Assembly (NCBI RefSeq): GCF_004341365.1
Contig: NZ_SLXH01000019.1
Span: 1 to 64,000 of the forward strand
Source: Simplicispira metamorpha
GTDB lineage: Bacteria; Pseudomonadota; Gammaproteobacteria; Burkholderiales; Burkholderiaceae_C
Direction: 5' to 3'
DNA length: 64,000 nucleotides
In this document: in pieces, positions 1-64,000 of the stretch
Position numbering within the stretch: the first letter of the stretch is position 1
How the letters are laid out: each line of letters starts with the position of its first letter
Translations under genes and position numbers: made by a program
The notes under the pieces: generated by a model
The model's database searches: none
What the model was told of the DNA's origin: nothing
What the model saw: the letters and a program-made list of their open reading frames with translations, nothing else

Positions 1-83
1 CCGCAGGACTGAGCTTTCTCATGTCGGTCAGTTTCATCAAGACAACATCCGGGTAATCAGAAATATTTCAAGTCGTTTTGTTT

Positions 84-170
84 CTAATTAATAACAGCTT
101 GTGCGTTAGCCACGCCAGACAGGCCACCAACCATGGCAGCAATGCTCAGGGCAAGAAGATTTTTCTTCAT
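84..170 (-). CDS. Tiny secreted-peptide ORF or remnant (signal peptide only)
   Basis: This is a 28-codon ORF beginning MKKNLLALSIAAMVGG and ending NAQAVIN. It has a lysine-rich start, a hydrophobic core and an ANA|Q site typical of signal peptidase I, then stops almost at once. A Shine-Dalgarno-like CTGGAG lies 7 nt before the ATG. The mature peptide would be only a few residues, so this may be the surviving 5' end of an exported protein interrupted by a stop, or a short leader. The downstream 83 nt to the window edge show no continuation in another frame. It was read directly from the sequence; expression is unknown. Confidence 0.4.
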   Translation of the reverse strand: MKKNLLALSIAAMVGGLSGVANAQAVIN

Positions 171-465
171 GTAGGAACTCCAGTTAAAAGTTGAAAGCGC
201 AACTACCAAGATTGATTACGCTAAAGAATGTTAGCACAGCCTATACAGGGTATAACGCCCGTGCTCTTCTGTGGTAAGAGGCTGTTTTGAAAAAACAACA
301 ATTGCCACAAAACGACGCTGCTATATGCAGGAACGCAGCCTTTACGGGCGACGCTGGCGCGGGTCAGGGGGCAGTTTAGTGCAAGCCTAGGGTAGGGGCC
401 AGCATTAGTCGGGGTTGTAAATGGGGGTAGTGGCAAACTGTGGTTTTTTTCACACTCTACATTGG
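171..465. other. Intergenic region, lower GC
   Basis: This is 295 bases between the small peptide ORF and the first glycosyltransferase gene. Parts are noticeably more AT-rich than the surroundings. A 71-codon ORF in it looks like chance: its composition is unlike the neighbours and it has no ribosome-binding site. I see no convincing terminator or RNA gene. Confidence 0.4.
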
Positions 466-1464
466 TCAGTTGTCAGGCTTGGGCCATATCTGCTTGTTTA
501 GCGCTGCCCAGATACTGCGTGTACTGACGATGCGTTGGCGTTGAATGGTTTGGCGCTGACGCCAAGCGTGCTTGAGTCCTTGCAGGGCTTGCCATTTAGC
601 GCGCAATATGGTTTTACCTTGCCCGCGTGCGGTAAAGATCACCAATGCGGCTAAGTTGGCAGCCAAGTGCCAGGGCAGCAGCAGCCATAGCAGTGGGAAG
701 GGCATGTTCTTTACAAACGTCCACACCATGTTGCGGTGCCCATGGAGCACCGCAAAATCGCTGTGCTGTCCGCCAGAGGTGGCGCTGCCCACATGGCGCA
801 CCACGGCGGTGGGTACGTAGTAGGCACTGTGACCTGCCAGTCGCAGCCTGAAGCCCAGATCCACGTCCTCCATGTAGCAAAAGTAGCTTTCGTCAAACCC
901 GTCCAGTGCCATGATGGCGGCGCGACGGTATAACGCTGCCGCAGCACAGGGTGCAAAAATTTCTTGCGCCACTAAGTGACGAGCTTGCTGGGGCTGGCCG
1001 TGGCCTTGCCGCCAAGCCATGCCGCTGGCGTGGTAGCAGTCACCTATGCCGTCCAAGCGGTTGGGGTTTTCGTGGCATAGCTGGCGTGAGCCAAAGGCGG
1101 CAGCGGTCGAGTGCGCTTGTGCTGCTTGCAGCAGGTTTTCCAGCCATTCAGGCGCAGCAAAGGCGTCGGGGTTCAGTAGTGCTACATATTCAGTGGTGCA
1201 CTGCGCCAGTGCGTGGTTGTTGCCAGCAGCAAACCCCAGATTGCTGCCCATACGCAGCACGGTTAGCCTGTCCCAGTGAGGCAATTGCGCCAAAGAGTCG
1301 TCGGTGCTGGCGTTGTCTACCAGCAGTACTTGGTCGGGAGGTCTGGTTTGCGCTTGTAGATGGCTCAGGCATTGCGCCAGCAGGGCGCCACCGTTCCAAT
1401 TGACGATGATGACCGCCACGCTGCCTGCGGGCGCTGTAGCGTAGCCAGAATGTGGCTGGTTCAT
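466..1464 (-). CDS. Glycosyltransferase family 2 (rhamnosyltransferase-like)
   Basis: A 332-residue GT-A glycosyltransferase, probably cytoplasmic and acting on a lipid-linked glycan. The N-terminus carries VAVIIVNWNGG, followed by VDNASTDDS, the nucleotide-sugar/metal motif NPDA and the acceptor-side motif CYMEDVDLGFR. A hydrophobic segment near residues 270-290 (PFPLLWLLLPWHLAANLA) suggests membrane association, as in WbbL-type rhamnosyltransferases. The start at 1464 is chosen because its ATG overlaps the upstream stop as ATGA; the open frame extends further upstream but only inside the neighbouring gene. It is the last gene of a three-gene minus-strand glycosyltransferase operon. The sugar specificity cannot be told from sequence. 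Confidence 0.85.
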   Translation of the reverse strand: MNQPHSGYATAPAGSVAVIIVNWNGGALLAQCLSHLQAQTRPPDQVLLVDNASTDDSLAQLPHWDRLTVLRMGSNLGFAAGNNHALAQCTTEYVALLNPDAFAAPEWLENLLQAAQAHSTAAAFGSRQLCHENPNRLDGIGDCYHASGMAWRQGHGQPQQARHLVAQEIFAPCAAAALYRRAAIMALDGFDESYFCYMEDVDLGFRLRLAGHSAYYVPTAVVRHVGSATSGGQHSDFAVLHGHRNMVWTFVKNMPFPLLWLLLPWHLAANLAALVIFTARGQGKTILRAKWQALQGLKHAWRQRQTIQRQRIVSTRSIWAALNKQIWPKPDN

Positions 1465-3434
1465 GTGCTGGTGTGACCGCTGTGTTGCAGGGTTTGCCGC
1501 AGAGCACCCGGAGGGCGGCGATAAACGCGGCGGCCAATGTCCAGTTGGCAGGGTAGCGGTGCTTTGACTTGCCAGCAGGTGTGTTGCGTGGAAAGCCCAG
1601 GATTGAAATAGGGGTCGCCTTCCTGCAGAAAAGCTTTCCAGCGCGCTGCAAACAAGGCCGAGTCTTCGGGGTGGGGGTCGTAGCCCACGGTTTTGCCGCG
1701 TGTGAACGATTCGTGGTGTAGCAGTGTGGCCTGAGGGCAGTACAGCACGCGCCAGCCCTTGAACAAAGTGCGCAGGCACAAGTCCACATCACCAAAGCCC
1801 ACGGCCAGAGCTTCGTCAAAGCCATTGATTTCTTCAAAAGTGTCGCGGCGCATCAGCAGGCAGGCCGCAGTCACGGCGGCGACTTCATGGGTAACGATGA
1901 GTCGGCCCATGAAGCTGATGTCGATGCGGTCGGGTGGCAGTCTCAAAAATTTGCCGTAATGCTCGGCAATGCCAAAAGCACCAACGCACACGCCCGCGTG
2001 CTGGATGCTGCTGCGGTCGGGGTAGAGTAGCTGGGCGCCCACCATGCCTACGTCGGGCTGTTGCGCCAGCTCCAACATGCGCTCCAGCCAGCCTGGTTCC
2101 AGAGCTTCGATGTCGTTGTTGCAGAACAGGTAGTGCGTGTGTGGTACTGGCTGCTGGGCCAGCTGTTGCACGGCCCAGTTGTTGATGGTGGAGAAGTTGA
2201 ATACCCCGGTGTAGCGCAGCACCTGCACTTGGTGGCGTATAGATTCGAGGTAAGCGATGGTGGCTGGCTCGTTGGATTCGTGGTCTATGACTACGATGTC
2301 ATAGGCCACTTGGCTGGTGGTGGCGCGGATGCTGTTGATGCATTGGCGCACTAGGTCACCGTGGTTTTTGGTGGGGATGATGATGGCCACCCGTTGGCCG
2401 GAGTGCAGCGGGTAGCGGGCTTCAAAGAAATTGAAGGAGGCCCCTGAGTCCACATGGCCTTTGAGGCCGCAGCGCTGTAGGTGGCGCTGCAACACGGCGC
2501 TGGAAACAGCCATCACTTCGTTCGCTCGGTCGTGACCCGCCGAGTTGGTGTGCGTGCGCCACTGGTACAAAATTTCTGGCAGGTGGACGATGGTTTGAGC
2601 CTGCTCGGATACGCGCAGGATCAGGTCATAGTCTTGTGAAATCTTGAGTTGCTCGTCAAAGCCGCCCAGGCTGCGCAGCAGTTCGGTACGAAAACCCACC
2701 ATATGCACGATATAGGGGTGGCTGCGCAGGTATTCGGGCGAAAACGCGGGGCGGTGAAAGTACTGCAACACAGTTTTTCCATCGGGCGATACCAGCACTT
2801 CGTCTGAATACAGCATATCGGGGTTGTCTTGCACGATGGACTCTGCTACTCGGAACAGGGCTTGTTCTTCCAGCAGGTCGTCGTGGTCAAGGAGCACGAC
2901 AAACGCGCCAGTGGCCAGCGCCAGTGCTTGGTTGGATGCGTGCGATACGCCCTGGTTGGTTTGCCCCAGATGCAGTTTGATGCGCTTGTCTTTCTTGGCA
3001 AATGCCTGCAGCACGGCGATCACGTGTGGTTGGGTGGAGGCATCGTCGGCAATGCACATTTCCCAGTGCGGATAGAGCTGGTCTTGTACCGAGCGCAGCA
3101 TGGCCTTGAGCATGTGCTCCGGGGTGTTGTAGGTAGGCACGATGACCGAAATGGTGGCCGGTGCACCCATACGTTGTATGCGCTCGATGATGTGTGGCCT
3201 TACGGTTTGTGCAAAAGCGTGGCGATGTTCTTCCCAGCTGTTGGGGGTGATGCCATCGGTCAGACCCAGCAGTGCGCCTTTGAGCGAGTGCAAACCGCCG
3301 TCATGCCACGCGCGCTGCAGTTTGCGCAGATTGCCGCGCAGGTGGCGGCGGTCTTTGAGTAGTTGGCGCAAGCTGCGTGTAAGCAGGCGCAGTTTGTTCG
3401 GCAGGCGGCGGACTGAGTGGAGCAGGGAGGTCAC
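1461..3434 (-). CDS. Two-domain family 2 glycosyltransferase
   Basis: About 657 residues with two consecutive GT-A domains. The first has ISVIVPTYNTPEHM, ADDAST, the DxD-like LLDHDDLLEE and SQDYDLILRV; the second has VAIIIPTKNHGD, FCNNDIEAL and GFGDVDLCLR. Such bifunctional enzymes build repeating-unit polysaccharides by adding two sugars. The open frame continues to an ATG at 3611, but that would overlap the upstream gene by 95 nt and encodes a proline-rich stretch unlike the family. I therefore prefer the GTG at 3434 (VTSLLHSVRR), although its ribosome-binding site is weak. It ends in a 4-base overlap with the next GT2 gene. Confidence 0.82.
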   Translation of the reverse strand: MTSLLHSVRRLPNKLRLLTRSLRQLLKDRRHLRGNLRKLQRAWHDGGLHSLKGALLGLTDGITPNSWEEHRHAFAQTVRPHIIERIQRMGAPATISVIVPTYNTPEHMLKAMLRSVQDQLYPHWEMCIADDASTQPHVIAVLQAFAKKDKRIKLHLGQTNQGVSHASNQALALATGAFVVLLDHDDLLEEQALFRVAESIVQDNPDMLYSDEVLVSPDGKTVLQYFHRPAFSPEYLRSHPYIVHMVGFRTELLRSLGGFDEQLKISQDYDLILRVSEQAQTIVHLPEILYQWRTHTNSAGHDRANEVMAVSSAVLQRHLQRCGLKGHVDSGASFNFFEARYPLHSGQRVAIIIPTKNHGDLVRQCINSIRATTSQVAYDIVVIDHESNEPATIAYLESIRHQVQVLRYTGVFNFSTINNWAVQQLAQQPVPHTHYLFCNNDIEALEPGWLERMLELAQQPDVGMVGAQLLYPDRSSIQHAGVCVGAFGIAEHYGKFLRLPPDRIDISFMGRLIVTHEVAAVTAACLLMRRDTFEEINGFDEALAVGFGDVDLCLRTLFKGWRVLYCPQATLLHHESFTRGKTVGYDPHPEDSALFAARWKAFLQEGDPYFNPGLSTQHTCWQVKAPLPCQLDIGRRVYRRPPGALRQTLQHSGHTST

Positions 3435-3516
3435 GGCTGGTAATCCATAGAACAAGAGAGCGGGCGCCCGCCGTTGACGTGTCAGGGGGAAGTGCCGTTG
3501 CAGGCGGGGGCCAGGG

Positions 3517-6500
3517 TCAAGGGGCGGGGGGCGTTTGGGCAGCGCCCAGGTGATCAAGGTAGTCGGTGGTGTAAGACCAGGGGGTGGCGCTAGATTCGGG
3601 AAGTGCAGCAATGAACTCAGGTGCTAACGGAGGGGGCTGGCCGGTCACGAAATGTTGGTTGCGCAGAGTCTCAAAAATCTCTACCCATGTTTGAGCGTTG
3701 GTCTCCCAGGGGCGGATCCAGGTCCAAGGGCGTTGGCTCAGACGTTCTGGAAAGGCACCGAGATTGGGCGCCATTATCGGTACACCGGCGAGCAGGCAGG
3801 CGCTCAGGGTGTAGCTGTAGGTTTCCGGCCACCGTGCTGGAAACCAGACGATGTCGGGGCGCAGCCGCTCCAGTAGGCGCGGCAGGTCACTATCTGCGTA
3901 AGCACCATGTATGGTCAGACTGGCGTGGGGTTGTGTTTGCAATGGGCGGTGGGCGTAGCCAACAAGGTGAAACTCTAGCGGCGAGGCGTTTTGCGCTGCC
4001 TGAAAAGCGGTAGCTTCCAGAGTGTTGGCGCCTTTTATTTCATTAACGGCTCCAATCACCAACACCCGCAGGTATGCACCGGGCGCCAGACGCCGTGGTT
4101 GTGGAGGTGGTAATGTACTGTCAGCAGCAATGTCCAGGTGGGGGGCAAAGCGCAGCCGTGCGGATGGAAAGTAGCGGTGTAGGCGCTCGGCGGCATCTCG
4201 GCTGGGGGTGAGCAGGTAGCGCGCGTTGCGCAAAAACAGCCGGTGGCGCAGGCGCCAGTCTTCTATGGTTTCTGTAGTGGGGGCCGGACGCTGTGCCAAG
4301 CAGGCGCTGCATTGTGCCAAGCCTCGTTCGCCACAGTAATTGTGGCCACTGTCGGTTAGCGATATTTGCGGGCAGGCTGCATAGTAGTCGTGTGCCGTGA
4401 AGTCGTAAGTGATGCCCAACTGCGTAGGAATCAGCATGATTTCGGGATTGACGCCTAGCAGATGGTGGTAGTGCATATGGCACACGCCGATGCTGCGCAG
4501 TGTGGTCAGCAGTTCCTGCGATTGCGTGGGCCAGTGGTAGGTTTGGCACAGTGCTTCATGGGGGGAATTCCATGTCAAACGCACCATGTGGTCGGCCAGC
4601 GGAATCAGCGACAGGCTGATGACCTTGTCATGGAGGTAGGTCGCCAGCTCTTCGGTGTGGCGCCGTGTACCGCCGCCCGCGTTGTGCAGCACGGTCAGTA
4701 TGCGCGGCAGGGCGCTGGCACGCATTCGGGCAAAGTCCAACGCATGCCGGTAGGGGCGTGCTGGATCTTGCACGACAAAAGTTTGTACGTCAGTTTCATA
4801 GTGTGGATGCAGGCGGCGCAGGGTTTCCATGGCGGCCTGTTCGCGCGGACTTTTGCTGGCGCCAAAACTGACGCCGCCAGTGTGTAGTACAAAAGTATCG
4901 AGCAGGTGCAGGTTGCGCCAACCAGCTTGGGCGGCGCGCTGGCAAAAATCGTTTTCCTCGCCGTAACCTTTGCCAAAGTGGGTGGTGTCAAACAAGCCCA
5001 CCTGTGCCAGGCAGTCGCGGCGTATGTACATGCAAAAGCCCACGCCAGTGGGCACATCGACCACGGCGCCGGGGTTGGTCTGGGCGCACAGGGCGTCCAT
5101 GCGGGCGGTGTCATAGCCCCTGGGCAGGCGGTTGTCCTGACAGAATTTCGGGTAACTGCAAATAGTGGCGTTGTTGGAAAATGGCGTGACAGATGCCACT
5201 TTGCGGTCGCTGTAGGCGGCGCGGCGGATGCGGTCTAGCCAGTCGTTGGCTACTTCGGTGTCGCTGTTGAGCAGCAAGACATCGTGGCTGTCGCTCAGGG
5301 CCATGCCCCGGTTCACGGTGCCGACAAAGCCGAGGTTTTCAGGGTTCTCTAATAGAGTAATGCGTGGTTCTTGCGCAGCACGCTCGCGCAGCCAGGTGGT
5401 GACTTCGGGCTCAGGGCTGGCGTCGTTGATGATCACAAGGCGGTAAGGCGTGGCGCAGGTGCTTGCCAGCACCGAATTGACGCACAGCTGGGTGTCTGCC
5501 AGCCCGCGGTACACCGGGACGATGATGTCTACGGTGCTGGCGGGGACTGGTTCTGGTGTGTTTGCCTGATCTTCTGCCGCTAAAGTGGCAGTAGTGGTTT
5601 CTGCGGTAGCCGGGGGCGCAGCTTTGCTGGGCGGTGTAAGCGTAGGCGGTGGTGTTACAGGTGGAGGGAACTCGGCCATTGAGGTAGCCGGGTGTGAGCG
5701 CCCCAGTAGCCGATCCAGTCGCATTTTTGCCCGCACGATGGGGCGTGTGGCTCTGAAGACTGTGGAGTTTTCGATGCTGTGCAGGTGTGCCTGAAGCTGC
5801 TGCTGTTCTAGCTGTAGCTGTTCATACTGCTGCTGTGCATGTGTCAGGTGCTGAATCTGCGCTGCGTTGGCAGCCAGTGCAGCGCTCGCCTGTATGCGAT
5901 CTTTCTGTGCTTGGACCAGTGCCGTTTCCATGTGGGTAATTTGCGCTTGCAGGTCGCTCACTGTGGTTCCCAGAGTCAGGTAGTCGGCCGACATGGGCCA
6001 GCCCAGCTCCACGCTCAGGGTGGCGCCAGGTTCTTGCAGGGTCTGTGCTAGCAGTGGGACGGGGATGGGAAGCTCCAGCCAGGGGTCGTCGCCGGTGAGC
6101 AGCAGCAGAACGGTGTCGGGTGCGGTGGGCAGCGGTGGGTGCCACATGATTTGCCGGTGGGCACTGGCGCCGGGCAGTGTCTGTTCGGGGGCGGTGGTGC
6201 TGGTAGGGCTCCAGCGCCAGCGTACCAGGCCATCGCTGGTGCGCAGGGTGATGGCGTGCAGGTGCAAAAAACCGGGGCGGTCGGCAGGATCCAGGCGCAG
6301 GCGCGGAGCAGTGTCGTGCGTGGCAGGCAGCGTAAAACGCAGGGTTTGCCGCAACGTGCCAATGGCGCCGGTGCTGGTGAACTTGTGGCTTTCCTGAAAT
6401 TGGCCGTTCTGCGTCACATACAGCTGGGCGGTGAACAAAGCCTGGGCGTTAGCTCCCCGGCTGGGTGATTGCGCGGCGGCTTCTGCGGCGGTCTGACCCA

Positions 6501-7194
6501 GCGCGCGCGGGCGGACAGCACCAATGAATTGGTACGTCAGGGCATCCTGTCCGGCCAGCAGGTAGCGGGCAGCGGCGGGTGGCAGCCTGTCAAAGGCCAC
6601 GCCAAATTCAGATTCGGGCAGCTCGCGGCGGATGGTGTCCAAGGCATCCACGGCCCACCCTTGCTCGTGCAGCAGGCGCAATAGCGATGTGCGCGTAAAA
6701 AAGCGCAGATGTGTGCGGTCCAGCAGGCCTTCGTCGCGGTAGCGGAACTCGCCGTGCAGCAGCTCGGCTACCAGGCCGCAATAGGCAGCGTTGGGCACCG
6801 AGATCAGCAACTGGCCATCGGGGGCCAGCAGCGCGCGGCAGGTGTCCAGAATGCGCTCGGGCTGGCGCAGGTGCTCCAGCACATCGGCGCAGACGATGCG
6901 GTCGTAGCGTTGGCCCGCCAACAGGGTGTGCAGGTCGGCAGTTTCCAGATCGGCCACTTCCACGCGGCGGTAGTGAGGGCGGGCGTGGGCAGCTTCGGCC
7001 TCGCTCCAGGTGATGCCGTCGGTAGTGCAGGCGCGGTGCTGGGCCAGGTACTGTCCCAGGGCACCGCTGCCGCAGCCCAAGTCGAGTACGGTGGCGCCTT
7101 GGGGTATCCACTGCGCCAACACGGACAGGGAGGTGCGCTCATTGGCGTTGATGTGGCGCACGTAAACGTGCAAATCCTCGGTTGAATGCGTCAT
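3517..7194 (-). CDS. Methyltransferase-GT2-GT4 fusion protein
   Basis: A roughly 1225-residue multidomain enzyme. Residues about 30-190 are a class I SAM methyltransferase (VLDLGCGSG, CADVLEHL, LISVPN). A beta-rich region follows, then a glutamine-rich coiled coil at about 410-490. A GT2 domain starts near 550 (VDIIVPVYRG, LNSDTEV, GYGEENDFCQRA) and a GT4-type domain near 825 (LHNAGGGTRRH, HLVGYAHRP, ARWPETYSYTLSACL). Fusions of methylation and chain-extending domains are known in proteins controlling O-antigen or capsule growth, so a role in polymer extension or capping is inferred. The start at 7194 (MTHSTEDLHV) leaves room for the divergent promoter; ATGs at 7239 and 7263 are alternatives. 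Confidence 0.8.
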   Translation of the reverse strand: MTHSTEDLHVYVRHINANERTSLSVLAQWIPQGATVLDLGCGSGALGQYLAQHRACTTDGITWSEAEAAHARPHYRRVEVADLETADLHTLLAGQRYDRIVCADVLEHLRQPERILDTCRALLAPDGQLLISVPNAAYCGLVAELLHGEFRYRDEGLLDRTHLRFFTRTSLLRLLHEQGWAVDALDTIRRELPESEFGVAFDRLPPAAARYLLAGQDALTYQFIGAVRPRALGQTAAEAAAQSPSRGANAQALFTAQLYVTQNGQFQESHKFTSTGAIGTLRQTLRFTLPATHDTAPRLRLDPADRPGFLHLHAITLRTSDGLVRWRWSPTSTTAPEQTLPGASAHRQIMWHPPLPTAPDTVLLLLTGDDPWLELPIPVPLLAQTLQEPGATLSVELGWPMSADYLTLGTTVSDLQAQITHMETALVQAQKDRIQASAALAANAAQIQHLTHAQQQYEQLQLEQQQLQAHLHSIENSTVFRATRPIVRAKMRLDRLLGRSHPATSMAEFPPPVTPPPTLTPPSKAAPPATAETTTATLAAEDQANTPEPVPASTVDIIVPVYRGLADTQLCVNSVLASTCATPYRLVIINDASPEPEVTTWLRERAAQEPRITLLENPENLGFVGTVNRGMALSDSHDVLLLNSDTEVANDWLDRIRRAAYSDRKVASVTPFSNNATICSYPKFCQDNRLPRGYDTARMDALCAQTNPGAVVDVPTGVGFCMYIRRDCLAQVGLFDTTHFGKGYGEENDFCQRAAQAGWRNLHLLDTFVLHTGGVSFGASKSPREQAAMETLRRLHPHYETDVQTFVVQDPARPYRHALDFARMRASALPRILTVLHNAGGGTRRHTEELATYLHDKVISLSLIPLADHMVRLTWNSPHEALCQTYHWPTQSQELLTTLRSIGVCHMHYHHLLGVNPEIMLIPTQLGITYDFTAHDYYAACPQISLTDSGHNYCGERGLAQCSACLAQRPAPTTETIEDWRLRHRLFLRNARYLLTPSRDAAERLHRYFPSARLRFAPHLDIAADSTLPPPQPRRLAPGAYLRVLVIGAVNEIKGANTLEATAFQAAQNASPLEFHLVGYAHRPLQTQPHASLTIHGAYADSDLPRLLERLRPDIVWFPARWPETYSYTLSACLLAGVPIMAPNLGAFPERLSQRPWTWIRPWETNAQTWVEIFETLRNQHFVTGQPPPLAPEFIAALPESSATPWSYTTDYLDHLGAAQTPPAP

Positions 7195-7291
7195 TCCGGG
7201 ATTATCGCGGGCGAGGAAGCGGCGCTCGGAGGTGTCCATGTGACGGGCATATGACGGGTGCATGGCGCCATGCAGTCAAAATCGCGCCCCA

Positions 7292-8077
7292 ATGACTTCT
7301 TTCCCCTCATCTTCACCGGCCCTGGTGGTCTCGGTGGTAAGCCATGGCCATGGCCCGTTGGTGCAGCGCTTGGTGCACGAGCTGGCGCAGTGCTGCGCCG
7401 CCAGCGTGTCTCGCGTGGTGCTGACGCTCAATTTGCCCGAAGCCGTGCCCGCGCCGCCACCGGGAGGCTGGCCTTTTGTGCTGGAGGTGGTACACAACCG
7501 CACGCCCGCAGGGTTTGGCGCTAACCACAACCGCGCGCTGGCCGGGGCGCGCGAGCGCTTTGTTTGTGTGCTCAACCCCGATGTGGCGCTGGCTGGGCGG
7601 GATCCGTTGGCCAGCCTGGTGCAAGCGGCGGCCCAGCCCGGGGTGGGTTGTGCCTATCCGGTGCAGGTAGACGCGCACGGCGTAGTGCAAGACAGCGAGC
7701 GTGCCTTGCCCACTCCGGCCGCGTTATGGCGCAGGCGCGCTTTGGGGCAGGCCGAGCAGCGCACCGATTGGGTCAATGCCGCGTGTCTGGTGCTGCCGCA
7801 ACCGGTGTGGCAGACCATTGGTGGGTTTGACGAGGCCTATTTCATGTACTGCGAGGATGTGGATTTGTGCCTGCGCCTGCGCTTGGCTGGATTGGCGCTG
7901 GTGCGCGCGCCCGCACAGGTGTTGCACACAGGCACGCGCGCCAGCCACCGGCGTTGGTCGCATTTGCGCTGGCATGTGCGCAGCCTGCTGCGGCTGTGGT
8001 GTTCACCCGTGTACCGGCAGGCTCGGCGTCTGTTGGCGGCCCAGGCGCCCGGCGCAGGTACCATCGGCGCCCCATGA
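7292..8077 (+). CDS. Glycosyltransferase family 2
   Basis: A GT-A glycosyltransferase of about 261 residues. The visible motifs are ALVVSVVSHGHG at the N-terminus, GFGANHNRAL, the NPDVAL nucleotide-sugar site and MYCEDVDLCLRLRLAG, the usual rhamnosyltransferase-like signature. The C-terminal part is basic and short. The gene diverges from the large fusion gene. An ATG at 7262 is in frame, but the ATG at 7292 (MTSFPSSSPA) gives a more ordinary start and a proper intergenic gap. Its stop overlaps the next start as ATGA, so it is translationally coupled to the WecA-like transferase, which suggests it acts early on that lipid-linked acceptor. Confidence 0.83.
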   Translation: MTSFPSSSPALVVSVVSHGHGPLVQRLVHELAQCCAASVSRVVLTLNLPEAVPAPPPGGWPFVLEVVHNRTPAGFGANHNRALAGARERFVCVLNPDVALAGRDPLASLVQAAAQPGVGCAYPVQVDAHGVVQDSERALPTPAALWRRRALGQAEQRTDWVNAACLVLPQPVWQTIGGFDEAYFMYCEDVDLCLRLRLAGLALVRAPAQVLHTGTRASHRRWSHLRWHVRSLLRLWCSPVYRQARRLLAAQAPGAGTIGAP

Positions 8078-9177
8078 TCTGGTTGTCTTTAGTGGCTTTT
8101 TTGGTGGCGGCGGTGGTCGCTGGTGCGGTGGTGCGGTGGCTGCGTGACCATGCGGCCCTGTATGGCCACGGCATGCCGCAGCGCTTTCATCTGGGCCATG
8201 TGCCACGGCTGGGCGGGGTCGCGGTGTTGGCAGGCACCGTGCTGGCGTGGCTGCTGGGCATGGCGCAGACAGCGTGGTGGGGTGACCCGGGCTCCCTGCG
8301 CCTGGGCGCCTGGGTGGGCTGGTGGTTGCTGGTGCTGCTGCCGGCCGCGCTCGGCGGCATTTCTGAAGACCTGACCCAGCGCCTGACGGTGCGCTACCGC
8401 CTGACCATGACCACGCTGTCGGGGGTGCTGGCCATTGTGTTGTTGGACATGACCGTGCCGCACATGGGCCTGCCCTGGCTGGATGCATTGCTGGTCGCAG
8501 CGCCCTGGCTGGGGTGGTGCATTGTCTTGCTGGCGGTGGCTGGTCTGCCGCACGCGTTCAACATCATTGATGGCTACAACGGCCTGGCTGGCATGGTGGC
8601 GCTGATTGTGTGCCTGGCCTTGGCCCACGTCGCGTTGCAGGTGGGCGACCGTGCTTTGGCGGCCTTGCTGGTGGCCACTGCGGCCGCCACGGGCGGGTTT
8701 CTGGTGTGGAACTACCCGCGCGGCATGCTGTTTGCGGGCGATGGCGGCGCCTATGTGTGGGGCGTGGTGATTGCACTGGCCAGCATTGCCCTGGTGCAGC
8801 GCAATACCGATGTGTCGCCCTGGTTCCCCATGCTGTTGCTGATCTACCCGGTGTGGGAAACGGTGTTTTCCATCTACCGCAAACTGGTGCGCGGGGTGTC
8901 GCCGGGGGTGGCCGATGCCTTGCATTTTCACCAGCTGATTTACCGGCGCATTGTGCGCAGCGTGTTCCACGATGACGAGTCGCGCCGCGTGCTCATGCGC
9001 AACAACCGCACCTCGCCCTATTTGTGGGGCTTTACCTTGCTCACAGTCGTGCCCGCCGTGCTGTTCTGGAACAACACCTGGGTGCTGGTGGGGTTTTGCC
9101 TGCTGTTTGTGGTGAGCTATGTAGTGGCTTATCTGGCCATCGTGCGCTTCAAGGTGCCCGACTGGCTGCGCCGCTGA
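8074..9177 (+). CDS. MraY/WecA-family polyprenyl-phosphate sugar-1-phosphate transferase
   Basis: A 367-residue polytopic inner-membrane protein with about ten hydrophobic segments. It carries the family's catalytic signatures FNIIDGYNGLAG and AGDGGAYVWG, plus a histidine-containing cytoplasmic loop near the end (ADALHFHQLIYRR). Members transfer a sugar 1-phosphate from a nucleotide sugar to undecaprenyl phosphate, initiating O-antigen, capsule or related polymer synthesis. MraY itself is less likely because the gene sits in a glycosyltransferase island and not in a division/cell-wall cluster. WbpL/WecA-type GlcNAc, FucNAc or QuiNAc transferases are the better comparison. The start is fixed by the ATGA overlap. 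Confidence 0.9.
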   Translation: MIWLSLVAFLVAAVVAGAVVRWLRDHAALYGHGMPQRFHLGHVPRLGGVAVLAGTVLAWLLGMAQTAWWGDPGSLRLGAWVGWWLLVLLPAALGGISEDLTQRLTVRYRLTMTTLSGVLAIVLLDMTVPHMGLPWLDALLVAAPWLGWCIVLLAVAGLPHAFNIIDGYNGLAGMVALIVCLALAHVALQVGDRALAALLVATAAATGGFLVWNYPRGMLFAGDGGAYVWGVVIALASIALVQRNTDVSPWFPMLLLIYPVWETVFSIYRKLVRGVSPGVADALHFHQLIYRRIVRSVFHDDESRRVLMRNNRTSPYLWGFTLLTVVPAVLFWNNTWVLVGFCLLFVVSYVVAYLAIVRFKVPDWLRR

Positions 9178-9258
9178 GGCGCCTGGTCTGCGGCACGAAT
9201 CCTTCACACGGATGCGGCACAATTTGCGCCTCTTTGTTCACCCAACTTCAGCGCCTCC

Positions 9259-10167
9259 ATGACATCCCCCACCCCTGACCCCGACCTGTCGCACATCGGC
9301 CCCCGCGAAAAAGCCGAAATCCTGGCCCAGGCCCTGCCTTACATCCGCAAGTTCCATGGCAAAACCATGGTCATCAAATACGGCGGCAACGCCATGACCG
9401 ATCCGGCCTTGCAGCAAGATTTTGCCGAGGATGTGGTGCTGCTCAAGCTGGTGGGCATGAACCCGGTGGTGGTGCATGGCGGTGGCCCGCAGATCGAGGC
9501 GGCGCTGGGCCGCCTGGGCAAGAAGGGCGAGTTCATCCAGGGCATGCGCGTGACCGACGCCGAGACCATGGAAGTGGTCGAGTGGGTGCTGGCCGGCGAA
9601 GTGCAGCAAGACATCGTGGGCCTGATCAACCAGGCCGGTGGCAAGGCCGTGGGCCTGACCGGGCGCGATGGCGGCCTGATCCGCGCGCAAAAGCTCAAGA
9701 TGGTCGATAACAAAGACCCCAGCGTCGAGCACGATGTGGGCCAGGTGGGCGATATCGTCTCCATCGACCCCAGCGTGGTCAAGGCGTTGCAAGACGATGC
9801 CTTCATCCCCGTCATCAGCCCGATTGGTTTTGGCGAGCACAACGAGAGCTACAACATCAACGCCGACGTGGTGGCCAGCAAACTGGCCGAAGTGCTCAAG
9901 GCTGAAAAGCTCATGCTGCTGACCAACACCCCCGGTGTGCTCGACAAAGCGGGCAACCTGCTGACCGACCTGACCGCGCGCCGCATTGACGAGCTGTTTG
10001 CCGACGGCACCATCAGCGGCGGCATGCTGCCCAAGATTGCCGGCGCGCTGGACGCCGCCAAGGCCGGTGTGAACGCCGTTCACATCATTGATGGCCGCGT
10101 GCCCCACGCCATGCTGCTGGAAATCCTGACCGATCAGGCCTACGGCACCATGATCCGCGCCCGCTGA
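9259..10167 (+). CDS. argB: Acetylglutamate kinase
   Basis: A 302-residue cytoplasmic amino-acid kinase that phosphorylates N-acetyl-L-glutamate, the second step of arginine biosynthesis. Visible signatures are VIKYGGNAM at the phosphate-binding N-terminus, [10 protein letters not shown] for acetylglutamate binding, [10 protein letters not shown] in the central region, and LTNTPGVLD with ISGGMLPK near the C-terminus. The N-terminal helix before the kinase core ([20 protein letters not shown]) is of the type seen in arginine-feedback-inhibited hexameric enzymes, so feedback control by arginine is likely. slmA follows 207 nt downstream, with a repeat copy between them. Confidence 0.97.
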
Positions 10168-10218
10168 AGGCGCTGGCTCCTGCCAGCTTCGCGCAGGCAG
10201 TGGCGATGGAGTTGGATG

Positions 10219-10274
10219 TCAAAAATGCCTTAGGCGCCCGCCTGTCGGGCGCTAGCAGCTATCAATAAAGTAGC
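10219..10274 (+). repeat. Dispersed palindromic repeat, copy 1
   Basis: Intergenic copy between argB and slmA. It contains GGCGCCCGCCTGTCGGGCGC, a hairpin-forming centre, followed by TAGCAGCTATCAA. It shows the family layout: an A/T-rich flank, a GCGC-bounded imperfect palindrome, the AGCAGCTAT core and a second A/T-rich flank. Confidence 0.8.
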
Positions 10275-10374
10275 AAAATACACCGGACAGCAAGAGGTAT
10301 TTCCCCGCAGCGCAACGGTATTGGGGGGTGCCGGATGGCTGTGCGAGAATCATTTGCACACACTTCTTGCACCC

Positions 10375-11046
10375 ATGTCCGAGTTCGAATCCCCCCCCGA
10401 AGCCGCCGAAGCCGCTCCCAGCGCCGAGGCCACCCCCGTCCCCCGCAAGCGCCCCAAGCCGGGAGAGCGGCGCGCGCAGATTCTGCAAACGCTGGCCGCC
10501 ATGCTGGAGCAGCCCGGGGCCGAGCGCATCACCACGGCTGCGCTGGCTGCGCGCCTGTCGGTGAGCGAGGCCGCGCTGTACCGGCACTTTGCCAGCAAGG
10601 CGCAGATGTACGAGGCGCTGATCGACTTCATCGAGCAGTCCGTGCTCACGCTGGTGCAGCAGGTGGTGGGCCGCGAGCTGCCCACGCCCGAACAAGGCGC
10701 CGAGGTGGGCACCCGGCAGGCCGCGCGCGTGGTGGCGCTGGTGTTGCAGTTTGGTGAGCGCAACCCCGGGCTGGCGCGCCTGATGGCGGGCGACGCGCTG
10801 GTGCTGGAGCACGAGCGCCTGCAAGAGCGCATGAACCGGTTTTTTGATGGCATAGAGCTGGCCCTGCGCCAGTGCCTGCGCCCGGCCGCAGACGCCGCAG
10901 GCTCGGCCACACCCACCGTGGATGCCCAGGTGGCCGCCAGCGTGCTGGTGGCTTTTGCGCTGGGCCGGTTGCAGCGCTATGCCCGCACAGGCTTTCGGCG
11001 TCTGCCCACCGAGCACCTGGACGCCAGCCTGGCCATGCTGCTGTAA
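10375..11046 (+). CDS. slmA: Nucleoid occlusion factor SlmA (TetR family)
   Basis: A 223-residue TetR-fold DNA-binding protein. It matches the SlmA pattern closely: RRAQILQTLAAMLE, ITTAALAARLSVSEAALYRH (helix-turn-helix), FIEQSVLTLV, FGERNPGLARLMAGDAL and HERLQERMNRFF. SlmA binds specific chromosomal sites and blocks FtsZ ring assembly over the nucleoid. The N-terminal extension of about 30 acidic/proline residues is longer than in E. coli and looks disordered. The ATG at 10375 is preferred because the open frame upstream has no family resemblance. An argB-slmA neighbourhood is common in Burkholderiales. A strong terminator follows. Confidence 0.92.
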   Translation: MSEFESPPEAAEAAPSAEATPVPRKRPKPGERRAQILQTLAAMLEQPGAERITTAALAARLSVSEAALYRHFASKAQMYEALIDFIEQSVLTLVQQVVGRELPTPEQGAEVGTRQAARVVALVLQFGERNPGLARLMAGDALVLEHERLQERMNRFFDGIELALRQCLRPAADAAGSATPTVDAQVAASVLVAFALGRLQRYARTGFRRLPTEHLDASLAMLL

Positions 11047-11070
11047 CGCACCTGCCAGCGCAGCACACCG

Positions 11071-11094
11071 GCGCCCCCATGGGGCGCTTTTTTT
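11071..11094 (+). terminator. Intrinsic terminator after slmA
   Basis: The perfect 7-bp stem GCGCCCC/GGGGCGC with a 3-base loop is followed directly by a run of seven T. It lies 24 nt past the slmA stop codon. Confidence 0.9.
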
Positions 11095-11141
11095 ATTTGT
11101 GCGCCGGGTATTGCCCACGCGAAGGGGTTTGTTGCAGAATA

Positions 11142-11153
11142 GAACGGTCGTTC
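11142..11153. promoter_or_regulatory. Candidate TetR-family operator
   Basis: The inverted repeat GAACG-GT-CGTTC lies 16 nt before the start codon of the TetR gene and overlaps where its promoter should be. Half-sites of the AACG/CGTT type are typical of TetR regulators controlling acyl-CoA metabolism (PsrA/FadR-like). Autoregulation, and control of the downstream beta-oxidation genes, is inferred. Confidence 0.65.
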
Positions 11154-11169
11154 GTTTTTATTCTGATCC

Positions 11170-11835
11170 ATGTCCGCTGACGCTTCCTCCCTCCCCGAAG
11201 GCACCGCGCCGCGCCGCCGCAACACTGGTGGCCGCACCCTGCCCAAAGGCCAGCAAACCAAGGCCGCCATCGTCGAGGCCGCGCTGGGCCTGGCCACCCA
11301 CATCGGCCTGGAGGGTTTATCGATTGGCGCCCTGGCGGACGTCACGGGCATGAGCAAGTCCGGCGTCTTTGCGCACTTTGGTTCGCGCGAAGAGCTGCAA
11401 ATTTCCGTCATCCAGCAATACCACGCCTGCTTTGAGCAAGAAGTGTTTTTTCCGGCCCTGCGGGCAGAGCGCGGCCTGCCCCGCCTGCGCGCGCTGTTTG
11501 GCAACTGGATGAAGCGCACCACCGTCGAGCTGGATTCGGGCTGCATCTACATCAGCGGTGCGGTGGAGTTCCACGAGCGCACCGGCCCCGTGCGCGATGC
11601 GCTGGCGCAGTCGGTGCAGGCCTGGATGGGCGCCATGCGCCGTGCCATTGCGCAGTGCCAGGCGCTGGGCCAGTTGCACGCCAACGCCGAACCTGAGCAA
11701 GTGCTGTTTGAAATCCACGGCCTGATTCTGGCGCTGCACTACGAAGCCCGTTTTTTGCACAGCCCCGGCGCCATAGAGCGTGCCGTGCGCGGCTTCGACA
11801 GCGTGCTGACCCGTTACGGCGCCCGCGCCGCCTGA
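11170..11835 (+). CDS. TetR/AcrR-family regulator of the beta-oxidation operon
   Basis: A 221-residue TetR-type repressor. The N-terminal DNA-binding domain shows KAAIVEAALGLATHIG and ALADVTGMSKSGVFAHFGSRE, the classic helix-turn-helix with its conserved FAHFGSREEL end. The C-terminal part (TTVELDSGCIYISGAVEFHE, HYEARFLHSP) is of the ligand-binding type common in regulators next to acyl-CoA dehydrogenase genes. It lies 37 nt upstream of the acyl-CoA dehydrogenase gene in the same direction, so it probably heads the operon and senses an acyl-CoA. The operator candidate directly upstream supports autoregulation. Ligand identity is not visible. Confidence 0.88.
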   Translation: MSADASSLPEGTAPRRRNTGGRTLPKGQQTKAAIVEAALGLATHIGLEGLSIGALADVTGMSKSGVFAHFGSREELQISVIQQYHACFEQEVFFPALRAERGLPRLRALFGNWMKRTTVELDSGCIYISGAVEFHERTGPVRDALAQSVQAWMGAMRRAIAQCQALGQLHANAEPEQVLFEIHGLILALHYEARFLHSPGAIERAVRGFDSVLTRYGARAA

Positions 11836-11872
11836 TTGCCGCCCCCCTTTTACAACCCCAGGAGACAAAACC

Positions 11873-13669
11873 ATGCCCACTTACACCCCACCCCTGCGCG
11901 ACATGCAATTCGTCCTGCACGAAGTGCTCAAAGTCACCGATGAATTGAAGGTGCTGCCACCCCACGCCGAGGTGGACGCCGACACCATCAACGCCGTGCT
12001 CGAAGAAGGTGGCAAGTTTGCCGCCGAGGTGGCCTTTCCGCTGAACATCAGCGGCGACACCGAAGGCTGCCGCCTGGACAAAACCACGCATGAAGTGACC
12101 ACGCCCCAGGGCTTCAAAGAAGCCTACGCCCAGTACGTGGAAGGCGGCTGGGCCGCGCTGTCGTGCGACCCGCAGTACGGCGGCCAGGGCCTGCCGTTTG
12201 TGGTCAACCAGTGCTTCTACGAGATGATGAACGCGGCCAACCAGGCCTGGACGATGTACCCCGGCCTCTCGCACGGCGCCTACGAGTGCCTGCACGCCCA
12301 CGGCACCGAAGCGCAAAAAGCCCTGTACCTGCCCAAGCTGACCAGCGGCGAGTGGACGGGCACCATGTGCCTGACCGAGCCGCACTGCGGCACCGACCTG
12401 GGCCTGCTGCGCACCAAGGCCGAGCCGCAAGAAGATGGCACCTACAAAATCACCGGCGCCAAGATTTTCATCAGCGCGGGCGAGCATGACATGGCCGCCA
12501 ACATCGTCCACCTGGTGCTGGCCCGCCTGCCCGACGCGCCAGCGGGCAGCAAAGGCATCAGCCTGTTTGTGGTGCCCAAGTTCCAGATCAATGCCGACGG
12601 CACGCTGGGCGAGCGCAACGCCATCTTCTGCGGCGCGCTGGAGCACAAGATGGGCATCCACGGCAACGCCACGGCGCAAATCCACATCGACGGTGCCACC
12701 GGCACCCTGGTGGGCCAGCCACACAAGGGCCTGGCCGCCATGTTTGTGATGATGAACGCCGCCCGCCTGGGCGTGGGCAACCAGAGCCTGGGCCTGACCG
12801 AAGTGGCCTACCAGAACGCGCTGGCCTACGCCAAAGACCGCCTGCAAATGCGCTCCTTGAGTGGCACCAAGGCCAAAGACAAACCGGCCGACCCCATCAT
12901 CGTCCACCCCGATGTGCGCAAGATGCTGCTCACCGCCAAGGCCTACGCCGAAGGGGGCCGTGCGCTGCAATGCTTTTGCGCCGTGCTGCTGGACAAAGAA
13001 CTGCACCACCCCGACGAGAAAGTGCGCAAAGACTCGGGCGACCTGCTGGCGCTGCTGACGCCCATCGTCAAAGCCTTCATCACCGACAACGGCTTTGAAG
13101 CGGCCGTCATGTGCCAGCAGGTGTACGGCGGCCACGGCTTCATCAAGGAATGGGGCATGGAGCAGTTTGTGCGCGATGCGCGCATCAACATGATTTACGA
13201 AGGCACCAACACCATCCAGTCGCTGGACTTGCTGGGCCGCAAGGTGCTGGGCAACAACGGCGCCACGCTGAGAAAGTTTGGCAAGCTGGTGGCCGCGCTG
13301 GTGCAGGAAGAGGGCGTGAACGAGAAGATGGCCGAGTTCATCAACCCGATTGCCTACCTGGGCGACCAGATGACCAAATTCACCACCGAAATCGGCTTCA
13401 AGGGCCTGCAAAACCCCGACGAAGTGGGCGCTGCTGCGGTGGACTACCTGCGCGTGGCAGGCCACCTGGTGTTTGGCTACTTTTTTGCCCGCATGGCCCA
13501 GGTGGCGCTGCGCGAAATCGCCGCAGGCAACACCGACCCCTTCTACGGCGCCAAGCTGCAAACGGCGCGCTTTTACTTTGCCAAGCTGTTCCCCGAAACG
13601 GCCACGCTGATGCGCACCGCGCGCGCTGGCAGCAAAGTGCTGATGGACACCGATCTGGCCTTGGCCTGA
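11873..13669 (+). CDS. Acyl-CoA dehydrogenase (long form, FadE/DmdC-like)
   Basis: A 598-residue FAD flavoenzyme oxidising acyl-CoA to trans-2-enoyl-CoA. MCLTEPHCGTDLGLLRTKA and YKITGAKIFISAGEHD are the FAD/substrate-binding motifs, YGGHGFIKEWG belongs to the C-terminal helical domain, and IYEGTNTIQSLDLLGRK (about residues 440-456) contains the catalytic glutamate. The length and the extra C-terminal domain match the roughly 590-600-residue subfamily that includes DmdC-type and many uncharacterised long-chain enzymes. An AGGAGACAAAACC Shine-Dalgarno context precedes the ATG. It is the first catalytic gene of the operon; chain-length preference is unknown. Confidence 0.93.
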   Translation: MPTYTPPLRDMQFVLHEVLKVTDELKVLPPHAEVDADTINAVLEEGGKFAAEVAFPLNISGDTEGCRLDKTTHEVTTPQGFKEAYAQYVEGGWAALSCDPQYGGQGLPFVVNQCFYEMMNAANQAWTMYPGLSHGAYECLHAHGTEAQKALYLPKLTSGEWTGTMCLTEPHCGTDLGLLRTKAEPQEDGTYKITGAKIFISAGEHDMAANIVHLVLARLPDAPAGSKGISLFVVPKFQINADGTLGERNAIFCGALEHKMGIHGNATAQIHIDGATGTLVGQPHKGLAAMFVMMNAARLGVGNQSLGLTEVAYQNALAYAKDRLQMRSLSGTKAKDKPADPIIVHPDVRKMLLTAKAYAEGGRALQCFCAVLLDKELHHPDEKVRKDSGDLLALLTPIVKAFITDNGFEAAVMCQQVYGGHGFIKEWGMEQFVRDARINMIYEGTNTIQSLDLLGRKVLGNNGATLRKFGKLVAALVQEEGVNEKMAEFINPIAYLGDQMTKFTTEIGFKGLQNPDEVGAAAVDYLRVAGHLVFGYFFARMAQVALREIAAGNTDPFYGAKLQTARFYFAKLFPETATLMRTARAGSKVLMDTDLALA

Positions 13670-13689
13670 TGGCGCCCGCACCGCAAATT

Positions 13690-13754
13690 TCAAGTCTTTT
13701 GGCACTGGAGAGCCCATGCGACAAGCGCTAGCAGCTATTATTTTTGTAGCTATT
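13690..13754 (+). repeat. Dispersed palindromic repeat, copy 2 (overlaps a gene start)
   Basis: Contains CAAGCGCTAGCAGCTATTA and TTTTTGTAGCTATT. It spans the start codon and the signal-peptide core of the DUF2147 gene, so part of that protein is encoded by the repeat. Confidence 0.78.
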
Positions 13755-14153
13755 TCCGCCCCCGCCTGGGCCCAGATGACCCCCGAAGGGCTGTGGCGCA
13801 ACATCGACGACAAGAGCGGCGAGGCCAAGGCCGAGATCCGCATCCAGGGCAACAGCGCTGGCGTGCTGACGGGCGTGCTGGAAAAGCGCCTGGCCAAAGA
13901 CGCCAAGCCCGACGACCTGTGCAAAGAGTGCAGCGACGAGCGCAAGAACCAGCCGATCTTGGGCCTGGAAATCATCCGGGGCGCGCAAAAGGCAGAGGGC
14001 AAAGACGTGTGGGAGGGCGGCAAGATTCTCGACCCCGAGAACGGCCGCAACTACACCCTGCGCCTGACGCCCATCGAGGGCGGCAAAAAGCTCGAAGTGC
14101 GCGGCTCCCTGGGCCCGTTTGGCCGCACGCAAACCTGGGTGCGCGTGCAGTAA
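13716..14153 (+). CDS. DUF2147 family exported protein
   Basis: A 145-residue protein with a signal peptide (MRQALAAIIFVAISAPAWA|Q), predicted periplasmic after cleavage. The mature part starts TPEGLWRNIDDKSGEAKAEI, which is the DUF2147 hallmark (a small beta-barrel-like fold of unknown function), and ends TQTWVRV. It has two cysteines in LCKECSDE. It sits between the acyl-CoA dehydrogenase and the dehydrogenase/hydratase fusion, an arrangement common in Comamonadaceae lipid-degradation operons; a role in envelope or lipid handling can only be guessed. Codons 1 to about 13 are derived from repeat copy 2, so the secretion signal seems to have been built by, or tolerated, the repeat. Confidence 0.85.
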   Translation: MRQALAAIIFVAISAPAWAQMTPEGLWRNIDDKSGEAKAEIRIQGNSAGVLTGVLEKRLAKDAKPDDLCKECSDERKNQPILGLEIIRGAQKAEGKDVWEGGKILDPENGRNYTLRLTPIEGGKKLEVRGSLGPFGRTQTWVRVQ

Positions 14154-14164
14154 ATCCGTTTTAC

Positions 14165-14214
14165 GCGCCGGGCGGGCCGCTGCTGGCTTGCTATGTGCCC
14201 GGCGCACTTTTTTT
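14165..14214 (+). terminator. Hairpin plus T-run inside the beta-oxidation operon
   Basis: The 9-bp perfect stem GCGCCGGGC/GCCCGGCGC has a 23-nt loop and is followed by AC and seven T, ending just before the GGAG ribosome-binding site of the next gene. It looks like an intrinsic terminator or attenuator separating the first genes from the fadB/fadA-like pair. The long loop makes its efficiency uncertain. Confidence 0.6.
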
Positions 14215-14226
14215 GGAGTATTTCCA

Positions 14227-16647
14227 ATGACCCGATTCCAAGTGAAAAAAGTCGCCGTCCTCGGCGCTGGCGTGATGGGTGCGCAAATTGCCGCGCACCT
14301 GGTCAACGTCAAGGTGCCCGTGGTGCTGTTCGATCTGCCGGCCAAGGAAGGCGCCAAGAACGGCATCGTCACCCGCGCCATCGACAACCTGAAAAAGCTC
14401 AAGCCCGCGCCGCTGGGCGTGGCCCAGGATGCGGCGCTGATTGGCCAGGCCAACTACGAAGAGCACCTGGAACAGCTGCGCGGCTGCGACCTCATCATCG
14501 AGGCCATTGCCGAGCGCATGGACTGGAAGCTCGACTTGTACGCCAAGATTGCCCCGTTTGTGGCGCCGCACGCCATCGTGGCCAGCAACACCTCGGGCCT
14601 GTCGATCACCAAGCTTTCGGCAGCGCTGCCCGAGAGCATCCAGCCGCGTTTTTGCGGCATCCACTTCTTCAACCCACCGCGCTACATGCACCTGGTGGAG
14701 CTGATCGACACGCCCACCACCGCGCCCCAGGTGCTGGACCAGCTCGAAGCCTTTGTCACCAGCGGCCTGGGCAAAGGCGTGGTACGCGCGCACGACACGC
14801 CCAACTTCATTGCCAACCGCGTGGGCATCGCCGGGATGCTCTCGACCATGCAAGAGGTGGACAACTTTGGCCTCACCTACGACGTGGTGGATGACCTGAC
14901 GGGTAAAAAACTGGGCCGCGCCAGCAGCGGCACCTTCCGCACCGCCGACGTGGTGGGGCTGGACACCATGGCCCACGTCATCAAGACGCTGCAAGACAAC
15001 CTGGACGAGAAAACCGACCCCTTCTACGCCAGCTTTGGCACCCCCGCCGTGGTGCAAAAGCTGCTGGCGCTGGGCCACCTGGGGCAAAAAACCAAGGCCG
15101 GTTTTTACAAAAAGGTGGGGCGCGATGTGCTGCGCTTTGACCTGGCCAGCGAGGACTACGTGCCCGCAGGCCAGAAGGCCGACGAGGTCTATGCCCGCAT
15201 GCTGAAAAAGCCCGCCGCCGAGCGCCTGCGCCTGCTGCGCAATGCCGAAGGGCCACAGGGCCAGTTTCTGTGGGCCATTTTGCGCAACAGCTTTCACTAC
15301 GCCGCCCTGCACCTGGGCACGATTGCCGACAACGCCCGCGATGTCGATCAGGCCATGCGCTGGGGCTTTGGCATGGCGCAAGGCCCGTTCGAGCTGTGGC
15401 AAGACGCAGGCTGGCTGGACGTGGCCCGCATGGTGCAAGAGGACATTGACGCGGGCAAGGCCCTGTGCCGTGCGCCCCTGCCCGACTGGGTGTTCAATGG
15501 CCCGGTGGCGCAGGCCGGTGGCGTACACACCGCCGAGGGCTCGTGGAGCGCATCTGCTCAGAAATTCATAGCGCGTCGCGCGCTCCCCGTCTATGTCCGA
15601 CAGCATTTTCCTGAAAAATTGCTGGGCGAATCCCTGCCCGACTTCAAAACCGCAGGCCACACGCTGCACGAGGACGACGCCATCCGCCTGTGGACGCTGG
15701 ATGCGGGCGAAGCGGCCAGCGGCAACGGCGTGCTGATTGCCAGCATCAAGACCAAGATGCACGCCCTCAGCCCCGACGTGTGCGAGGGGCTGGTGCAGGC
15801 CGTGGAGATGGCTGAAAAAGACTACGCCGGCATGGTGATCTGGTCGGGCGACGAGCCCTTCAGCGCTGGGGCCGACCTGCAAGCCATGCTGCCCGCCTTC
15901 ATGGTGGCGGGCGTCAGTGCCATCGAGGGCGCCGAGGCACAAATGCAAGACACCATGCTGCGCCTGCGCTACGCCAACGTGCCGGTGGTGTCGGCCATCC
16001 GGGGGCTGGCGCTGGGCGGCGGCTGCGAGCTGGCCGTGCATTGCGCGCGCCGCGTGGCGCACATGGAGAGCTACATCGGCCTGGTCGAAGTGGGCGTGGG
16101 CTTGGTGCCCGGCGCGGGCGGCCTGACCTACATTGCCCGGCGCGCCGCCGAAAACGCGGCCACCTCCACCGGCAAAGACCTGCTGCCCTTTTTGACCGAA
16201 GGCTTCACCGCCGCCGCCATGGCCAAGGTGGGCATGAGCGCGCTCGAATCGCGCCAGCTGGGCTACCTGCTCGACAGCGATGTGATCGTGCCGCACAAGG
16301 ACGAGCTGCTCTACGTGGCCATCAACGAAGCCCGGGCGCTGGCCCACGGCGGCTGGCGCGCACCGCACCAGCGCCTGTTCCCGGTGGCAGGGCGCAGTGG
16401 CCGCGCCACCATCCTGGGCTCGCTGGTGAACATGCGCGACGGCGGCTTCATCAGCGCGCACGACTTCCACATTGCCAGCCTGATTGCCGACGTGCTCTGC
16501 GGCGGCGATGTCGATGCGGGCACGCTGGTCAGCGAGCAATACCTGATGGCGCTGGAGCGCAAGGCGTTTTGCGCACTCATCGTTCACCCCAAGACGCAAG
16601 AGCGCATTCTGGGCATGCTCTCCACCGGCAAGCCCGTGCGTAACTGA
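14227..16647 (+). CDS. 3-hydroxyacyl-CoA dehydrogenase / enoyl-CoA hydratase fusion (FadN-type)
   Basis: An 806-residue bifunctional beta-oxidation enzyme. The N-terminal half is the NAD-dependent 3-hydroxyacyl-CoA dehydrogenase (VAVLGAGVMGAQIAAHL Rossmann motif, SNTSGLSI, GIHFFNPPRYMHLVEL with the catalytic histidine). The C-terminal half is a crotonase domain (GDEPFSAGADLQAM, RGLALGGGCELAVHCAR). This order is the reverse of E. coli FadB and matches FadN-type proteins, so it probably partners the thiolase immediately downstream. The start ATG at 14227 has GGAG upstream; the open frame extends further 5' only through the terminator-like hairpin. Confidence 0.93.
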   Translation: MTRFQVKKVAVLGAGVMGAQIAAHLVNVKVPVVLFDLPAKEGAKNGIVTRAIDNLKKLKPAPLGVAQDAALIGQANYEEHLEQLRGCDLIIEAIAERMDWKLDLYAKIAPFVAPHAIVASNTSGLSITKLSAALPESIQPRFCGIHFFNPPRYMHLVELIDTPTTAPQVLDQLEAFVTSGLGKGVVRAHDTPNFIANRVGIAGMLSTMQEVDNFGLTYDVVDDLTGKKLGRASSGTFRTADVVGLDTMAHVIKTLQDNLDEKTDPFYASFGTPAVVQKLLALGHLGQKTKAGFYKKVGRDVLRFDLASEDYVPAGQKADEVYARMLKKPAAERLRLLRNAEGPQGQFLWAILRNSFHYAALHLGTIADNARDVDQAMRWGFGMAQGPFELWQDAGWLDVARMVQEDIDAGKALCRAPLPDWVFNGPVAQAGGVHTAEGSWSASAQKFIARRALPVYVRQHFPEKLLGESLPDFKTAGHTLHEDDAIRLWTLDAGEAASGNGVLIASIKTKMHALSPDVCEGLVQAVEMAEKDYAGMVIWSGDEPFSAGADLQAMLPAFMVAGVSAIEGAEAQMQDTMLRLRYANVPVVSAIRGLALGGGCELAVHCARRVAHMESYIGLVEVGVGLVPGAGGLTYIARRAAENAATSTGKDLLPFLTEGFTAAAMAKVGMSALESRQLGYLLDSDVIVPHKDELLYVAINEARALAHGGWRAPHQRLFPVAGRSGRATILGSLVNMRDGGFISAHDFHIASLIADVLCGGDVDAGTLVSEQYLMALERKAFCALIVHPKTQERILGMLSTGKPVRN

Positions 16648-16671
16648 ATCTGCCAGCAAGGAATCACTGTG

Positions 16672-17868
16672 ATGAAACAAGTTCAAGACGCTTACATCGT
16701 TGCCGCCACGCGCACCCCCATCGGGCGTTCGCACCGGGGTTTTTTCCGCAATATGCGCCCCGACGATTTGCTGGCCACCACGCTCAAGGCCGCGCTGGCC
16801 GCAGCGCCCGGGCTGGACCCGGCGGCCATCGAAGACATCATCTGCGGCTGCGCCATCCCCGAAGCCCAGCAGGGCCTGAACGTGGCGCGCATTGGCGCCG
16901 TGCTGGCGGGCCTGCCCACCAGCGTGGGCGGTATCACCGTGAACCGCTTTTGCGCCTCGGGCCTGTCGGCGGTGCAGATGGCCGCCGACCGCATCCGTGT
17001 CGGTGAGGCCGAGGTAATGATTGCCGCTGGTGTCGAAAGCATGAGCATGGTGCCCATGATGGGCAACGCGCCCAGCCTCTCGCCCAGCATCTTTGAGCGC
17101 GACGGTGATGTGGGCATTGCCTACGGCATGGGCCTGACCGCAGAAAAAGTGGCCCAGCAGTGGCAAGTGAGCCGCCAGGCGCAGGATGAATTTGCCCTGC
17201 AATCGCACCGCAAAGCCCTGGCCGCGCAGCAAGCGGGCTACTTTGCCGATGAAATCACCCCCATCGAAGTGACCGACCGCACGGCCAACCTGGAGACGGG
17301 CGAAACCATCGCCACCACCCGCTCGGTGGACATGGACGAAGGCGCCCGCGCCGACACCACGCTGGAGGGCCTGGCCAAGCTGCGCACGGTGTTTGCCGCG
17401 CGCGGCAGCGTGACGGCAGGCAACAGCAGCCAGACCAGCGATGGCGCCGGTGCGCTGATTTTGGCCAGCGGCGCCGCCGTGCAGCGCTTTGGCCTGACGC
17501 CGCTGGCGCGCTTTGTGTCCTATGCCGCCCGGGGGGTGCCGCCGCACATCATGGGCATTGGCCCCATCGAGGCCATCCCGGCCGCGCTGCGCTACGCCGG
17601 TTTGAACCAGAACGACATCGACTGGTTTGAGTTGAACGAGGCTTTTGCCGCCCAATCGCTGGCCGTCATGGGCCAGCTCGGGCTGGACCCGGCCAAGGTC
17701 AACCCCATGGGCGGCGCCATTGCCCTGGGCCACCCGCTGGGCGCCACGGGTGCCATCCGCTCGGCCACGGTGGTGCATGCGCTGCGCCGCAACAAGCTCA
17801 AGTACGGCATGGTGACCATGTGCGTGGGCATGGGCCAGGGCGCAGCGGGTATTTTCGAGGCGCTGTAA
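16672..17868 (+). CDS. fadA: Acetyl-CoA acyltransferase (3-ketoacyl-CoA thiolase)
   Basis: A 398-residue cytosolic thiolase catalysing the last step of beta-oxidation, thiolytic release of acetyl-CoA. The visible signatures are TRTPIGRSHRG, NRFCASGLSAVQMAAD (nucleophilic cysteine), VESMSMVPM, ELNEAFAAQSLAV, the NPMGGAIALGHPLGATGA histidine motif and the C-terminal CVGMGQGAAGIFEAL with the second catalytic cysteine. A GTG lies directly before the ATG; the ATG at 16672 is chosen, with AAGGA nearby. It lies 24 nt after the FadN-type gene and almost certainly forms a trifunctional complex with it. Confidence 0.94.
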   Translation: MKQVQDAYIVAATRTPIGRSHRGFFRNMRPDDLLATTLKAALAAAPGLDPAAIEDIICGCAIPEAQQGLNVARIGAVLAGLPTSVGGITVNRFCASGLSAVQMAADRIRVGEAEVMIAAGVESMSMVPMMGNAPSLSPSIFERDGDVGIAYGMGLTAEKVAQQWQVSRQAQDEFALQSHRKALAAQQAGYFADEITPIEVTDRTANLETGETIATTRSVDMDEGARADTTLEGLAKLRTVFAARGSVTAGNSSQTSDGAGALILASGAAVQRFGLTPLARFVSYAARGVPPHIMGIGPIEAIPAALRYAGLNQNDIDWFELNEAFAAQSLAVMGQLGLDPAKVNPMGGAIALGHPLGATGAIRSATVVHALRRNKLKYGMVTMCVGMGQGAAGIFEAL

Positions 17869-17949
17869 GCCGCGCCGCGCAACCGTTTGGCGTCTGCGCC
17901 GTCACCGCCAAGACGACAGCGCGGCCCATTTCGCGGCACACTGCTGACC

Positions 17950-18774
17950 ATGACTTCATTACATCCCCTGGACAAGGCGCTTGCGCTGGAGTCCGTAACC
18001 CCCGGGCAGTACCGAGGCCACACCAGCCCCGGTTACTGGAACATGGTCGGCCCCTATGGCGGTGCGACGGCCGCCACGGCGTTGCGCGCCGTGCTGCTGC
18101 ACCCGCAGCTGCTGGGCGAGCCGCTGTCGCTCACGGTCAACTTTGCCGCCGCCCTTACCGCAGGGCCCTTTACCGTGCAGGCCGAGCCGGTGCGCACCAA
18201 CCGCTCTACGCAGCACTGGAGCGTCTCCATCCTGCAAACCGATGCCCAAGACCAGCCGGTGGTCACCACCACGGCCACGGCGGTCACGGCGGTGCGCCGC
18301 GATACCTGGAGCCTGGGCGATGCGCCCATGCCCGCTGTGCCTCCACCCGCGCAGTGCCCGCGCATAGCCCTGCGCACGGGCGTGGAGTGGCTCAATCGCT
18401 ACGAAATGCGCCCCGTCACCGGCACCCTGCCCGAGCAGTGGGACGGCCAGGGCGACAGCAGCCTGAGCCAGCTCTGGATGCGCGACGAGCCCACCCGCAC
18501 CCTGGACTTTTGCGCCCTGGCCGCGTTGGCCGATGTGTTCTTCCCCCGGGTGTGGCTGCGCCGTGCGGTGCGCGTGCCAGCGGGCACGGTATCGCTGACG
18601 GTGTATTTCCACGCCAACAGCGCCGAGCTGGCCGCCACCGGCAGTGGCTACCTGCTGGGCCAGGCGCGCGGCCAGGAGTTTCGCAACGGCTTTTTCGACC
18701 AGGCCGCGCAGCTATGGAACGAAGCCGGTGCCATGCTGGCCACCAGCCACCAAATTGTCTATTTCAAAGAGTGA
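17950..18774 (+). CDS. Acyl-CoA thioesterase, TesB-like double hot-dog
   Basis: A 274-residue thioesterase-family protein, presumably hydrolysing acyl-CoA and releasing free CoA. The N-terminal hot-dog contains MVGPYGGATAATALRAVLLHP, which resembles the substrate-binding helix of TesB-like proteins. The C-terminal domain has TLDFCALAALADVFFPR, corresponding to the second hot-dog's active-site helix, and YLLGQARGQEFRNGFFDQAAQLW near the end. It lies in the beta-oxidation operon, 81 nt after the thiolase and 5 nt before the enoyl-CoA hydratase, so it may act as a release valve for CoA under lipid overload. The role is inferred from family and context. Confidence 0.83.
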   Translation: MTSLHPLDKALALESVTPGQYRGHTSPGYWNMVGPYGGATAATALRAVLLHPQLLGEPLSLTVNFAAALTAGPFTVQAEPVRTNRSTQHWSVSILQTDAQDQPVVTTTATAVTAVRRDTWSLGDAPMPAVPPPAQCPRIALRTGVEWLNRYEMRPVTGTLPEQWDGQGDSSLSQLWMRDEPTRTLDFCALAALADVFFPRVWLRRAVRVPAGTVSLTVYFHANSAELAATGSGYLLGQARGQEFRNGFFDQAAQLWNEAGAMLATSHQIVYFKE

Positions 18775-18779
18775 GCCCC

Positions 18780-19556
18780 ATGAACGTATCCCCCCAAGAC
18801 ATCCTGACCCACACCGAAGCCGGTGTGACCACCATCACCTTCAACCGGGTGGACAAGAAAAACTCCCTCACCGCCGCCATGTACGCCACCTTGGCCGACG
18901 CGCTGGACGCTGCCGCCCACGATGCCGCCGTGCGTGTGGTGGTGTTCCAGGGCGATGTGGCCATCTTCAGCGCGGGCAACGACATTGGCGACTTTTTGCA
19001 GCAGCCGCCCTCCACGCAGGATGCGCCGGTGTTCCGCTTTTTGCGCACCATCGCCACCTTTCCCAAGCCGGTGGTGGCAGCGGTGTGCGGCCCGGCCGTG
19101 GGCATTGGCACCACCATGCTGTTCCATTGCGATCTGGTCTATGCGGGCGACAACGCCGCGTTTTCCATGCCCTTCGTGAACCTGGGCCTGTGCCCTGAGG
19201 CCGCGTCGAGCCTGCTGGTGCCGCAGATGCTGGGCTACCACCGCGCAGCCGAGGCGCTTTTGCTGGGCGAGCCTTTCATGGCCGAGGCCGCGCTGGAAGT
19301 GGGCCTGGTCAACCGCGTGGTGCCGCCCACCGAGTGCAACGCCATTGCCCAGGCGCAAGCGCGCAAGCTGGCGGCCAAGCCGCTGTCGGCGCTGATCGAA
19401 ACCAAGCGCCTGCTCAAACACGGCCAGAGCGCCGCGGTGCTGGAGCGCATCAACGAAGAAGGCGCCAGCTTTGGCCGCATGCTGCGCGAACCCGCCGCCC
19501 GCGAAGCCTTCAGCGCCTTCATGGAAAAGAGAAGACCCGATTTCAGCGGCTGCTGA
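18780..19556 (+). CDS. Enoyl-CoA hydratase/isomerase family protein
   Basis: A 258-residue crotonase-fold protein that likely hydrates or isomerises enoyl-CoA in fatty-acid degradation. VTTITFNRVDKKNSLTAAMY forms the first CoA-binding strand, IFSAGNDIGDF the first oxyanion-hole segment and CGPAVGIGTTMLFHCDLVYA the second. NLGLCPEAASSLLVPQMLG replaces the usual catalytic-glutamate region, with a glutamate at the PEAAS position. Isomerase (PaaG/ECI-like) activity is possible. It is the last gene of the operon, and its 3' end is imperfectly duplicated 86 nt further on. Confidence 0.9.
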   Translation: MNVSPQDILTHTEAGVTTITFNRVDKKNSLTAAMYATLADALDAAAHDAAVRVVVFQGDVAIFSAGNDIGDFLQQPPSTQDAPVFRFLRTIATFPKPVVAAVCGPAVGIGTTMLFHCDLVYAGDNAAFSMPFVNLGLCPEAASSLLVPQMLGYHRAAEALLLGEPFMAEAALEVGLVNRVVPPTECNAIAQAQARKLAAKPLSALIETKRLLKHGQSAAVLERINEEGASFGRMLREPAAREAFSAFMEKRRPDFSGC

Positions 19557-19710
19557 AATTGGGGCCCTTCGCAGGAGGTGCGCCGCGAAGCGGGGCACGG
19601 CGCTTTCGCTAAAAGTGCAAACCTGATTTCAGCGGCTGCTGACATCGGGCTCCTGCGCAGGAGGGCGCCCCGGGCAGTGGGGCGCTGCACCTTTCCCTAG
19701 AACATCAAAA
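19537..19710 (+). repeat. Imperfect tandem duplication of the hydratase gene's 3' end
   Basis: The 18-mer GATTTCAGCGGCTGCTGA at 19539-19556, which contains the gene's last codons and stop, recurs exactly at 19625-19642, an offset of 86 nt. Downstream similarity continues through CGCAGGAGG and several GC-rich blocks. It is probably an old segmental duplication, and the second unit is non-coding. Confidence 0.6.
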
Positions 19711-19764
19711 TTGATAGCTGCTAGCGCTTACTGGTCGGGCGTTTGAAGCCAATTTGACCAAAAA
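19703..19764 (-). repeat. Dispersed palindromic repeat, copy 3
   Basis: Reverse-oriented copy with GATAGCTGCTAGCGCTTA on the plus strand and an AATTTGACCAAAAA flank. With copy 4 it fills the gap between the convergent beta-oxidation and lipid-modification operons. The 19557-19894 gap (338 nt) holds only this copy, copy 4 and the duplicated hydratase end. Confidence 0.8.
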
Positions 19765-19841
19765 TTCTTGCCCTGCGGCCCGGTAGGCCATCCCTGCCGA
19801 TCGGAGGGGACAGCGGGTTTGCCCGGTTTTCACGCCAGATT

Positions 19842-19903
19842 GATAGTCAAAAGTGCCTCCGGCGCCCGCATAGTCAGCGCAAGCAGCTCTTATTTCAGGA
19901 GCG
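19842..19903 (+). repeat. Dispersed palindromic repeat, copy 4
   Basis: Contains GCCTCCGGCGCCCGCATAG, then GCGCAAGCAGCTC and TTATTTCAGGAGCGA. This belongs to the subtype ending in CAGGAGC. It is opposite in orientation to copy 3, and its end overlaps the stop region of the deacetylase gene by a few bases. Confidence 0.75.
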
Positions 19904-20704
19904 AATCTGTGGGGGCACAGCCTGCGGCCCGGTGGCCAGCTGCACGCCCAGGCGCTGTAGCAGCTCGGCAAAAGCGGGTGATGCCAGGTAGGCGTATTCG
20001 GTGGTGCGTGCGTTGGCGATGGCGTCGCCGGGCACGCTGGCGTTGGCGGGGTGGCACATGAGCAGGGCGCCGTCCTGCGCGTCGTGCAGCCACTGCGCCA
20101 TGCGCGCGCCGTAGGCGGTGGGCGTGGGCGCATCGAAGTTATAGACCCCGGCAAAGCTGCGGTGGTGGCGCAGGCGCTCGCGCGCCAGCGCGCGCCGCAG
20201 GCTCCAGCCGCCCAGCAGGGCCAGCAGCGTGGCCTTGTTGGCGCCCCATTGGGCGGGCACGGTGTTGCGCACCCAGGGCGCCTGCGTGCCGTAGCGCTGG
20301 TGCAGCACGTGCAGCAGGGCCGCGCGCGCGCCGGGCAGCTGGTGGATGTGCTGGTGGCCGTCGATGAAGTCGGGCGGCGTGCCCGCGTGCTGCTCGAAGG
20401 CATCGAGCTGGCGGTGCAGGCTCTCTGCCATGGCTGCCGGGCGCAGTTGCCCGCTGTAGGCGCGGGCCAGCACCTGCACCAGGCGGGGCGCGGCCTGGCC
20501 GTGGCCTTCGGTCAGGTTCCAGTGCAGGCCCACTTGCAGCGCGGGGCGCAGCGGGGCCAGCAGCTGCGCCGCTTGTGGCCAGCGCGGTGCGGTGGTCATG
20601 CAGCTGGTGGCGCTCAGGCGCGCAGCCTGCGCCAGGGCGACCACGGCGGCATCCACGGCGGGGTGCAGCGCAAAGTCGTCGGCGCACAGGGTGATGTGCT
20701 TCAT
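19895..20704 (-). CDS. YdjC/ChbG/HpnK-family carbohydrate deacetylase (NaxD-like)
   Basis: A 269-residue YdjC-type deacetylase. The metal-site residues appear as ITLCADDFALHPAVD (the Asp-Asp pair), VGLHWNLTEGH (histidine) and FIDGHQHIHQLPG (histidines), with LLMCHPAN towards the C-terminus. YdjC-fold enzymes remove N-acetyl groups from amino sugars. In Francisella (NaxD) and in the Bordetella lipid A modification locus, the partner enzymes resemble this operon's. It is coupled to gtrA by ATGA, which fixes the start at 20704. I infer deacetylation of an undecaprenyl-phosphate-linked N-acetyl-hexosamine; chitooligosaccharide deacetylation is less likely in this context. Confidence 0.85.
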   Translation of the reverse strand: MKHITLCADDFALHPAVDAAVVALAQAARLSATSCMTTAPRWPQAAQLLAPLRPALQVGLHWNLTEGHGQAAPRLVQVLARAYSGQLRPAAMAESLHRQLDAFEQHAGTPPDFIDGHQHIHQLPGARAALLHVLHQRYGTQAPWVRNTVPAQWGANKATLLALLGGWSLRRALARERLRHHRSFAGVYNFDAPTPTAYGARMAQWLHDAQDGALLMCHPANASVPGDAIANARTTEYAYLASPAFAELLQRLGVQLATGPQAVPPQIRS

Positions 20705-21120
20705 GGTGCGGGCCGGGCAAAGGCCCAGAGTTTGCTGCTGACAAAGGTGCCCACGGCCACGGCCAGCAGCACGGCCAGCAGGCTCAGCAGATAGTGCCAG
20801 GGCAGCCAGCGCAGGGCGGCCAGGTAGAGCAGCTCGTTGATGGCAAACGCGCTGCACGCCACCACAAAAAAGCGCGGCAAGGCCTGGCGGTGCCGGGCAC
20901 CGCTGCCTGCAAACGTGAGCAGCGCATGGCCGCCGTAGCTGACCCAGAAAGCGACCAGAAACGCCACCCCATTGGCCCACAGCGGCGCCCACTGCGCACC
21001 CTGCACCAGCGCCCAGACCACCAGCAGGTGCGTGGCGGCGGCGCTGCCGCCCACCAGCACAAAGCGCAGTGCCTGCGGCAGTTGCTGCACCCGGGTCAGG
21101 GCGGACATCGTGGGGGTCAT
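20701..21120 (-). CDS. GtrA-family flippase-like membrane protein
   Basis: A 139-residue protein with four hydrophobic segments and the GtrA pattern (FVLVGGSAAATHLLVVWAL, FWVSYGGHALLTF, FFVVACSAFAINELLYLAAL, VGTFVSSKLWAF). GtrA proteins are thought to flip undecaprenyl-phosphate-linked sugars across the inner membrane. Here it lies between the ArnC/GtrB-like transferase that would make the lipid-linked sugar and the deacetylase, overlapping both neighbours by 4 bases. That fits a flippase step before transfer by the GT39-like enzyme of the same operon. Confidence 0.88.
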   Translation of the reverse strand: MTPTMSALTRVQQLPQALRFVLVGGSAAATHLLVVWALVQGAQWAPLWANGVAFLVAFWVSYGGHALLTFAGSGARHRQALPRFFVVACSAFAINELLYLAALRWLPWHYLLSLLAVLLAVAVGTFVSSKLWAFARPAP

Positions 21121-22196
21121 GCGGTGCCCGGGTCGGTGTGGGTGCCCGTGCCGACGTTGGCGTTCGCGGGCGCTGCCGTTGCGGGCGCTGGTGCAGCCCC
21201 CGCCCCTGCCTCGCGCGCCAGCGGGCTGTGGTCTTCGTCCTGCGCCAGCAGGTACACGGGGCGCTGCTTCACTTCTTCGTAAATGCGGCCTATGTATTCG
21301 CCCAGGATGCCTATCGACAGCAGCTGCACGCCAGAAAACAGCATCACGCTGGCCGCCAGGGTGGGCCAGCCGCCCACGGGGTTGCCAAACAGCAGCGTCT
21401 CCAGGGTGATCCACAGCCCGTAGCAGATGGCCAGCACCGAGATGCAGGCGCCCGCCACGCTCCAAAAGCGCAGCGGCAGCGTGGTGAACGAGGTCAGCCC
21501 CAACAGCGCCAGCGCGCCCAGGCGGCGCAGGCTGAAGCTCGATTGCCCGCTGAAGCGCTCGGCGGGCACAAAGGGCAGGGCCACGGTCTGGAACCCCACC
21601 CAGGCGTACAGCCCTTTCATGAAGCGGTTGCGCTCGGGCAGGGCCTTGAGCGCCTGCACCACTTTGCGGTCCATCAGCCGGAAATCCCCAGCGTTGCGCG
21701 GGATGCGGATGTTGGAGCCAAAGTTCATCAGCCGGTAGAACACGTCGGTGCCCAGGCGCTTGGCGCTGCTCTCGCCCGCGCGGTCGGCAATCACGCCATA
21801 CACCATGTCGTAGCCCGAACGCCAGAGTTCGACCATGCGCGCCACCAGCTCCAGCGGGTGCTGAAAATCCGCATCGATCAGCAGCACGGCGTTGCCGCGC
21901 GCGTGGTCCACCCCGGCGGACAGGGCCGCCTCTTTGCCAAAGTTGCGCGAGAACTCCAGGTAGCGCACGCCCAGCGTGGCGGCGTGGGCCAGGGCCACGT
22001 CGCGGGTGGCATCGCGGCTGCCGTCGTTGATGACCAGGATCTCAAAATCGGGCGTCAGCGCCTGGGCGGTGGCGTGCAGTGCGTGCAGAAACTCGGCCAG
22101 GTGGCCCGCCTCGTTGTAGGCGGGCACCACGCAGCTCAGGCGCAGCGGTGGTCGTGCGTGTACGGGTGCGGTGGGGGGGGGCAGGGGTGTCGTCAT
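21117..22196 (-). CDS. Polyprenyl-phosphate glycosyltransferase (ArnC/GtrB-like GT2)
   Basis: A 359-residue GT2 enzyme. The N-terminal catalytic domain has LSCVVPAYNEAGHL, VINDGSRDATRD, the DxD motif LLIDADFQHPLELV and RFMKGLYAWVGFQ. Two C-terminal transmembrane helices (about 230-300) and a cytoplasmic tail containing ILGEYIGRIYEEVKQRPVY are diagnostic for the ArnC/GtrB/DPM1 group. These enzymes transfer a sugar from a nucleotide sugar to undecaprenyl phosphate on the cytoplasmic face. The Ala/Pro-rich last 40 residues are probably disordered. It is coupled on both sides by ATGA overlaps. Confidence 0.92.
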   Translation of the reverse strand: MTTPLPPPTAPVHARPPLRLSCVVPAYNEAGHLAEFLHALHATAQALTPDFEILVINDGSRDATRDVALAHAATLGVRYLEFSRNFGKEAALSAGVDHARGNAVLLIDADFQHPLELVARMVELWRSGYDMVYGVIADRAGESSAKRLGTDVFYRLMNFGSNIRIPRNAGDFRLMDRKVVQALKALPERNRFMKGLYAWVGFQTVALPFVPAERFSGQSSFSLRRLGALALLGLTSFTTLPLRFWSVAGACISVLAICYGLWITLETLLFGNPVGGWPTLAASVMLFSGVQLLSIGILGEYIGRIYEEVKQRPVYLLAQDEDHSPLAREAGAGAAPAPATAAPANANVGTGTHTDPGTA

Positions 22197-23824
22197 GGCA
22201 GGCGGGGCGGGGGTGGCGTGGCCGGCAAGGCGTCAAAGACGGCGTACACAAAGGTCTGGGGGCGGGGGAAGCGCCAGCCCTGGCGCTGCACGGCGATCAG
22301 GTGCGGCGCTGCGCTCTGGCCGCGCTGCGCCAGCCACTGCTGTGCGGTGTCTTCACACGCGGCGTCGGGGGCGGGGGCGCTGCCGGTGGTGCTGTAGGGG
22401 CCGCGCGGGCACAGCAGGATGCCCGCCTGCTGCTCCCAACCCGCGTGGGGGTTGAACAGGGCGGGGTAGGTATCGGGCAGGCCGGGCAGGGTGCGGGCGT
22501 GGGGCAGGGCGTAAAAGGCCAACAGGGCGTTTTCTGCCCAGGCACCGCCGACCCAGCCCAGCGCGGTGCCGGGGTGGCGCCGGGCCCAGTCATCGGCAAT
22601 GGCCTGTGCGGCTTCAAAGCTGGGCCGGTAGTAGCCGCTGTGGCCCGAGCGGGCGTGCGACCAGGCCAGTGCCAGGCCCGCCAGCGCAATCGCCCCCAAC
22701 ACCGGCCAGAACGCCCGGTGCAGCGCCGCCAGCGCGCGCGCCGTGGCACCGGGCACGGCTGCTTGCAGGTTGCGCAGCCACAGCAGCGAAAAAGCAAACC
22801 CGATCGGAATGGCCCAGGGCGTGGACAGCTCGGCCACCCCCGCCACGCCAAAGCCCAGTGTCAGCGCCCAGGGCGTGAAGGCCAGCCAGAACAGGGTGTC
22901 GGCCCAGCCGGTGGGGCGCCAGCTTTGCCAGGCCAGGTGCAGCCACGTGCGCGCCCAGTGGCTTGCATCGGGCTGGGTTTTGCGCTGCCAGTAGCTGAAC
23001 ACGCCTACGCAGGCCAGCCAGCCGGGCAGCCAGTAAAACAGCGGAGCCAGGGCAAAGCGCAGCACATAGCCCCATTGGGTGGCTCCGCTGCCCTGGTCCA
23101 TGGCGTAGCCCAGCGTGATCCAGCCGTGCCCGGCAATCCAGGCGATGTGCGGTGCCAGCGCAGCAGCAAACACGGCCAGCGCCAGGTAGGGTCGCGGCGA
23201 TGCCAGCCACTGCCGCCCCGCCGCTGTGAGCAGCGTGGGCAACAGGAAACCAGCCAAAAACACCCCGCTGTAGTACTTGCTCAACATGCTGGCCGCCGCC
23301 AGCAGGCCCAGCGCCACACTGCACGCAGCCCCGCGCCAGCGCTGCTCTTGCCAACTGGCCAGCAGCATGGCCGCCGTCCAGGGCCACAGCGACAGCAACT
23401 GGCTGTTTGCATTGAACTTGGCAGCCAGGTTGGCGTAAGGCAGGCTCCACAGCAGCAGCAGTGCCGCCGTAGGGGCCAGCGCGCCCAGGCCCAGCCGCCG
23501 GGCCAGGTGCAGCACGCCGCACAGCCCCACAGCCACGTTGGTATAGGACAGCAGACGGTAGGCCCAATCGGTCTGGGGGAACACGGCAAACCAGGCGCCT
23601 ACCACCCAGGCAAAGAACGGCGGGTGCTTGTGCGTGCCCCAGTCCCACGCCTGGGCCCAGGCGTAGTTTTCCAGCATGTCGTGGTAGCCATCCAGATTGC
23701 CTTGGGCTAACCACTGGAGTAGTGCCCAGACCAGGCACGAGGCCCCTATCACCACGGCCACACGTGTCGGCGCCAGAAGGGAGCGGGAGGGGGCACCGGG
23801 TGCGGCAAGGGCGGAGGTGTTCAA
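22193..23824 (-). CDS. GT39/ArnT-like membrane glycosyltransferase
   Basis: About 543 residues with roughly eleven hydrophobic helices, of the PMT/ArnT superfamily. The first periplasmic loop carries NLDGYHDMLENYAWAQAWDW and THKHPPFFAWVVGAWFAVFP. The acidic residues and HPP resemble the catalytic first loop of lipid A glycosyltransferases. It would take an undecaprenyl-linked sugar and transfer it to an acceptor at the periplasmic face, with lipid A the best guess from the operon. No ATG fits: the open frame runs back under the divergent thioesterase gene, so a TTG near 23824 (NTSALAAPG) is proposed, with no good ribosome-binding site. Confidence 0.78.
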   Translation of the reverse strand: MNTSALAAPGAPSRSLLAPTRVAVVIGASCLVWALLQWLAQGNLDGYHDMLENYAWAQAWDWGTHKHPPFFAWVVGAWFAVFPQTDWAYRLLSYTNVAVGLCGVLHLARRLGLGALAPTAALLLLWSLPYANLAAKFNANSQLLSLWPWTAAMLLASWQEQRWRGAACSVALGLLAAASMLSKYYSGVFLAGFLLPTLLTAAGRQWLASPRPYLALAVFAAALAPHIAWIAGHGWITLGYAMDQGSGATQWGYVLRFALAPLFYWLPGWLACVGVFSYWQRKTQPDASHWARTWLHLAWQSWRPTGWADTLFWLAFTPWALTLGFGVAGVAELSTPWAIPIGFAFSLLWLRNLQAAVPGATARALAALHRAFWPVLGAIALAGLALAWSHARSGHSGYYRPSFEAAQAIADDWARRHPGTALGWVGGAWAENALLAFYALPHARTLPGLPDTYPALFNPHAGWEQQAGILLCPRGPYSTTGSAPAPDAACEDTAQQWLAQRGQSAAPHLIAVQRQGWRFPRPQTFVYAVFDALPATPPPPRLP

Positions 23825-23912
23825 GGGCGGGTGGGGCAAGAAAAAAAGGTCAAGAATTGTAGGTGTTGGGCTGTGCGTGGGCGGTACGCCGCAGTGCGTC
23901 ACAATCAGACAC

Positions 23913-24395
23913 ATGACGAAAAACGCAAAACTTCCCCTGGAGTTCGAGCCAGAGTTTATCGAGGGCCTCAAAGAAATTTTTGAGGAAAAAATTGTGTTCA
24001 ACCAGGTGCTGGGCCTGAAGATCACCACTTTGCGGCCCCAGCAGGTGGTGGCGCGCATCGACATGAAACCCGATCTGGTCGGCCACTATGCCTACAACCG
24101 CGTGCACGGCGGCGTCATCAGTGCCGGGCTGGATGCCACAGGCGCCATGGCCGTGATGGCGGCCATTGGCGCGCGCCACATGGACGAGCCCCCCGCCCAG
24201 CGCCTGCACCGCTTTGCCAAGCTGGGCACCATTGATTTGCGTGTGGACTACCTGCGCCCTGGTATCGGCAGCCATTTCGAGCTGCGCGCTGAGGTGCTGC
24301 GCCTGGGCTCGCGCGTGGCCAGCACGCGCATGGAGTTCCTGGGCCCTGACGGGCAGCTCATGTCGGCAGGCTCGGCGGCTTACATCGTTTCTTGA
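23913..24395 (+). CDS. YigI-like acyl-CoA thioesterase
   Basis: A 160-residue single hot-dog thioesterase. The central helix motif VHGGVISAGLDATGAMAVM and the strand GTIDLRVDYLRPG closely resemble E. coli YigI, a medium/long-chain acyl-CoA thioesterase. FNQVLGLKITTL precedes them and SAGSAAYIVS closes the domain. The start at 23913 is taken because the longer frame upstream is non-conserved and lies under the divergent operon's leader. It is transcribed alone, between the lipid-modification operon (divergent) and the bactofilin gene. Confidence 0.88.
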   Translation: MTKNAKLPLEFEPEFIEGLKEIFEEKIVFNQVLGLKITTLRPQQVVARIDMKPDLVGHYAYNRVHGGVISAGLDATGAMAVMAAIGARHMDEPPAQRLHRFAKLGTIDLRVDYLRPGIGSHFELRAEVLRLGSRVASTRMEFLGPDGQLMSAGSAAYIVS

Positions 24396-24572
24396 GGGCG
24401 CTGATGCGCTCTGGCCGCGGCCACGCGGGCTGCTGCGCAGTCCGCTGCTGTGCGCTGCTGCAAGGCTTGCAAGTGGATGCAACGGCTGAACCGTTTGCTT
24501 ACCAGTCTTGCGTAACGCACCGGGTTTTTGCGCGCTGCCCCTCCTAGGATGGCCTTTTTTCAAGGAGATCCG

Positions 24573-25094
24573 ATGGCTGTGCAGAATCCTTTCTTTGGCA
24601 AGCGTGAACCCGAAACCCCCCAGCCCCGCCACACCACGGTGATGCCGGGCAGCCTGGGCAGTGCTGTCACCAGTGCCTCTGCGGTGTCCAGTGCCGTGGC
24701 CAACGCCAGCGCACCCAGCGTGGGCAGCAAGCTCACCGTGGGCCCCAAGATCAAGCTCAAGGGCGTAGAAATCACCGACTGCGACACCCTGGTGGTAGAG
24801 GGAACGGTAGAGGCCACCATGAACTCGCGCGTGATCCAGATTGCCGAGCAGGGCGCTTTTCGCGGCAGCGCTGAAATCGACATCGCTGAAATCCGTGGCG
24901 AGTTCAGCGGCACGCTCACGGTGCGCGAGAAACTGCTGATCTTTGGCACCGGCAAAGTCAGCGGCAAGATCCGCTACGGCAAGCTGGTGATTGAAGAGGG
25001 CGGGCAGTTGTCCGGAGAAATCGATGTGGGCGTGGGCGCCGGCCAGCGCCCGGCAGCCAGCGTGCGTGCAGAGCCCTTGCCACTGGTGGCCTGA
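24573..25094 (+). CDS. Bactofilin family cytoskeletal protein
   Basis: A 173-residue bactofilin, a self-assembling right-handed beta-helix filament protein. The core (about residues 65-155) shows the repeating pattern of GVEITDCDTLVVEGTVEA, SRVIQIAEQGAFRGSAEID, IAEIRGEFSGTLTVREKL and GTGKVSGKIRYGKLVIEEG. It is flanked by a disordered Ala/Ser/Pro-rich N-terminus and a short C-terminal tail, as usual for the family. Bactofilins organise cell-wall enzymes, stalks or polarity factors. An AAGGAG Shine-Dalgarno sits 6 nt before the ATG at 24573. No peptidase partner gene is adjacent. Confidence 0.93.
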   Translation: MAVQNPFFGKREPETPQPRHTTVMPGSLGSAVTSASAVSSAVANASAPSVGSKLTVGPKIKLKGVEITDCDTLVVEGTVEATMNSRVIQIAEQGAFRGSAEIDIAEIRGEFSGTLTVREKLLIFGTGKVSGKIRYGKLVIEEGGQLSGEIDVGVGAGQRPAASVRAEPLPLVA

Positions 25095-25135
25095 ATCTGC
25101 CCCACCGGCGCGCCGCCACCCTGGGGGCGGTGCGT

Positions 25136-25561
25136 TCAGTGGGCGCAGTCCGGGGGGCGGGGCACCGGGCACGGTTTGCCCTCGTCATCAATGGCCACAA
25201 AGGTCAGCATGGCCTCCGTGACCTTGATGTAGCGGCCCTGCTCAGACATGCGCTCGGCGTAGGCTTCCACCGCCACCGTGATCGACGTGTTGCCGATGCG
25301 CGTGACGTGCGAGAAGAACGACAGCAAATCGCCCACACGCACGGGGTGTTTGAAGATGATCTCGTTGACTGCCACGGTGGCCATGCGGCCCTGGATGTAG
25401 CGCGCGGGCAGCACGGCGCCTGCCAAGTCCAGTTGCGCCATCACCCAGCCGCCAAAAATATCGCCGTTGGCGTTGCAATCGCCGGGCAGGGGAATGACCT
25501 TGAGTACCAGCTCGTGGTGGCTGGGCAAAGCAGGGGCGGGCAGAAGATGCAGGTCGGGCAT
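25136..25561 (-). CDS. YciA-type acyl-CoA thioesterase
   Basis: A 141-residue hot-dog thioesterase acting on acyl-CoA. The YciA/BFIT-type motifs are visible: PGDCNANGDIFGGWVMAQLDLAG (helix and catalytic aspartate region), ATVAVNEIIFKHPVRVGDLL and a conserved KVTEAMLTFVAID strand. An ATG at 25603 is in frame but would overlap the divergent ABC-exporter start, so the internal ATG at 25561 (MPDLHLL) is used. It probably controls intracellular acyl-CoA pools. It is convergent with the bactofilin gene. Confidence 0.9.
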   Translation of the reverse strand: MPDLHLLPAPALPSHHELVLKVIPLPGDCNANGDIFGGWVMAQLDLAGAVLPARYIQGRMATVAVNEIIFKHPVRVGDLLSFFSHVTRIGNTSITVAVEAYAERMSEQGRYIKVTEAMLTFVAIDDEGKPCPVPRPPDCAH

Positions 25562-25601
25562 GGGCACAATCTCGGTACAACAACCCTCGGAATTGTCCCC
25601 C

Positions 25602-27419
25602 ATGCGCCACCACGGCGAGTCCTCTGCCCCCGTTTCCCCTCAAAACTCCGCGCAACCGCGCTCCGACTGGACCACCCTCTCGCGCCTGCTGCCCTATTTG
25701 TGGCAGTACAAGTGGCGCGTCGTCGTGGCCATCGTCTTCATGGTGGGCGCCAAGGTGACCAACGTGGGCGTGCCCGTGCTGCTGAAAAACCTGGTCGATG
25801 CCATGGACGTCAAGCCGGGCGACCCGGCCATCGTGTTGGTCGTGCCCGTGGGCCTGTTGCTGGCCTATGGCCTGCTGCGCCTGTCGACCTCGCTGTTCAC
25901 CGAGTTGCGCGAGTTGGTGTTCTCCAAGGCCACACAGGGCGCGGCGCGCTCCATTGCGCTGCAAACCTTTGAGCACCTGCACGCGCTCTCCCTGCGCTTT
26001 CATCTGGAGCGCCAGACCGGTGGCATGACGCGCGACATCGAGCGCGGCGTGCGCGGCATCGAATCCTTGATCTCGTTCACGCTGTTCAACATCGGTGCCA
26101 CGCTGATCGAAGTGGCCATGGTGCTGACGGTGCTGGCGGTCAAGTTCGACGCCTGGTTTGCCTGGATCACGCTGGCGGCGCTGGCGTTTTACATCACTTT
26201 CACGGTGGTGCTGACCGAGTGGCGCACGCAGTTTCGCCGCCAGGCCAACGAGTTTGATTCGGCCGCGCACAGCAAGGCGGTGGACTCGCTGCTGAACTAC
26301 GAAACCGTCAAATACTTCAACAACGAAGCCTTTGAAGCGGGCCGCTACGACGAGAGCTTGCAGCGCCTGCGCACGGCGCGGCTGAAGGCGCAGAGCACGC
26401 TCTCGCTGCTCAACACCGGCCAGCAGCTCATCATCGCCATCGGCCTGGTGGCCATGCTGTGGCGCGCCACGCAGGGCGTGGTCGATGGCCGCATGACGCT
26501 GGGCGACCTGGTCATGGTCAACGCCTTCATGATCCAGCTCTACATTCCGCTGAACTTCCTGGGCGTGATCTACCGCGAGATCAAGCAAAGCCTGACCGAC
26601 CTGGACAAGATGTTCACGCTGATGGACAAAGAGCGCGAGGTGGCCGATGCGCCCGGCGCGCAGCCGCTCACTGGCCTGGAACGCGCCGATGTGCGTTTTG
26701 AGAACGTCGAATTTGCCTACGACCCGGCGCGGCCCATTCTGAAAGGCATCAGCTTTGACATTCCCGCCGGTAAAACCGTGGCCGTGGTCGGGCCGTCGGG
26801 CTCGGGCAAATCGACGCTGGCGCGGCTGCTGTTTCGCTTCTATGACATCCAGCAGGGCCGCATCACCATTGCCGGGCAGGAGATTCGCAGCGTGACGCAG
26901 GCCAGCGTGCGCCGGGCGATTGGCATCGTGCCGCAGGACACCGTGCTGTTCAACGACACCGTGGCCTACAACATCGCCTATGGCCGCACGGGCGCCACGC
27001 AGGCCGAGATCGAGGCCGCCGCCCGCGCCGCACGCATCCACGACTTCATCGCCGCCACGCCCAAGGGCTACGCAACACAAGTGGGCGAGCGCGGCCTGAA
27101 GCTCTCGGGTGGCGAAAAGCAGCGCGTGGCCATCGCCCGCACGCTCTTGAAAAACCCGCCCATCCTGATTTTTGACGAGGCCACCAGCGCCCTCGATTCA
27201 GCCAACGAGCGCGCCATCCAGGCCGAGCTGCACAGCGCCGCGCAGAACAAAACCACGCTGCTGATTGCACACCGCCTGTCCACGGTGGTGGAGGCGCACC
27301 AGATTCTGGTGATGGACGCGGGCTGCATCATCGAGCGCGGCACCCACGCCGAGCTGCTGGCGCGCGGCGGCCGCTACGCCAGCATGTGGGCCTTGCAGCA
27401 AAGCGGCGAGGTGGCCTGA
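25602..27419 (+). CDS. ATM1-type ABC exporter, fused permease and ATPase
   Basis: A 605-residue half-transporter. Residues about 30-320 form the six-helix ABC exporter domain, containing the ATM1-family stretches LRELVFSKATQGAAR, LHALSLRFHLERQTGGMTRDIERG and NYETVKYFNNE. The ATPase domain has Walker [10 protein letters not shown], signature LSGGEKQRVAIAR and Walker B ILIFDEATSALDSANER. Mitochondrial Atm1 and bacterial homologues export glutathione conjugates, including metal-glutathione complexes, so heavy-metal detoxification or sulfur/iron trafficking is expected. It works as a homodimer in the inner membrane. Start at 25602. Confidence 0.92.
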   Translation: MRHHGESSAPVSPQNSAQPRSDWTTLSRLLPYLWQYKWRVVVAIVFMVGAKVTNVGVPVLLKNLVDAMDVKPGDPAIVLVVPVGLLLAYGLLRLSTSLFTELRELVFSKATQGAARSIALQTFEHLHALSLRFHLERQTGGMTRDIERGVRGIESLISFTLFNIGATLIEVAMVLTVLAVKFDAWFAWITLAALAFYITFTVVLTEWRTQFRRQANEFDSAAHSKAVDSLLNYETVKYFNNEAFEAGRYDESLQRLRTARLKAQSTLSLLNTGQQLIIAIGLVAMLWRATQGVVDGRMTLGDLVMVNAFMIQLYIPLNFLGVIYREIKQSLTDLDKMFTLMDKEREVADAPGAQPLTGLERADVRFENVEFAYDPARPILKGISFDIPAGKTVAVVGPSGSGKSTLARLLFRFYDIQQGRITIAGQEIRSVTQASVRRAIGIVPQDTVLFNDTVAYNIAYGRTGATQAEIEAAARAARIHDFIAATPKGYATQVGERGLKLSGGEKQRVAIARTLLKNPPILIFDEATSALDSANERAIQAELHSAAQNKTTLLIAHRLSTVVEAHQILVMDAGCIIERGTHAELLARGGRYASMWALQQSGEVA

Positions 27420-27452
27420 AGTAGGCATGGAGCGGGCATGGTGCGGCTGCGC

Positions 27453-27506
27453 GCTCCTGAAAACGTAGCTGCTTGCGCACACTGCGCAAGGTTTTGAGGC
27501 ATAAAA
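27453..27506 (-). repeat. Dispersed palindromic repeat, copy 5
   Basis: Reverse-oriented copy of the CAGGAGC subtype. On the plus strand it reads GCTCCTGAAAACGTAGCTGC, then TTGCGCACACTGCGCAAG and TTTTGAGGCATAAAA. Confidence 0.72.
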
Positions 27507-27557
27507 CAAGCGCAATTTCATGCGGGATGTGCGCTTGCAGCTCCTGAATCAGGAGCG
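27507..27557 (+). repeat. Dispersed palindromic repeat, copy 6
   Basis: Forward copy directly abutting copy 5, together making a large inverted repeat: CAAGCGCAATTTCATGC, GTGCGCTTGCAGCTCCTGAA, TCAGGAGC. It fills the gap before the DUF3334 gene. Confidence 0.68.
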
Positions 27558-27638
27558 ACTGGCGGGCTTTTATGGAGCAGCCGCGCGCCTGTGTTATACA
27601 AAACACCACCCTATTCACAGCGTAACCACACCCGCAAT

Positions 27639-28331
27639 ATGAGCACGCAAAAAAATCCCGTCGTCTATGGCACCGAAGACCTGCTGGTCAGCCTGTGCAA
27701 CTCGGTCACCCGGGTGCTGAACGTGGCCACCCAGACCCAGATCAGCTACTCGGGCATGGTGCAGCGCATCAGCAAAACCTGTCTCAAGCCCGATATTGGC
27801 TGCTTCGTGCTGTTTGACGGCGGCTTTTCCGGGCTGGTGATCATCAACTTCTCGGGCGCGGCGGCCATGGAGATTTACGAGAGCTACATGCTCAACATGG
27901 GCATGTCCAAAAGCGACCTGGCCAGCTCGTTCACCTCGGACGAGGTCAGCAACGTGATGGGCGAGCTGATGAACCAGGTGGTGGGCGACTTCACCGGCAA
28001 GGTGCGCCGCGAGCTGCAAACGCACATCACGCAAAACCAGCCCAAGATGCTGGCGCTGAACAAGGAAGTGCTGCTCAGTGTGGATGCCAACCTGGACCAG
28101 CCCGAGGCGCGGCGCGTTACTTTCTACACCGGTGCCAACCATATCTTCTACCTGGAACTGGCTATTGACCGCACCGAGTTCATCAAGCTCTACGACTTCG
28201 AGCCCCAAGACGTGCCGAACCCCGATGAGCTGATCGCCCAGGCACACGGCGCCGGGGCGGCTGCACCCGCCCCCGCAGCCGCACAGCCCCTGAGTGAGAC
28301 CGACGAGCTGCTCAAGTCGCTGGGGATGTGA
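27639..28331 (+). CDS. DUF3334 (CheX-like) family protein
   Basis: A 230-residue protein resembling DUF3334, a CheX/CheC-like fold. Suggestive segments are DLLVSLCNSVTRVLNVAT, FVLFDGGFSGLVIINFSG, and SDEVSNVMGELMNQVVGDF, which resembles the ExxN dephosphorylation helix of CheX/CheC. The tail is Ala/Pro-rich, ending SETDELLKSLGM. Members are thought to act in chemotaxis or surface-attachment signalling by CheY-P dephosphorylation, but the function here is unproven. A GTG at 27591 is an alternative start. Its end overlaps the convergent aminotransferase gene by 20 nt. Confidence 0.75.
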   Translation: MSTQKNPVVYGTEDLLVSLCNSVTRVLNVATQTQISYSGMVQRISKTCLKPDIGCFVLFDGGFSGLVIINFSGAAAMEIYESYMLNMGMSKSDLASSFTSDEVSNVMGELMNQVVGDFTGKVRRELQTHITQNQPKMLALNKEVLLSVDANLDQPEARRVTFYTGANHIFYLELAIDRTEFIKLYDFEPQDVPNPDELIAQAHGAGAAAPAPAAAQPLSETDELLKSLGM

Positions 28332-29550
28332 TGCGGCCCCTGCGGGCGTGTTCGCCGTGCGCTGGCAGTGCGGTGGGGGCGTTCAGCAGGCGCGCCACAC
28401 GCGCCACGATGTCGTCGATTTGAGCCCCATCGCAGATGAGCGGTGGCAGCAAGCGGATGGTGGTGTCCCGCGTCACCGTGATGAGCAGGCGCTGTTGCGC
28501 CAGCGCACGCCCGAGCAGCGCTTTGGCGTCTGATTCCAGTTCGATGCCTACCATCAGGCCCAGGCCCCGGATGGCCACGACGCGCGGGTGGTCGCGCAGC
28601 GCATGTTGCAAGCCAGCCAGCAGCCGGTGGCCCAGCTGGGCAGCGCGCTCGGGGATGTTGTCGCGTTCCATCACGTCCACCACCGTGCAACCGATCCGGC
28701 AAGCCAGCGGATTGCCGCCGAAGGTGCAGCCGTGGTGGCCGGGGGAGAACAGTTGTGCCGCCTGGCCCCGTGCCAGGCAGGCGCCTATCGGAAAGCCATT
28801 GCCCAGCGCTTTGGCCAGGGTGATGACATCGGGCGCAATGCCCGCGTGCTGGTAGCCAAACCAGGTGCCGGTGCGGCCCATGCCGGTTTGCACTTCATCG
28901 ACCATCAGCAGCCAGCCTTGCTCGTCGCACAGGGCCCGCAGCGCGCGCAGGTACTCGGGGCTGGCAGGGCGCACACCGCCTTCGCCTTGCACCGGCTCGA
29001 CCAGCACGGCCACGATGCCGGGCACCTGTGCCGCAGCCTGGCGCACTGCGCCGATGTCGTTGTAGGGCACGCGCACAAAGCCCGGCATCAAGGGCTCGAA
29101 CCCGCGGTGCGCTGCCGGGTTGCCGGTGGCCGCCAGCGTCGCGATGGTGCGGCCATGAAAGCTGTTGTCCATCACCAGCACCTGCGGCTGGACCACCTGT
29201 TTGCGCTGGCCGTGCAGGCGCGCCAGCTTGAGCGCTGTCTCGTTGGCCTCGGCCCCCGAGTTGCAGAAGAACGCACGCTGCATGCCCGACAGCCCGCACA
29301 GTCGCTCTCCCAGGCGCTCTTGCCAGTCGATCTGAAACAGGTTGGAGGTATGCAGCAGCAGCCCCGCCTGCTCGGTAATGGCGGCGGTGATCTCGGGGTG
29401 CGCATGGCCCAGGCTGGTCACGGCAACGCCCGCGATGGCGTCCAGGTATTCGGTGCCTTGTGTATCCCACAGGCGGGCACCGCTGCCGCGACAGAAAGAC
29501 ACGGGCTGGCGGGCATAGGCCTGCATCAAATGTGAAGTGGTGTTTGGCAT
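28312..29550 (-). CDS. argD: Acetylornithine aminotransferase-type class III PLP enzyme
   Basis: A 412-residue class III aminotransferase. AFFCNSGAEANETALKLAR (cofactor pocket), MDNSFHGRTIATLAATGN, LVEPVQGEGGV, MVDEVQTGMGRTGTWFGYQ and ITLAKALGNGFPIGAC (PLP-binding lysine) are all present, matching ArgD. Its usual reaction converts N-acetylglutamate semialdehyde to N-acetylornithine; related enzymes handle succinylornithine or other omega-amino substrates. It is the last gene of the BenE-YggS operon, 10 nt after yggS, which is unusual for a biosynthetic argD and raises the chance of a different substrate. Its final 20 nt overlap the convergent DUF3334 gene. Confidence 0.87.
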   Translation of the reverse strand: MPNTTSHLMQAYARQPVSFCRGSGARLWDTQGTEYLDAIAGVAVTSLGHAHPEITAAITEQAGLLLHTSNLFQIDWQERLGERLCGLSGMQRAFFCNSGAEANETALKLARLHGQRKQVVQPQVLVMDNSFHGRTIATLAATGNPAAHRGFEPLMPGFVRVPYNDIGAVRQAAAQVPGIVAVLVEPVQGEGGVRPASPEYLRALRALCDEQGWLLMVDEVQTGMGRTGTWFGYQHAGIAPDVITLAKALGNGFPIGACLARGQAAQLFSPGHHGCTFGGNPLACRIGCTVVDVMERDNIPERAAQLGHRLLAGLQHALRDHPRVVAIRGLGLMVGIELESDAKALLGRALAQQRLLITVTRDTTIRLLPPLICDGAQIDDIVARVARLLNAPTALPAHGEHARRGRITSPAT

Positions 29551-29560
29551 GGAGGTGTTC

Positions 29561-30397
29561 TCAATTCTGGTGTGCTGGTTCTGCTGGTTCGTTGGGCCAG
29601 TAATGGCTGTCTGGCAAGGCGCGCGCGCCAAAAATGGCCTGGCCGACGCGCACCACGGTGGCGCCTTCTTCAATGGCGATCTCAAAGTCGCCCGACATGC
29701 CCATGGACAGCCCATCCAGGCACAGCCCTGCCGGGGCGCTGGCGCGAAGCTGGTCGCGCAGTGTGCGCAGCCCGATAAAGCATTGGCGCACCCGCGCTGT
29801 CTCGGGCGACAGCAGCGCCAGCGTCATCAGCCCGCGCACGCGCAAGGCGGGAAAGGCGGGCAAGGCCTGCAAAAAAGCCGCTACGTCCTGTGGTGGCAGG
29901 CCGTATTTGCTGGCCTCGCCGGAGGTGTTGACCTGCACGAACACGTCCAGCACACGCCCCTGTGCGCGCAAGTGCTGGTCCAGCACCTGGGCCAGGCGCA
30001 AGCTGTCCAGCGCCTGAAATTCGGTGGCAAAACGCGCCACCAGCTTGGCCTTGTTGGTTTGCAGGTGGCCGATGACCGACCAGCGCACATCTGCCAGATC
30101 GGCCATCGCTTGCCATTTGCGGTGGGCTTCCTGCACCTTGTTTTCTCCCCACTGGCGGCAGCCCGCTGCGTAGGAGAGGCGAATGCGTGCTTCGTCCATG
30201 GTTTTGCTCACCGGCAGCAGGCGCACGCTGGCGGGGTCGCGCCCCACGCGCTGGCAGGCCGCAGTGATGCGCGCCTGCACAGCGGCCAGGTTGCGCTGCA
30301 AGTCCTCCAGCGTGCTGGCCTGGGGGTAGTGGCTGCGCCCGATGTGCGAACCGGGCGCTGTCCCGGTGGCATCGGCGTCGGAGGTGGATGGCGTCAT
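29561..30397 (-). CDS. yggS: YggS/PLPBP pyridoxal-phosphate homeostasis protein
   Basis: A 278-residue PLP-binding alanine-racemase-fold protein without racemase activity. LLPVSKTMDEARIR contains the PLP lysine, and CRQWGENKVQEAHRKW, WSVIGHLQTNKAK, VQVNTSGEASKYGL, LMTLALLSPE and LSMGMSGDFEIAIEEGATVVRVGQAIFG are the classic PROSC signatures. It buffers PLP and protects against B6 imbalance. The N-terminus is about 25 residues longer than in E. coli. The start at 30397 overlaps the benE stop as ATGA. Its position beside a MocR gene and a PLP-dependent aminotransferase suggests a B6-linked operon. Confidence 0.93.
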   Translation of the reverse strand: MTPSTSDADATGTAPGSHIGRSHYPQASTLEDLQRNLAAVQARITAACQRVGRDPASVRLLPVSKTMDEARIRLSYAAGCRQWGENKVQEAHRKWQAMADLADVRWSVIGHLQTNKAKLVARFATEFQALDSLRLAQVLDQHLRAQGRVLDVFVQVNTSGEASKYGLPPQDVAAFLQALPAFPALRVRGLMTLALLSPETARVRQCFIGLRTLRDQLRASAPAGLCLDGLSMGMSGDFEIAIEEGATVVRVGQAIFGARALPDSHYWPNEPAEPAHQN

Positions 30398-31635
30398 TTG
30401 GCCACCGCCTTGCTGCCAAGGGGGTCGGGTGCAGAGCGCGATGGGTTGCGTGACCACTGGCCATGGAGCACCGCGTAAGCCACCAGCCCGATCACCAGCC
30501 CCCAGAACGCCCCGCCAATGCCCCACAGCTTGATGTTGGCGGCAGCGGCCAGGAAAGTGATCAGCCCTGCTTCACGGGTTCGGGGGTCGGCCATTGCGCT
30601 GGCCAGGCTGGTGCCAATGGTGCCCAGCAAGGCCAGCCCTGCCAGCGTGGTGATGAAGCTGGCCGGAAACGCCATGAAAACCGCCGCCAACGTGACCCCG
30701 AACACCCCCACGAGGATGTAGAAAACACCCGCCGCAATGCCTGCCACCCAGCGCTTGGAGGGGTCTTCGTGCGCTTCCTTGCCCGTACAGATGGCCGCCG
30801 TGATGGCCGCGATGTTGAAGGCGTGCGAGCCAAACGGTGCCATCAGCAACGAGCCCAGCCCGGTGAGGGTGACGATGGGGTTGGCGCTGGTCTTGAACCC
30901 GTCGTTGCGCAGCACCAGCATGCCGGGCATGTACTGGCCCGTCAGCGTGATCAGAAACAGCGGCAGCGCCACGCTCAGCAAGGCATTGAGCGAGAACACC
31001 GGCAGGGTGAGCACGGGCGCAGCCAACTGCCATTGCAGGCCCGACAGGTCCACGCGCTCTTGTGCCAGCAGGAGCGCCAGCCCCAGCACCAGAATGCCCA
31101 CCACGGCGTAGCGTGCGCAAAAGCGCTTGAGCACGACATAGGCCACGATCAGCACGCTGCTCAACAGCGGATCGATGCTCACGCTGCCAAAGGCGCCAAT
31201 GCCGAACTGCAACAAGATGCCCGCCAGCAGCCCGGCCGCCACGCCTGGCGGAATCAGGCGGATAAGTTTCTCGAAATAGCCTGACAAGCCCAGCAGCACA
31301 AAGGCCGCGCCAGAGACCAGGTAGGCACCCACCGCCTCGGCATACGGCGTGGTGGCCAGCGCCGTGACCAGGAACGCTGCCGCAGGCGTGGACCAGGCCG
31401 TGATGATCGGCTCGCGGGCCATGGCACTGAGCAATAGGCCCGTCACCCCCACGCCAATCGAAATTGACCAGACCCACGAGGCCGTCAGCTCCGGGCTCAG
31501 GCCCGCCACCTTGGCCGCCTGAAAGACCAGAATGAAGGTGCCGCCGTAGTTGACGATGACCGAAATCAAGCCCGCCACCACCGGGTGGGCAAGATCGCGC
31601 AGTTGAATGGGTGGTGGTGTGCTGGAAAACGACAT
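30394..31635 (-). CDS. BenE/YdcO-family membrane transporter
   Basis: A 413-residue polytopic permease with about twelve hydrophobic segments. VVAGLISVIVNYGGTFILVFQAA, AWSTPAAAFLVTA, GVAAGLLAGILLQFGIGAF and APFGSHAFNIAAITAAICTGKEAHEDP are diagnostic of BenE (benzoate:H+ symporter) proteins. No benzoate-degradation gene is nearby. The operon instead contains a PLP-homeostasis protein and a PLP enzyme under a divergent MocR gene, so transport of a B6 vitamer or of a regulator ligand is an alternative. The start at 31635 is preferred over the ATG at 31677; GGGAG lies upstream. Confidence 0.88.
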   Translation of the reverse strand: MSFSSTPPPIQLRDLAHPVVAGLISVIVNYGGTFILVFQAAKVAGLSPELTASWVWSISIGVGVTGLLLSAMAREPIITAWSTPAAAFLVTALATTPYAEAVGAYLVSGAAFVLLGLSGYFEKLIRLIPPGVAAGLLAGILLQFGIGAFGSVSIDPLLSSVLIVAYVVLKRFCARYAVVGILVLGLALLLAQERVDLSGLQWQLAAPVLTLPVFSLNALLSVALPLFLITLTGQYMPGMLVLRNDGFKTSANPIVTLTGLGSLLMAPFGSHAFNIAAITAAICTGKEAHEDPSKRWVAGIAAGVFYILVGVFGVTLAAVFMAFPASFITTLAGLALLGTIGTSLASAMADPRTREAGLITFLAAAANIKLWGIGGAFWGLVIGLVAYAVLHGQWSRNPSRSAPDPLGSKAVAK

Positions 31636-31697
31636 GGCCTGGGGGCTCCCTCTGAAGTGCGAAATCGCGGGTATCAAAAGTGGTTTTATACCGTTGC

Positions 31698-31744
31698 AGT
31701 GGACTGTTCTTCTATGTCAATTTTGCAATGGTGTACAGACCACT
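31698..31744. promoter_or_regulatory. Candidate MocR operator pair 1
   Basis: AGTGGACTGTTC at 31698-31709 faces GTACAGACCACT at 31733-31744, whose reverse complement AGTGGTCTGTAC matches 10 of 12 bases. This is an inverted pair spanning 47 bp in the divergent promoter region. A weaker AGTGGTTTTATA occurs just upstream. Confidence 0.5.
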
Positions 31745-31807
31745 TTGCTCAAAACCAGAGGCTGGCGCTGCCCATGAATACGGTGCAAAGTCCAGGTGCG
31801 GCCATAA

Positions 31808-31855
31808 AATGGACTGCTGTTATTGGCCAATTTGCAGAAAAAAAGCAGACCACAT
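31808..31855. promoter_or_regulatory. Candidate MocR operator pair 2
   Basis: AATGGACTGCTG at 31808-31819 faces AGCAGACCACAT, which ends in the MocR gene's start codon. The shared half-site is TGG(A/T)CTGCT. The pair spans about the same distance as pair 1 and lies 110 bp from it, so autorepression is plausible. Confidence 0.48.
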
Positions 31856-33350
31856 GAAAAGCGTTTTTGAGCTGGAGACACTGAGAATGCGGCTCAGCGA
31901 TGCCGACCTGCAGCCCCTGGACTTGCACCAGCGCATTCAGCGTGCCCTGCGCGCCCTGATACTGGATGGGGCCCTGGGGCCGGGTGTCAAACTGCCTGCC
32001 ACGCGCGCGCTGGCCCAGTCGCTGGGTGTGGCCCGCGACACCGTGGAGAACGCCTATGTGCAGCTCCAGCGCGATGGTTTCGTCGTCCGGCGCAAAGGCT
32101 CTGGCAGCTACGTGCCCGAGACCATGGGCACCGAGCTGCGCGGCGCCGAGCGGCGGCGCCTGAGGTTTCGCTCTCCCGCCCGCAGCACCCCGCAGGCCGG
32201 TGCTGGTCTGAGCCGGCGGGGCCGGATGGTGCTTGACAGCGGCGGGGTGGCCGATCAACAGGTGATCCAGGCCTTTGCCACGGGCCTGCCCGAAACCCGC
32301 ACCTTTCCCGTACAGGTTTGGGAGCGTTTGCAGCGCCAGGTGTTGAAAGACCACCGCACCCAGGTGCTGCTGCATGGCGACCCGCAAGGCGCCAGGCCCT
32401 TGCGCGAGGCCATTGCCGCCTACCTCAACCTGGAGCGGGGCGCCCAGGTGTCGGCGGAACAGATTCTGGTGCTCAGCAGCACCCGGCAGGCCTTGTTTCT
32501 GTGTGCGCAGTTGCTGGTGGACGCGGGCAAACCAATTTTGTTGGAGAACCCCGGCTACTTCGGCGCCAAAAAAGCATTTGAATCCGCCGAGGCCAAGGTC
32601 GTGCCGGTGGACGTGGATGCCCAAGGCATACGCACTGACCTGTTGCGCGCCGACCGCAGTGGCGCCAGTTGCGTCTATGTGACACCTTCGCACCAATACC
32701 CCACGGGGGCCACCTTGTCGCTGGAGCGGCGGCTCGACTTGATTCACTGGGCGGCTGACAACGGCAAGTGGATCCTCGAAGACGACTACGACAGCGAGTT
32801 CCACTACGACGGTCTGCCTACCGCGTGTGTGCAAGGCCTGGACAAGTACCAAAGAACGCTCTACATCGGCACCTTCGGCAAAACGCTCTACCCTGGGCTG
32901 CGCATGGGGTACATGGCGCTTCCGCTGGAGCTGGTGCGCGCATTCACCCATGCGCGCAGCATCCTGGATGGCCATACGCCCCAGGCCGTGCAGTTGACCT
33001 TGGCACGTTTCATGGAAGACGGGCACTACAACGCCCATGTCAGGGCCATGCGCAAGCTTTATGCGGGCCGGCGCGATTACATGCTCGATGCCATCGAGCG
33101 GCATCTGGGCGCCGTGGTGGCGCCGCTGCGGCCAGCGGGCGGTATGCAGATACCGTGCTTTCTGAAGCCAGGCTGGTCTGAGGAGGCCACCATTCGGCAG
33201 GCGGCGGCGGCGGGCGTGCAGTTGCCCGGCTTGAGCCGGCTCTATCTGGGGCCGCAGAAGCAGTATGGCTGGTTGCTGGGCTATGCCTGCCTGACGGAGC
33301 AGGCCATTGAAACGGCCATGCTGCGCCTGGCCCAGGCCCTCAGACAGTAG
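31854..33350 (+). CDS. MocR/GabR/PdxR-family PLP-dependent transcription regulator
   Basis: A 498-residue chimeric regulator. The N-terminal GntR winged helix (HQRIQRALRALILDGAL, LPATRALAQSLGVARDTVENAY) is followed by an aminotransferase-like fold with VTPSHQYPTGATLS, ILEDDYDSEFHY and IGTFGKTLYPGLRMGY, whose lysine would bind PLP. Such proteins sense PLP or a PLP-amino acid adduct and control vitamin B6, GABA or taurine genes. It is divergently transcribed from benE-yggs-argD, which are its probable targets. The start at 31854 fits the start of the GntR domain; longer in-frame extensions lie in the operator region. Confidence 0.93.
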   Translation: MKSVFELETLRMRLSDADLQPLDLHQRIQRALRALILDGALGPGVKLPATRALAQSLGVARDTVENAYVQLQRDGFVVRRKGSGSYVPETMGTELRGAERRRLRFRSPARSTPQAGAGLSRRGRMVLDSGGVADQQVIQAFATGLPETRTFPVQVWERLQRQVLKDHRTQVLLHGDPQGARPLREAIAAYLNLERGAQVSAEQILVLSSTRQALFLCAQLLVDAGKPILLENPGYFGAKKAFESAEAKVVPVDVDAQGIRTDLLRADRSGASCVYVTPSHQYPTGATLSLERRLDLIHWAADNGKWILEDDYDSEFHYDGLPTACVQGLDKYQRTLYIGTFGKTLYPGLRMGYMALPLELVRAFTHARSILDGHTPQAVQLTLARFMEDGHYNAHVRAMRKLYAGRRDYMLDAIERHLGAVVAPLRPAGGMQIPCFLKPGWSEEATIRQAAAAGVQLPGLSRLYLGPQKQYGWLLGYACLTEQAIETAMLRLAQALRQ

Positions 33351-33353
33351 GCG

Positions 33354-33384
33354 AAAAAAAGCCGCCCAGCCTGGGCTGAGCGGC
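33354..33384 (-). terminator. Intrinsic terminator after dctP
   Basis: Read on the minus strand, a GC-rich hairpin (GCCGC/GCGGC outer stem, CAGCC/GGCTG inner stem) is followed by seven T. It lies 40 nt past the TRAP binding-protein stop. Confidence 0.8.
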
Positions 33385-33424
33385 ATGGCCGCAGCGCGGC
33401 GCCCGGTAGCAGGGCCTTGGCGGC

Positions 33425-34462
33425 TTACTGCTTGCGCGCAGCGATGGACTTTTCAGCCAGGTCCACCAGGTCGGCGCCGATCTGGCCCTTCCACTTGTCC
33501 ACCACGGGGCGGGTGGCCTTGACGAAGGCGTCGCGCTCGGCGGCGGTGAGCTGGGTCACGGTCACGCCGTGGCTGGCAATTTCCTTGAGCAGCGGCTTGT
33601 CGGCCTCAACCACGCCTTTGCGGGCGATGGCGATCTGCTCTTTGCCCGCGTCGATGGCTGCTTGCTTGACGATTTCGCGGTCGGCGGGTGTCCAGCTGTT
33701 CCAGATGTCCTTGTTGACCACGAACACCAGCGGGTCGTTCATGTAGCCCCACAGCGTCAGGTGCTTTTGCGCCACGGTGTAGAGCTTGGCGGCCATGAAC
33801 ACCGACAGCGGGTTTTCCTGCCCATCGACGGCGCCGCTGGCCATGGCGGGCTGGGCATCGGCCCAGCTCATTTGCGTGGGGTTGGCGCCCAGGGCGGTGA
33901 ACGTGTCGAGGAACAGCGGCGAGCCGACCACGCGGATCTTCATGCCCTTGAGGTCAGCGGGGCTCTTGATGGGCTTTTTGGAGTTGGAGATTTCGCGGTA
34001 GCCGTTCTCGCCCCAGGCCAGCGGCATGACACCGGCTTTGTCCAGCGTCTGGAACAGGCGCTTGCCCACTTCGCCCTGCGTGAGCGCATCGGTGGCGGCG
34101 TAGTCGGGCATCAAAAACGGCAGCGAGAACAGGTTCAGCTGCTTCACCTGGGGCGACCAGTTGATGGTCGAGCCAATGGCCATGTCGATCACGCCCTGGC
34201 GCAGCGCGGAGAACTCGCGCGTCTGGTCGCCCTGGATCAGCGAGACGCCGGGGTAGAGCTTGATGTTGATGCGGCCCTGGGTGCGTTCGCGCACCTTGTT
34301 GGCCCACAGCTCACCGCCCTTGCCCCAGGGAAAGGCCGTGCCCAGCACCAGCGACATGCGGTACTCGCTCTTGTACGCGGTCTGCGCGATGGCCGCAGGC
34401 GCGGTAAAGGCCAGGGCGGCCGCAGCGGCCACGGCGGTGGTCAGGAAAGTACGCAGTTTCAT
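33425..34462 (-). CDS. dctP: TRAP transporter substrate-binding protein (DctP family)
   Basis: A 345-residue periplasmic binding protein with a clear signal peptide (MKLRTFLTTAVAAAAALAFT, cleavage near AIAQ). Typical DctP segments follow: FPWGKGGELWANKVRERTQG, LRQGVIDMAIGST, ISNSKKPIKSPADLKGMKIRVV (with the substrate-carboxylate arginine), GAVDGQENP and KHLTLWGYMNDPLVFVVNK. It delivers a dicarboxylate, 2-oxo acid or other organic anion to the DctQM membrane pair. The order of transcription is dctQ-dctM-dctP, with a repeat copy in the dctM-dctP gap that could affect relative expression. The substrate cannot be read from sequence. Confidence 0.93.
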   Translation of the reverse strand: MKLRTFLTTAVAAAAALAFTAPAAIAQTAYKSEYRMSLVLGTAFPWGKGGELWANKVRERTQGRINIKLYPGVSLIQGDQTREFSALRQGVIDMAIGSTINWSPQVKQLNLFSLPFLMPDYAATDALTQGEVGKRLFQTLDKAGVMPLAWGENGYREISNSKKPIKSPADLKGMKIRVVGSPLFLDTFTALGANPTQMSWADAQPAMASGAVDGQENPLSVFMAAKLYTVAQKHLTLWGYMNDPLVFVVNKDIWNSWTPADREIVKQAAIDAGKEQIAIARKGVVEADKPLLKEIASHGVTVTQLTAAERDAFVKATRPVVDKWKGQIGADLVDLAEKSIAARKQ

Positions 34463-34479
34463 GGGTTCTCCTTGCTATG

Positions 34480-34534
34480 AAAAAAGTAGCTAGTAGCGCT
34501 TATCTGGCGGGCCTTGAAGCCCATTTTTATTCAA
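34480..34534 (-). repeat. Dispersed palindromic repeat, copy 7
   Basis: Plus-strand sequence AAAAAAGTAGCTAGTAGCGC then GGCGGGCCTTGAAGCCC and TTTTTATTCAATA. It lies between dctM and dctP, so it is transcribed within the operon. Confidence 0.8.
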
Positions 34535-34539
34535 TATTC

Positions 34540-35838
34540 TCAATAACCGAGACGGGCAGGCAGCCACAGCGCCAGGGGCGGGAAGGCAATCACCAGCACC
34601 ATCACCAGGAACATGGCCAGCAGCATGGGCCCGACCCAGCGCACGGTGGACTCCATGCGCACCCCGGCAATGCGGCACGACACCATCAGGTTCACGGCCA
34701 GCGGCGGTGTGAACTGGCCCAGCGCCACCTTGAGCGTAAGGATGACGCCAAACCACACCGGGTCCCAGCGGTAGTGCTCCATGATGGGCAGCAGCAGCGG
34801 CACGAAGATCAAAAAGATGGAGATGCCGTCCAAAAACATGCCCACCGTGACCAGCAGCAAGATGAGCAGCGCCAGCACGCCGTATTCGCCCAGCCCCGAG
34901 TTGACGATGGCTTTGGCCACCGGGTCGATCACGCCCAGCGTGGACAGCGAGAAGGCAAAAATCCCGGCCAGCGACACCACAATCAAAATCACCGCCGACA
35001 GCTCGCCCGACTCGCGCAGGATGGTGAACAAATCGCGCACGGCAATGGTGCGGTGGATGACCATGCCCACAAACAGGCCGTAGAACACGGCGACCACGGC
35101 AGCCTCGGTGGGCGTGAACCAGCCCGCGCGCATGCCGCCCAGAATCAGCACCGGCGCGGCCAGGCCCCAGGCCGCTTCGCGCAGGCTGCGCCAGAACGGC
35201 GGGCGCGGCATGGACGCTTCGAGCGCCCCCATCTTGTGCTTGCGCGCCATCCACACGGCCGGAACGATGAGCGCAATGCCCGCCAGAATGCCCGGAATCA
35301 TCCCGGCGGCAAACAGCGCTGGCACCGAGGCGCCTGGCACCAGCACCGAGTAAATGATGAACGCCACCGAGGGCGGAATCAGGATGTCGGTGGCGGCGGC
35401 GGCGCCCACCACGCTGGCCGAGAAACTGCCCGGATACCCCGCGCGGTGCATGGCGGCAATCATCACGCCGCCCACGGCAGCGGCGTTGGCCGGCCCCGAG
35501 CCCGAGATGCCGCCCAAAAACATGGCCACGGCAATGGCCACCAGCGGCAACATGCCGGGGCCACGCCCGACGATGGCGACGGCAAAGTTCACCAGCCGCA
35601 GCGCCACGCCCGAGCGGTCAAAAATCGAGCCCACCAGCACAAACATCGGAATGGCCAGCAGCGGGTATTTGCCCAGACCGGCGTAAAAGTTCTGCGGCAC
35701 GGCCAGCAGGCCGAACCACTGCGCATCCTGGTTGGCCAGCGCAATCGCGGCAGCACCCGCCAGACCCAGCGCCGCGCCAATGGGCACGCCCACCAGCATC
35801 ATCAGCAAAAAGGCAACAAACAAGAGCGTAGCGATCAT
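34540..35838 (-). CDS. dctM: TRAP transporter large permease (DctM family)
   Basis: A 432-residue inner-membrane protein with about twelve hydrophobic helices, the ion-coupled translocation subunit of a TRAP system. Its core signatures include LLFVAFLLMMLVGVPIGAAL, AMFLGGISGSGPANAAAVG, TDILIPPSVAFIIYSV, GWFTPTEAAVVAVFYGL and LILLLVTVGMFLDGISIFLI. The start at 35838 overlaps the dctQ stop by 4 bases; the open frame continues upstream without family similarity. It forms the membrane complex with DctQ and takes substrate from DctP. Confidence 0.95.
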   Translation of the reverse strand: MIATLLFVAFLLMMLVGVPIGAALGLAGAAAIALANQDAQWFGLLAVPQNFYAGLGKYPLLAIPMFVLVGSIFDRSGVALRLVNFAVAIVGRGPGMLPLVAIAVAMFLGGISGSGPANAAAVGGVMIAAMHRAGYPGSFSASVVGAAAATDILIPPSVAFIIYSVLVPGASVPALFAAGMIPGILAGIALIVPAVWMARKHKMGALEASMPRPPFWRSLREAAWGLAAPVLILGGMRAGWFTPTEAAVVAVFYGLFVGMVIHRTIAVRDLFTILRESGELSAVILIVVSLAGIFAFSLSTLGVIDPVAKAIVNSGLGEYGVLALLILLLVTVGMFLDGISIFLIFVPLLLPIMEHYRWDPVWFGVILTLKVALGQFTPPLAVNLMVSCRIAGVRMESTVRWVGPMLLAMFLVMVLVIAFPPLALWLPARLGY

Positions 35839-36386
35839 GGCTGGCGCTCCAGAAAGTCCACGTCGGACTGTTTGCCGCGCCGGATGAACAGGCCCAGGGC
35901 GCGCCAGGTGATCAGTGCCGACAGCACCGGCAGCCACACCGAGTACCACCACTGCGGCACGCCAATGCCGGGCGAGGTTTCTTCAAAACGGTAGTCGTCC
36001 CAGACCACGCGCACACTGAGCACGGCAATGGTGGCAAACAGCAGCGCCACCATCAGCGCGCCAAAACGGGCCAGCGCACGCCGGCGTGCGCCCGAGCCGC
36101 TGTCAGAAAAGAACTCGATGCGGATGTGGCGGTCGCGCGCCACAGCCGCCGAGCCCGCCACCAGCGCCAGCACGATCATCAGGAACACCGAGATTTCTTC
36201 TGTCCAGGCAAGGGAGCTGTCGGTGAAGTAGCGTGCCAGCACGTTGGCAAAGGTGATCAAGGCCAGCGCTGCCATCACGAGCACGGTGAGCCAGTCTTCA
36301 ATGCGCAGCGAGCGCGGCTCATCGCTGGCGGGCAGGGTGGGTTCGGGGTTGGCAGCGCAAGGCCCGGGTTCTGGGGAGGGGGGCAT
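35835..36386 (-). CDS. dctQ: TRAP transporter small permease (DctQ family)
   Basis: A 183-residue protein with four hydrophobic segments and the DctQ-type stretch ITFANVLARYFTDSSLAWTEEISVFLMIVLALVAGSA, followed by AVARDRHIRIEFF. The proline-rich N-terminal ~25 residues are probably cytoplasmic. It is the first gene of the TRAP operon and overlaps dctM as ATGA. The divergent LysR gene lies 190 nt away across a perfect inverted repeat. Confidence 0.9.
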   Translation of the reverse strand: MPPSPEPGPCAANPEPTLPASDEPRSLRIEDWLTVLVMAALALITFANVLARYFTDSSLAWTEEISVFLMIVLALVAGSAAVARDRHIRIEFFSDSGSGARRRALARFGALMVALLFATIAVLSVRVVWDDYRFEETSPGIGVPQWWYSVWLPVLSALITWRALGLFIRRGKQSDVDFLERQP

Positions 36387-36451
36387 GGGAGAGAAGCGTC
36401 AGGGGCAGGGCGACAGGAGGGTGCCAAAGCGGCAGGCCGTTTGCTACGCGC

Positions 36452-36466
36452 TGGCGTGGTACGCCA
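36452..36466. promoter_or_regulatory. Candidate LysR-box in divergent dctQ/lysR region
   Basis: The perfect inverted repeat TGGCGT-GGT-ACGCCA lies between the TRAP operon and the LysR gene. Dyads of this size are typical of LysR-type regulator sites; binding is inferred. Confidence 0.5.
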
Positions 36467-36576
36467 TGGGGTCAGCAGGGTTGCGCTGTGAACGCGGGCG
36501 CCATTATGCGTTCTGCTCTGGCAGGCGTTGCGCGCCGCAGCCCGGGCGGCCCCTTGCCAGCGCCGATAATGCACGC

Positions 36577-37527
36577 ATGGAAACCAAGTGGCTTGAGGAC
36601 TTTGTCAGTCTGGCGGAAACGCGCAGTTTTAGCCGTTCGGCGCAGCTGCGCCACGTCACGCAACCGGCGTTCTCGCGCCGCATCCAGGCCCTGGAGGCCT
36701 GGGCGGGCACCGATCTGGTGGACCGCAGCTCGTACCCCACGCGCCTGACGCCAGCGGGCAAAACGCTGTACGACCAGGCGCTGGAGACTTTGCAGGCGCT
36801 GCAAAACACCCGCGCCACGCTGCGCGCCCACGGCACGTCCAGCCAGGACATGATCGAGTTTGCCGTGCCGCACACGCTGGCCTTCACCTTCTTTCCGGCC
36901 TGGGTGTCGAGCCTGCGCGAGCAGTTCGGCCCTTTCAAGAGCCGGTTGATTGCGCTCAACGTGCATGACGCGGTGATGCGCCTGGTCGAAGGCAGTTGCG
37001 ACCTGCTCATCACCTACCACCACGCCTCGCAGCCCTTTCAGCTCGATGCCAACCGCTACGAGATGGTGGTGCTGGGCCAGGAAGTGCTGGCGCCCTACGC
37101 CAAGGCCGATGCCCAGGGCCAGCCCCTGTACCCGCTGCCCGGGCGTGCCGGGCAGCCGCTGCCCTACCTGGGCTATGCGCCCGGGGCCTACCTGGGCCGC
37201 GTCACCGAGCTGATCCTCAAGCAGTCGAGCACGCCCATCCACCTCGACCGCGTTTATGAAACCGACATGGCCGAGGGCCTCAAGGCGATGGCGCTGGAAG
37301 GCCACGGCATTGCCTTTCTGCCCTACAGCGCCGTCAAAAAAGAGCTGCGCGCACGTACCTTGACCCGCGCCGCCCCGCCCGAACTGCACGGCCTGGAGAT
37401 GGCCATGGATGTGCGCGTGTACCGCGAAAAACCCACCGGCAAAGAGCCTGCCAAAGGCACGGCCCAGGCCATGTGGACGTTTTTGCAAGAGCACAGCGTC
37501 GCCGGTGCCAGCGCCTTGCTGCCGTGA
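36577..37527 (+). CDS. LysR-family transcription regulator
   Basis: A 316-residue LysR-type regulator. The N-terminal helix-turn-helix reads WLEDFVSLAETRSFSRSAQL then VTQPAFSRRIQALEAW, and is followed by an effector-binding domain of two alpha/beta subdomains (FAVPHTLAFTFFPAW, LVEGSCDLLITYHHASQPFQ, YETDMAEGLKAMALEGHGIAFLP). It is divergent from dctQMP and is the likely controller of that transporter. The start at 36577 is the only one matching the family; upstream codons run through the intergenic region. The effector is unknown, though the transported organic acid is the natural guess. Confidence 0.92.
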   Translation: METKWLEDFVSLAETRSFSRSAQLRHVTQPAFSRRIQALEAWAGTDLVDRSSYPTRLTPAGKTLYDQALETLQALQNTRATLRAHGTSSQDMIEFAVPHTLAFTFFPAWVSSLREQFGPFKSRLIALNVHDAVMRLVEGSCDLLITYHHASQPFQLDANRYEMVVLGQEVLAPYAKADAQGQPLYPLPGRAGQPLPYLGYAPGAYLGRVTELILKQSSTPIHLDRVYETDMAEGLKAMALEGHGIAFLPYSAVKKELRARTLTRAAPPELHGLEMAMDVRVYREKPTGKEPAKGTAQAMWTFLQEHSVAGASALLP

Positions 37528-37547
37528 CGGCAGACGCCGTCGTTTAC

Positions 37548-37606
37548 AGCCAAATCAGCCTCCAGCCCTTGCGCAGAGCGCGCAAGCAGCTATCAAAAAA
37601 AGAGTA
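37548..37606 (+). repeat. Dispersed palindromic repeat, copy 8
   Basis: Contains AGCCTCCAGCCCTTGCGCAG, AGCGCGCAAGCAGCTATC and an A-rich tail. It lies in the lysR-prfC gap. Confidence 0.82.
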
Positions 37607-37760
37607 AATCCGGGGCGGCGCGCGCTGGCAGCGCCCCCCGCTGGCGCTGGCCCTCGCCCGGTAAAATCCGCGCTTTGCCCCGCTTGCCCGCCGTGCCCCG
37701 CACCGGCCTGCAATGCACCTCCCGCCGGTTGCGCACCGGCCCACTTTCTGGAATTCCCCC

Positions 37761-39389
37761 GTGTCCTACGCCCCCGAAACCCGGCGCCGCCGCACCTTTG
37801 CCATCATTTCCCACCCTGACGCCGGTAAAACCACGCTGACGGAAAAACTGCTGCTGTTCTCGGGCGCCATCCAGATTGCGGGCGCCGTCAAGGGCCGCAA
37901 AGCCAGCCGCCACGCCACCTCCGACTGGATGGAAATCGAAAAGCAGCGCGGCATCTCGGTGGCCAGCTCGGTCATGCAGATGCTCTACCGCGAGCACGTC
38001 ATCAACCTGCTCGACACCCCCGGCCACAAAGACTTCTCGGAAGACACCTACCGCGTGCTCACGGCGGTGGATTCGGCCCTGATGGTGATCGACGCGGCCA
38101 ACGGCGTGGAAGCGCAAACGCGCCGCCTGATCGAGGTCTGCCGCCAGCGCGACACGCCCATCATCACTTTCGTCAACAAGATGGACCGCGAGGTGCGCGA
38201 CCCGCTGGACATCCTCGACGAAGTCGAGCGCGAACTGGGCATGCCCTGCTGCCCCATCACCTGGCCGGTGGGCCAGGGCAAATCGTTCGGCGGCATCATC
38301 AACCTGCGCACGCAGACCATGACGGTGTTCACCCCCGGCAGCGACCGGGGCCCCAAAGACTTTGAAGTGGTGCCGCTGGCCGAGGCCGAGCGCCTGCGCG
38401 CACGCTTTGGCCAGGCGTTTGACGATGCGCTGGAGAGCATGGAGCTGGCCCAAGGCGCCTCGGCCCCCTGGAACCATGCGGATTTTCTGGCGGGCAAGCT
38501 CACGCCGGTGTTCTTTGGCTCGGGCGTGAACAACTTCGGGGTGATGGAGGTGCTGGACGCGGTGGTCGATATGTCGCCCCCGCCCGGCCCGCGCAAAAGC
38601 TCGCTTGTCGTCAACAAGCAGACCATCGAAAAAACCGTGCAGCCCGAAGACGAAGGCTTTGCCGGCGTGGTGTTCAAGGTGCAGGCCAACATGGACGCCA
38701 ACCACCGCGACCGCATCGCCTTTGTGCGCGTGGCCAGTGGCAAATACACCCCGGGCATGAAGCTCAAGGTGCAGCGCACCGCCAAAGAGCTGCGTCCCAC
38801 CAGCGTCGTCACCTTCATGAGCCAGCGCCGCGAGGCCGTGGAAGAAGCCTACGCGGGTGACATCATCGGCTTTACCACGCACGGCGGCGTGCAGCTGGGC
38901 GACACTATCACCGACGGCGCGGCGCTGCAATTTACCGGCCTGCCGTTCTTTGCCCCCGAGATGTTCATGACCGTGGTGCTGAAAAACCCGCTGCGCACCA
39001 AGCAATTGCAGCAGGGCCTGGCGCAACTGGGCGAAGAGGGGGCCATCCAGGTCTTCAAACCCGATGCGGGCGGCAACATGCTGCTGGGCGCTGTGGGCCA
39101 GCTGCAGTTTGAAGTGGTGCAGCACCGCCTCAAGACCGAATATGACGCCGACATCCGCCTCGAAGGCTGCCAGTACACCGGCGCCCGCTGGATCACCGCC
39201 GACACCCCCGCCGACCTGCGCGCCTTCACCGACGCCTACCCCCTGCGCTTGGCCCACGACGCCGCCAACACGCTGGCCTATTTGTGTACCAGCCCCTACG
39301 ACGTACGCTTGGCGCAAGAAAGATTCCCCAAAATCCACTTCCACCCGCTGCGCGAGCACGCGGGGCTGGCGTTGCAGTCGGCGGGGTGA
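37761..39389 (+). CDS. prfC: Peptide chain release factor 3
   Basis: A 542-residue translational GTPase that recycles RF1/RF2 after peptide release and supports post-peptidyl-transfer quality control. The GTP-binding signatures are AIISHPDAGKTTLTEKLL (G1), EKQRGISVASSV (G2), NLLDTPGHKDFSEDTYR (G3) and TFVNKMDR (G4). The VASSVMQ wording at G2 and the PWNHADFLAGKLTPVFFGS region distinguish RF3 from EF-G. The GTG at 37761 is chosen because the frame upstream encodes no family sequence. The length is close to the usual 529 residues. Confidence 0.96.
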   Translation: MSYAPETRRRRTFAIISHPDAGKTTLTEKLLLFSGAIQIAGAVKGRKASRHATSDWMEIEKQRGISVASSVMQMLYREHVINLLDTPGHKDFSEDTYRVLTAVDSALMVIDAANGVEAQTRRLIEVCRQRDTPIITFVNKMDREVRDPLDILDEVERELGMPCCPITWPVGQGKSFGGIINLRTQTMTVFTPGSDRGPKDFEVVPLAEAERLRARFGQAFDDALESMELAQGASAPWNHADFLAGKLTPVFFGSGVNNFGVMEVLDAVVDMSPPPGPRKSSLVVNKQTIEKTVQPEDEGFAGVVFKVQANMDANHRDRIAFVRVASGKYTPGMKLKVQRTAKELRPTSVVTFMSQRREAVEEAYAGDIIGFTTHGGVQLGDTITDGAALQFTGLPFFAPEMFMTVVLKNPLRTKQLQQGLAQLGEEGAIQVFKPDAGGNMLLGAVGQLQFEVVQHRLKTEYDADIRLEGCQYTGARWITADTPADLRAFTDAYPLRLAHDAANTLAYLCTSPYDVRLAQERFPKIHFHPLREHAGLALQSAG

Positions 39390-39438
39390 CGCCGCCCGGC
39401 ACCATGACCACGAGAGCACGGCGACCAGGAGCGCGACC

Positions 39439-41277
39439 ATGATCCACCACTTCCGCCACGGGCTGCGCCGGGCGCTGTTGCTGGCGCTGCCCACCCTGGC
39501 CATGGCGCAGACAGCGCCTCCATCGCGCGCCCCTTTCATCATCGCCCCCACCGTCGAGGGCTTGATGGCCTGCGATGAGGCGGCCCAGAACCCGGCCTTC
39601 CTGACGCTGGACCAGGTACTGGCAGAGTGCCAGGCGCGCAAGGCCCACGGCGCAGCGGCGCTCCGGCGCCTGCTGGACACGCTGGAGCCCGGCGGCCCCG
39701 AGGGGAAGGTACAGGTGGGCTACACGGCCACGCTGGAGCTGCTCAAGCTGTACCGCCACACGCCCAAGGGTTGGGTGATAGACGATGCCAAGGTCAGCGC
39801 GCTGCTGGATTTGATCGCCCAGGTGCCCCGGCCCGTGGTGCTGTACCTGTCGGCGGGGCATTTCGACTCGCAGGGCCCCATCGTGGCCGAGCTGGAAAAA
39901 GACCCCGCCAACTGGATGCAGCTGGCCGATGGCAAACCGCCCGCGCTGGGCTATTTTGGCTACCGCATCCTGCCCTACACACTGCGCACCGACGCCAGCA
40001 TCCCCGTCAACCGCTACCGTTTTGAGGCCCTGCGCTACGTCGCCCGGCGCGTCAAGGCGCTGCCCAAGGCGGTGCAAGAGCGCATCGTGGCGTTCACGCT
40101 GGCGGGCGAGCTGCACCACCTGTTCCCCGATTTTGAAAACGGCATGGGCGCGTTCCAGAACATCCGCGTCACCGATTACCACCCGGCCTCGGTGGCCGAC
40201 TTCCGCCGCTGGTTGGCGCGCGAATACGGCAGCGTGCAGACCCTGCAAGAGCGCACCGGCCTGGCCTACCCCGACTGGCAGGCCGTGCCCGCCCCGTCCA
40301 AAGACATCCGCACCGAGCGATTGGCCTCGTTTGGCGAGCACTACGACGCCTTTGCCGATGGCACTCTGCCGCTGTCGGGCTGGCTCTGGGATCCGCAAGG
40401 CCATGTCCAGCGTCTGGAGCTGTTTGTGGATGGCCAGCGTGTGGGGCCGGTGCCCCGGGGCCTGCACCGGCTGGACGTGTACCGGGCGGTGGACGCCATC
40501 ACCGACCCCAACGTGGGCTACCGGGTGGATTACGACTACCGCGCCTTGCCTGCGGGCCACCATCTGGCGCAGATCGTGGCCACGGTGAAAGGCCAACCGC
40601 GCCTGTTGGCCCAGGCGCCTTTTGTGGTGGCGCCGCGCGACCAGAGCAAGCCACCCGACAGCAAGCCGCGCGGCCTCACCGGGCTGGCCAAGGCCGAAGG
40701 CCTACCGGGCCTGCGCACTTGGCTGGACTTGCCGCGCGCGGGCCAAGACCTGTACTACAACCCGTTGGCCCGGGACTGGAACCGGTTCCGGGCCCAGCAA
40801 GTGCGGGATTTCTTGGGCGCTTTTCATACAGTAGCCCGGCAAGCGGGCTTGCCGGCGGACAAGCTGTATTCGCACCAAATCCTGCCCGAAGTCAACGCCA
40901 GCTGGAACGCGCAGCTGTTTGCCATTGGCGACACGCTCGATGGCAGTGCCCCCTGGAAAACCGGCCTGAACCTGTACGGCGGCGCCACCGACAGCGCCTG
41001 GGTGCGCGACTTTCTGCGCCAGCGCGGTATCAGCGACTACGGCGTGCCCGAGTTCAACCCCCAGCAGTGGAAGCGCGATGGCGTGCACCGGGCGGCCCTG
41101 CAATCGCACTATGACGCGGGCGCGCGTTTTGTCAGCCCATACTATTTTTCGGTGGTGCCCCAGCGCTTCAAGGGTGGCGGTGAGCACGGCGTCAACCGCA
41201 TGGAGCTGGCCCCCGACAACCCCAAAGACGGCTCCGACCGCTTCTACCGCGCCATCATCGACTTTGCCCGGCAATGA
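39439..41277 (+). CDS. Secreted glycoside-hydrolase-like protein of unknown specificity
   Basis: A 612-residue exported protein with a signal peptide (RRALLLALPTLAMAQ). The N-terminal domain looks like a GH42/GH-A TIM barrel: PVVLYLSAGHFDS, FTLAGELHHLFPDFENG (a possible acid/base glutamate), and the pattern VADFRRWLAREYGSVQTLQERTG, which resembles the segment after the acid/base residue in beta-galactosidases. A beta-sandwich insert (GWLWDPQGHVQRLELFVDGQ through LPAGHHLAQI, about 310-395) resembles Ig-like modules of surface-glycan enzymes. The barrel resumes after it (LYSHQILPEVNASW, GVPEFNPQQW). It may process or sense an exopolysaccharide. A GGAG ribosome site precedes 39439. I do not recognise a named family. 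Confidence 0.7.
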   Translation: MIHHFRHGLRRALLLALPTLAMAQTAPPSRAPFIIAPTVEGLMACDEAAQNPAFLTLDQVLAECQARKAHGAAALRRLLDTLEPGGPEGKVQVGYTATLELLKLYRHTPKGWVIDDAKVSALLDLIAQVPRPVVLYLSAGHFDSQGPIVAELEKDPANWMQLADGKPPALGYFGYRILPYTLRTDASIPVNRYRFEALRYVARRVKALPKAVQERIVAFTLAGELHHLFPDFENGMGAFQNIRVTDYHPASVADFRRWLAREYGSVQTLQERTGLAYPDWQAVPAPSKDIRTERLASFGEHYDAFADGTLPLSGWLWDPQGHVQRLELFVDGQRVGPVPRGLHRLDVYRAVDAITDPNVGYRVDYDYRALPAGHHLAQIVATVKGQPRLLAQAPFVVAPRDQSKPPDSKPRGLTGLAKAEGLPGLRTWLDLPRAGQDLYYNPLARDWNRFRAQQVRDFLGAFHTVARQAGLPADKLYSHQILPEVNASWNAQLFAIGDTLDGSAPWKTGLNLYGGATDSAWVRDFLRQRGISDYGVPEFNPQQWKRDGVHRAALQSHYDAGARFVSPYYFSVVPQRFKGGGEHGVNRMELAPDNPKDGSDRFYRAIIDFARQ

Positions 41278-41328
41278 CCCCTGCCGCCTGCCACCCCTGA
41301 CCGTTTTGTTTTCACCCGGATTGTTTGC

Positions 41329-42174
41329 ATGCTTGACCTGACCGACTGGCCCCTGGAAGCACGCGCCCGCATCGTGGGCGTGCTCACCGATGTGGACGAC
41401 ACCCTCACTACCCACGGCGCCATCACCGACGACGCCTTGCAGGCCATGGCGGCGCTGCGGGCGGCGGGGCTGTACGTCATTGCCATCACCGGGCGGCCTG
41501 CGGGCTGGAGCGAGCCCTTTGCCACCACCTGGCCGGTCGATGCCATCGTGGCCGAGACAGGTTCCGTGGCCCTGCTGCGCACCCCGAAAAATAGCAGCCA
41601 AAACGGCCTCCAGCCCAATGGGGATGGGCGCGAGCAGCTATCAAAATGGTATCTGCAAGATGCCACCACGCGCGCTGCCAACTACGCGCGCATGCAGCAG
41701 GTGGCGCAGCAGGTGCTGCGCGAGGTGCCCGGCGCGGTGCTGGCGCAGGATTCGCCCGGGCGCGAGACGGACATCGCCATCGACCACAGCGAGTTCACGC
41801 AGCTGCCGCCCGAGGCCATTGCGCAGACGCTGGCCATCCTGCGCGCGGCGGGCATGAACGCGCAGATCAGCAGCATCCACATCAACGCCAGCTACGGCAC
41901 GCACAACAAGCTGGTGGGCGCGCGCTGGATCGTGCGCGAGCTGCTGGGGCGCACGCTGGACGATGAGATGGAGCGCTGGGTGTTTGTCGGCGATTCGCTC
42001 AACGACCAGGTCATGTTTGAGCATTTTCCGCACAGCGTGGGCGTGGCCAACGTGGCGCGCTTTGCGCCGCAGCTGCGCTACCTGCCGCGCTACGTGACGC
42101 AGGCCGCGCGCGGCGCCGGGTTTGCCGAGATGGCGCGGGCGATTCTGGCGGCCAAAGCGGCCCCGGGGGCGTAG
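41329..42174 (+). CDS. HAD-family phosphatase (Cof/MPGP-like)
   Basis: A 281-residue haloacid-dehalogenase-fold hydrolase. Motif I is GVLTDVDDTLTT (nucleophile Asp), motif II AITGRPAGWSEP and motif IV VFVGDSLNDQVMFEHF; a cap domain lies between, as in Cof/sucrose-phosphatase/MPGP-type enzymes. A sugar-phosphate substrate is likely but unidentified. Residues about 87-107 (KNSSQNGLQPNGDGREQLSK) come from an in-frame copy of the dispersed repeat and are unlike the rest of the protein, so they probably form a surface loop or linker before the cap. It is convergent with the Bug-protein gene across a strong terminator. Confidence 0.87.
   Translation: MLDLTDWPLEARARIVGVLTDVDDTLTTHGAITDDALQAMAALRAAGLYVIAITGRPAGWSEPFATTWPVDAIVAETGSVALLRTPKNSSQNGLQPNGDGREQLSKWYLQDATTRAANYARMQQVAQQVLREVPGAVLAQDSPGRETDIAIDHSEFTQLPPEAIAQTLAILRAAGMNAQISSIHINASYGTHNKLVGARWIVRELLGRTLDDEMERWVFVGDSLNDQVMFEHFPHSVGVANVARFAPQLRYLPRYVTQAARGAGFAEMARAILAAKAAPGA
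41587..41648 (+). repeat. Dispersed palindromic repeat, copy 9, in frame in the HAD gene
   Basis: Contains ACGGCCTCCAGCCC, GGGCGCGAGCAGCTATC and AAAATGG. The insertion keeps the reading frame and adds about 21 codons between motif I/II and the cap domain. Confidence 0.8.
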
Positions 42175-42194
42175 CGCCGCAGCGCGCACGGCCC

Positions 42195-42228
42195 ATGCAA
42201 AACGCCCTCGGATGAGGGCGTTTTGCAT
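42195..42228. terminator. Bidirectional intrinsic terminator
   Basis: A 15-bp perfect stem (ATGCAAAACGCCCTC with its reverse complement) and a 4-base GGAT loop lie between convergent genes. The stem's AAAA/TTTT steps provide a T-tract for each strand. Confidence 0.88.
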
Positions 42229-42284
42229 GTCAAAAGTGACCTTGAGGCCCGCCAGACGGGCGCAAGAAGCTATCAAGTCAATAG
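42229..42284 (+). repeat. Dispersed palindromic repeat, copy 10
   Basis: Contains GTCAAAAGTGACCTTGAGGC, CCCGCCAGACGGGCGCAAG and AAGCTATCAAGTCAATAGC. It directly abuts the bidirectional terminator, beyond the stop of the Bug-protein gene. Confidence 0.8.
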
Positions 42285-42329
42285 CAGTTTGGCGCCCCTG
42301 GCGGTGGCCGCAGCGGCAGCGGCAACGCT

Positions 42330-43295
42330 TTACTGTGGCTTGGCCAGGCCCAGCTTCTCGACCAGGGCCTTCTCGCGGGCGAAGGTGTCCTGGGCAAACT
42401 TCTGGTACTGCGTGGTGCTCATGTAGATGGGCACCATGTCGTAGCGGGCCAGGACGGATTTGTAGCTGTCTTGCTCCATGGCCTGCTTGAAGGCGTCGTG
42501 CAGGCGCTTGACCACCGCCGCTGGCGTGCCCTTGGGCGCACCCAGGCCAAAGGGCGAGTTTTGCACCACGTCCAGCCCCAGCTCCTTGAGCGTGGGCGCA
42601 TCGGGGAACTTGGCCAGGCGCTCGGCGCCCCAGGTGTTGAGCACGCGCAGCTTGCCCGCCTCCACCTGCGGCGCAAAGCCGGTGGAATCGGCGGCGGCCA
42701 TGAGCTGCCCGCCCAGGGTGGCCTGCATCAGATCGGCGCTGCCTTTGTAGGGGATGTGCAGCAGCTCAATGCCCAGCTTTTGTGCCACCAGCTCCATGGT
42801 CAGGTGCGGGCTGGTCATGGCGCCGGTGGAGCCGTAGCTGAGTTTGCCGGGGTTGGCCTTGGCCCAGGCGACGAAGTGCGTCCAGGTCTTGATGGGCGAA
42901 TCGGCGGGCACCACCACGCCAAAGGCATAGCCCGTGAGGTTGATCACGTAGCTGATGTCCTTGACCGGGTCCCAGTTGATCTTGGTGGTGTAGGGCATGC
43001 GGAACACGCCCAGCGGGATTTGCGCCAGCGTATAGCCATCGGCCGCGCTGCTCTGCAAGGTTTGTGCGGGCAGCGTGCCGCCCGCGCCGGGCTTGTTCTC
43101 GACGATGACGGGCTGGCCCAGGATTTTGCTGGCGTTGTCGGCCAGCACGCGCATGCTGATGTCGGTGGGGCCGCCTGCGGGAAAGGCCACCAGCAGCTTG
43201 ATGGGCTTGGCGGGAAAGGTCTGCGCATGGGCGCTGCCCAGCGAGAGGGCGGTCAGGGCGGCTGCGCCCCAGTGGAGGATGTTGCGACGCTGCAA
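42330..43295 (-). CDS. Bug/TctC-family tripartite tricarboxylate transporter binding protein
   Basis: A 321-residue periplasmic binding protein with signal peptide MQRRNILHWGAAALTALSLG (cleavage near AHAQ). Bug hallmarks are KPIKLLVAFPAGGPTDISMRV, VIVENKPGAGGTLPAQ, KLSYGSTGAMTSPHL, ELLHIPYKGSADLMQATLGGQ and APKGTPAAVVKRLHDAF. Betaproteobacteria carry dozens of these orphan receptors with no adjacent membrane genes; this one also lacks TctA/TctB partners here. It probably binds a carboxylic or amino acid. Confidence 0.93.
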   Translation of the reverse strand: MQRRNILHWGAAALTALSLGSAHAQTFPAKPIKLLVAFPAGGPTDISMRVLADNASKILGQPVIVENKPGAGGTLPAQTLQSSAADGYTLAQIPLGVFRMPYTTKINWDPVKDISYVINLTGYAFGVVVPADSPIKTWTHFVAWAKANPGKLSYGSTGAMTSPHLTMELVAQKLGIELLHIPYKGSADLMQATLGGQLMAAADSTGFAPQVEAGKLRVLNTWGAERLAKFPDAPTLKELGLDVVQNSPFGLGAPKGTPAAVVKRLHDAFKQAMEQDSYKSVLARYDMVPIYMSTTQYQKFAQDTFAREKALVEKLGLAKPQ

Positions 43296-43414
43296 AGCAG
43301 GCTCCTTGTGTGAGAAAGGGGGCTATTGGGCCCCAGACCAGCGCGTCGCGCATGCAGGAAACCCCTGAATCTGTCACTGATGCGACATGTTTTTTTAACC
43401 CGGCCCGCTGTTGG

Positions 43415-43480
43415 TTTTGAATGGCAAACAAGGTTGAAACGCCCGCCTGCAGAGCGCAAGCAGCTATTCTTTCCGGAGCG
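43415..43480 (+). repeat. Dispersed palindromic repeat, copy 11
   Basis: Contains AACGCCCGCCTGCAGAGCGC, AAGCAGCTATTC and TTTCCGGAGCG. Its distal part overlaps the 3' end of the YkgJ-type gene, providing that gene's last codons and stop. Confidence 0.8.
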
Positions 43481-43909
43481 AATCGGCGTGCGGTGCGGGG
43501 GGCTGTTCCACGGGGTGCGCTTGCACGCTGGCGTCGCAGCCTGCGCCTGCGGCAATCCAGCGCCGCGCCAGCCAGGCCAGCGCGCCCACGGCCCAGGGGC
43601 GCGTGATGCCGGTCGCGCCACCGGGGTCGGCCACCATGGCGCACAGGTAGCGCTGCTGGGCATCGCTCCAGCGCAGCGCCACACACGGCCCGGTGCGCCG
43701 GCGCGACACCAGCATGCCCAGCGGGCAAGGCGCGTCCAGACAGCACAGGCCGCAGCCATTGCAGGGCGCGCCCTCGGGCGGCTTCGGGGGGGCGTGGGGG
43801 TGCCAGTGGACGATGGGCCCGTCCACGGGGTGGCCCGTCTGGCACTGTGACGGCGGCATGGACGGTTCAGCGCCCATGCCGGGTTGTTGCGCACCGCTTT
43901 CGGGCATCT

Positions 43910-43913
<4 letters not shown>
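43464..43913 (-). CDS. YkgJ-type cysteine-cluster protein
   Basis: A 149-residue protein with the metal-binding pattern [16 protein letters not shown] and a further cysteine in [11 protein letters not shown]. This is the YkgJ/CxxCxxCC family, thought to bind zinc or an Fe-S cluster. A GTG start overlaps the stop of the tandem-UvrA gene (GTGA); an ATG lies two codons in. The last codons (DSLRKE and the TAG stop) come from repeat copy 11. Co-translation with the UvrA-like protein suggests a functional link, perhaps through DNA damage or metal stress, but this is inference. The C-terminal half is Ala/His-rich and not conserved in appearance. Confidence 0.75.
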
Positions 43914-50047
<6,134 letters not shown>

Positions 50048-50147
50048 GGGGGTTCTTTCAGGAGGAAAAGGGAAACCGGCAAACCCGCTGATGGTGCCTC
50101 AAGCCCGGAAAAACAAGTGCTGCCGATCTCCTTGGCAGGGTGCGTCC

Positions 50148-50175
50148 TAGGGTAATTACCAACGGGTTTCCCCTA
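50148..50175. promoter_or_regulatory. Candidate operator upstream of the acetate-uptake genes
   Basis: The inverted repeat TAGGG (18 nt) CCCTA encloses the perfect palindrome GGTAATTACC (50151-50160). It lies about 140 nt before the DUF485 gene, in the divergent gap to the UvrA gene, where an acetate-responsive regulator could bind. This is inferred from symmetry only. Confidence 0.45.
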
Positions 50176-50315
50176 ATAAATCAAGCACTTAAATGGCAGT
50201 TTTGGGCAATTTTCGTAAGCAGTTGGTCAGACGGCGTTTGCAGAATCAGCCAACGCTTTGAAGCCGGCACGGTTTCACGGCCTGGCCTTTTACCCATTCC
50301 TGAGGAGACAACACG

Positions 50316-50624
50316 ATGAGTGATCCGGTGGTAGACAAGATACAGCGCCATCCCAAATACCTGGAGTTGCGTGCCAAGCGCAATCGGTTAGGGGTTTTTC
50401 TGACGATTCTGATGTTGATCGTTTATTACGGTTACATCGCCCTGATTGCTTTCAATAAGCCTTTTCTGGCCCAGCCGATTGGCGCGGGCGTGACGTCGGT
50501 GGGCATTCCCATCGGCATGGGGGTGATTATTTTCACCATCGTGATCACGGGCATCTACGTGCGCCGCGCCAACGGCGAGTTCGACACGCTGACCAAAGAA
50601 ATCCTGAAGGACGCTTCCAAATGA
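50316..50624 (+). CDS. DUF485 (YjcH-like) membrane protein
   Basis: A 102-residue protein with two transmembrane helices ([22 protein letters not shown] and [21 protein letters not shown]) and the DUF485 start pattern [17 protein letters not shown]. YjcH-like proteins are encoded with and probably assist the acetate symporter ActP. An AGGAGACAACACG ribosome site precedes the ATG. Its stop overlaps the actP start by 4 bases. Confidence 0.94.
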
Positions 50625-52357
50625 ATCGCCACACAACGTACGCCAGCATCCTGCTGGCACTGGTGGGCCTGGTAGCGGCAGCGGGCGCGCACGCCGCTGG
50701 TGCCGACATGGGCCAGGCTGCCAAGCAGGCCACCAACTGGACGGCCATCGTGATGTTCGGCGCCTTTGTTGCCGGCACGCTCTACATCACCAAGTGGGCA
50801 GCGGCCAAGACCAAGTCGGCCTCTGACTTCTATACCGGCGGTGGCGGCATCACCGGCTTTCAGAACGGCCTGGCCATTGCGGGCGACTACATGTCGGCTG
50901 CCTCGTTCCTGGGTATTTCTGCGGCGGTGATGGCGTCGGGCTACGACGGCCTGATCTACTCGCTGGGCTTCTTGGTGGGCTGGCCCATCATCACCTTCCT
51001 GATGGCCGAGCGCCTGCGCAACCTGGGCAAGTTCACCTTTGCCGACGTGGCCGGTTACCGCTTCCAGCAAACCCCCATCCGCGCCTTTGCCGCTTCGGGC
51101 ACGCTGGTGGTGGTGGCCTTCTACCTGATCGCCCAGATGGTGGGCGCCGGCCAGCTGATCAAGCTGCTGTTCGGTCTGGAATACTGGATGGCCGTGGTCA
51201 TCGTGGGCGCGCTGATGATGGTGTACGTGCTGTTTGGCGGCATGACGGCCACCACCTGGGTGCAGATCATCAAGGCCGTGCTGCTGCTGTCGGGCGTGAC
51301 CTTCATGGCCTTCATGGTGCTGGCGCAGTTCGGTTTCAGCCCCGAGGCGCTGTTTGCCAAGGGCGTGGAAGTGCGTACCCAAATTGCCGCCAACTCTGGT
51401 ATGTCGGCAGAAGAAGCCGCCAAGAAGGGCTTGTCCATCATGGGCCCCGGTGGCTTCATCAAAGACCCCATCTCTGCCATCTCCTTCGGTATGGCGCTGA
51501 TGTTCGGTACCGCTGGTCTGCCGCACATCCTGATGCGCTTCTTCACCGTGCCCGATGCCAAGGAAGCGCGCAAGTCCGTGCTGTGGGCCACCACCTGGAT
51601 CGGCTACTTCTACGTGCTGATTTTCATCATCGGCTTTGGCGCCATCACCCTGGTGCTGACCAACCCTGAGTTTGCCGATGTGGCCAAGGGCGTGATCCAC
51701 GGCGGTGCCGGTACGGCCAACATGGCTGCGGTGCTGGTGGCCAAGTCGGTGGGCGGTAACGTGTTCTACGGCTTCATCTCTGCCGTGGCGTTTGCCACCA
51801 TCCTGGCCGTGGTGGCGGGTCTGACGTTGTCGGGCGCCTCTGCCGTGTCGCACGATCTGTACGCCACTGTGATCAAAAAGGGCAAGGCCGACAGCGCTTC
51901 CGAGCTGAAAGTGTCGCGCATCACCACCCTGGTACTGGGCGTGATTGCCGTGGTGCTGGGCATTGCCTTCGAGAAGCAGAACATCGCCTTCATGGTGTCG
52001 CTGGCCTTCGCGATTGCGGCTTCGGCCAACTTCCCGGTGCTGTTCATGTCGGTGCTGTGGAAAGACTGCACCACACGCGGCGCGGTGATCGGTGGCTTCC
52101 TGGGCCTGATCTCCTCGGTGGGCCTGACCATTGTGTCGCCCTCGGTGTGGGAAGCCACGCTGGGCAACCCTGCCGGTTCGGCCTGGTTCCCCTACACCTC
52201 GCCAGCCCTGTTCTCGATGACCATCGGCTTCCTGGGCGTGTGGCTGTTCTCCATCACCGACCGCAGCGCCAACGCCGCCCGCGAGCGCTCGGAGTTTGCC
52301 GCGCAGCAAGTGCGTTCGGAAACCGGTTTCGGTGCATCGGGCGCATCGGGCCACTGA
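50621..52357 (+). CDS. actP: Cation/acetate symporter
   Basis: A 578-residue sodium:solute symporter with a cleavable-looking N-terminus ([16 protein letters not shown]) and about thirteen transmembrane helices. ActP-specific segments include [82 protein letters not shown] and [17 protein letters not shown]. It takes up acetate and probably other short carboxylates such as pyruvate. It is coupled to the DUF485 gene and converges on a cNMP/CBS/DUF294-exonuclease pair, the usual regulatory neighbours of this transporter class. Confidence 0.96.
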
Positions 52358-52390
52358 GTCCATTCCCTCGGGAGGGTGCGATGCACCCCC

Positions 52391-52415
52391 GGCGCAGCGG
52401 GCATACCGCTGCGCC
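52391..52415 (+). terminator. Hairpin downstream of actP
   Basis: A perfect 10-bp stem, GGCGCAGCGG/CCGCTGCGCC, with a 5-base loop, 33 nt after the stop. No T-run follows; instead there is a C11-A10 homopolymer. It may protect the mRNA 3' end or assist the true terminator just beyond. Confidence 0.5.
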
Positions 52416-52430
52416 ACTTCCCCCCCCCCC

Positions 52431-52466
52431 AAAAAAAAAAGCCGGGCCGCAGCGCCCGGCTTTTTT
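52431..52466. terminator. Bidirectional intrinsic terminator between actP and the exonuclease gene
   Basis: The stem AAGCCGGGC/GCCCGGCTT with a 6-base loop is flanked by A10 on the left and T6 on the right, so it can stop transcription from both convergent operons. Confidence 0.9.
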
Positions 52467-52520
52467 GCATCCGCACGCATCTCGATACCGCAGCCAGGCC
52501 GCGCTGGGATTGCGCAAAAT

Positions 52521-52574
52521 GTTATTAAAAAGATAGCCATTGGCGCCCATTCTGCGGGCGCTTGAGGCTCTTTT
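52521..52574 (-). repeat. Dispersed palindromic repeat, copy 14
   Basis: Plus-strand sequence TTATTAAAAAGATAGCCATT, GGCGCCCATTCTGCGGGCGC and TTGAGGCTCTTTTGG. It is a diverged copy lying in the actP-exonuclease intergenic region. Confidence 0.68.
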
Positions 52575-52623
52575 GGCTTGGGTTTTTCTGGCCGCCCGCT
52601 GCGCGTGCGGCAGCGGTGCAGGT

Positions 52624-53307
52624 TCAGTGCCCGTGGTGCAGCTGGCGCAGCTTGATGAAGGCCAGCGCCGCCATCACCGCATCGTTGAGCGCGTCGTGCG
52701 CATCGCGCCGGGGCAGTTGCAGGTCGGCCATCAGCGTGTCAAAGCGCAGGTCGATGTCGGCGTTGTCGTGCTGCTGGTAGGGCGGCAGCTGGCGGAATTT
52801 GTGGTCGTAGTACAGCGCCGAGATTTCGATTTTGGGCTGGGGCAGGCCCACGCCCAGCAGGGGGCGGATGGCGCGTTGCAGCATCGCCACGTCAAATTCG
52901 AGGTAGTAGCCCACCAGCGGGCGGCTACCGATGAAGTGCAGCAGCTGGCGCATGGCTTCGTCCAGCGCCAGGCCCTGGGCCACGTCGCTGCTGCGCAGGC
53001 GGTGGATGCGCACGCTCTCTGCCGACACGCCCTTGTCGGGGCGTACCAGCAGTTCCAGGCGCTGGCTGGTCAGGATGCGCTGGCCGACGATGCGCACGGC
53101 GCCAATCGAGATGATTTCGTCGCTGCGCACGTTCAGGCCGGTGGTTTCGCAGTCCAGCGACACCCATTCATCGGGCGGCGGCGGGTCGAACAAAAAGGCA
53201 AATGCCGGGTCGGTGAGCTGGCGCAGCTGCCATTGGCGCTGCACCGATTGCCACCAGCGCCGTGGCCCCGTGGCGGGGGCGAGGGAGGTGGGCAGGGCGG
53301 TGGTCAT
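52624..53307 (-). CDS. DEDDh 3'-5' exonuclease (DnaQ/PolC-like)
   Basis: A 227-residue exonuclease-fold protein. The acidic motifs are WVSLDCETTGL (DxE), LVGYYLEFDVAML and RRDAHDALNDAVMAAL (HxxxxD), all in the spacing of the DEDDh superfamily. Proteins of this type are encoded next to cNMP/CBS/DUF294 proteins and acetate symporters in many proteobacteria; the substrate is not established. The gene follows the DUF294 gene by 13 nt on the same strand. The N-terminal ~45 residues (PRRWWQSVQRQWQLRQLTD) are basic and outside the nuclease fold. Confidence 0.88.
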   Translation of the reverse strand: MTTALPTSLAPATGPRRWWQSVQRQWQLRQLTDPAFAFLFDPPPPDEWVSLDCETTGLNVRSDEIISIGAVRIVGQRILTSQRLELLVRPDKGVSAESVRIHRLRSSDVAQGLALDEAMRQLLHFIGSRPLVGYYLEFDVAMLQRAIRPLLGVGLPQPKIEISALYYDHKFRQLPPYQQHDNADIDLRFDTLMADLQLPRRDAHDALNDAVMAALAFIKLRQLHHGH

Positions 53308-53320
53308 GGGCAGGCCCCGC

Positions 53321-55150
53321 TCACAGGGCGTCCAGGCGGAAGCGGTGGTGCAGCAGCACCTTGAAGCGCTTGACCACCGACAGCGTGTCTTTGAGCAGGT
53401 CGCGCTCCAGGCTGCTCAGGCGCTCGGGGGCGACTTCGCCGCTGACAGCGCGGCCCGTGTCCAGCTCGGCCAGGCCCGCTTTGAGGCGCAGGCCCATCAA
53501 AAAATACAGGCTCTCGGTCAGTTCATCGCCCTGGGCGCTGCTCAAGGTGCCGTCTGCCACCAGCGCGGCGATGCGATCGGCCGTGCTGGTGGGCGCCACG
53601 CGCTGGGCCAGCGCCAGGCTGCGCACGCCGTGCACGATGGGGAAGATGCCTTCTTTTTTCAGGTTCAGGTGCTGCGCCCCATCGCTGCGCGCCAGCCAGC
53701 GGTTCCACCAGCTGGTGCTGCTGCCAAAAGCTTCCACGGCGGCGGCAAAGCGGCCCAGCATGGCATCGCTGTCGGTGGCCAGCGTGACCAGGCGCTCGCG
53801 CACAGCGGCCAGCAAGCTGGCATCACCCGCCACGGCGTGGGCGTCCATGAAGATGGCCAAATGCATCAGGCTGTCGGCATCGGGCAGCAGCAGCCACTGG
53901 CGCGCCTTTTGGCCAAACTCGCTGGCACTGGCGCGCCACTGTGGGTTGCTCACCATGATATGGCCGGGGCATTCGGGGTAGCCAAAGTCGGCCAGCGCCT
54001 GCGAAAAGCGCTGGCAAATGGCCTGCAAATCGTCGGGCGGCTGGTAGCCGTCGCGCAGGATCAGGCCGTTGTCCTGGTCGGTTTTCAGCAGTTGCTCGCC
54101 ACGCCCCTCGCTGCCCATCACGAACAGGCAGCTGTGGGCCACCAGCTCGGGCGGCGCCACCATGGCCCAGGCGCGCTCAAACAAGCGGGCGTTGAGCTGC
54201 TGCACCAGCGTGGTCATCAGGCTGATGCGGGTGCCGCCCCGGTAGAGCAGCGCAATCAGCCGTGTGATCTGCGCTGCGGCCTGCGCCAGCGCGGGCAGGT
54301 CGCTGGCCTGCTCGATCTGCACCGTGATCAGGTGCGAGTGGTTGGCCAGAAAGCTGAACAAATCCAGCGCCTCCAGAATGCCGCGCACCTGCCCGGCCTC
54401 GTCCAGCACCACCAGCCGGTGGATGCGGCTGCGCAGCAGCTGGGCCATGGCGTCGCCCAGCTGGTCGCTGGTGCGCACCGTGACCACCGGGCTGCTGGCC
54501 AGCTCGCCCACCGCCAATTGCGCCAGCGGGCGGCCATCGAGGATGGCGCGCTGGAGCGTGGTGTTGCTGAAAATGCCCGTCGCCCCGCCAGGCAGGCCCG
54601 TGACCAGCACGCTGGTGGTGCGCTGGGCCTGGAAGATGCGCACCACCGAGATAATGTCGGTCTGTGCGTCCACACTGTGCGCCGGGCGCAGGTAGGCTTG
54701 ATCGACGCGCGCCAGCGTGAGCGATTGCAGCTCGTGCTGGTCGCCGCGCTGGGCCAGTGTGCTGAGTTTGTGCCCGATGTCGGAAAACAGCAGCGCGCCA
54801 AAGGTGGTGTTGCGCGCAATCAGTGTGTTCACCGCCTCGTGGGTGAGCTGGTAGGCCACCACTTCTTCGGCGGCCACGAAGCGGCTGCTGACGCGCCCGG
54901 CCACCAGCCCCCGGCCATCAAAGGTGTCGTCGGGGCCATAGGTGGCCAGCACCTCGTCGCCCTCGGTCTGCGTGACGTAGCCTTTGATGAGCACGAACAA
55001 ATGCGTGGGCACCACACCCACATCGAGCACCACGGCGCCCTCGGGGAAGTAGGCAATATCGACGTTTTGGCGCACCAGCCCGCGCTCGTCGGGCGTCAGG
55101 CAGTCAAAGGGAGAAGCGGCAAAGTTGAAGGCGTTGGGCATGGCGCCCAT
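53321..55150 (-). CDS. cNMP-binding/CBS/DUF294 nucleotidyltransferase signalling protein
   Basis: A 609-residue cytoplasmic regulator-like protein. Residues about 20-135 form a cyclic-nucleotide-binding-type beta-barrel (FPEGAVVLDVGVVPTHLFVL), about 155-275 a CBS-domain pair (SVLVTGLPGGATGIFSNTTL, RIHRLVVLDEAGQVRGILEALD), and about 345 onwards a DUF294 nucleotidyltransferase (VMGSEGRGEQLLKTDQDNGLIL) with its C-terminal helical domain. It is related to GlnD-like transferases. CBS domains usually bind adenine nucleotides, so energy or acetate sensing upstream of ActP is plausible. A start at 55141 (MPNAF) is equally possible. Confidence 0.88.
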   Translation of the reverse strand: MGAMPNAFNFAASPFDCLTPDERGLVRQNVDIAYFPEGAVVLDVGVVPTHLFVLIKGYVTQTEGDEVLATYGPDDTFDGRGLVAGRVSSRFVAAEEVVAYQLTHEAVNTLIARNTTFGALLFSDIGHKLSTLAQRGDQHELQSLTLARVDQAYLRPAHSVDAQTDIISVVRIFQAQRTTSVLVTGLPGGATGIFSNTTLQRAILDGRPLAQLAVGELASSPVVTVRTSDQLGDAMAQLLRSRIHRLVVLDEAGQVRGILEALDLFSFLANHSHLITVQIEQASDLPALAQAAAQITRLIALLYRGGTRISLMTTLVQQLNARLFERAWAMVAPPELVAHSCLFVMGSEGRGEQLLKTDQDNGLILRDGYQPPDDLQAICQRFSQALADFGYPECPGHIMVSNPQWRASASEFGQKARQWLLLPDADSLMHLAIFMDAHAVAGDASLLAAVRERLVTLATDSDAMLGRFAAAVEAFGSSTSWWNRWLARSDGAQHLNLKKEGIFPIVHGVRSLALAQRVAPTSTADRIAALVADGTLSSAQGDELTESLYFLMGLRLKAGLAELDTGRAVSGEVAPERLSSLERDLLKDTLSVVKRFKVLLHHRFRLDAL

Positions 55151-55792
55151 TCAACCCGGGATGCCTTTCTCCACGCTTGCAGCGGCGTCCCAGCCGGTGG
55201 CAAACCAGGCATCGCCCTCCAGATAGGCGCGCAGCATGGGCAGGCCGTCGAGCCCCCAGAACAGCTTGCCATCGACCTCGAAGGCGGGCACGCCAAACAC
55301 ACCGCGCGCGGCAGCGGCATCGGTGTTGCTGCGCAGCAGCGCCTTGGCGCGCGCGCCGTCGTCGTCGCCGGGCTGCACCTGCGGCGCCAGCGCCTGGGCC
55401 AGTTGCTCCAGCCGCGTGGCGTCCAGTGCGTCGTGCCCGCCTTGCCAGACATGGCGCAAGAGCGTGCCCGCTGTGAAGCGGTTGATGCTGCCGTCGTGGC
55501 TGCACGCCAGCGCCTGGCGTAGCAGCGGCAGCGGCTTGAATGGGTGGCGCGCGGGCATGTGCAGCGGCACGCCCAGCGCGTGGCCCAGCCAGGTGACATG
55601 GCGGTACGTCCAGTCGCGCTTGGGCGCAATGCCCGCCGGGCCGGGGTTGCCCTGCTGCTGTAGCAGCGCGCCCAGCAGCACCGGGCGGTATTCCACGCTG
55701 TAGCTCAGGCCCTCCAGCGCCTGCGGCAGGCGTTCAAACGCCAGCCAGGCGTAGGGCGAGACAAAGTCGAGGTAGAAGGTGATGTGCTTCAT
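55151..55792 (-). CDS. 2-hydroxychromene-2-carboxylate isomerase family protein
   Basis: A 213-residue DsbA/GST-kappa-fold protein. The start ITFYLDFVSPYAWLAFERLP has the serine-for-cysteine active-site motif of HCCA isomerases. The pattern VEYRPVLLGALLQQQGNPGP and the C-terminal ARGVFGVPAFEVDGKLFWGLDGLPML also match. Classic members isomerise 2-hydroxychromene-2-carboxylate with glutathione in naphthalene degradation, but most genomic copies have unknown thiol-transfer roles. It is coupled by ATGA to the upstream DUF1289 gene, in the catabolic cluster. Confidence 0.88.
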   Translation of the reverse strand: MKHITFYLDFVSPYAWLAFERLPQALEGLSYSVEYRPVLLGALLQQQGNPGPAGIAPKRDWTYRHVTWLGHALGVPLHMPARHPFKPLPLLRQALACSHDGSINRFTAGTLLRHVWQGGHDALDATRLEQLAQALAPQVQPGDDDGARAKALLRSNTDAAAARGVFGVPAFEVDGKLFWGLDGLPMLRAYLEGDAWFATGWDAAASVEKGIPG

Positions 55793-56070
55793 GCGTTCTC
55801 CTGGGCGGCAGGTACGGGCGCAAAGGCCACCCCCGCGCGCTGCGACAACTGCGTCCAGATGGACAGGCGCTGCGCCCGGTCGGCCCCGGCCCAGGCGCGG
55901 ATCTCGGGGATGGTGCGAAAGCACCCCTCGCAGTGGCTGCGGTCTTCGGTCATGCGGCACACCGAGATGCAGGGCGAGGGAATGTCCTCGTCAGAATTTG
56001 GGTCAAAATAGCCCGCAGCGCGCAGCAGTTCTGCGCGAGCAGCTATTGGTTTGATAGCGTTCATGGTCAA
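55789..56070 (-). CDS. DUF1289 small cysteine-rich protein
   Basis: A 93-residue protein with the DUF1289 motif SPCISVCRMTEDRSHCEGCFRTIPEIRAWA, whose four cysteines probably bind a metal or Fe-S cluster. The first ~25 residues (AIKPIAARAELLRAAGYFDP) are encoded by the repeat at 55991-56058 and are not part of the conserved domain. The first two in-frame ATGs (56070, 56064) are both possible starts. It is coupled to the isomerase gene and lies 18 nt after the HMG-CoA lyase gene in the operon direction. Function unknown. Confidence 0.85.
   Translation of the reverse strand: MTMNAIKPIAARAELLRAAGYFDPNSDEDIPSPCISVCRMTEDRSHCEGCFRTIPEIRAWAGADRAQRLSIWTQLSQRAGVAFAPVPAAQENA
55991..56058 (+). repeat. 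Dispersed palindromic repeat, copy 15, encoding a protein N-terminus
   Basis: Contains GTCAAAATAGCCCGCAGCGC, TTCTGCGCGAGCAGCTATTG and TTTGATAGC. Read on the minus strand it is the 5' coding part of the DUF1289 gene. Confidence 0.78.
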
Positions 56071-56088
56071 TGGTGTGGGGTGTTGTGC

Positions 56089-57006
56089 TCAGCCAGCGCG
56101 TTTGTTCAGAACGGCCACCGCCACGCGCGAGGCGCTTTTGCGGCCCAGGAAGTCGCTGATGTAGACGCCGGCATCAATCAGCTTGTCCAGGTCGATGCCG
56201 GTGTCAATGCCCATGCCGTGCAGCAGGTACACCAGGTCTTCGGTGGCCACGTTGCCCGTGGCGCCCTTGGCATAGGGGCAGCCGCCCAGGCCCGCCACGG
56301 AGGACTGGAAGTTCCACACCCCCAGCTCCAGTGCCGCCAGCGTGTTGACCAGCGCCTGGCCATAAGTGTCGTGAAAATGCCCCGACACCTCGTCAATGGC
56401 GTAGTGCTGCAACGCCGCTTCGATGGCGCGCTGCACCTTGCGCGGCGTGCCCACGCCGATGGTGTCGGCCACGTCCACGCGCTGCACGCCGATGCCGCGC
56501 ATCAGGCCCGCCAGGTAGGCCACACGCTCGGGGGCGATCTCGCCCTCGTAGGGGCAGCCCACGGTGCAGCTCATGGCGCCGCGCACCGCAATACCGGCTG
56601 CGCGCGCCGCCGCCACCACCGGGGCAAAGCGCTCAATGCTCTCGGCAATCGAGCAGTTGATGTTCTTCTGGCTGAAGGCCTCGCTGGCTGCGCCAAACAC
56701 CACGATCTCGTCGGGCCGGTCTTGCACCGAGGCTTCATAGCCTTGCAGATTGGGCGTCAGCACCGAGTAGCGCACGCCGCTGCGCCGGGCGATGCCTTGC
56801 ATCACGGCGTGGTTGTCGGCCATCTGCGGCACCCACTTGGGGCTCACGTAGCTGGTGACTTCGATCTCTTGCAGGCCCGCGTCCTGCAAGCGCTGCACCA
56901 GGCTGATCTTGACATCGGCAGGCACGGGGGTTTTCTCGTTTTGCAGGCCGTCGCGCGGGCCTACGTCGATGAGTTTGACGCGGGTGGGAAGGTTGGCAAG
57001 GTTCAT
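56089..57006 (-). CDS. liuE: Hydroxymethylglutaryl-CoA lyase
   Basis: A 305-residue TIM-barrel lyase cleaving HMG-CoA to acetoacetate and acetyl-CoA, the last step of leucine catabolism. The metal and substrate motifs are KLIDVGPRDGLQNE, EVTSYVSPKWVPQMAD, SVLTPNLQGYE, VSGHFHDTYGQALVN (metal-binding histidines) and SVAGLGGCPYAKGATGNVATED (loop with the catalytic cysteine). It belongs to the Liu gene group on the same strand with the methylcrotonyl-CoA carboxylase and methylglutaconyl-CoA hydratase genes, separated from them by the dehydrogenase gene. Confidence 0.96.
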   Translation of the reverse strand: MNLANLPTRVKLIDVGPRDGLQNEKTPVPADVKISLVQRLQDAGLQEIEVTSYVSPKWVPQMADNHAVMQGIARRSGVRYSVLTPNLQGYEASVQDRPDEIVVFGAASEAFSQKNINCSIAESIERFAPVVAAARAAGIAVRGAMSCTVGCPYEGEIAPERVAYLAGLMRGIGVQRVDVADTIGVGTPRKVQRAIEAALQHYAIDEVSGHFHDTYGQALVNTLAALELGVWNFQSSVAGLGGCPYAKGATGNVATEDLVYLLHGMGIDTGIDLDKLIDAGVYISDFLGRKSASRVAVAVLNKRAG

Positions 57007-57120
57007 GGTTGTGCTATTGGCTCCATCAAATTTTCTGTAAAGTCCCAGCCAACACGGCCCCCTTCAACACCACTGCCTCGGCGGCCAGGTTGCTTGGGGG
57101 TTTTTTCTGGGCGTGCGTTG

Positions 57121-58041
57121 TCAGTACCCCCGCGCGGGCTCCACCACCCCGGCAATGGCCTCGCCGCGCTGTAGCGCAGTGATTTTGCGGGCGATCTGGG
57201 CAATGCTTTCGTCGCGCAGCGTGCGCGCCGAGGTGTGGGGGGTGACGGTGATGTTCGGGTGCTGCCAGAACGGGTGGGCGGCGGGCAGCGGTTCGGTGCG
57301 GAACACGTCCAGCGTGGCGCCCGCCACGTGGCCACTGGCTATCAAGGCCAGCAGGTCGTCATCAACCAGGTGCGCGCCGCGCGCCACGTTGATCACGTAA
57401 GCGCCCGGCTGCAGGCGGGAGAGCGTGTCGCGGTGGATGATGTTGGCTGTGTCGGGCGTGAGGGGCAGCAAATTGACCAGTACGCGGCTGGCAGCGAGGA
57501 AGTCGTTGAACTGCCCCGCACCGCTGAAGGCGCGCACGCCCGCGACGGCTTTGGGCGAGCGGCTCCAGCCGTTGACCGGAAACTCGAACTGCGCCAGCGC
57601 CTGGGCCACGCGCTCGCCCAGCACGCCCAGGCCCATCACCCCGACCGCAAAATCCTGGCGCAGGCGTGGCTTGCGGTAGGCCCAGCGCCCGGCCTGCCGG
57701 TCGGCCTCGTAGCCGTCGAACTCGCGGAAATGCCGGATAACGGCATGGCACACATATTCGGCCATTTGCACGGCCATGCCCGCGTCGTCCAGGCGCACCA
57801 CGCGCGCGCCGGCAGGCAGGCGCCGCTGTAGCAGGCCATCGACGCCCGCGCCAATATTGAACAGGGCCTGTATGCCTTGCTGCTCATCCAGAAACTGTTG
57901 GGGCGGTGCCCAGACCACGGCGTAGTCGGCCAGCGGGGCACCGCTTTGCCAGACAGTGATGTCCGCCTGTGGCAGGGCCGCGCGCAAGCCCTGTAACCAG
58001 GGCTCGGCTTTGGTATCGGTGCAGCAAAAAGTGATTTTCAT
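57121..58041 (-). CDS. ghrA: D-2-hydroxyacid dehydrogenase (glyoxylate/hydroxypyruvate reductase A-like)
   Basis: A 306-residue NAD(P)-dependent 2-hydroxyacid dehydrogenase. VGVMGLGVLGERVAQAL is the Rossmann GxGxxG motif, VNLLPLTPDTANII and INVARGAHLVDDDLL carry the conserved substrate arginine, and TLDVFRTEPLPAAHPFW with ITVTPHTSA carry the acid and histidine of the active site. The closest pattern is GhrA, which reduces glyoxylate or hydroxypyruvate. It sits between liuE and liuD on the same strand, which is not usual for leucine degradation, so it may simply be carried in the operon or reduce a pathway 2-oxo acid. Confidence 0.9.
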   Translation of the reverse strand: MKITFCCTDTKAEPWLQGLRAALPQADITVWQSGAPLADYAVVWAPPQQFLDEQQGIQALFNIGAGVDGLLQRRLPAGARVVRLDDAGMAVQMAEYVCHAVIRHFREFDGYEADRQAGRWAYRKPRLRQDFAVGVMGLGVLGERVAQALAQFEFPVNGWSRSPKAVAGVRAFSGAGQFNDFLAASRVLVNLLPLTPDTANIIHRDTLSRLQPGAYVINVARGAHLVDDDLLALIASGHVAGATLDVFRTEPLPAAHPFWQHPNITVTPHTSARTLRDESIAQIARKITALQRGEAIAGVVEPARGY

Positions 58042-58117
58042 GGCGCGAGAGCGTAACGCCATTGCCCCGCCAGCGCAGTCCGGCGCGGCACACACCTTGT
58101 GCCGCAGCTGGTCATGC

Positions 58118-60157
58118 TCAGGCGGCGCTGGCAGCCACCAGTTTGAGCAGCTCGGCGCCCTCGGTCAGCTGGTCGCCCGGGGCGTAGAGCAGCTCGGCCA
58201 CCACGCCATCGAACGGCGCGGCAATCGTGTGCTCCATCTTCATGGCCTCCATCACGGCCAGGGGCTGGCCTTTGCTGACTTTGTCACCGGCCTGCACGGC
58301 AAACGACACCACCTTGCCGGGCATGGGGGCCGTCAGGCGACCGCCTTCAGCGGCCACTTCGCCAGCGTGCGCCAGCAGGTCGATTTCGACAATCTGCGTG
58401 GCACCGCGCGCGCTGAACACATGCTCGGTTTCGCCCTGGGCATAGACGCTGACCAGCGTGCGCTCACCGGCAAACTCCAACTCGATGCGGTTATCGCAGA
58501 GCGCCTTGAACGCCAGCGCGCCGCTGGTGGCCGCGCCGTGGCCCTCGGGGGGCTGCACGGCAAAGTCCAGTGCGCCGCCGCCCTGGTAGGTCAGCACGGC
58601 ACTGGCCTGGGCGCCGCCAAATTCAAAGGCAAAGCGCCGCTGCGTGCGCCCATGCGAGCGCCAGCCGTCGCGCTGGCTGAAGGGGTCGGTGCCCGCCAGC
58701 CGCTGTTCGGCCAGCAGGGTTTGTGCCACGGCAGCGGCAGCGGCCAGCGGCAGGCCCACCAGTTCCTGGCCAAACAGCACGGCGGCCTCGCGCTGGATCA
58801 GGGCGGTGTCGAGCTGGGCGTTGGCAAACGCGGGGCTGCGCGCCACCAGACGCAAAAACTGCACGTTGTTGGCCAAGCCGACGATGTGTGTTTGCGCCAG
58901 CGCTTCGTCCAGCCGGGCCAGCGCCTGCTCGCGCGTGTCGCCGTGGACGATGAGCTTGGCAATCATCGGGTCGTAGAACGGACTGATGGCATCGCCTTCG
59001 CGCACACCGTCGTCAAAGCGCACTTCGCCGCGTGCAAAGCTGGTGCAATGCGGCTTGCGGTACACGGTCAGGGTGCCGGTGGCGGGCAGGAAGTGGTTCT
59101 CGGGGTTTTCTGCGCAAATGCGCGCTTCAATGGCGTGGCCGGTGATGCGCAGGTCTTCTTGCTTGCAGGGCAGGGGCTCTCCCGAGGCCACGCGCAGTTG
59201 CCACTCCACCAGGTCTTGGCCCGTGATGGCTTCGGTGACGGGGTGCTCCACTTGCAGGCGGGTGTTCATCTCCATGAAGTAGAACTTCATCTGCTCGGGG
59301 TGTTCGTAGCCGCCGGGCTGCTCGACGATGAACTCCACCGTGCCTGCGCCCACGTAGTTCACGGCGCGCGCAGCGGCCACGGCAGCTTCGCCCATGCGGG
59401 CGCGCAGCTCAGGCGTCATGCCGGGGGCGGGGGCTTCTTCCAGCACCTTCTGGTGGCGCCGCTGCACCGAGCAATCGCGCTCGAACAGGTACACGCAGTT
59501 GCCGTGGGTGTCGCCAAACACCTGGATTTCGATATGGCGCGGGCGCTGTACGTATTTTTCAATCAGCACGTTGTCGTTGCCAAAGCTGTTGATGGCTTCG
59601 CGCTGGCACGATGCCAGGGCAGCGGCAAAGTCTGCGCTGTGCTCGACCACACGCATGCCCTTGCCACCGCCGCCCGCGCTGGCCTTGATGAGCACGGGGT
59701 AGCCGATGCGGTCGGCCTCGGACTGCAGCAGTGCCGGGTCTTGGTCGGCGCCGTGGTAGCCCGGCACCAGGGGCACCTGGGCTTGCTCCATCAGCCGCTT
59801 GGATTCGGCCTTCAGGCCCATGGCCTGGATGGCGGAGGCGGGCGGGCCGATGAACACCAGACCTGCTTTGGCACAAGCCTGGGCAAATTCGTCGTTCTCG
59901 CTCAGAAAACCGTAGCCGGGGTGGATGGCCTGGGCGCCCGTGGCTTTTGCGGCCTCGATGATGCGTTCCCAGCGCAGGTAGCTTTCCTTGGGGGTGCTGG
60001 CGCCGATGTGGACGGCCTCATCGCAGGCGGCCACATGTTTGGCGTGGGCATCGGCGTCGGAATAGACGGCCACGGTTTTGATGCCCATGCGGTGCGCCGT
60101 AGCGGCCACGCGGCAGGCAATCTCGCCGCGATTGGCAATCAGAATTTTCTTAAACAT
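58118..60157 (-). CDS. liuD: Methylcrotonyl-CoA carboxylase, biotin-carrying alpha subunit
   Basis: A 679-residue acyl-CoA carboxylase subunit. The N-terminal biotin carboxylase has FKKILIANRGEIACRV, KASAGGGGKGMRVVE (ATP grasp), RDCSVQRRHQKVLEEAPAPG and MEMNTRLQVEHPVTE. A BT-like beta-domain follows, and the C-terminal biotinyl domain ends near QPLAVMEAMKMEHTIAAPFDG, with the lysine of AMKM as the biotin site. It carboxylates biotin for transfer to 3-methylcrotonyl-CoA by the beta subunit (liuB), two genes upstream in the cluster. Geranyl-CoA carboxylase is a less likely alternative. Confidence 0.95.
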   Translation of the reverse strand: MFKKILIANRGEIACRVAATAHRMGIKTVAVYSDADAHAKHVAACDEAVHIGASTPKESYLRWERIIEAAKATGAQAIHPGYGFLSENDEFAQACAKAGLVFIGPPASAIQAMGLKAESKRLMEQAQVPLVPGYHGADQDPALLQSEADRIGYPVLIKASAGGGGKGMRVVEHSADFAAALASCQREAINSFGNDNVLIEKYVQRPRHIEIQVFGDTHGNCVYLFERDCSVQRRHQKVLEEAPAPGMTPELRARMGEAAVAAARAVNYVGAGTVEFIVEQPGGYEHPEQMKFYFMEMNTRLQVEHPVTEAITGQDLVEWQLRVASGEPLPCKQEDLRITGHAIEARICAENPENHFLPATGTLTVYRKPHCTSFARGEVRFDDGVREGDAISPFYDPMIAKLIVHGDTREQALARLDEALAQTHIVGLANNVQFLRLVARSPAFANAQLDTALIQREAAVLFGQELVGLPLAAAAAVAQTLLAEQRLAGTDPFSQRDGWRSHGRTQRRFAFEFGGAQASAVLTYQGGGALDFAVQPPEGHGAATSGALAFKALCDNRIELEFAGERTLVSVYAQGETEHVFSARGATQIVEIDLLAHAGEVAAEGGRLTAPMPGKVVSFAVQAGDKVSKGQPLAVMEAMKMEHTIAAPFDGVVAELLYAPGDQLTEGAELLKLVAASAA

Positions 60158-60177
60158 GGTGAATTTCTCCAGGAATT

Positions 60178-60960
60178 TCAGGCCAGCCAGCCGGGTTTGC
60201 GTTTTTGCAGGAAAGACTGCACGCCCTCGCGGCCTTGTTCGCTGGCGCGGATGTCGGCAATGCCTTCCACGGTGGCGGCGATCAGTTGTGCGTTGATGTC
60301 GCGCTCGGCCACGTCTTGCACCAGCTTTTTGCAGGCGCGCACGGCGTCGGGGCTGGCTACGGTGATGGCCCGGGCCAGCTCGTCCACCTTGGCGTCGAGC
60401 TGATCGGGCGCGACCACCGCGTGGACAAAACCGGTGCGCAGTGCCTCGGCAGCGTCAAAGCGTTCGGCGGTCAAAAAGTAGCGGTGCGCGGCGCGTGCGC
60501 CCATGGCGCGGATCACATACGGGCTGATGGTGGCGGGGATGAGCCCCAGCTTGACTTCGCTCAGGCAGTAGCCTGCCGTATCCACGCTCACGGCCATGTC
60601 GCACGTGGCCACCAGGCCCATGCCACCGGCGTACACATCGCCCTGCACGCGGGCGATGGTGGGCTTGGGGCATTCATAAATCACGCGCAGCATCTGGGCC
60701 AGCTTGCCCGCATCGATGAGGTTTTCCTCGCGGGTGTAGTCGGCCATGCGGCGCATCCAGTTCAGGTTGGCACCGGCGCAAAAGGCTGGGCCTTCGGCGG
60801 CCAGCACCACCACGCGCACGTCGGGGCGCGCGCCCACCTCGGTGAAGGCTGCGGTGATCTCGGCAATGACCTCGTCGCTGAAGGCGTTGCGCACCTCGGG
60901 CTGCGTGAGCGTGATGCGCGCCACGGCGCCAGTTTGGGTGATGGACAGGTTCTGACTCAT
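60178..60960 (-). CDS. liuC: Methylglutaconyl-CoA hydratase
   Basis: A 260-residue crotonase-fold protein. ARITLTQPEVRNAFSDEVI forms the CoA site, AEGPAFCAGANLNWMRRM and RVQGDVYAGGMGLVATCDMAV form the oxyanion hole, and SEVKLGLIPATISPYVIRAMG holds the catalytic-loop glutamate. The NLNWMRRM and GLIPATISPYV wording is typical of methylglutaconyl-CoA hydratases acting after methylcrotonyl-CoA carboxylase. The gene sits 20 nt before liuD and its start overlaps the DinB-like gene stop as ATGA, within the leucine catabolic operon. Confidence 0.93.
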   Translation of the reverse strand: MSQNLSITQTGAVARITLTQPEVRNAFSDEVIAEITAAFTEVGARPDVRVVVLAAEGPAFCAGANLNWMRRMADYTREENLIDAGKLAQMLRVIYECPKPTIARVQGDVYAGGMGLVATCDMAVSVDTAGYCLSEVKLGLIPATISPYVIRAMGARAAHRYFLTAERFDAAEALRTGFVHAVVAPDQLDAKVDELARAITVASPDAVRACKKLVQDVAERDINAQLIAATVEGIADIRASEQGREGVQSFLQKRKPGWLA

Positions 60961-61466
60961 GGCTTGGATGGGTTTTGCAAGAAGTAAACAAGGTCCAGCT
61001 CAGGGCAGGGCTGGCCCAGGGCGGTCAATGCGGCGGTGATCTGGCCCCGGTGGTGCGTGCCGTGGTTGAACACATGCGCCAGCGTGGCCGCAAAAGGCAA
61101 CGATGCCGCTGTGCCACGCATGGTGGTGTAGTCCAGCGTGCCGCCCCAACGGTCTGGAGAGAACGAAGCGATCAGCGGTGCCCAGCGGGCAGCACCTTCA
61201 CGCAGGCGGGCATCCAGCCGCGCACGGTCGCTCTCCAGTTCGGTGTCCAGCGCCACCTTGGGTGAAATGCCCTCGGCAAACCGCACAAACCACAGGTGGT
61301 GCTCACCCACCAGCAGGTGGTTGAGCGTGCCGTGGATGCTGTTGAAGAACAGGCCCACATCGTGCCGATAGGCCTCTTCAGGCAACGCCCGCACGGCATC
61401 GAGCAGGCGCACCGTGGCCCACACGTTGTAGCGTGCGAGTTGGGTGAAGTGGGCCACAGCGTCCAT
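60957..61466 (-). CDS. DinB/DUF664-family metal-binding protein
   Basis: A 169-residue four-helix-bundle protein of the DinB superfamily, with three histidines placed as in the family metal site: SIHGTLNHLLVGEHHLW and LAHVFNHGTHHRGQITAALT. WATVRLLDAVRALPEEAY begins the fold. Related proteins are thiol-dependent metalloenzymes or stress proteins; the DinB name does not imply the DNA polymerase. It is embedded between liuB and liuC and coupled to liuC, an arrangement repeated in several Comamonadaceae-like clusters by recollection. Its role in leucine catabolism is unknown. Confidence 0.87.
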   Translation of the reverse strand: MDAVAHFTQLARYNVWATVRLLDAVRALPEEAYRHDVGLFFNSIHGTLNHLLVGEHHLWFVRFAEGISPKVALDTELESDRARLDARLREGAARWAPLIASFSPDRWGGTLDYTTMRGTAASLPFAATLAHVFNHGTHHRGQITAALTALGQPCPELDLVYFLQNPSKP

Positions 61467-61483
61467 GGAAGCTCCCCGTGGGG

Positions 61484-63091
61484 TTACATGCGGAAGATGC
61501 CGAACTTGGTGTCTTCAATCGGCGCGTTGCGCGTGGCCGACAGGCCCAGCGCCAGCACGCGGCGCGTGTCGGCGGGGTCGATCACGCCGTCGTCCCACAG
61601 GCGGGCGCTGGCGTAGTAGGGGTGGCCCTGGTCTTCGTACTGGCGGCGGATCGGCGCTTTGAAGGCTTCTTCTTCTTCCATGCTCCAGCTGCCGCCCTTG
61701 GCTTCGATGCCATCGCGCTTGACGGTGGCCAGCACGCCAGCGGCCTGGTCGCCGCCCATCACGGAAATGCGCGCGTTGGGCCACATCCACAAGAAGCGCG
61801 GCGAGTAGGCGCGGCCACACATGCCGTAGTTACCGGCGCCAAAGCTGCCGCCGATGATGATGGTGAATTTGGGCACGCTGGCCGTGGCCACCGCCGTGAC
61901 CATCTTGGCGCCGTTGCGCGCGATGCCTTCGTTTTCGTACTTGCGGCCCACCATGAAGCCGGTGATGTTCTGCAAGAACACCAGCGGAATCTTGCGCTGG
62001 CAGCACAGCTCGATGAAGTGCGCGCCCTTGAGGGCCGATTCGCTGAACAAAATGCCGTTGTTGGCAATGATGCCCACCTGCATGCCTTCGATGCGGGCAA
62101 AGCCCGTGACCAGCGTGGTGCCGTAGCGGGCCTTGAACTCGTCGAACTCACTGCCATCGACGATGCGGGCGATGATTTCGCGCACATCAAAGGGCTTGCG
62201 CGTGTCCACGGGGATCACGCCGTACAGCTCTTCTGCTGCAAAATTAGGAGCTGTTGGCGCAGTATCGGCGGGCGCTGGAGCCTTGTTTTTATTCAAATTG
62301 CGCACGGCATTGCGCGCCAGGGCCAGCGCGTGCATGTCGTTTTGCGCCAGGTGGTCGGCCACGCCCGACAGGCGCGTGTGGACATCGCCACCGCCCAGGT
62401 CTTCGGCGGTGACGACCTCGCCCGTGGCGGCTTTGACCAGCGGCGGGCCACCCAGAAAAATGGTGCCCTGGTTTTTCACGATGATGGATTCATCGCTCAT
62501 GGCAGGCACGTAAGCGCCGCCCGCTGTGCAAGAGCCCATGACCACGGCGATTTGTGCGATGCCCTGGGCGCTCATCTGCGCCTGGTTGAAGAAGATGCGG
62601 CCAAAGTGGTCGCGGTCGGGGAAGACCTCGTCCTGGTTGGGCAGGTTGGCACCGCCCGAGTCCACCAGGTAAATGCAGGGCAGGTGGTTTTGCTGGGCCA
62701 CTTCCTGCGCACGCAGGTGCTTTTTGACGGTGAGCGGGTAGTAGGTGCCACCCTTCACGGTGGCGTCGTTGCACACGATCATGCAGTCGATGCCGCTGAC
62801 GCGGCCAATGCCAGCGATCAGGCCCGCGCCGGGGGCGTCGTTGTTGTACATGTTCAGTGCGGCCAGGGGGGCCAGCTCCAGGAACGGCGTACCGGGGTCG
62901 AGCAGCATTTGCACGCGCTCGCGCGGCAGCAGCTTGCCACGGGCGGTGTGTTTGGCGCGGGCGGCTTCGCCACCGCCCGCAAAAATGGTGGCAAGGTGCG
63001 CGTTCAGGTCAGCGACCAGCGCGCGCATGGCGCTGGCGTTGGCCTGAAAGTCGGCCGAGCGGGCGTTGAGTTGGCTCTGCAAAACGGGCAT
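61484..63091 (-). CDS. liuB: Methylcrotonyl-CoA carboxylase, carboxyltransferase beta subunit
   Basis: A 535-residue carboxyltransferase. [63 protein letters not shown] and [16 protein letters not shown] define the N-terminal crotonase-like half. [66 protein letters not shown] define the C-terminal half. At about residues 265-285 ([16 protein letters not shown]) an Ala/Pro linker encoded by a repeat copy separates the halves. The start at 63091 (MPVLQSQL) has GGAAAG upstream. It is the first gene of the leucine operon and divergent from the AraC gene. Confidence 0.95.
62237..62299 (-). repeat. Dispersed palindromic repeat, copy 16, in frame in liuB
   Basis: On the coding strand it reads TTGAATAAAAACAAGGCTCC, AGCGCCCGCCGATACTGCGC and CAACAGCTCCTAATTTT, of the CAGCTCCTAATTTT subtype. 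It encodes the Ala/Pro-rich linker between the two carboxyltransferase halves. Confidence 0.75.
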
Positions 63092-63330
63092 GGTGGTCTT
63101 TCCGGGTGCAAGAAATAGGGCGTGCGCCATGGCGGTCACGCCAGGCTGCGCGGTGTGGGTATGCCACGACACGAACGGCAAGAATACGCCCTTCGCTGGT
63201 TTTGAGGTTGCCAGCGGGGTTGCAAATTGCGCCACGGCAACGCACACTGCGGTTGGTGAATCACGCTCCTGCCACGGCACCGGTTGCCACCCTGTCATCG
63301 CCCCTTCCCGGCGGCCCTGCCGCTACGCCC

Positions 63331-64000
63331 ATGGCTTTTGTGCAGGCCATTGTGCAGGCTTGCACACGCGCCGGTGTGCCCCCCGGTCCGCTGCTGGCGC
63401 AGGCACAAATCGCGCCACAAGAAGTGGTAAACCCTGAGGCCCGTGTCACCGCCTGGCAGTTCGAGCGGCTCTCGGGCCTGGCCATGCAGGCGCTCGACGA
63501 TGAGGCCCTGGGCTGGTTTGGCCGCCGCCTGCCTTGGGGCAGCTACGGCATGCTGGCGCGCGCCTCCATCAGCGCGCCCACGCTGGGCGTGGCCTTGCAG
63601 CGCTGGTGCCGCCACCACGGCCTGCTGCAAGAGGCCATCACACTGCGCCTGCACAGCGAGGGCGGTACGGCCACGCTCTCGCTCACTGCGCACCGTGACC
63701 TGGGGCCGTTTCAGGAGTTCTGTCCGGTGTCGGTGCTGCGCAATGCCCACGGTCTGGCCTGCTGGTTCATCGACTCGCGCATTCCGCTGCAAGGGGCGCA
63801 GTTTGCGTTTGCCCGGCCTGCGCACCACAGCGCCTATGCGGTGTTGTTTCCGGGGCCGACGGTGTTTGGCGCCCCGGTGGCGGGGGCGGCGCTGGCCAGC
63901 ATCCGCTTGGATGCGCGCTACCTGGCGCTGCCTTTGCAGCGCGACGAGGCTGCGCTGCGCCAGATGCTGCAACGTGCCCTGCCGCTGACGGTGCTGCAAT
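63331..64000 (+). CDS. AraC-family regulator, 5' part (runs off the window)
   Basis: At least 223 codons are open to the window edge with no stop. The translated part (AFVQAIVQACTRAGVPPGPL, DDEALGWFGRRLPWGSYGML, RWCRHHGLLQEAITLRLHSE) matches the N-terminal arabinose-binding-type effector domain of AraC regulators; the C-terminal helix-turn-helix is beyond the window. ATG 63331 is used; a GTG at 63256 would add 25 residues and is possible. It is divergent from liuB, so it probably controls the leucine/isovalerate genes. The 239-nt gap from liuB holds their promoters, but I see no clear operator. Confidence 0.8.
   Translation, partial: MAFVQAIVQACTRAGVPPGPLLAQAQIAPQEVVNPEARVTAWQFERLSGLAMQALDDEALGWFGRRLPWGSYGMLARASISAPTLGVALQRWCRHHGLLQEAITLRLHSEGGTATLSLTAHRDLGPFQEFCPVSVLRNAHGLACWFIDSRIPLQGAQFAFARPAHHSAYAVLFPGPTVFGAPVAGAALASIRLDARYLALPLQRDEAALRQMLQRALPLTVLQ

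Follow-up and report, generated by a model that had tools for sequence, protein, structure and literature searches.

A PdxR-type MocR regulator divergent from a BenE-YggS-aminotransferase operon in Simplicispira metamorpha: a candidate PLP-supply and backup locus

Known MocR-controlled B6 systems

The closest described systems are the PdxR regulons predicted by Suvorova and Rodionov in 2016, which, like the locus considered here, have a MocR regulator of the PdxR type and group COG325/YggS and ArgD with BenE, there taken as a putative transporter of pyridoxine (PMC5320631). Among the regulon members that the study names are ArgD-family aminotransferases, GlyA, COG325, a GuaA-family amidotransferase, RimI/RimL acetyltransferases and the putative BenE-family pyridoxine transporter; the commonest MocR operator layout comprises two direct boxes and one inverted box (PMC5320631). 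The main text of that study contains none of the terms "trpB," "tryptophan synthase," "phosphoserine" and "plasmid," while its supplementary tables may list this regulog. In the characterised PdxR-pdxST switches the regulator is likewise divergent and, when free of PLP, activates the target while repressing its own gene (PMC5320631), as we propose below for our locus. The targets differ: import and backup functions take the place of PLP synthesis, and the operon contains no genes for PLP synthesis or salvage (pdxST, pdxK).

A second parallel comes from Salmonella, where the MocR protein PtsJ represses pdxK, controlling B6 salvage with PLP as the effector (PMC12172467). On enterobacterial plasmids, a gene annotated as PtsJ faces YggS and a kinase, with no BenE in the stretches shown, and this plasmid regulator has a 24% match to our MocR. 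A looser analogy is provided by Zur-controlled zinc-sparing paralogues, in which a cofactor-sensing regulator turns on replacement copies of core enzymes; here the cofactor is organic and, unlike in strict sparing, the cluster copies retain the PLP lysine.

Searches of open-licence literature turned up, beyond PMC5320631, no paper that we could identify with this cluster or with B6 transport by BenE. What is new is the exact operator pair, the MocR-linked BenE subclade, and the variable PLP-gene content and conjugative-typed plasmids in relatives. For most organisms, E. coli among them, no gene for a B6 transporter has yet been identified (PMC10202323), and a BenE subclade accompanied by a PdxR-type MocR, often by a PLP carrier too and at times by a pyridoxal kinase, makes a concrete candidate.

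The locus and its genes

The window, a 64,000-nucleotide stretch of S. metamorpha contig NZ_SLXH01000019.1, carries a MocR gene divergent from a BenE-YggS-ArgD-like operon (Table 1). The initial annotation had described these four genes at the same positions, and each scores above a curated family cut-off. The BenE stop and the YggS start share an ATGA overlap, and a 218-bp gap (31636-31853) separates BenE from MocR. Base composition across the window gives no sign of a foreign island at the operon (GC 0.61-0.67 per kb). The grouping is not a chance one, because it recurs at other loci.

Table 1. Features of the MocR-BenE locus, in window coordinates; start codons were picked by eye.
Feature	Position	Strand	Remarks
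MocR/GntR regulator, PdxR type, 498 aa	31854..33350	+	PF00392 + PF00155; PLP lysine in TFGKTL; ATG at 31854
BenE-family permease, 413 aa	30394..31635	-	PF03594 426 bits, TIGR00843 390 bits; ATG at 31635
Second YggS/PLP homeostasis protein, 278 aa	29561..30397	-	TIGR00044 190 bits, cut-off 106; ATG at 30397
Second ArgD-type class III aminotransferase, 412 aa	28312..29550	-	TIGR00707 460 bits, cut-off 410; ATG at 29550
Operator 1	31700..31742	+	exact TGGACTG-N10-TCA-N16-CAGACCA
Operator 2	31810..31852	+	exact match; ends 1 bp ahead of the MocR start codon
Predicted -10 TATAAA, BenE operon	31685..31690	-	9 bp from operator 1

MocR joins a GntR winged helix to an aminotransferase-like domain with a PLP lysine. 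It scores 409 bits against the NCBIfam PdxR model NF052282 (cut-off 320), and stays under the cut-offs of the rhizopine MocR (413 against 650) and GabR (284 against 600) models. Related MocRs exceed the PdxR cut-off in nine of ten cases, the exception being L193 at 242. A crude motif screen for the PLP lysine missed many rows, finding it in 6/33 MocR, 14/24 YggS and 7/12 aminotransferase sequences, and alignments were used instead: the lysine column is conserved in all 31 covering MocR rows, window included, in 24/24 YggS rows and in 12/12 aminotransferase rows.

YggS and the aminotransferase are both second copies. The other YggS of the genome (C23:8730) is 38% identical to the window protein. 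The best-scoring ArgD of the genome (C7:77650) reaches 470 bits, more than the window copy, to which it is 53% identical; the window enzyme is therefore probably not the main ArgD. Its closer kin are cluster proteins, with 73-79% identity to nine of the ten compared and 49% to that of L067.

Operators and promoter

The operator pattern was derived from related gaps, the same gaps on which it is scored. In the 3.78-Mb genome, its exact matches number two, both inside the 218-bp gap, and the operator is kept in relatives. Across 112 loci (1.52 Mb), 19 distinct sites with at most one mismatch all fall inside MocR clusters, whereas the reversed control pattern gives none. Such sites lie ahead of GlyA in L063 and L075, and in the SerC-MocR interval in L120; L191 and L192 hold further GlyA sites. 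The pattern has limits: seven of 28 divergent gaps hold no site at up to two mismatches, and at up to three mismatches the operator count of the window does not rise above shuffles. A TATAAA hexamer at the same spacing (at most one mismatch) is present in 10/26 rows and missing in 16/26. Taken from sequence, MocR control of the operon, as the initial annotation had proposed, is a well-supported prediction, with two exact operators confined to this gap and conserved in relatives.

A wider regulon in the genome was also considered. One-mismatch sites at C3:29105, C8:50369 and C11:25912, and others at two mismatches, are treated as chance because the backwards control pattern matches too (3+3).

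A MocR-linked BenE subclade

A neighbourhood survey bears out the recurrence of the MocR-BenE linkage: MocR adjoins BenE in 29/29 other loci of the subclade with at least 65% identity, against 1/20 distant BenE loci. Some members are sparse, the plasmid loci L187 and L190 holding MocR and BenE only. The subclade is set apart by 33 positions fixed in at least 28/29 of its sequences and kept in at most 2/18 distant ones. These would fit a substrate other than benzoate, although many of the differences are conservative swaps and could reflect plain ancestry.

A plain benzoate permease that happens to adjoin an unrelated MocR would account for the family name and for the benzoate-symporter profiles that the protein passes (PF03594, and TIGR00843 over its cut-off). 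We consider it highly improbable given the MocR linkage, to which the changed conserved residues may be added, and because, of the nine proteins covered by the profile scan, the five that neighbour the operon (DctP, DctM, DctQ, a LysR and DUF3334) include no benzoate gene, in line with the initial annotation, which had noted none nearby. Structure added little, since an AlphaFold2 model of BenE from a 12-sequence alignment had a mean pLDDT of 53.9, too poor for a fold search, and phmmer found no related solved structure at E ≤ 1.

Substrate of the permease and proposed switch

The initial annotation had the permease importing either a B6 vitamer or an amino compound on which the aminotransferase acts. 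The former is favoured by the published 2016 prediction and by a pyridoxal kinase in the clusters of eight of the 29 related loci (L061, L066, L069, L075, L122, pBYT1-1, pKAZ5 and pBYT5-1), in four of them directly after BenE. The genome itself speaks against it: no pyridoxal kinase passes the cut-off there (the single match, ThiD-like, reaches 44.8 where 144.5 is required), and the organism makes its own PLP de novo, PdxJ and PdxH being present. A kinase over the cut-off occurs in five of ten genomes with this BenE and in 5/16 others, which is no clear enrichment. Weighing the sequence evidence, the window BenE likely takes a B6 substrate.

The latter option extends to an operon for the use of amines or amino acids, in which the aminotransferase processes an amino or aromatic compound taken up by BenE, MocR senses that compound in the manner of GabR, and YggS only supplies PLP. 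GabR-type MocR relatives do sense amino compounds, BenE is named after an aromatic acid, and an aminotransferase is found in 10 of the 29 related loci. The profiles, however, prefer PdxR to GabR, and no dehydrogenase or other catabolic partner occurs among the five scanned neighbours. As far as the stretches reach, the aminotransferase is absent from five of nine BenE-bait loci (YggS lies within 9 kb in 4/9), and the amino-compound reading is less likely for that reason; we regard such an operon as quite unlikely.

The reading that we put forward, at roughly even chances, places a small operon for PLP supply and backup under the control of the PdxR-type MocR. Once free PLP runs low, the apo regulator would occupy the three-box operator upstream of a presumably weak BenE promoter, with its TATAAA -10 element and operator boxes at the place of the -35 element. 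It would then turn on BenE-YggS-aminotransferase and block its own gene, and PLP would reverse both effects. BenE would take up a B6 vitamer in unphosphorylated form, PLP would be buffered or delivered by the second YggS, and the second ArgD-type aminotransferase would act as a backup for a PLP enzyme. Activation, the PLP signal, the B6 substrate and the backup role are what we infer here, the response of MocR to PLP by analogy with characterised PdxR proteins.

Larger clusters in relatives

The window operon is a small form of a cluster that is larger elsewhere and in part carried by plasmids. Besides the ArgD-type and kinase genes, the 29 related loci hold GlyA (14), TrpB (5) and SerC (1). 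In both genomes checked, G235 and G038, TrpB is a second copy; among themselves, the cluster TrpBs share 82-89% identity, against 69% with the other TrpB of each genome. MocR-linked sets occur on chromosomes and on some conjugative-typed plasmids across Alpha-, Beta- and Gammaproteobacteria, and two actinobacterial plasmids carry a similar arrangement.

We suggest, tentatively and at well below even chances, that the window holds the smallest form of a mobile kit for PLP crises, which would import B6 (BenE, kinase), carry PLP (YggS) and, upon PLP shortage or exposure to B6 antimetabolites, switch on a separate, co-travelling lineage of replacement enzymes in variable sets (ArgD-type, GlyA, TrpB/TrpA, SerC). 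If the replacement-enzyme idea is true, bacteria possess backup PLP-dependent enzymes in transferable sets; this would point to unrecognised natural PLP antagonists and to a new kind of cofactor-stress response.

In a rather unlikely rival reading, the clusters are PLP-antagonist tolerance modules, which answer inhibitors of PLP enzymes with cofactor supply and replacement copies of the enzymes affected, the window carrying a minimal form. Such inhibitors would be B6 analogues such as 4'-deoxypyridoxine or PLP-trapping amines and hydrazines. This reading draws on clusters in which TrpB, GlyA, SerC, ArgD-type and YggS genes stand alongside a kinase, GNAT, MFS or amidotransferase (three such clusters lie on conjugative-typed plasmids), on the divergent second TrpB and on the intact catalytic lysines. 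In E. coli, loss of yggS makes 4dPN more toxic, this toxicity depends largely on PdxK, and in vitro GlyA is inhibited by 4dPNP (PMC10202323). Against it stand the scarcity of TrpB and SerC and a window version without kinase, MFS or GNAT; plain PLP shortage could also explain the second copies. D-cycloserine is unlikely as the specific antagonist, since no alanine racemase came to notice in the annotated and scanned genes.

The full form of the cluster is rare, because the pKAZ5 cluster DNA has only two near-complete plasmid relatives among 72,556 records, pBYT1-1 and pBYT5-1 (78% covered at 80.5%), and no match in E. coli genomes. Three of the nine plasmids fetched were typed as conjugative. 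One paper mentions strain BYT-5, for a different plasmid.

The MocR-BenE locus

The initial annotation had placed a MocR regulator divergent from BenE-, YggS- and ArgD-like genes, an arrangement that is borne out: all four genes were located, and the NCBIfam PdxR equivalog model gives MocR 409 bits against a cut-off of 320. Its raw score with the rhizopine MocR model is slightly higher, at 413 bits, but falls far below that model's cut-off of 650. The BenE end and YggS start are joined by an ATGA overlap, the aminotransferase start follows 10 bases after the YggS stop, and the divergent BenE/MocR gap is 218 bp.

Features of the MocR-BenE locus and its flanks (window coordinates)
Feature	Position	Strand	Basis
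BenE	31635-30394	-	profile scan and reading frames
YggS	30397-29561	-	profile scan and reading frames
ArgD-family class III aminotransferase	29550-28312	-	profile scan and reading frames
MocR, divergent from BenE	31854-33350	+	profile scan and reading frames
Operator 1	31700-31742		exact copy of pattern
Operator 2	31810-31852		exact copy of pattern
DUF3334/CheX-like gene	27591-28331	+	
TRAP transporter and LysR regulator	33425-37527		

PMC5320631 names BenE as a putative pyridoxine transporter in PdxR regulons, alongside GlyA, COG325 proteins and ArgD-family aminotransferases, so the main idea of the initial annotation had already been published as a prediction; the words trpB, tryptophan synthase, phosphoserine and plasmid were not found in that paper's main text. 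New here are the operator evidence, the subclade-specific MocR linkage and the theme of replacement enzymes, including the forms found on plasmids; beyond gene anatomy, the mechanism is one that we infer.

The DUF3334/CheX-like gene is convergent with the aminotransferase gene, their ends overlapping by 20 bases, and no PLP connection was seen for it. Beside MocR lies a TRAP transporter (DctP, DctM, DctQ), probably a separate unit; the LysR regulator divergent from it matches HypT best, at a score under cut-off.

Linkage of BenE to MocR among relatives

BenE proteins at least 65% identical to the window BenE are treated as a subclade, a line set after the identities were known (67-86% above it, at most 54% below). 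Above it 29 loci were examined, 11 reached through YggS, in which YggS counts are biased, 9 through BenE, and 9 on plasmids, out of 21 plasmid records above 60%. MocR adjoins BenE (<2 kb) in 29/29 and is divergent in 28, counting as separate pBYT1-1 and pBYT5-1, which share one cluster and are not independent, and including weak MocR matches in L067 (partial, 30% identical), L124 and L125 (both 34%). MocR is adjacent in one of three loci with BenE at 51-53%, and in one of 20 distant loci (28-49%) hand-picked from match lists, with MocR within 7 kb in one more. Counting the window's own genome each time, the subclade occurs in 8/399 genomes of the order, 4/398 drawn from the phylum and 2/369 of the class; being this patchy, it behaves like an accessory unit.

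Within 9 kb, as far as the stretches allow, the 29 loci hold YggS (21), GlyA (14), aminotransferase (10), kinase (8), amidotransferase (8), TrpB (5), MFS (5), AurF (2) and SerC (1). The 9 loci reached with BenE as bait hold YggS, aminotransferase and GlyA (4 each), TrpB (2), SerC (1) and kinase (1), the kinase of genome G235 lying just outside the range. L187 and L190 have MocR and BenE, and other cluster genes were not found there.

Operators and a model of control

Comparison of the gaps yielded the pattern TGGnCTG-N10-nCA-N16-CAGACCA, one box in one orientation and two in the opposite, which is the commonest layout among the MocR sites listed in PMC5320631. Two exact copies lie in the window gap, and a pattern search found none elsewhere in the genome. 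With up to 3 mismatches the window alone has 6 sites against a shuffle mean of 3.37 (18/100 shuffles reach 6), which is not an excess; it is therefore the exact matches, together with conservation, that carry the argument. All 19 distinct sites with at most one mismatch fall in MocR clusters (112 loci, 1.52 Mb; reversed control 0), partly by construction, as the pattern came from such gaps. Sites also lie between MocR and YggS (L012), between MocR and GlyA (L063, L075, L191, L192) and, in L120, between SerC and MocR (9690) and between GlyA and AurF (12766); L200, from the same genome as L120, has an exact site at 2368, upstream of a small gene after the kinase.

Among 26 of the 29 aligned rows (three with 6 mismatches were dropped; L005, also with 6, was retained), a TATAAA-like -10 element (at most one mismatch) in the BenE direction is spaced 9 bp from the box, without variation, in 10 rows, including window operator 1; 11 others, which lack it, have TTGAC in the MocR direction. 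Apo-PdxR is described as activating its target and repressing its own gene (PMC5320631). By analogy, we infer that MocR would activate the BenE operon and repress itself.

Possible replacement enzymes

The window's genome (3.78 Mb, completeness 98.6%) carries another YggS (C23:8730), with a family score above that of the window YggS, and another ArgD (C7:77650), scoring 470 bits vs 460. The window YggS is 38% identical to the former and 53-78% to YggS of eleven related loci; the window aminotransferase is 53% identical to the latter and 73-79% to nine of ten related-locus proteins, the exception being that of L067 (49%).

Four cluster TrpBs (two from Burkholderiales, one from a Pseudomonas plasmid, one from pKAZ5) share 82-89% identity, and G235 and G038 each have another full TrpB, 69% identical to the cluster copy, so TrpB at least moves as part of the set. 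Cluster TrpBs are somewhat nearer to the main TrpB in the window's genome and to that in G133 (73-78%), and this family may therefore be their source. A further divergent TrpB occurs in the window's genome (L197, C1:84201) and in G133 (L199, C46:19916, about 20 kb from BenE); these two are 74% identical to each other and 52-55% to the other TrpBs compared.

By alignment, the PLP lysine is intact in MocR (31/31 rows covering the site), YggS (24/24) and the aminotransferase (12/12), and by a screen for the lysine motifs, related plasmids counted separately, in GlyA (18/18), TrpB (5/5) and SerC (1/1); the cluster proteins thus look like working enzymes. Their variable membership would match spare parts better than a pathway. 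In E. coli, 4'-deoxypyridoxine is described as toxic to a yggS mutant, with toxicity largely dependent on PdxK, and its phosphate as an inhibitor of GlyA (PMC10202323).

The substrate of BenE

The interpretation in the initial annotation, import of a B6 vitamer or an amino compound under MocR control, is supported in part. A B6 vitamer is favoured by kinase linkage, the kinase gene directly following BenE in four loci (L061, L066, L069, L075), and by the published prediction; our search of the open-licence literature found no experimental report of BenE transporting B6. The chief argument against it is the missing kinase: a family search of the window's genome gave no match over the cut-off (sole match 44.8 vs 144.5), and pyridoxal kinase is missing in 5/10 subclade genomes; it is present in 5/16 others. 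The frame of the 44.8-bit match looks, judging from its motifs, like ThiD, which might substitute for the kinase. Since PdxJ and PdxH are both present, the organism probably makes PLP de novo. In E. coli, phosphorylation is reported to drive uptake of unphosphorylated B6 vitamers (PMC10202323).

At 33 positions, BenE residues fixed in at least 28/29 subclade sequences are retained in at most 2/18 distant ones, among them N29, Y235 (N in 13/18 distant) and N367 (G in 18/18); conservative substitutions account for many of the others. These residues suggest a different substrate, and ancestry alone could explain them. Contig C8 carries a second BenE, 30% identical to the first.

Extended clusters and plasmids

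On pBYT1-1, a typed conjugative plasmid, one arm is MFS-MocR and the divergent arm BenE-YggS-GNAT-amidotransferase-PdxK-aminotransferase-TrpB-TrpA-GlyA-LysR; pBYT5-1 has the identical order. pKAZ5 resembles them, with GNAT not annotated and the amidotransferase a tblastn match, and this pair were its only near-complete relatives found in a search of 72,556 records; full forms are rare. Among the nine subclade plasmids examined, typing gives three as conjugative, two as mobilizable and four as non-mobilizable; several of the nine are megaplasmids of 0.8-2 Mb. G235 carries GlyA-TrpA-TrpB-aminotransferase-YggS-BenE-SerC, then MocR and a second GlyA, together with an AurF-like oxygenase, a reductase and an amidotransferase. 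The L069 record is labelled Bacillus subtilis SK6B4, its cluster looks alphaproteobacterial, and the assembly is probably mislabelled or contaminated.

Agrobacterium pAtl-11c has MocR, amidotransferase, GlyA, YggS and PdxY, BenE being absent from the stretch shown. YggS stands among several PLP enzymes on Prescottella and Rhodococcus plasmids: with MocR-like genes and annotated TrpB-like, IlvA, GabT and SerC in the former (L185:1-10308), where a Pfam scan of the SerC returned no family, and with MocR-like genes, a class III aminotransferase, GlyA and a 46% BenE in the latter (L193:4340-12537). Plasmids of Paracoccus, Rhizobium and Tsukamurella have YggS, and PLP-enzyme or cluster neighbours were not found. 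Three enterobacterial plasmids show a parallel arrangement, amidotransferase-PtsJ facing YggS, with an annotated PfkB-type kinase (L181, L182) or kinase-like matches after YggS (L186), and BenE absent from the stretches shown.

An AurF-like diiron oxygenase, which could act on an amine, lies near the YggS/amidotransferase cluster in L120 (13204-15212), L121 (12191-13150), L007 (7987) and L022 (7872); the L120 protein belongs to Pfam PF11583 and has a ferredoxin-type reductase alongside.
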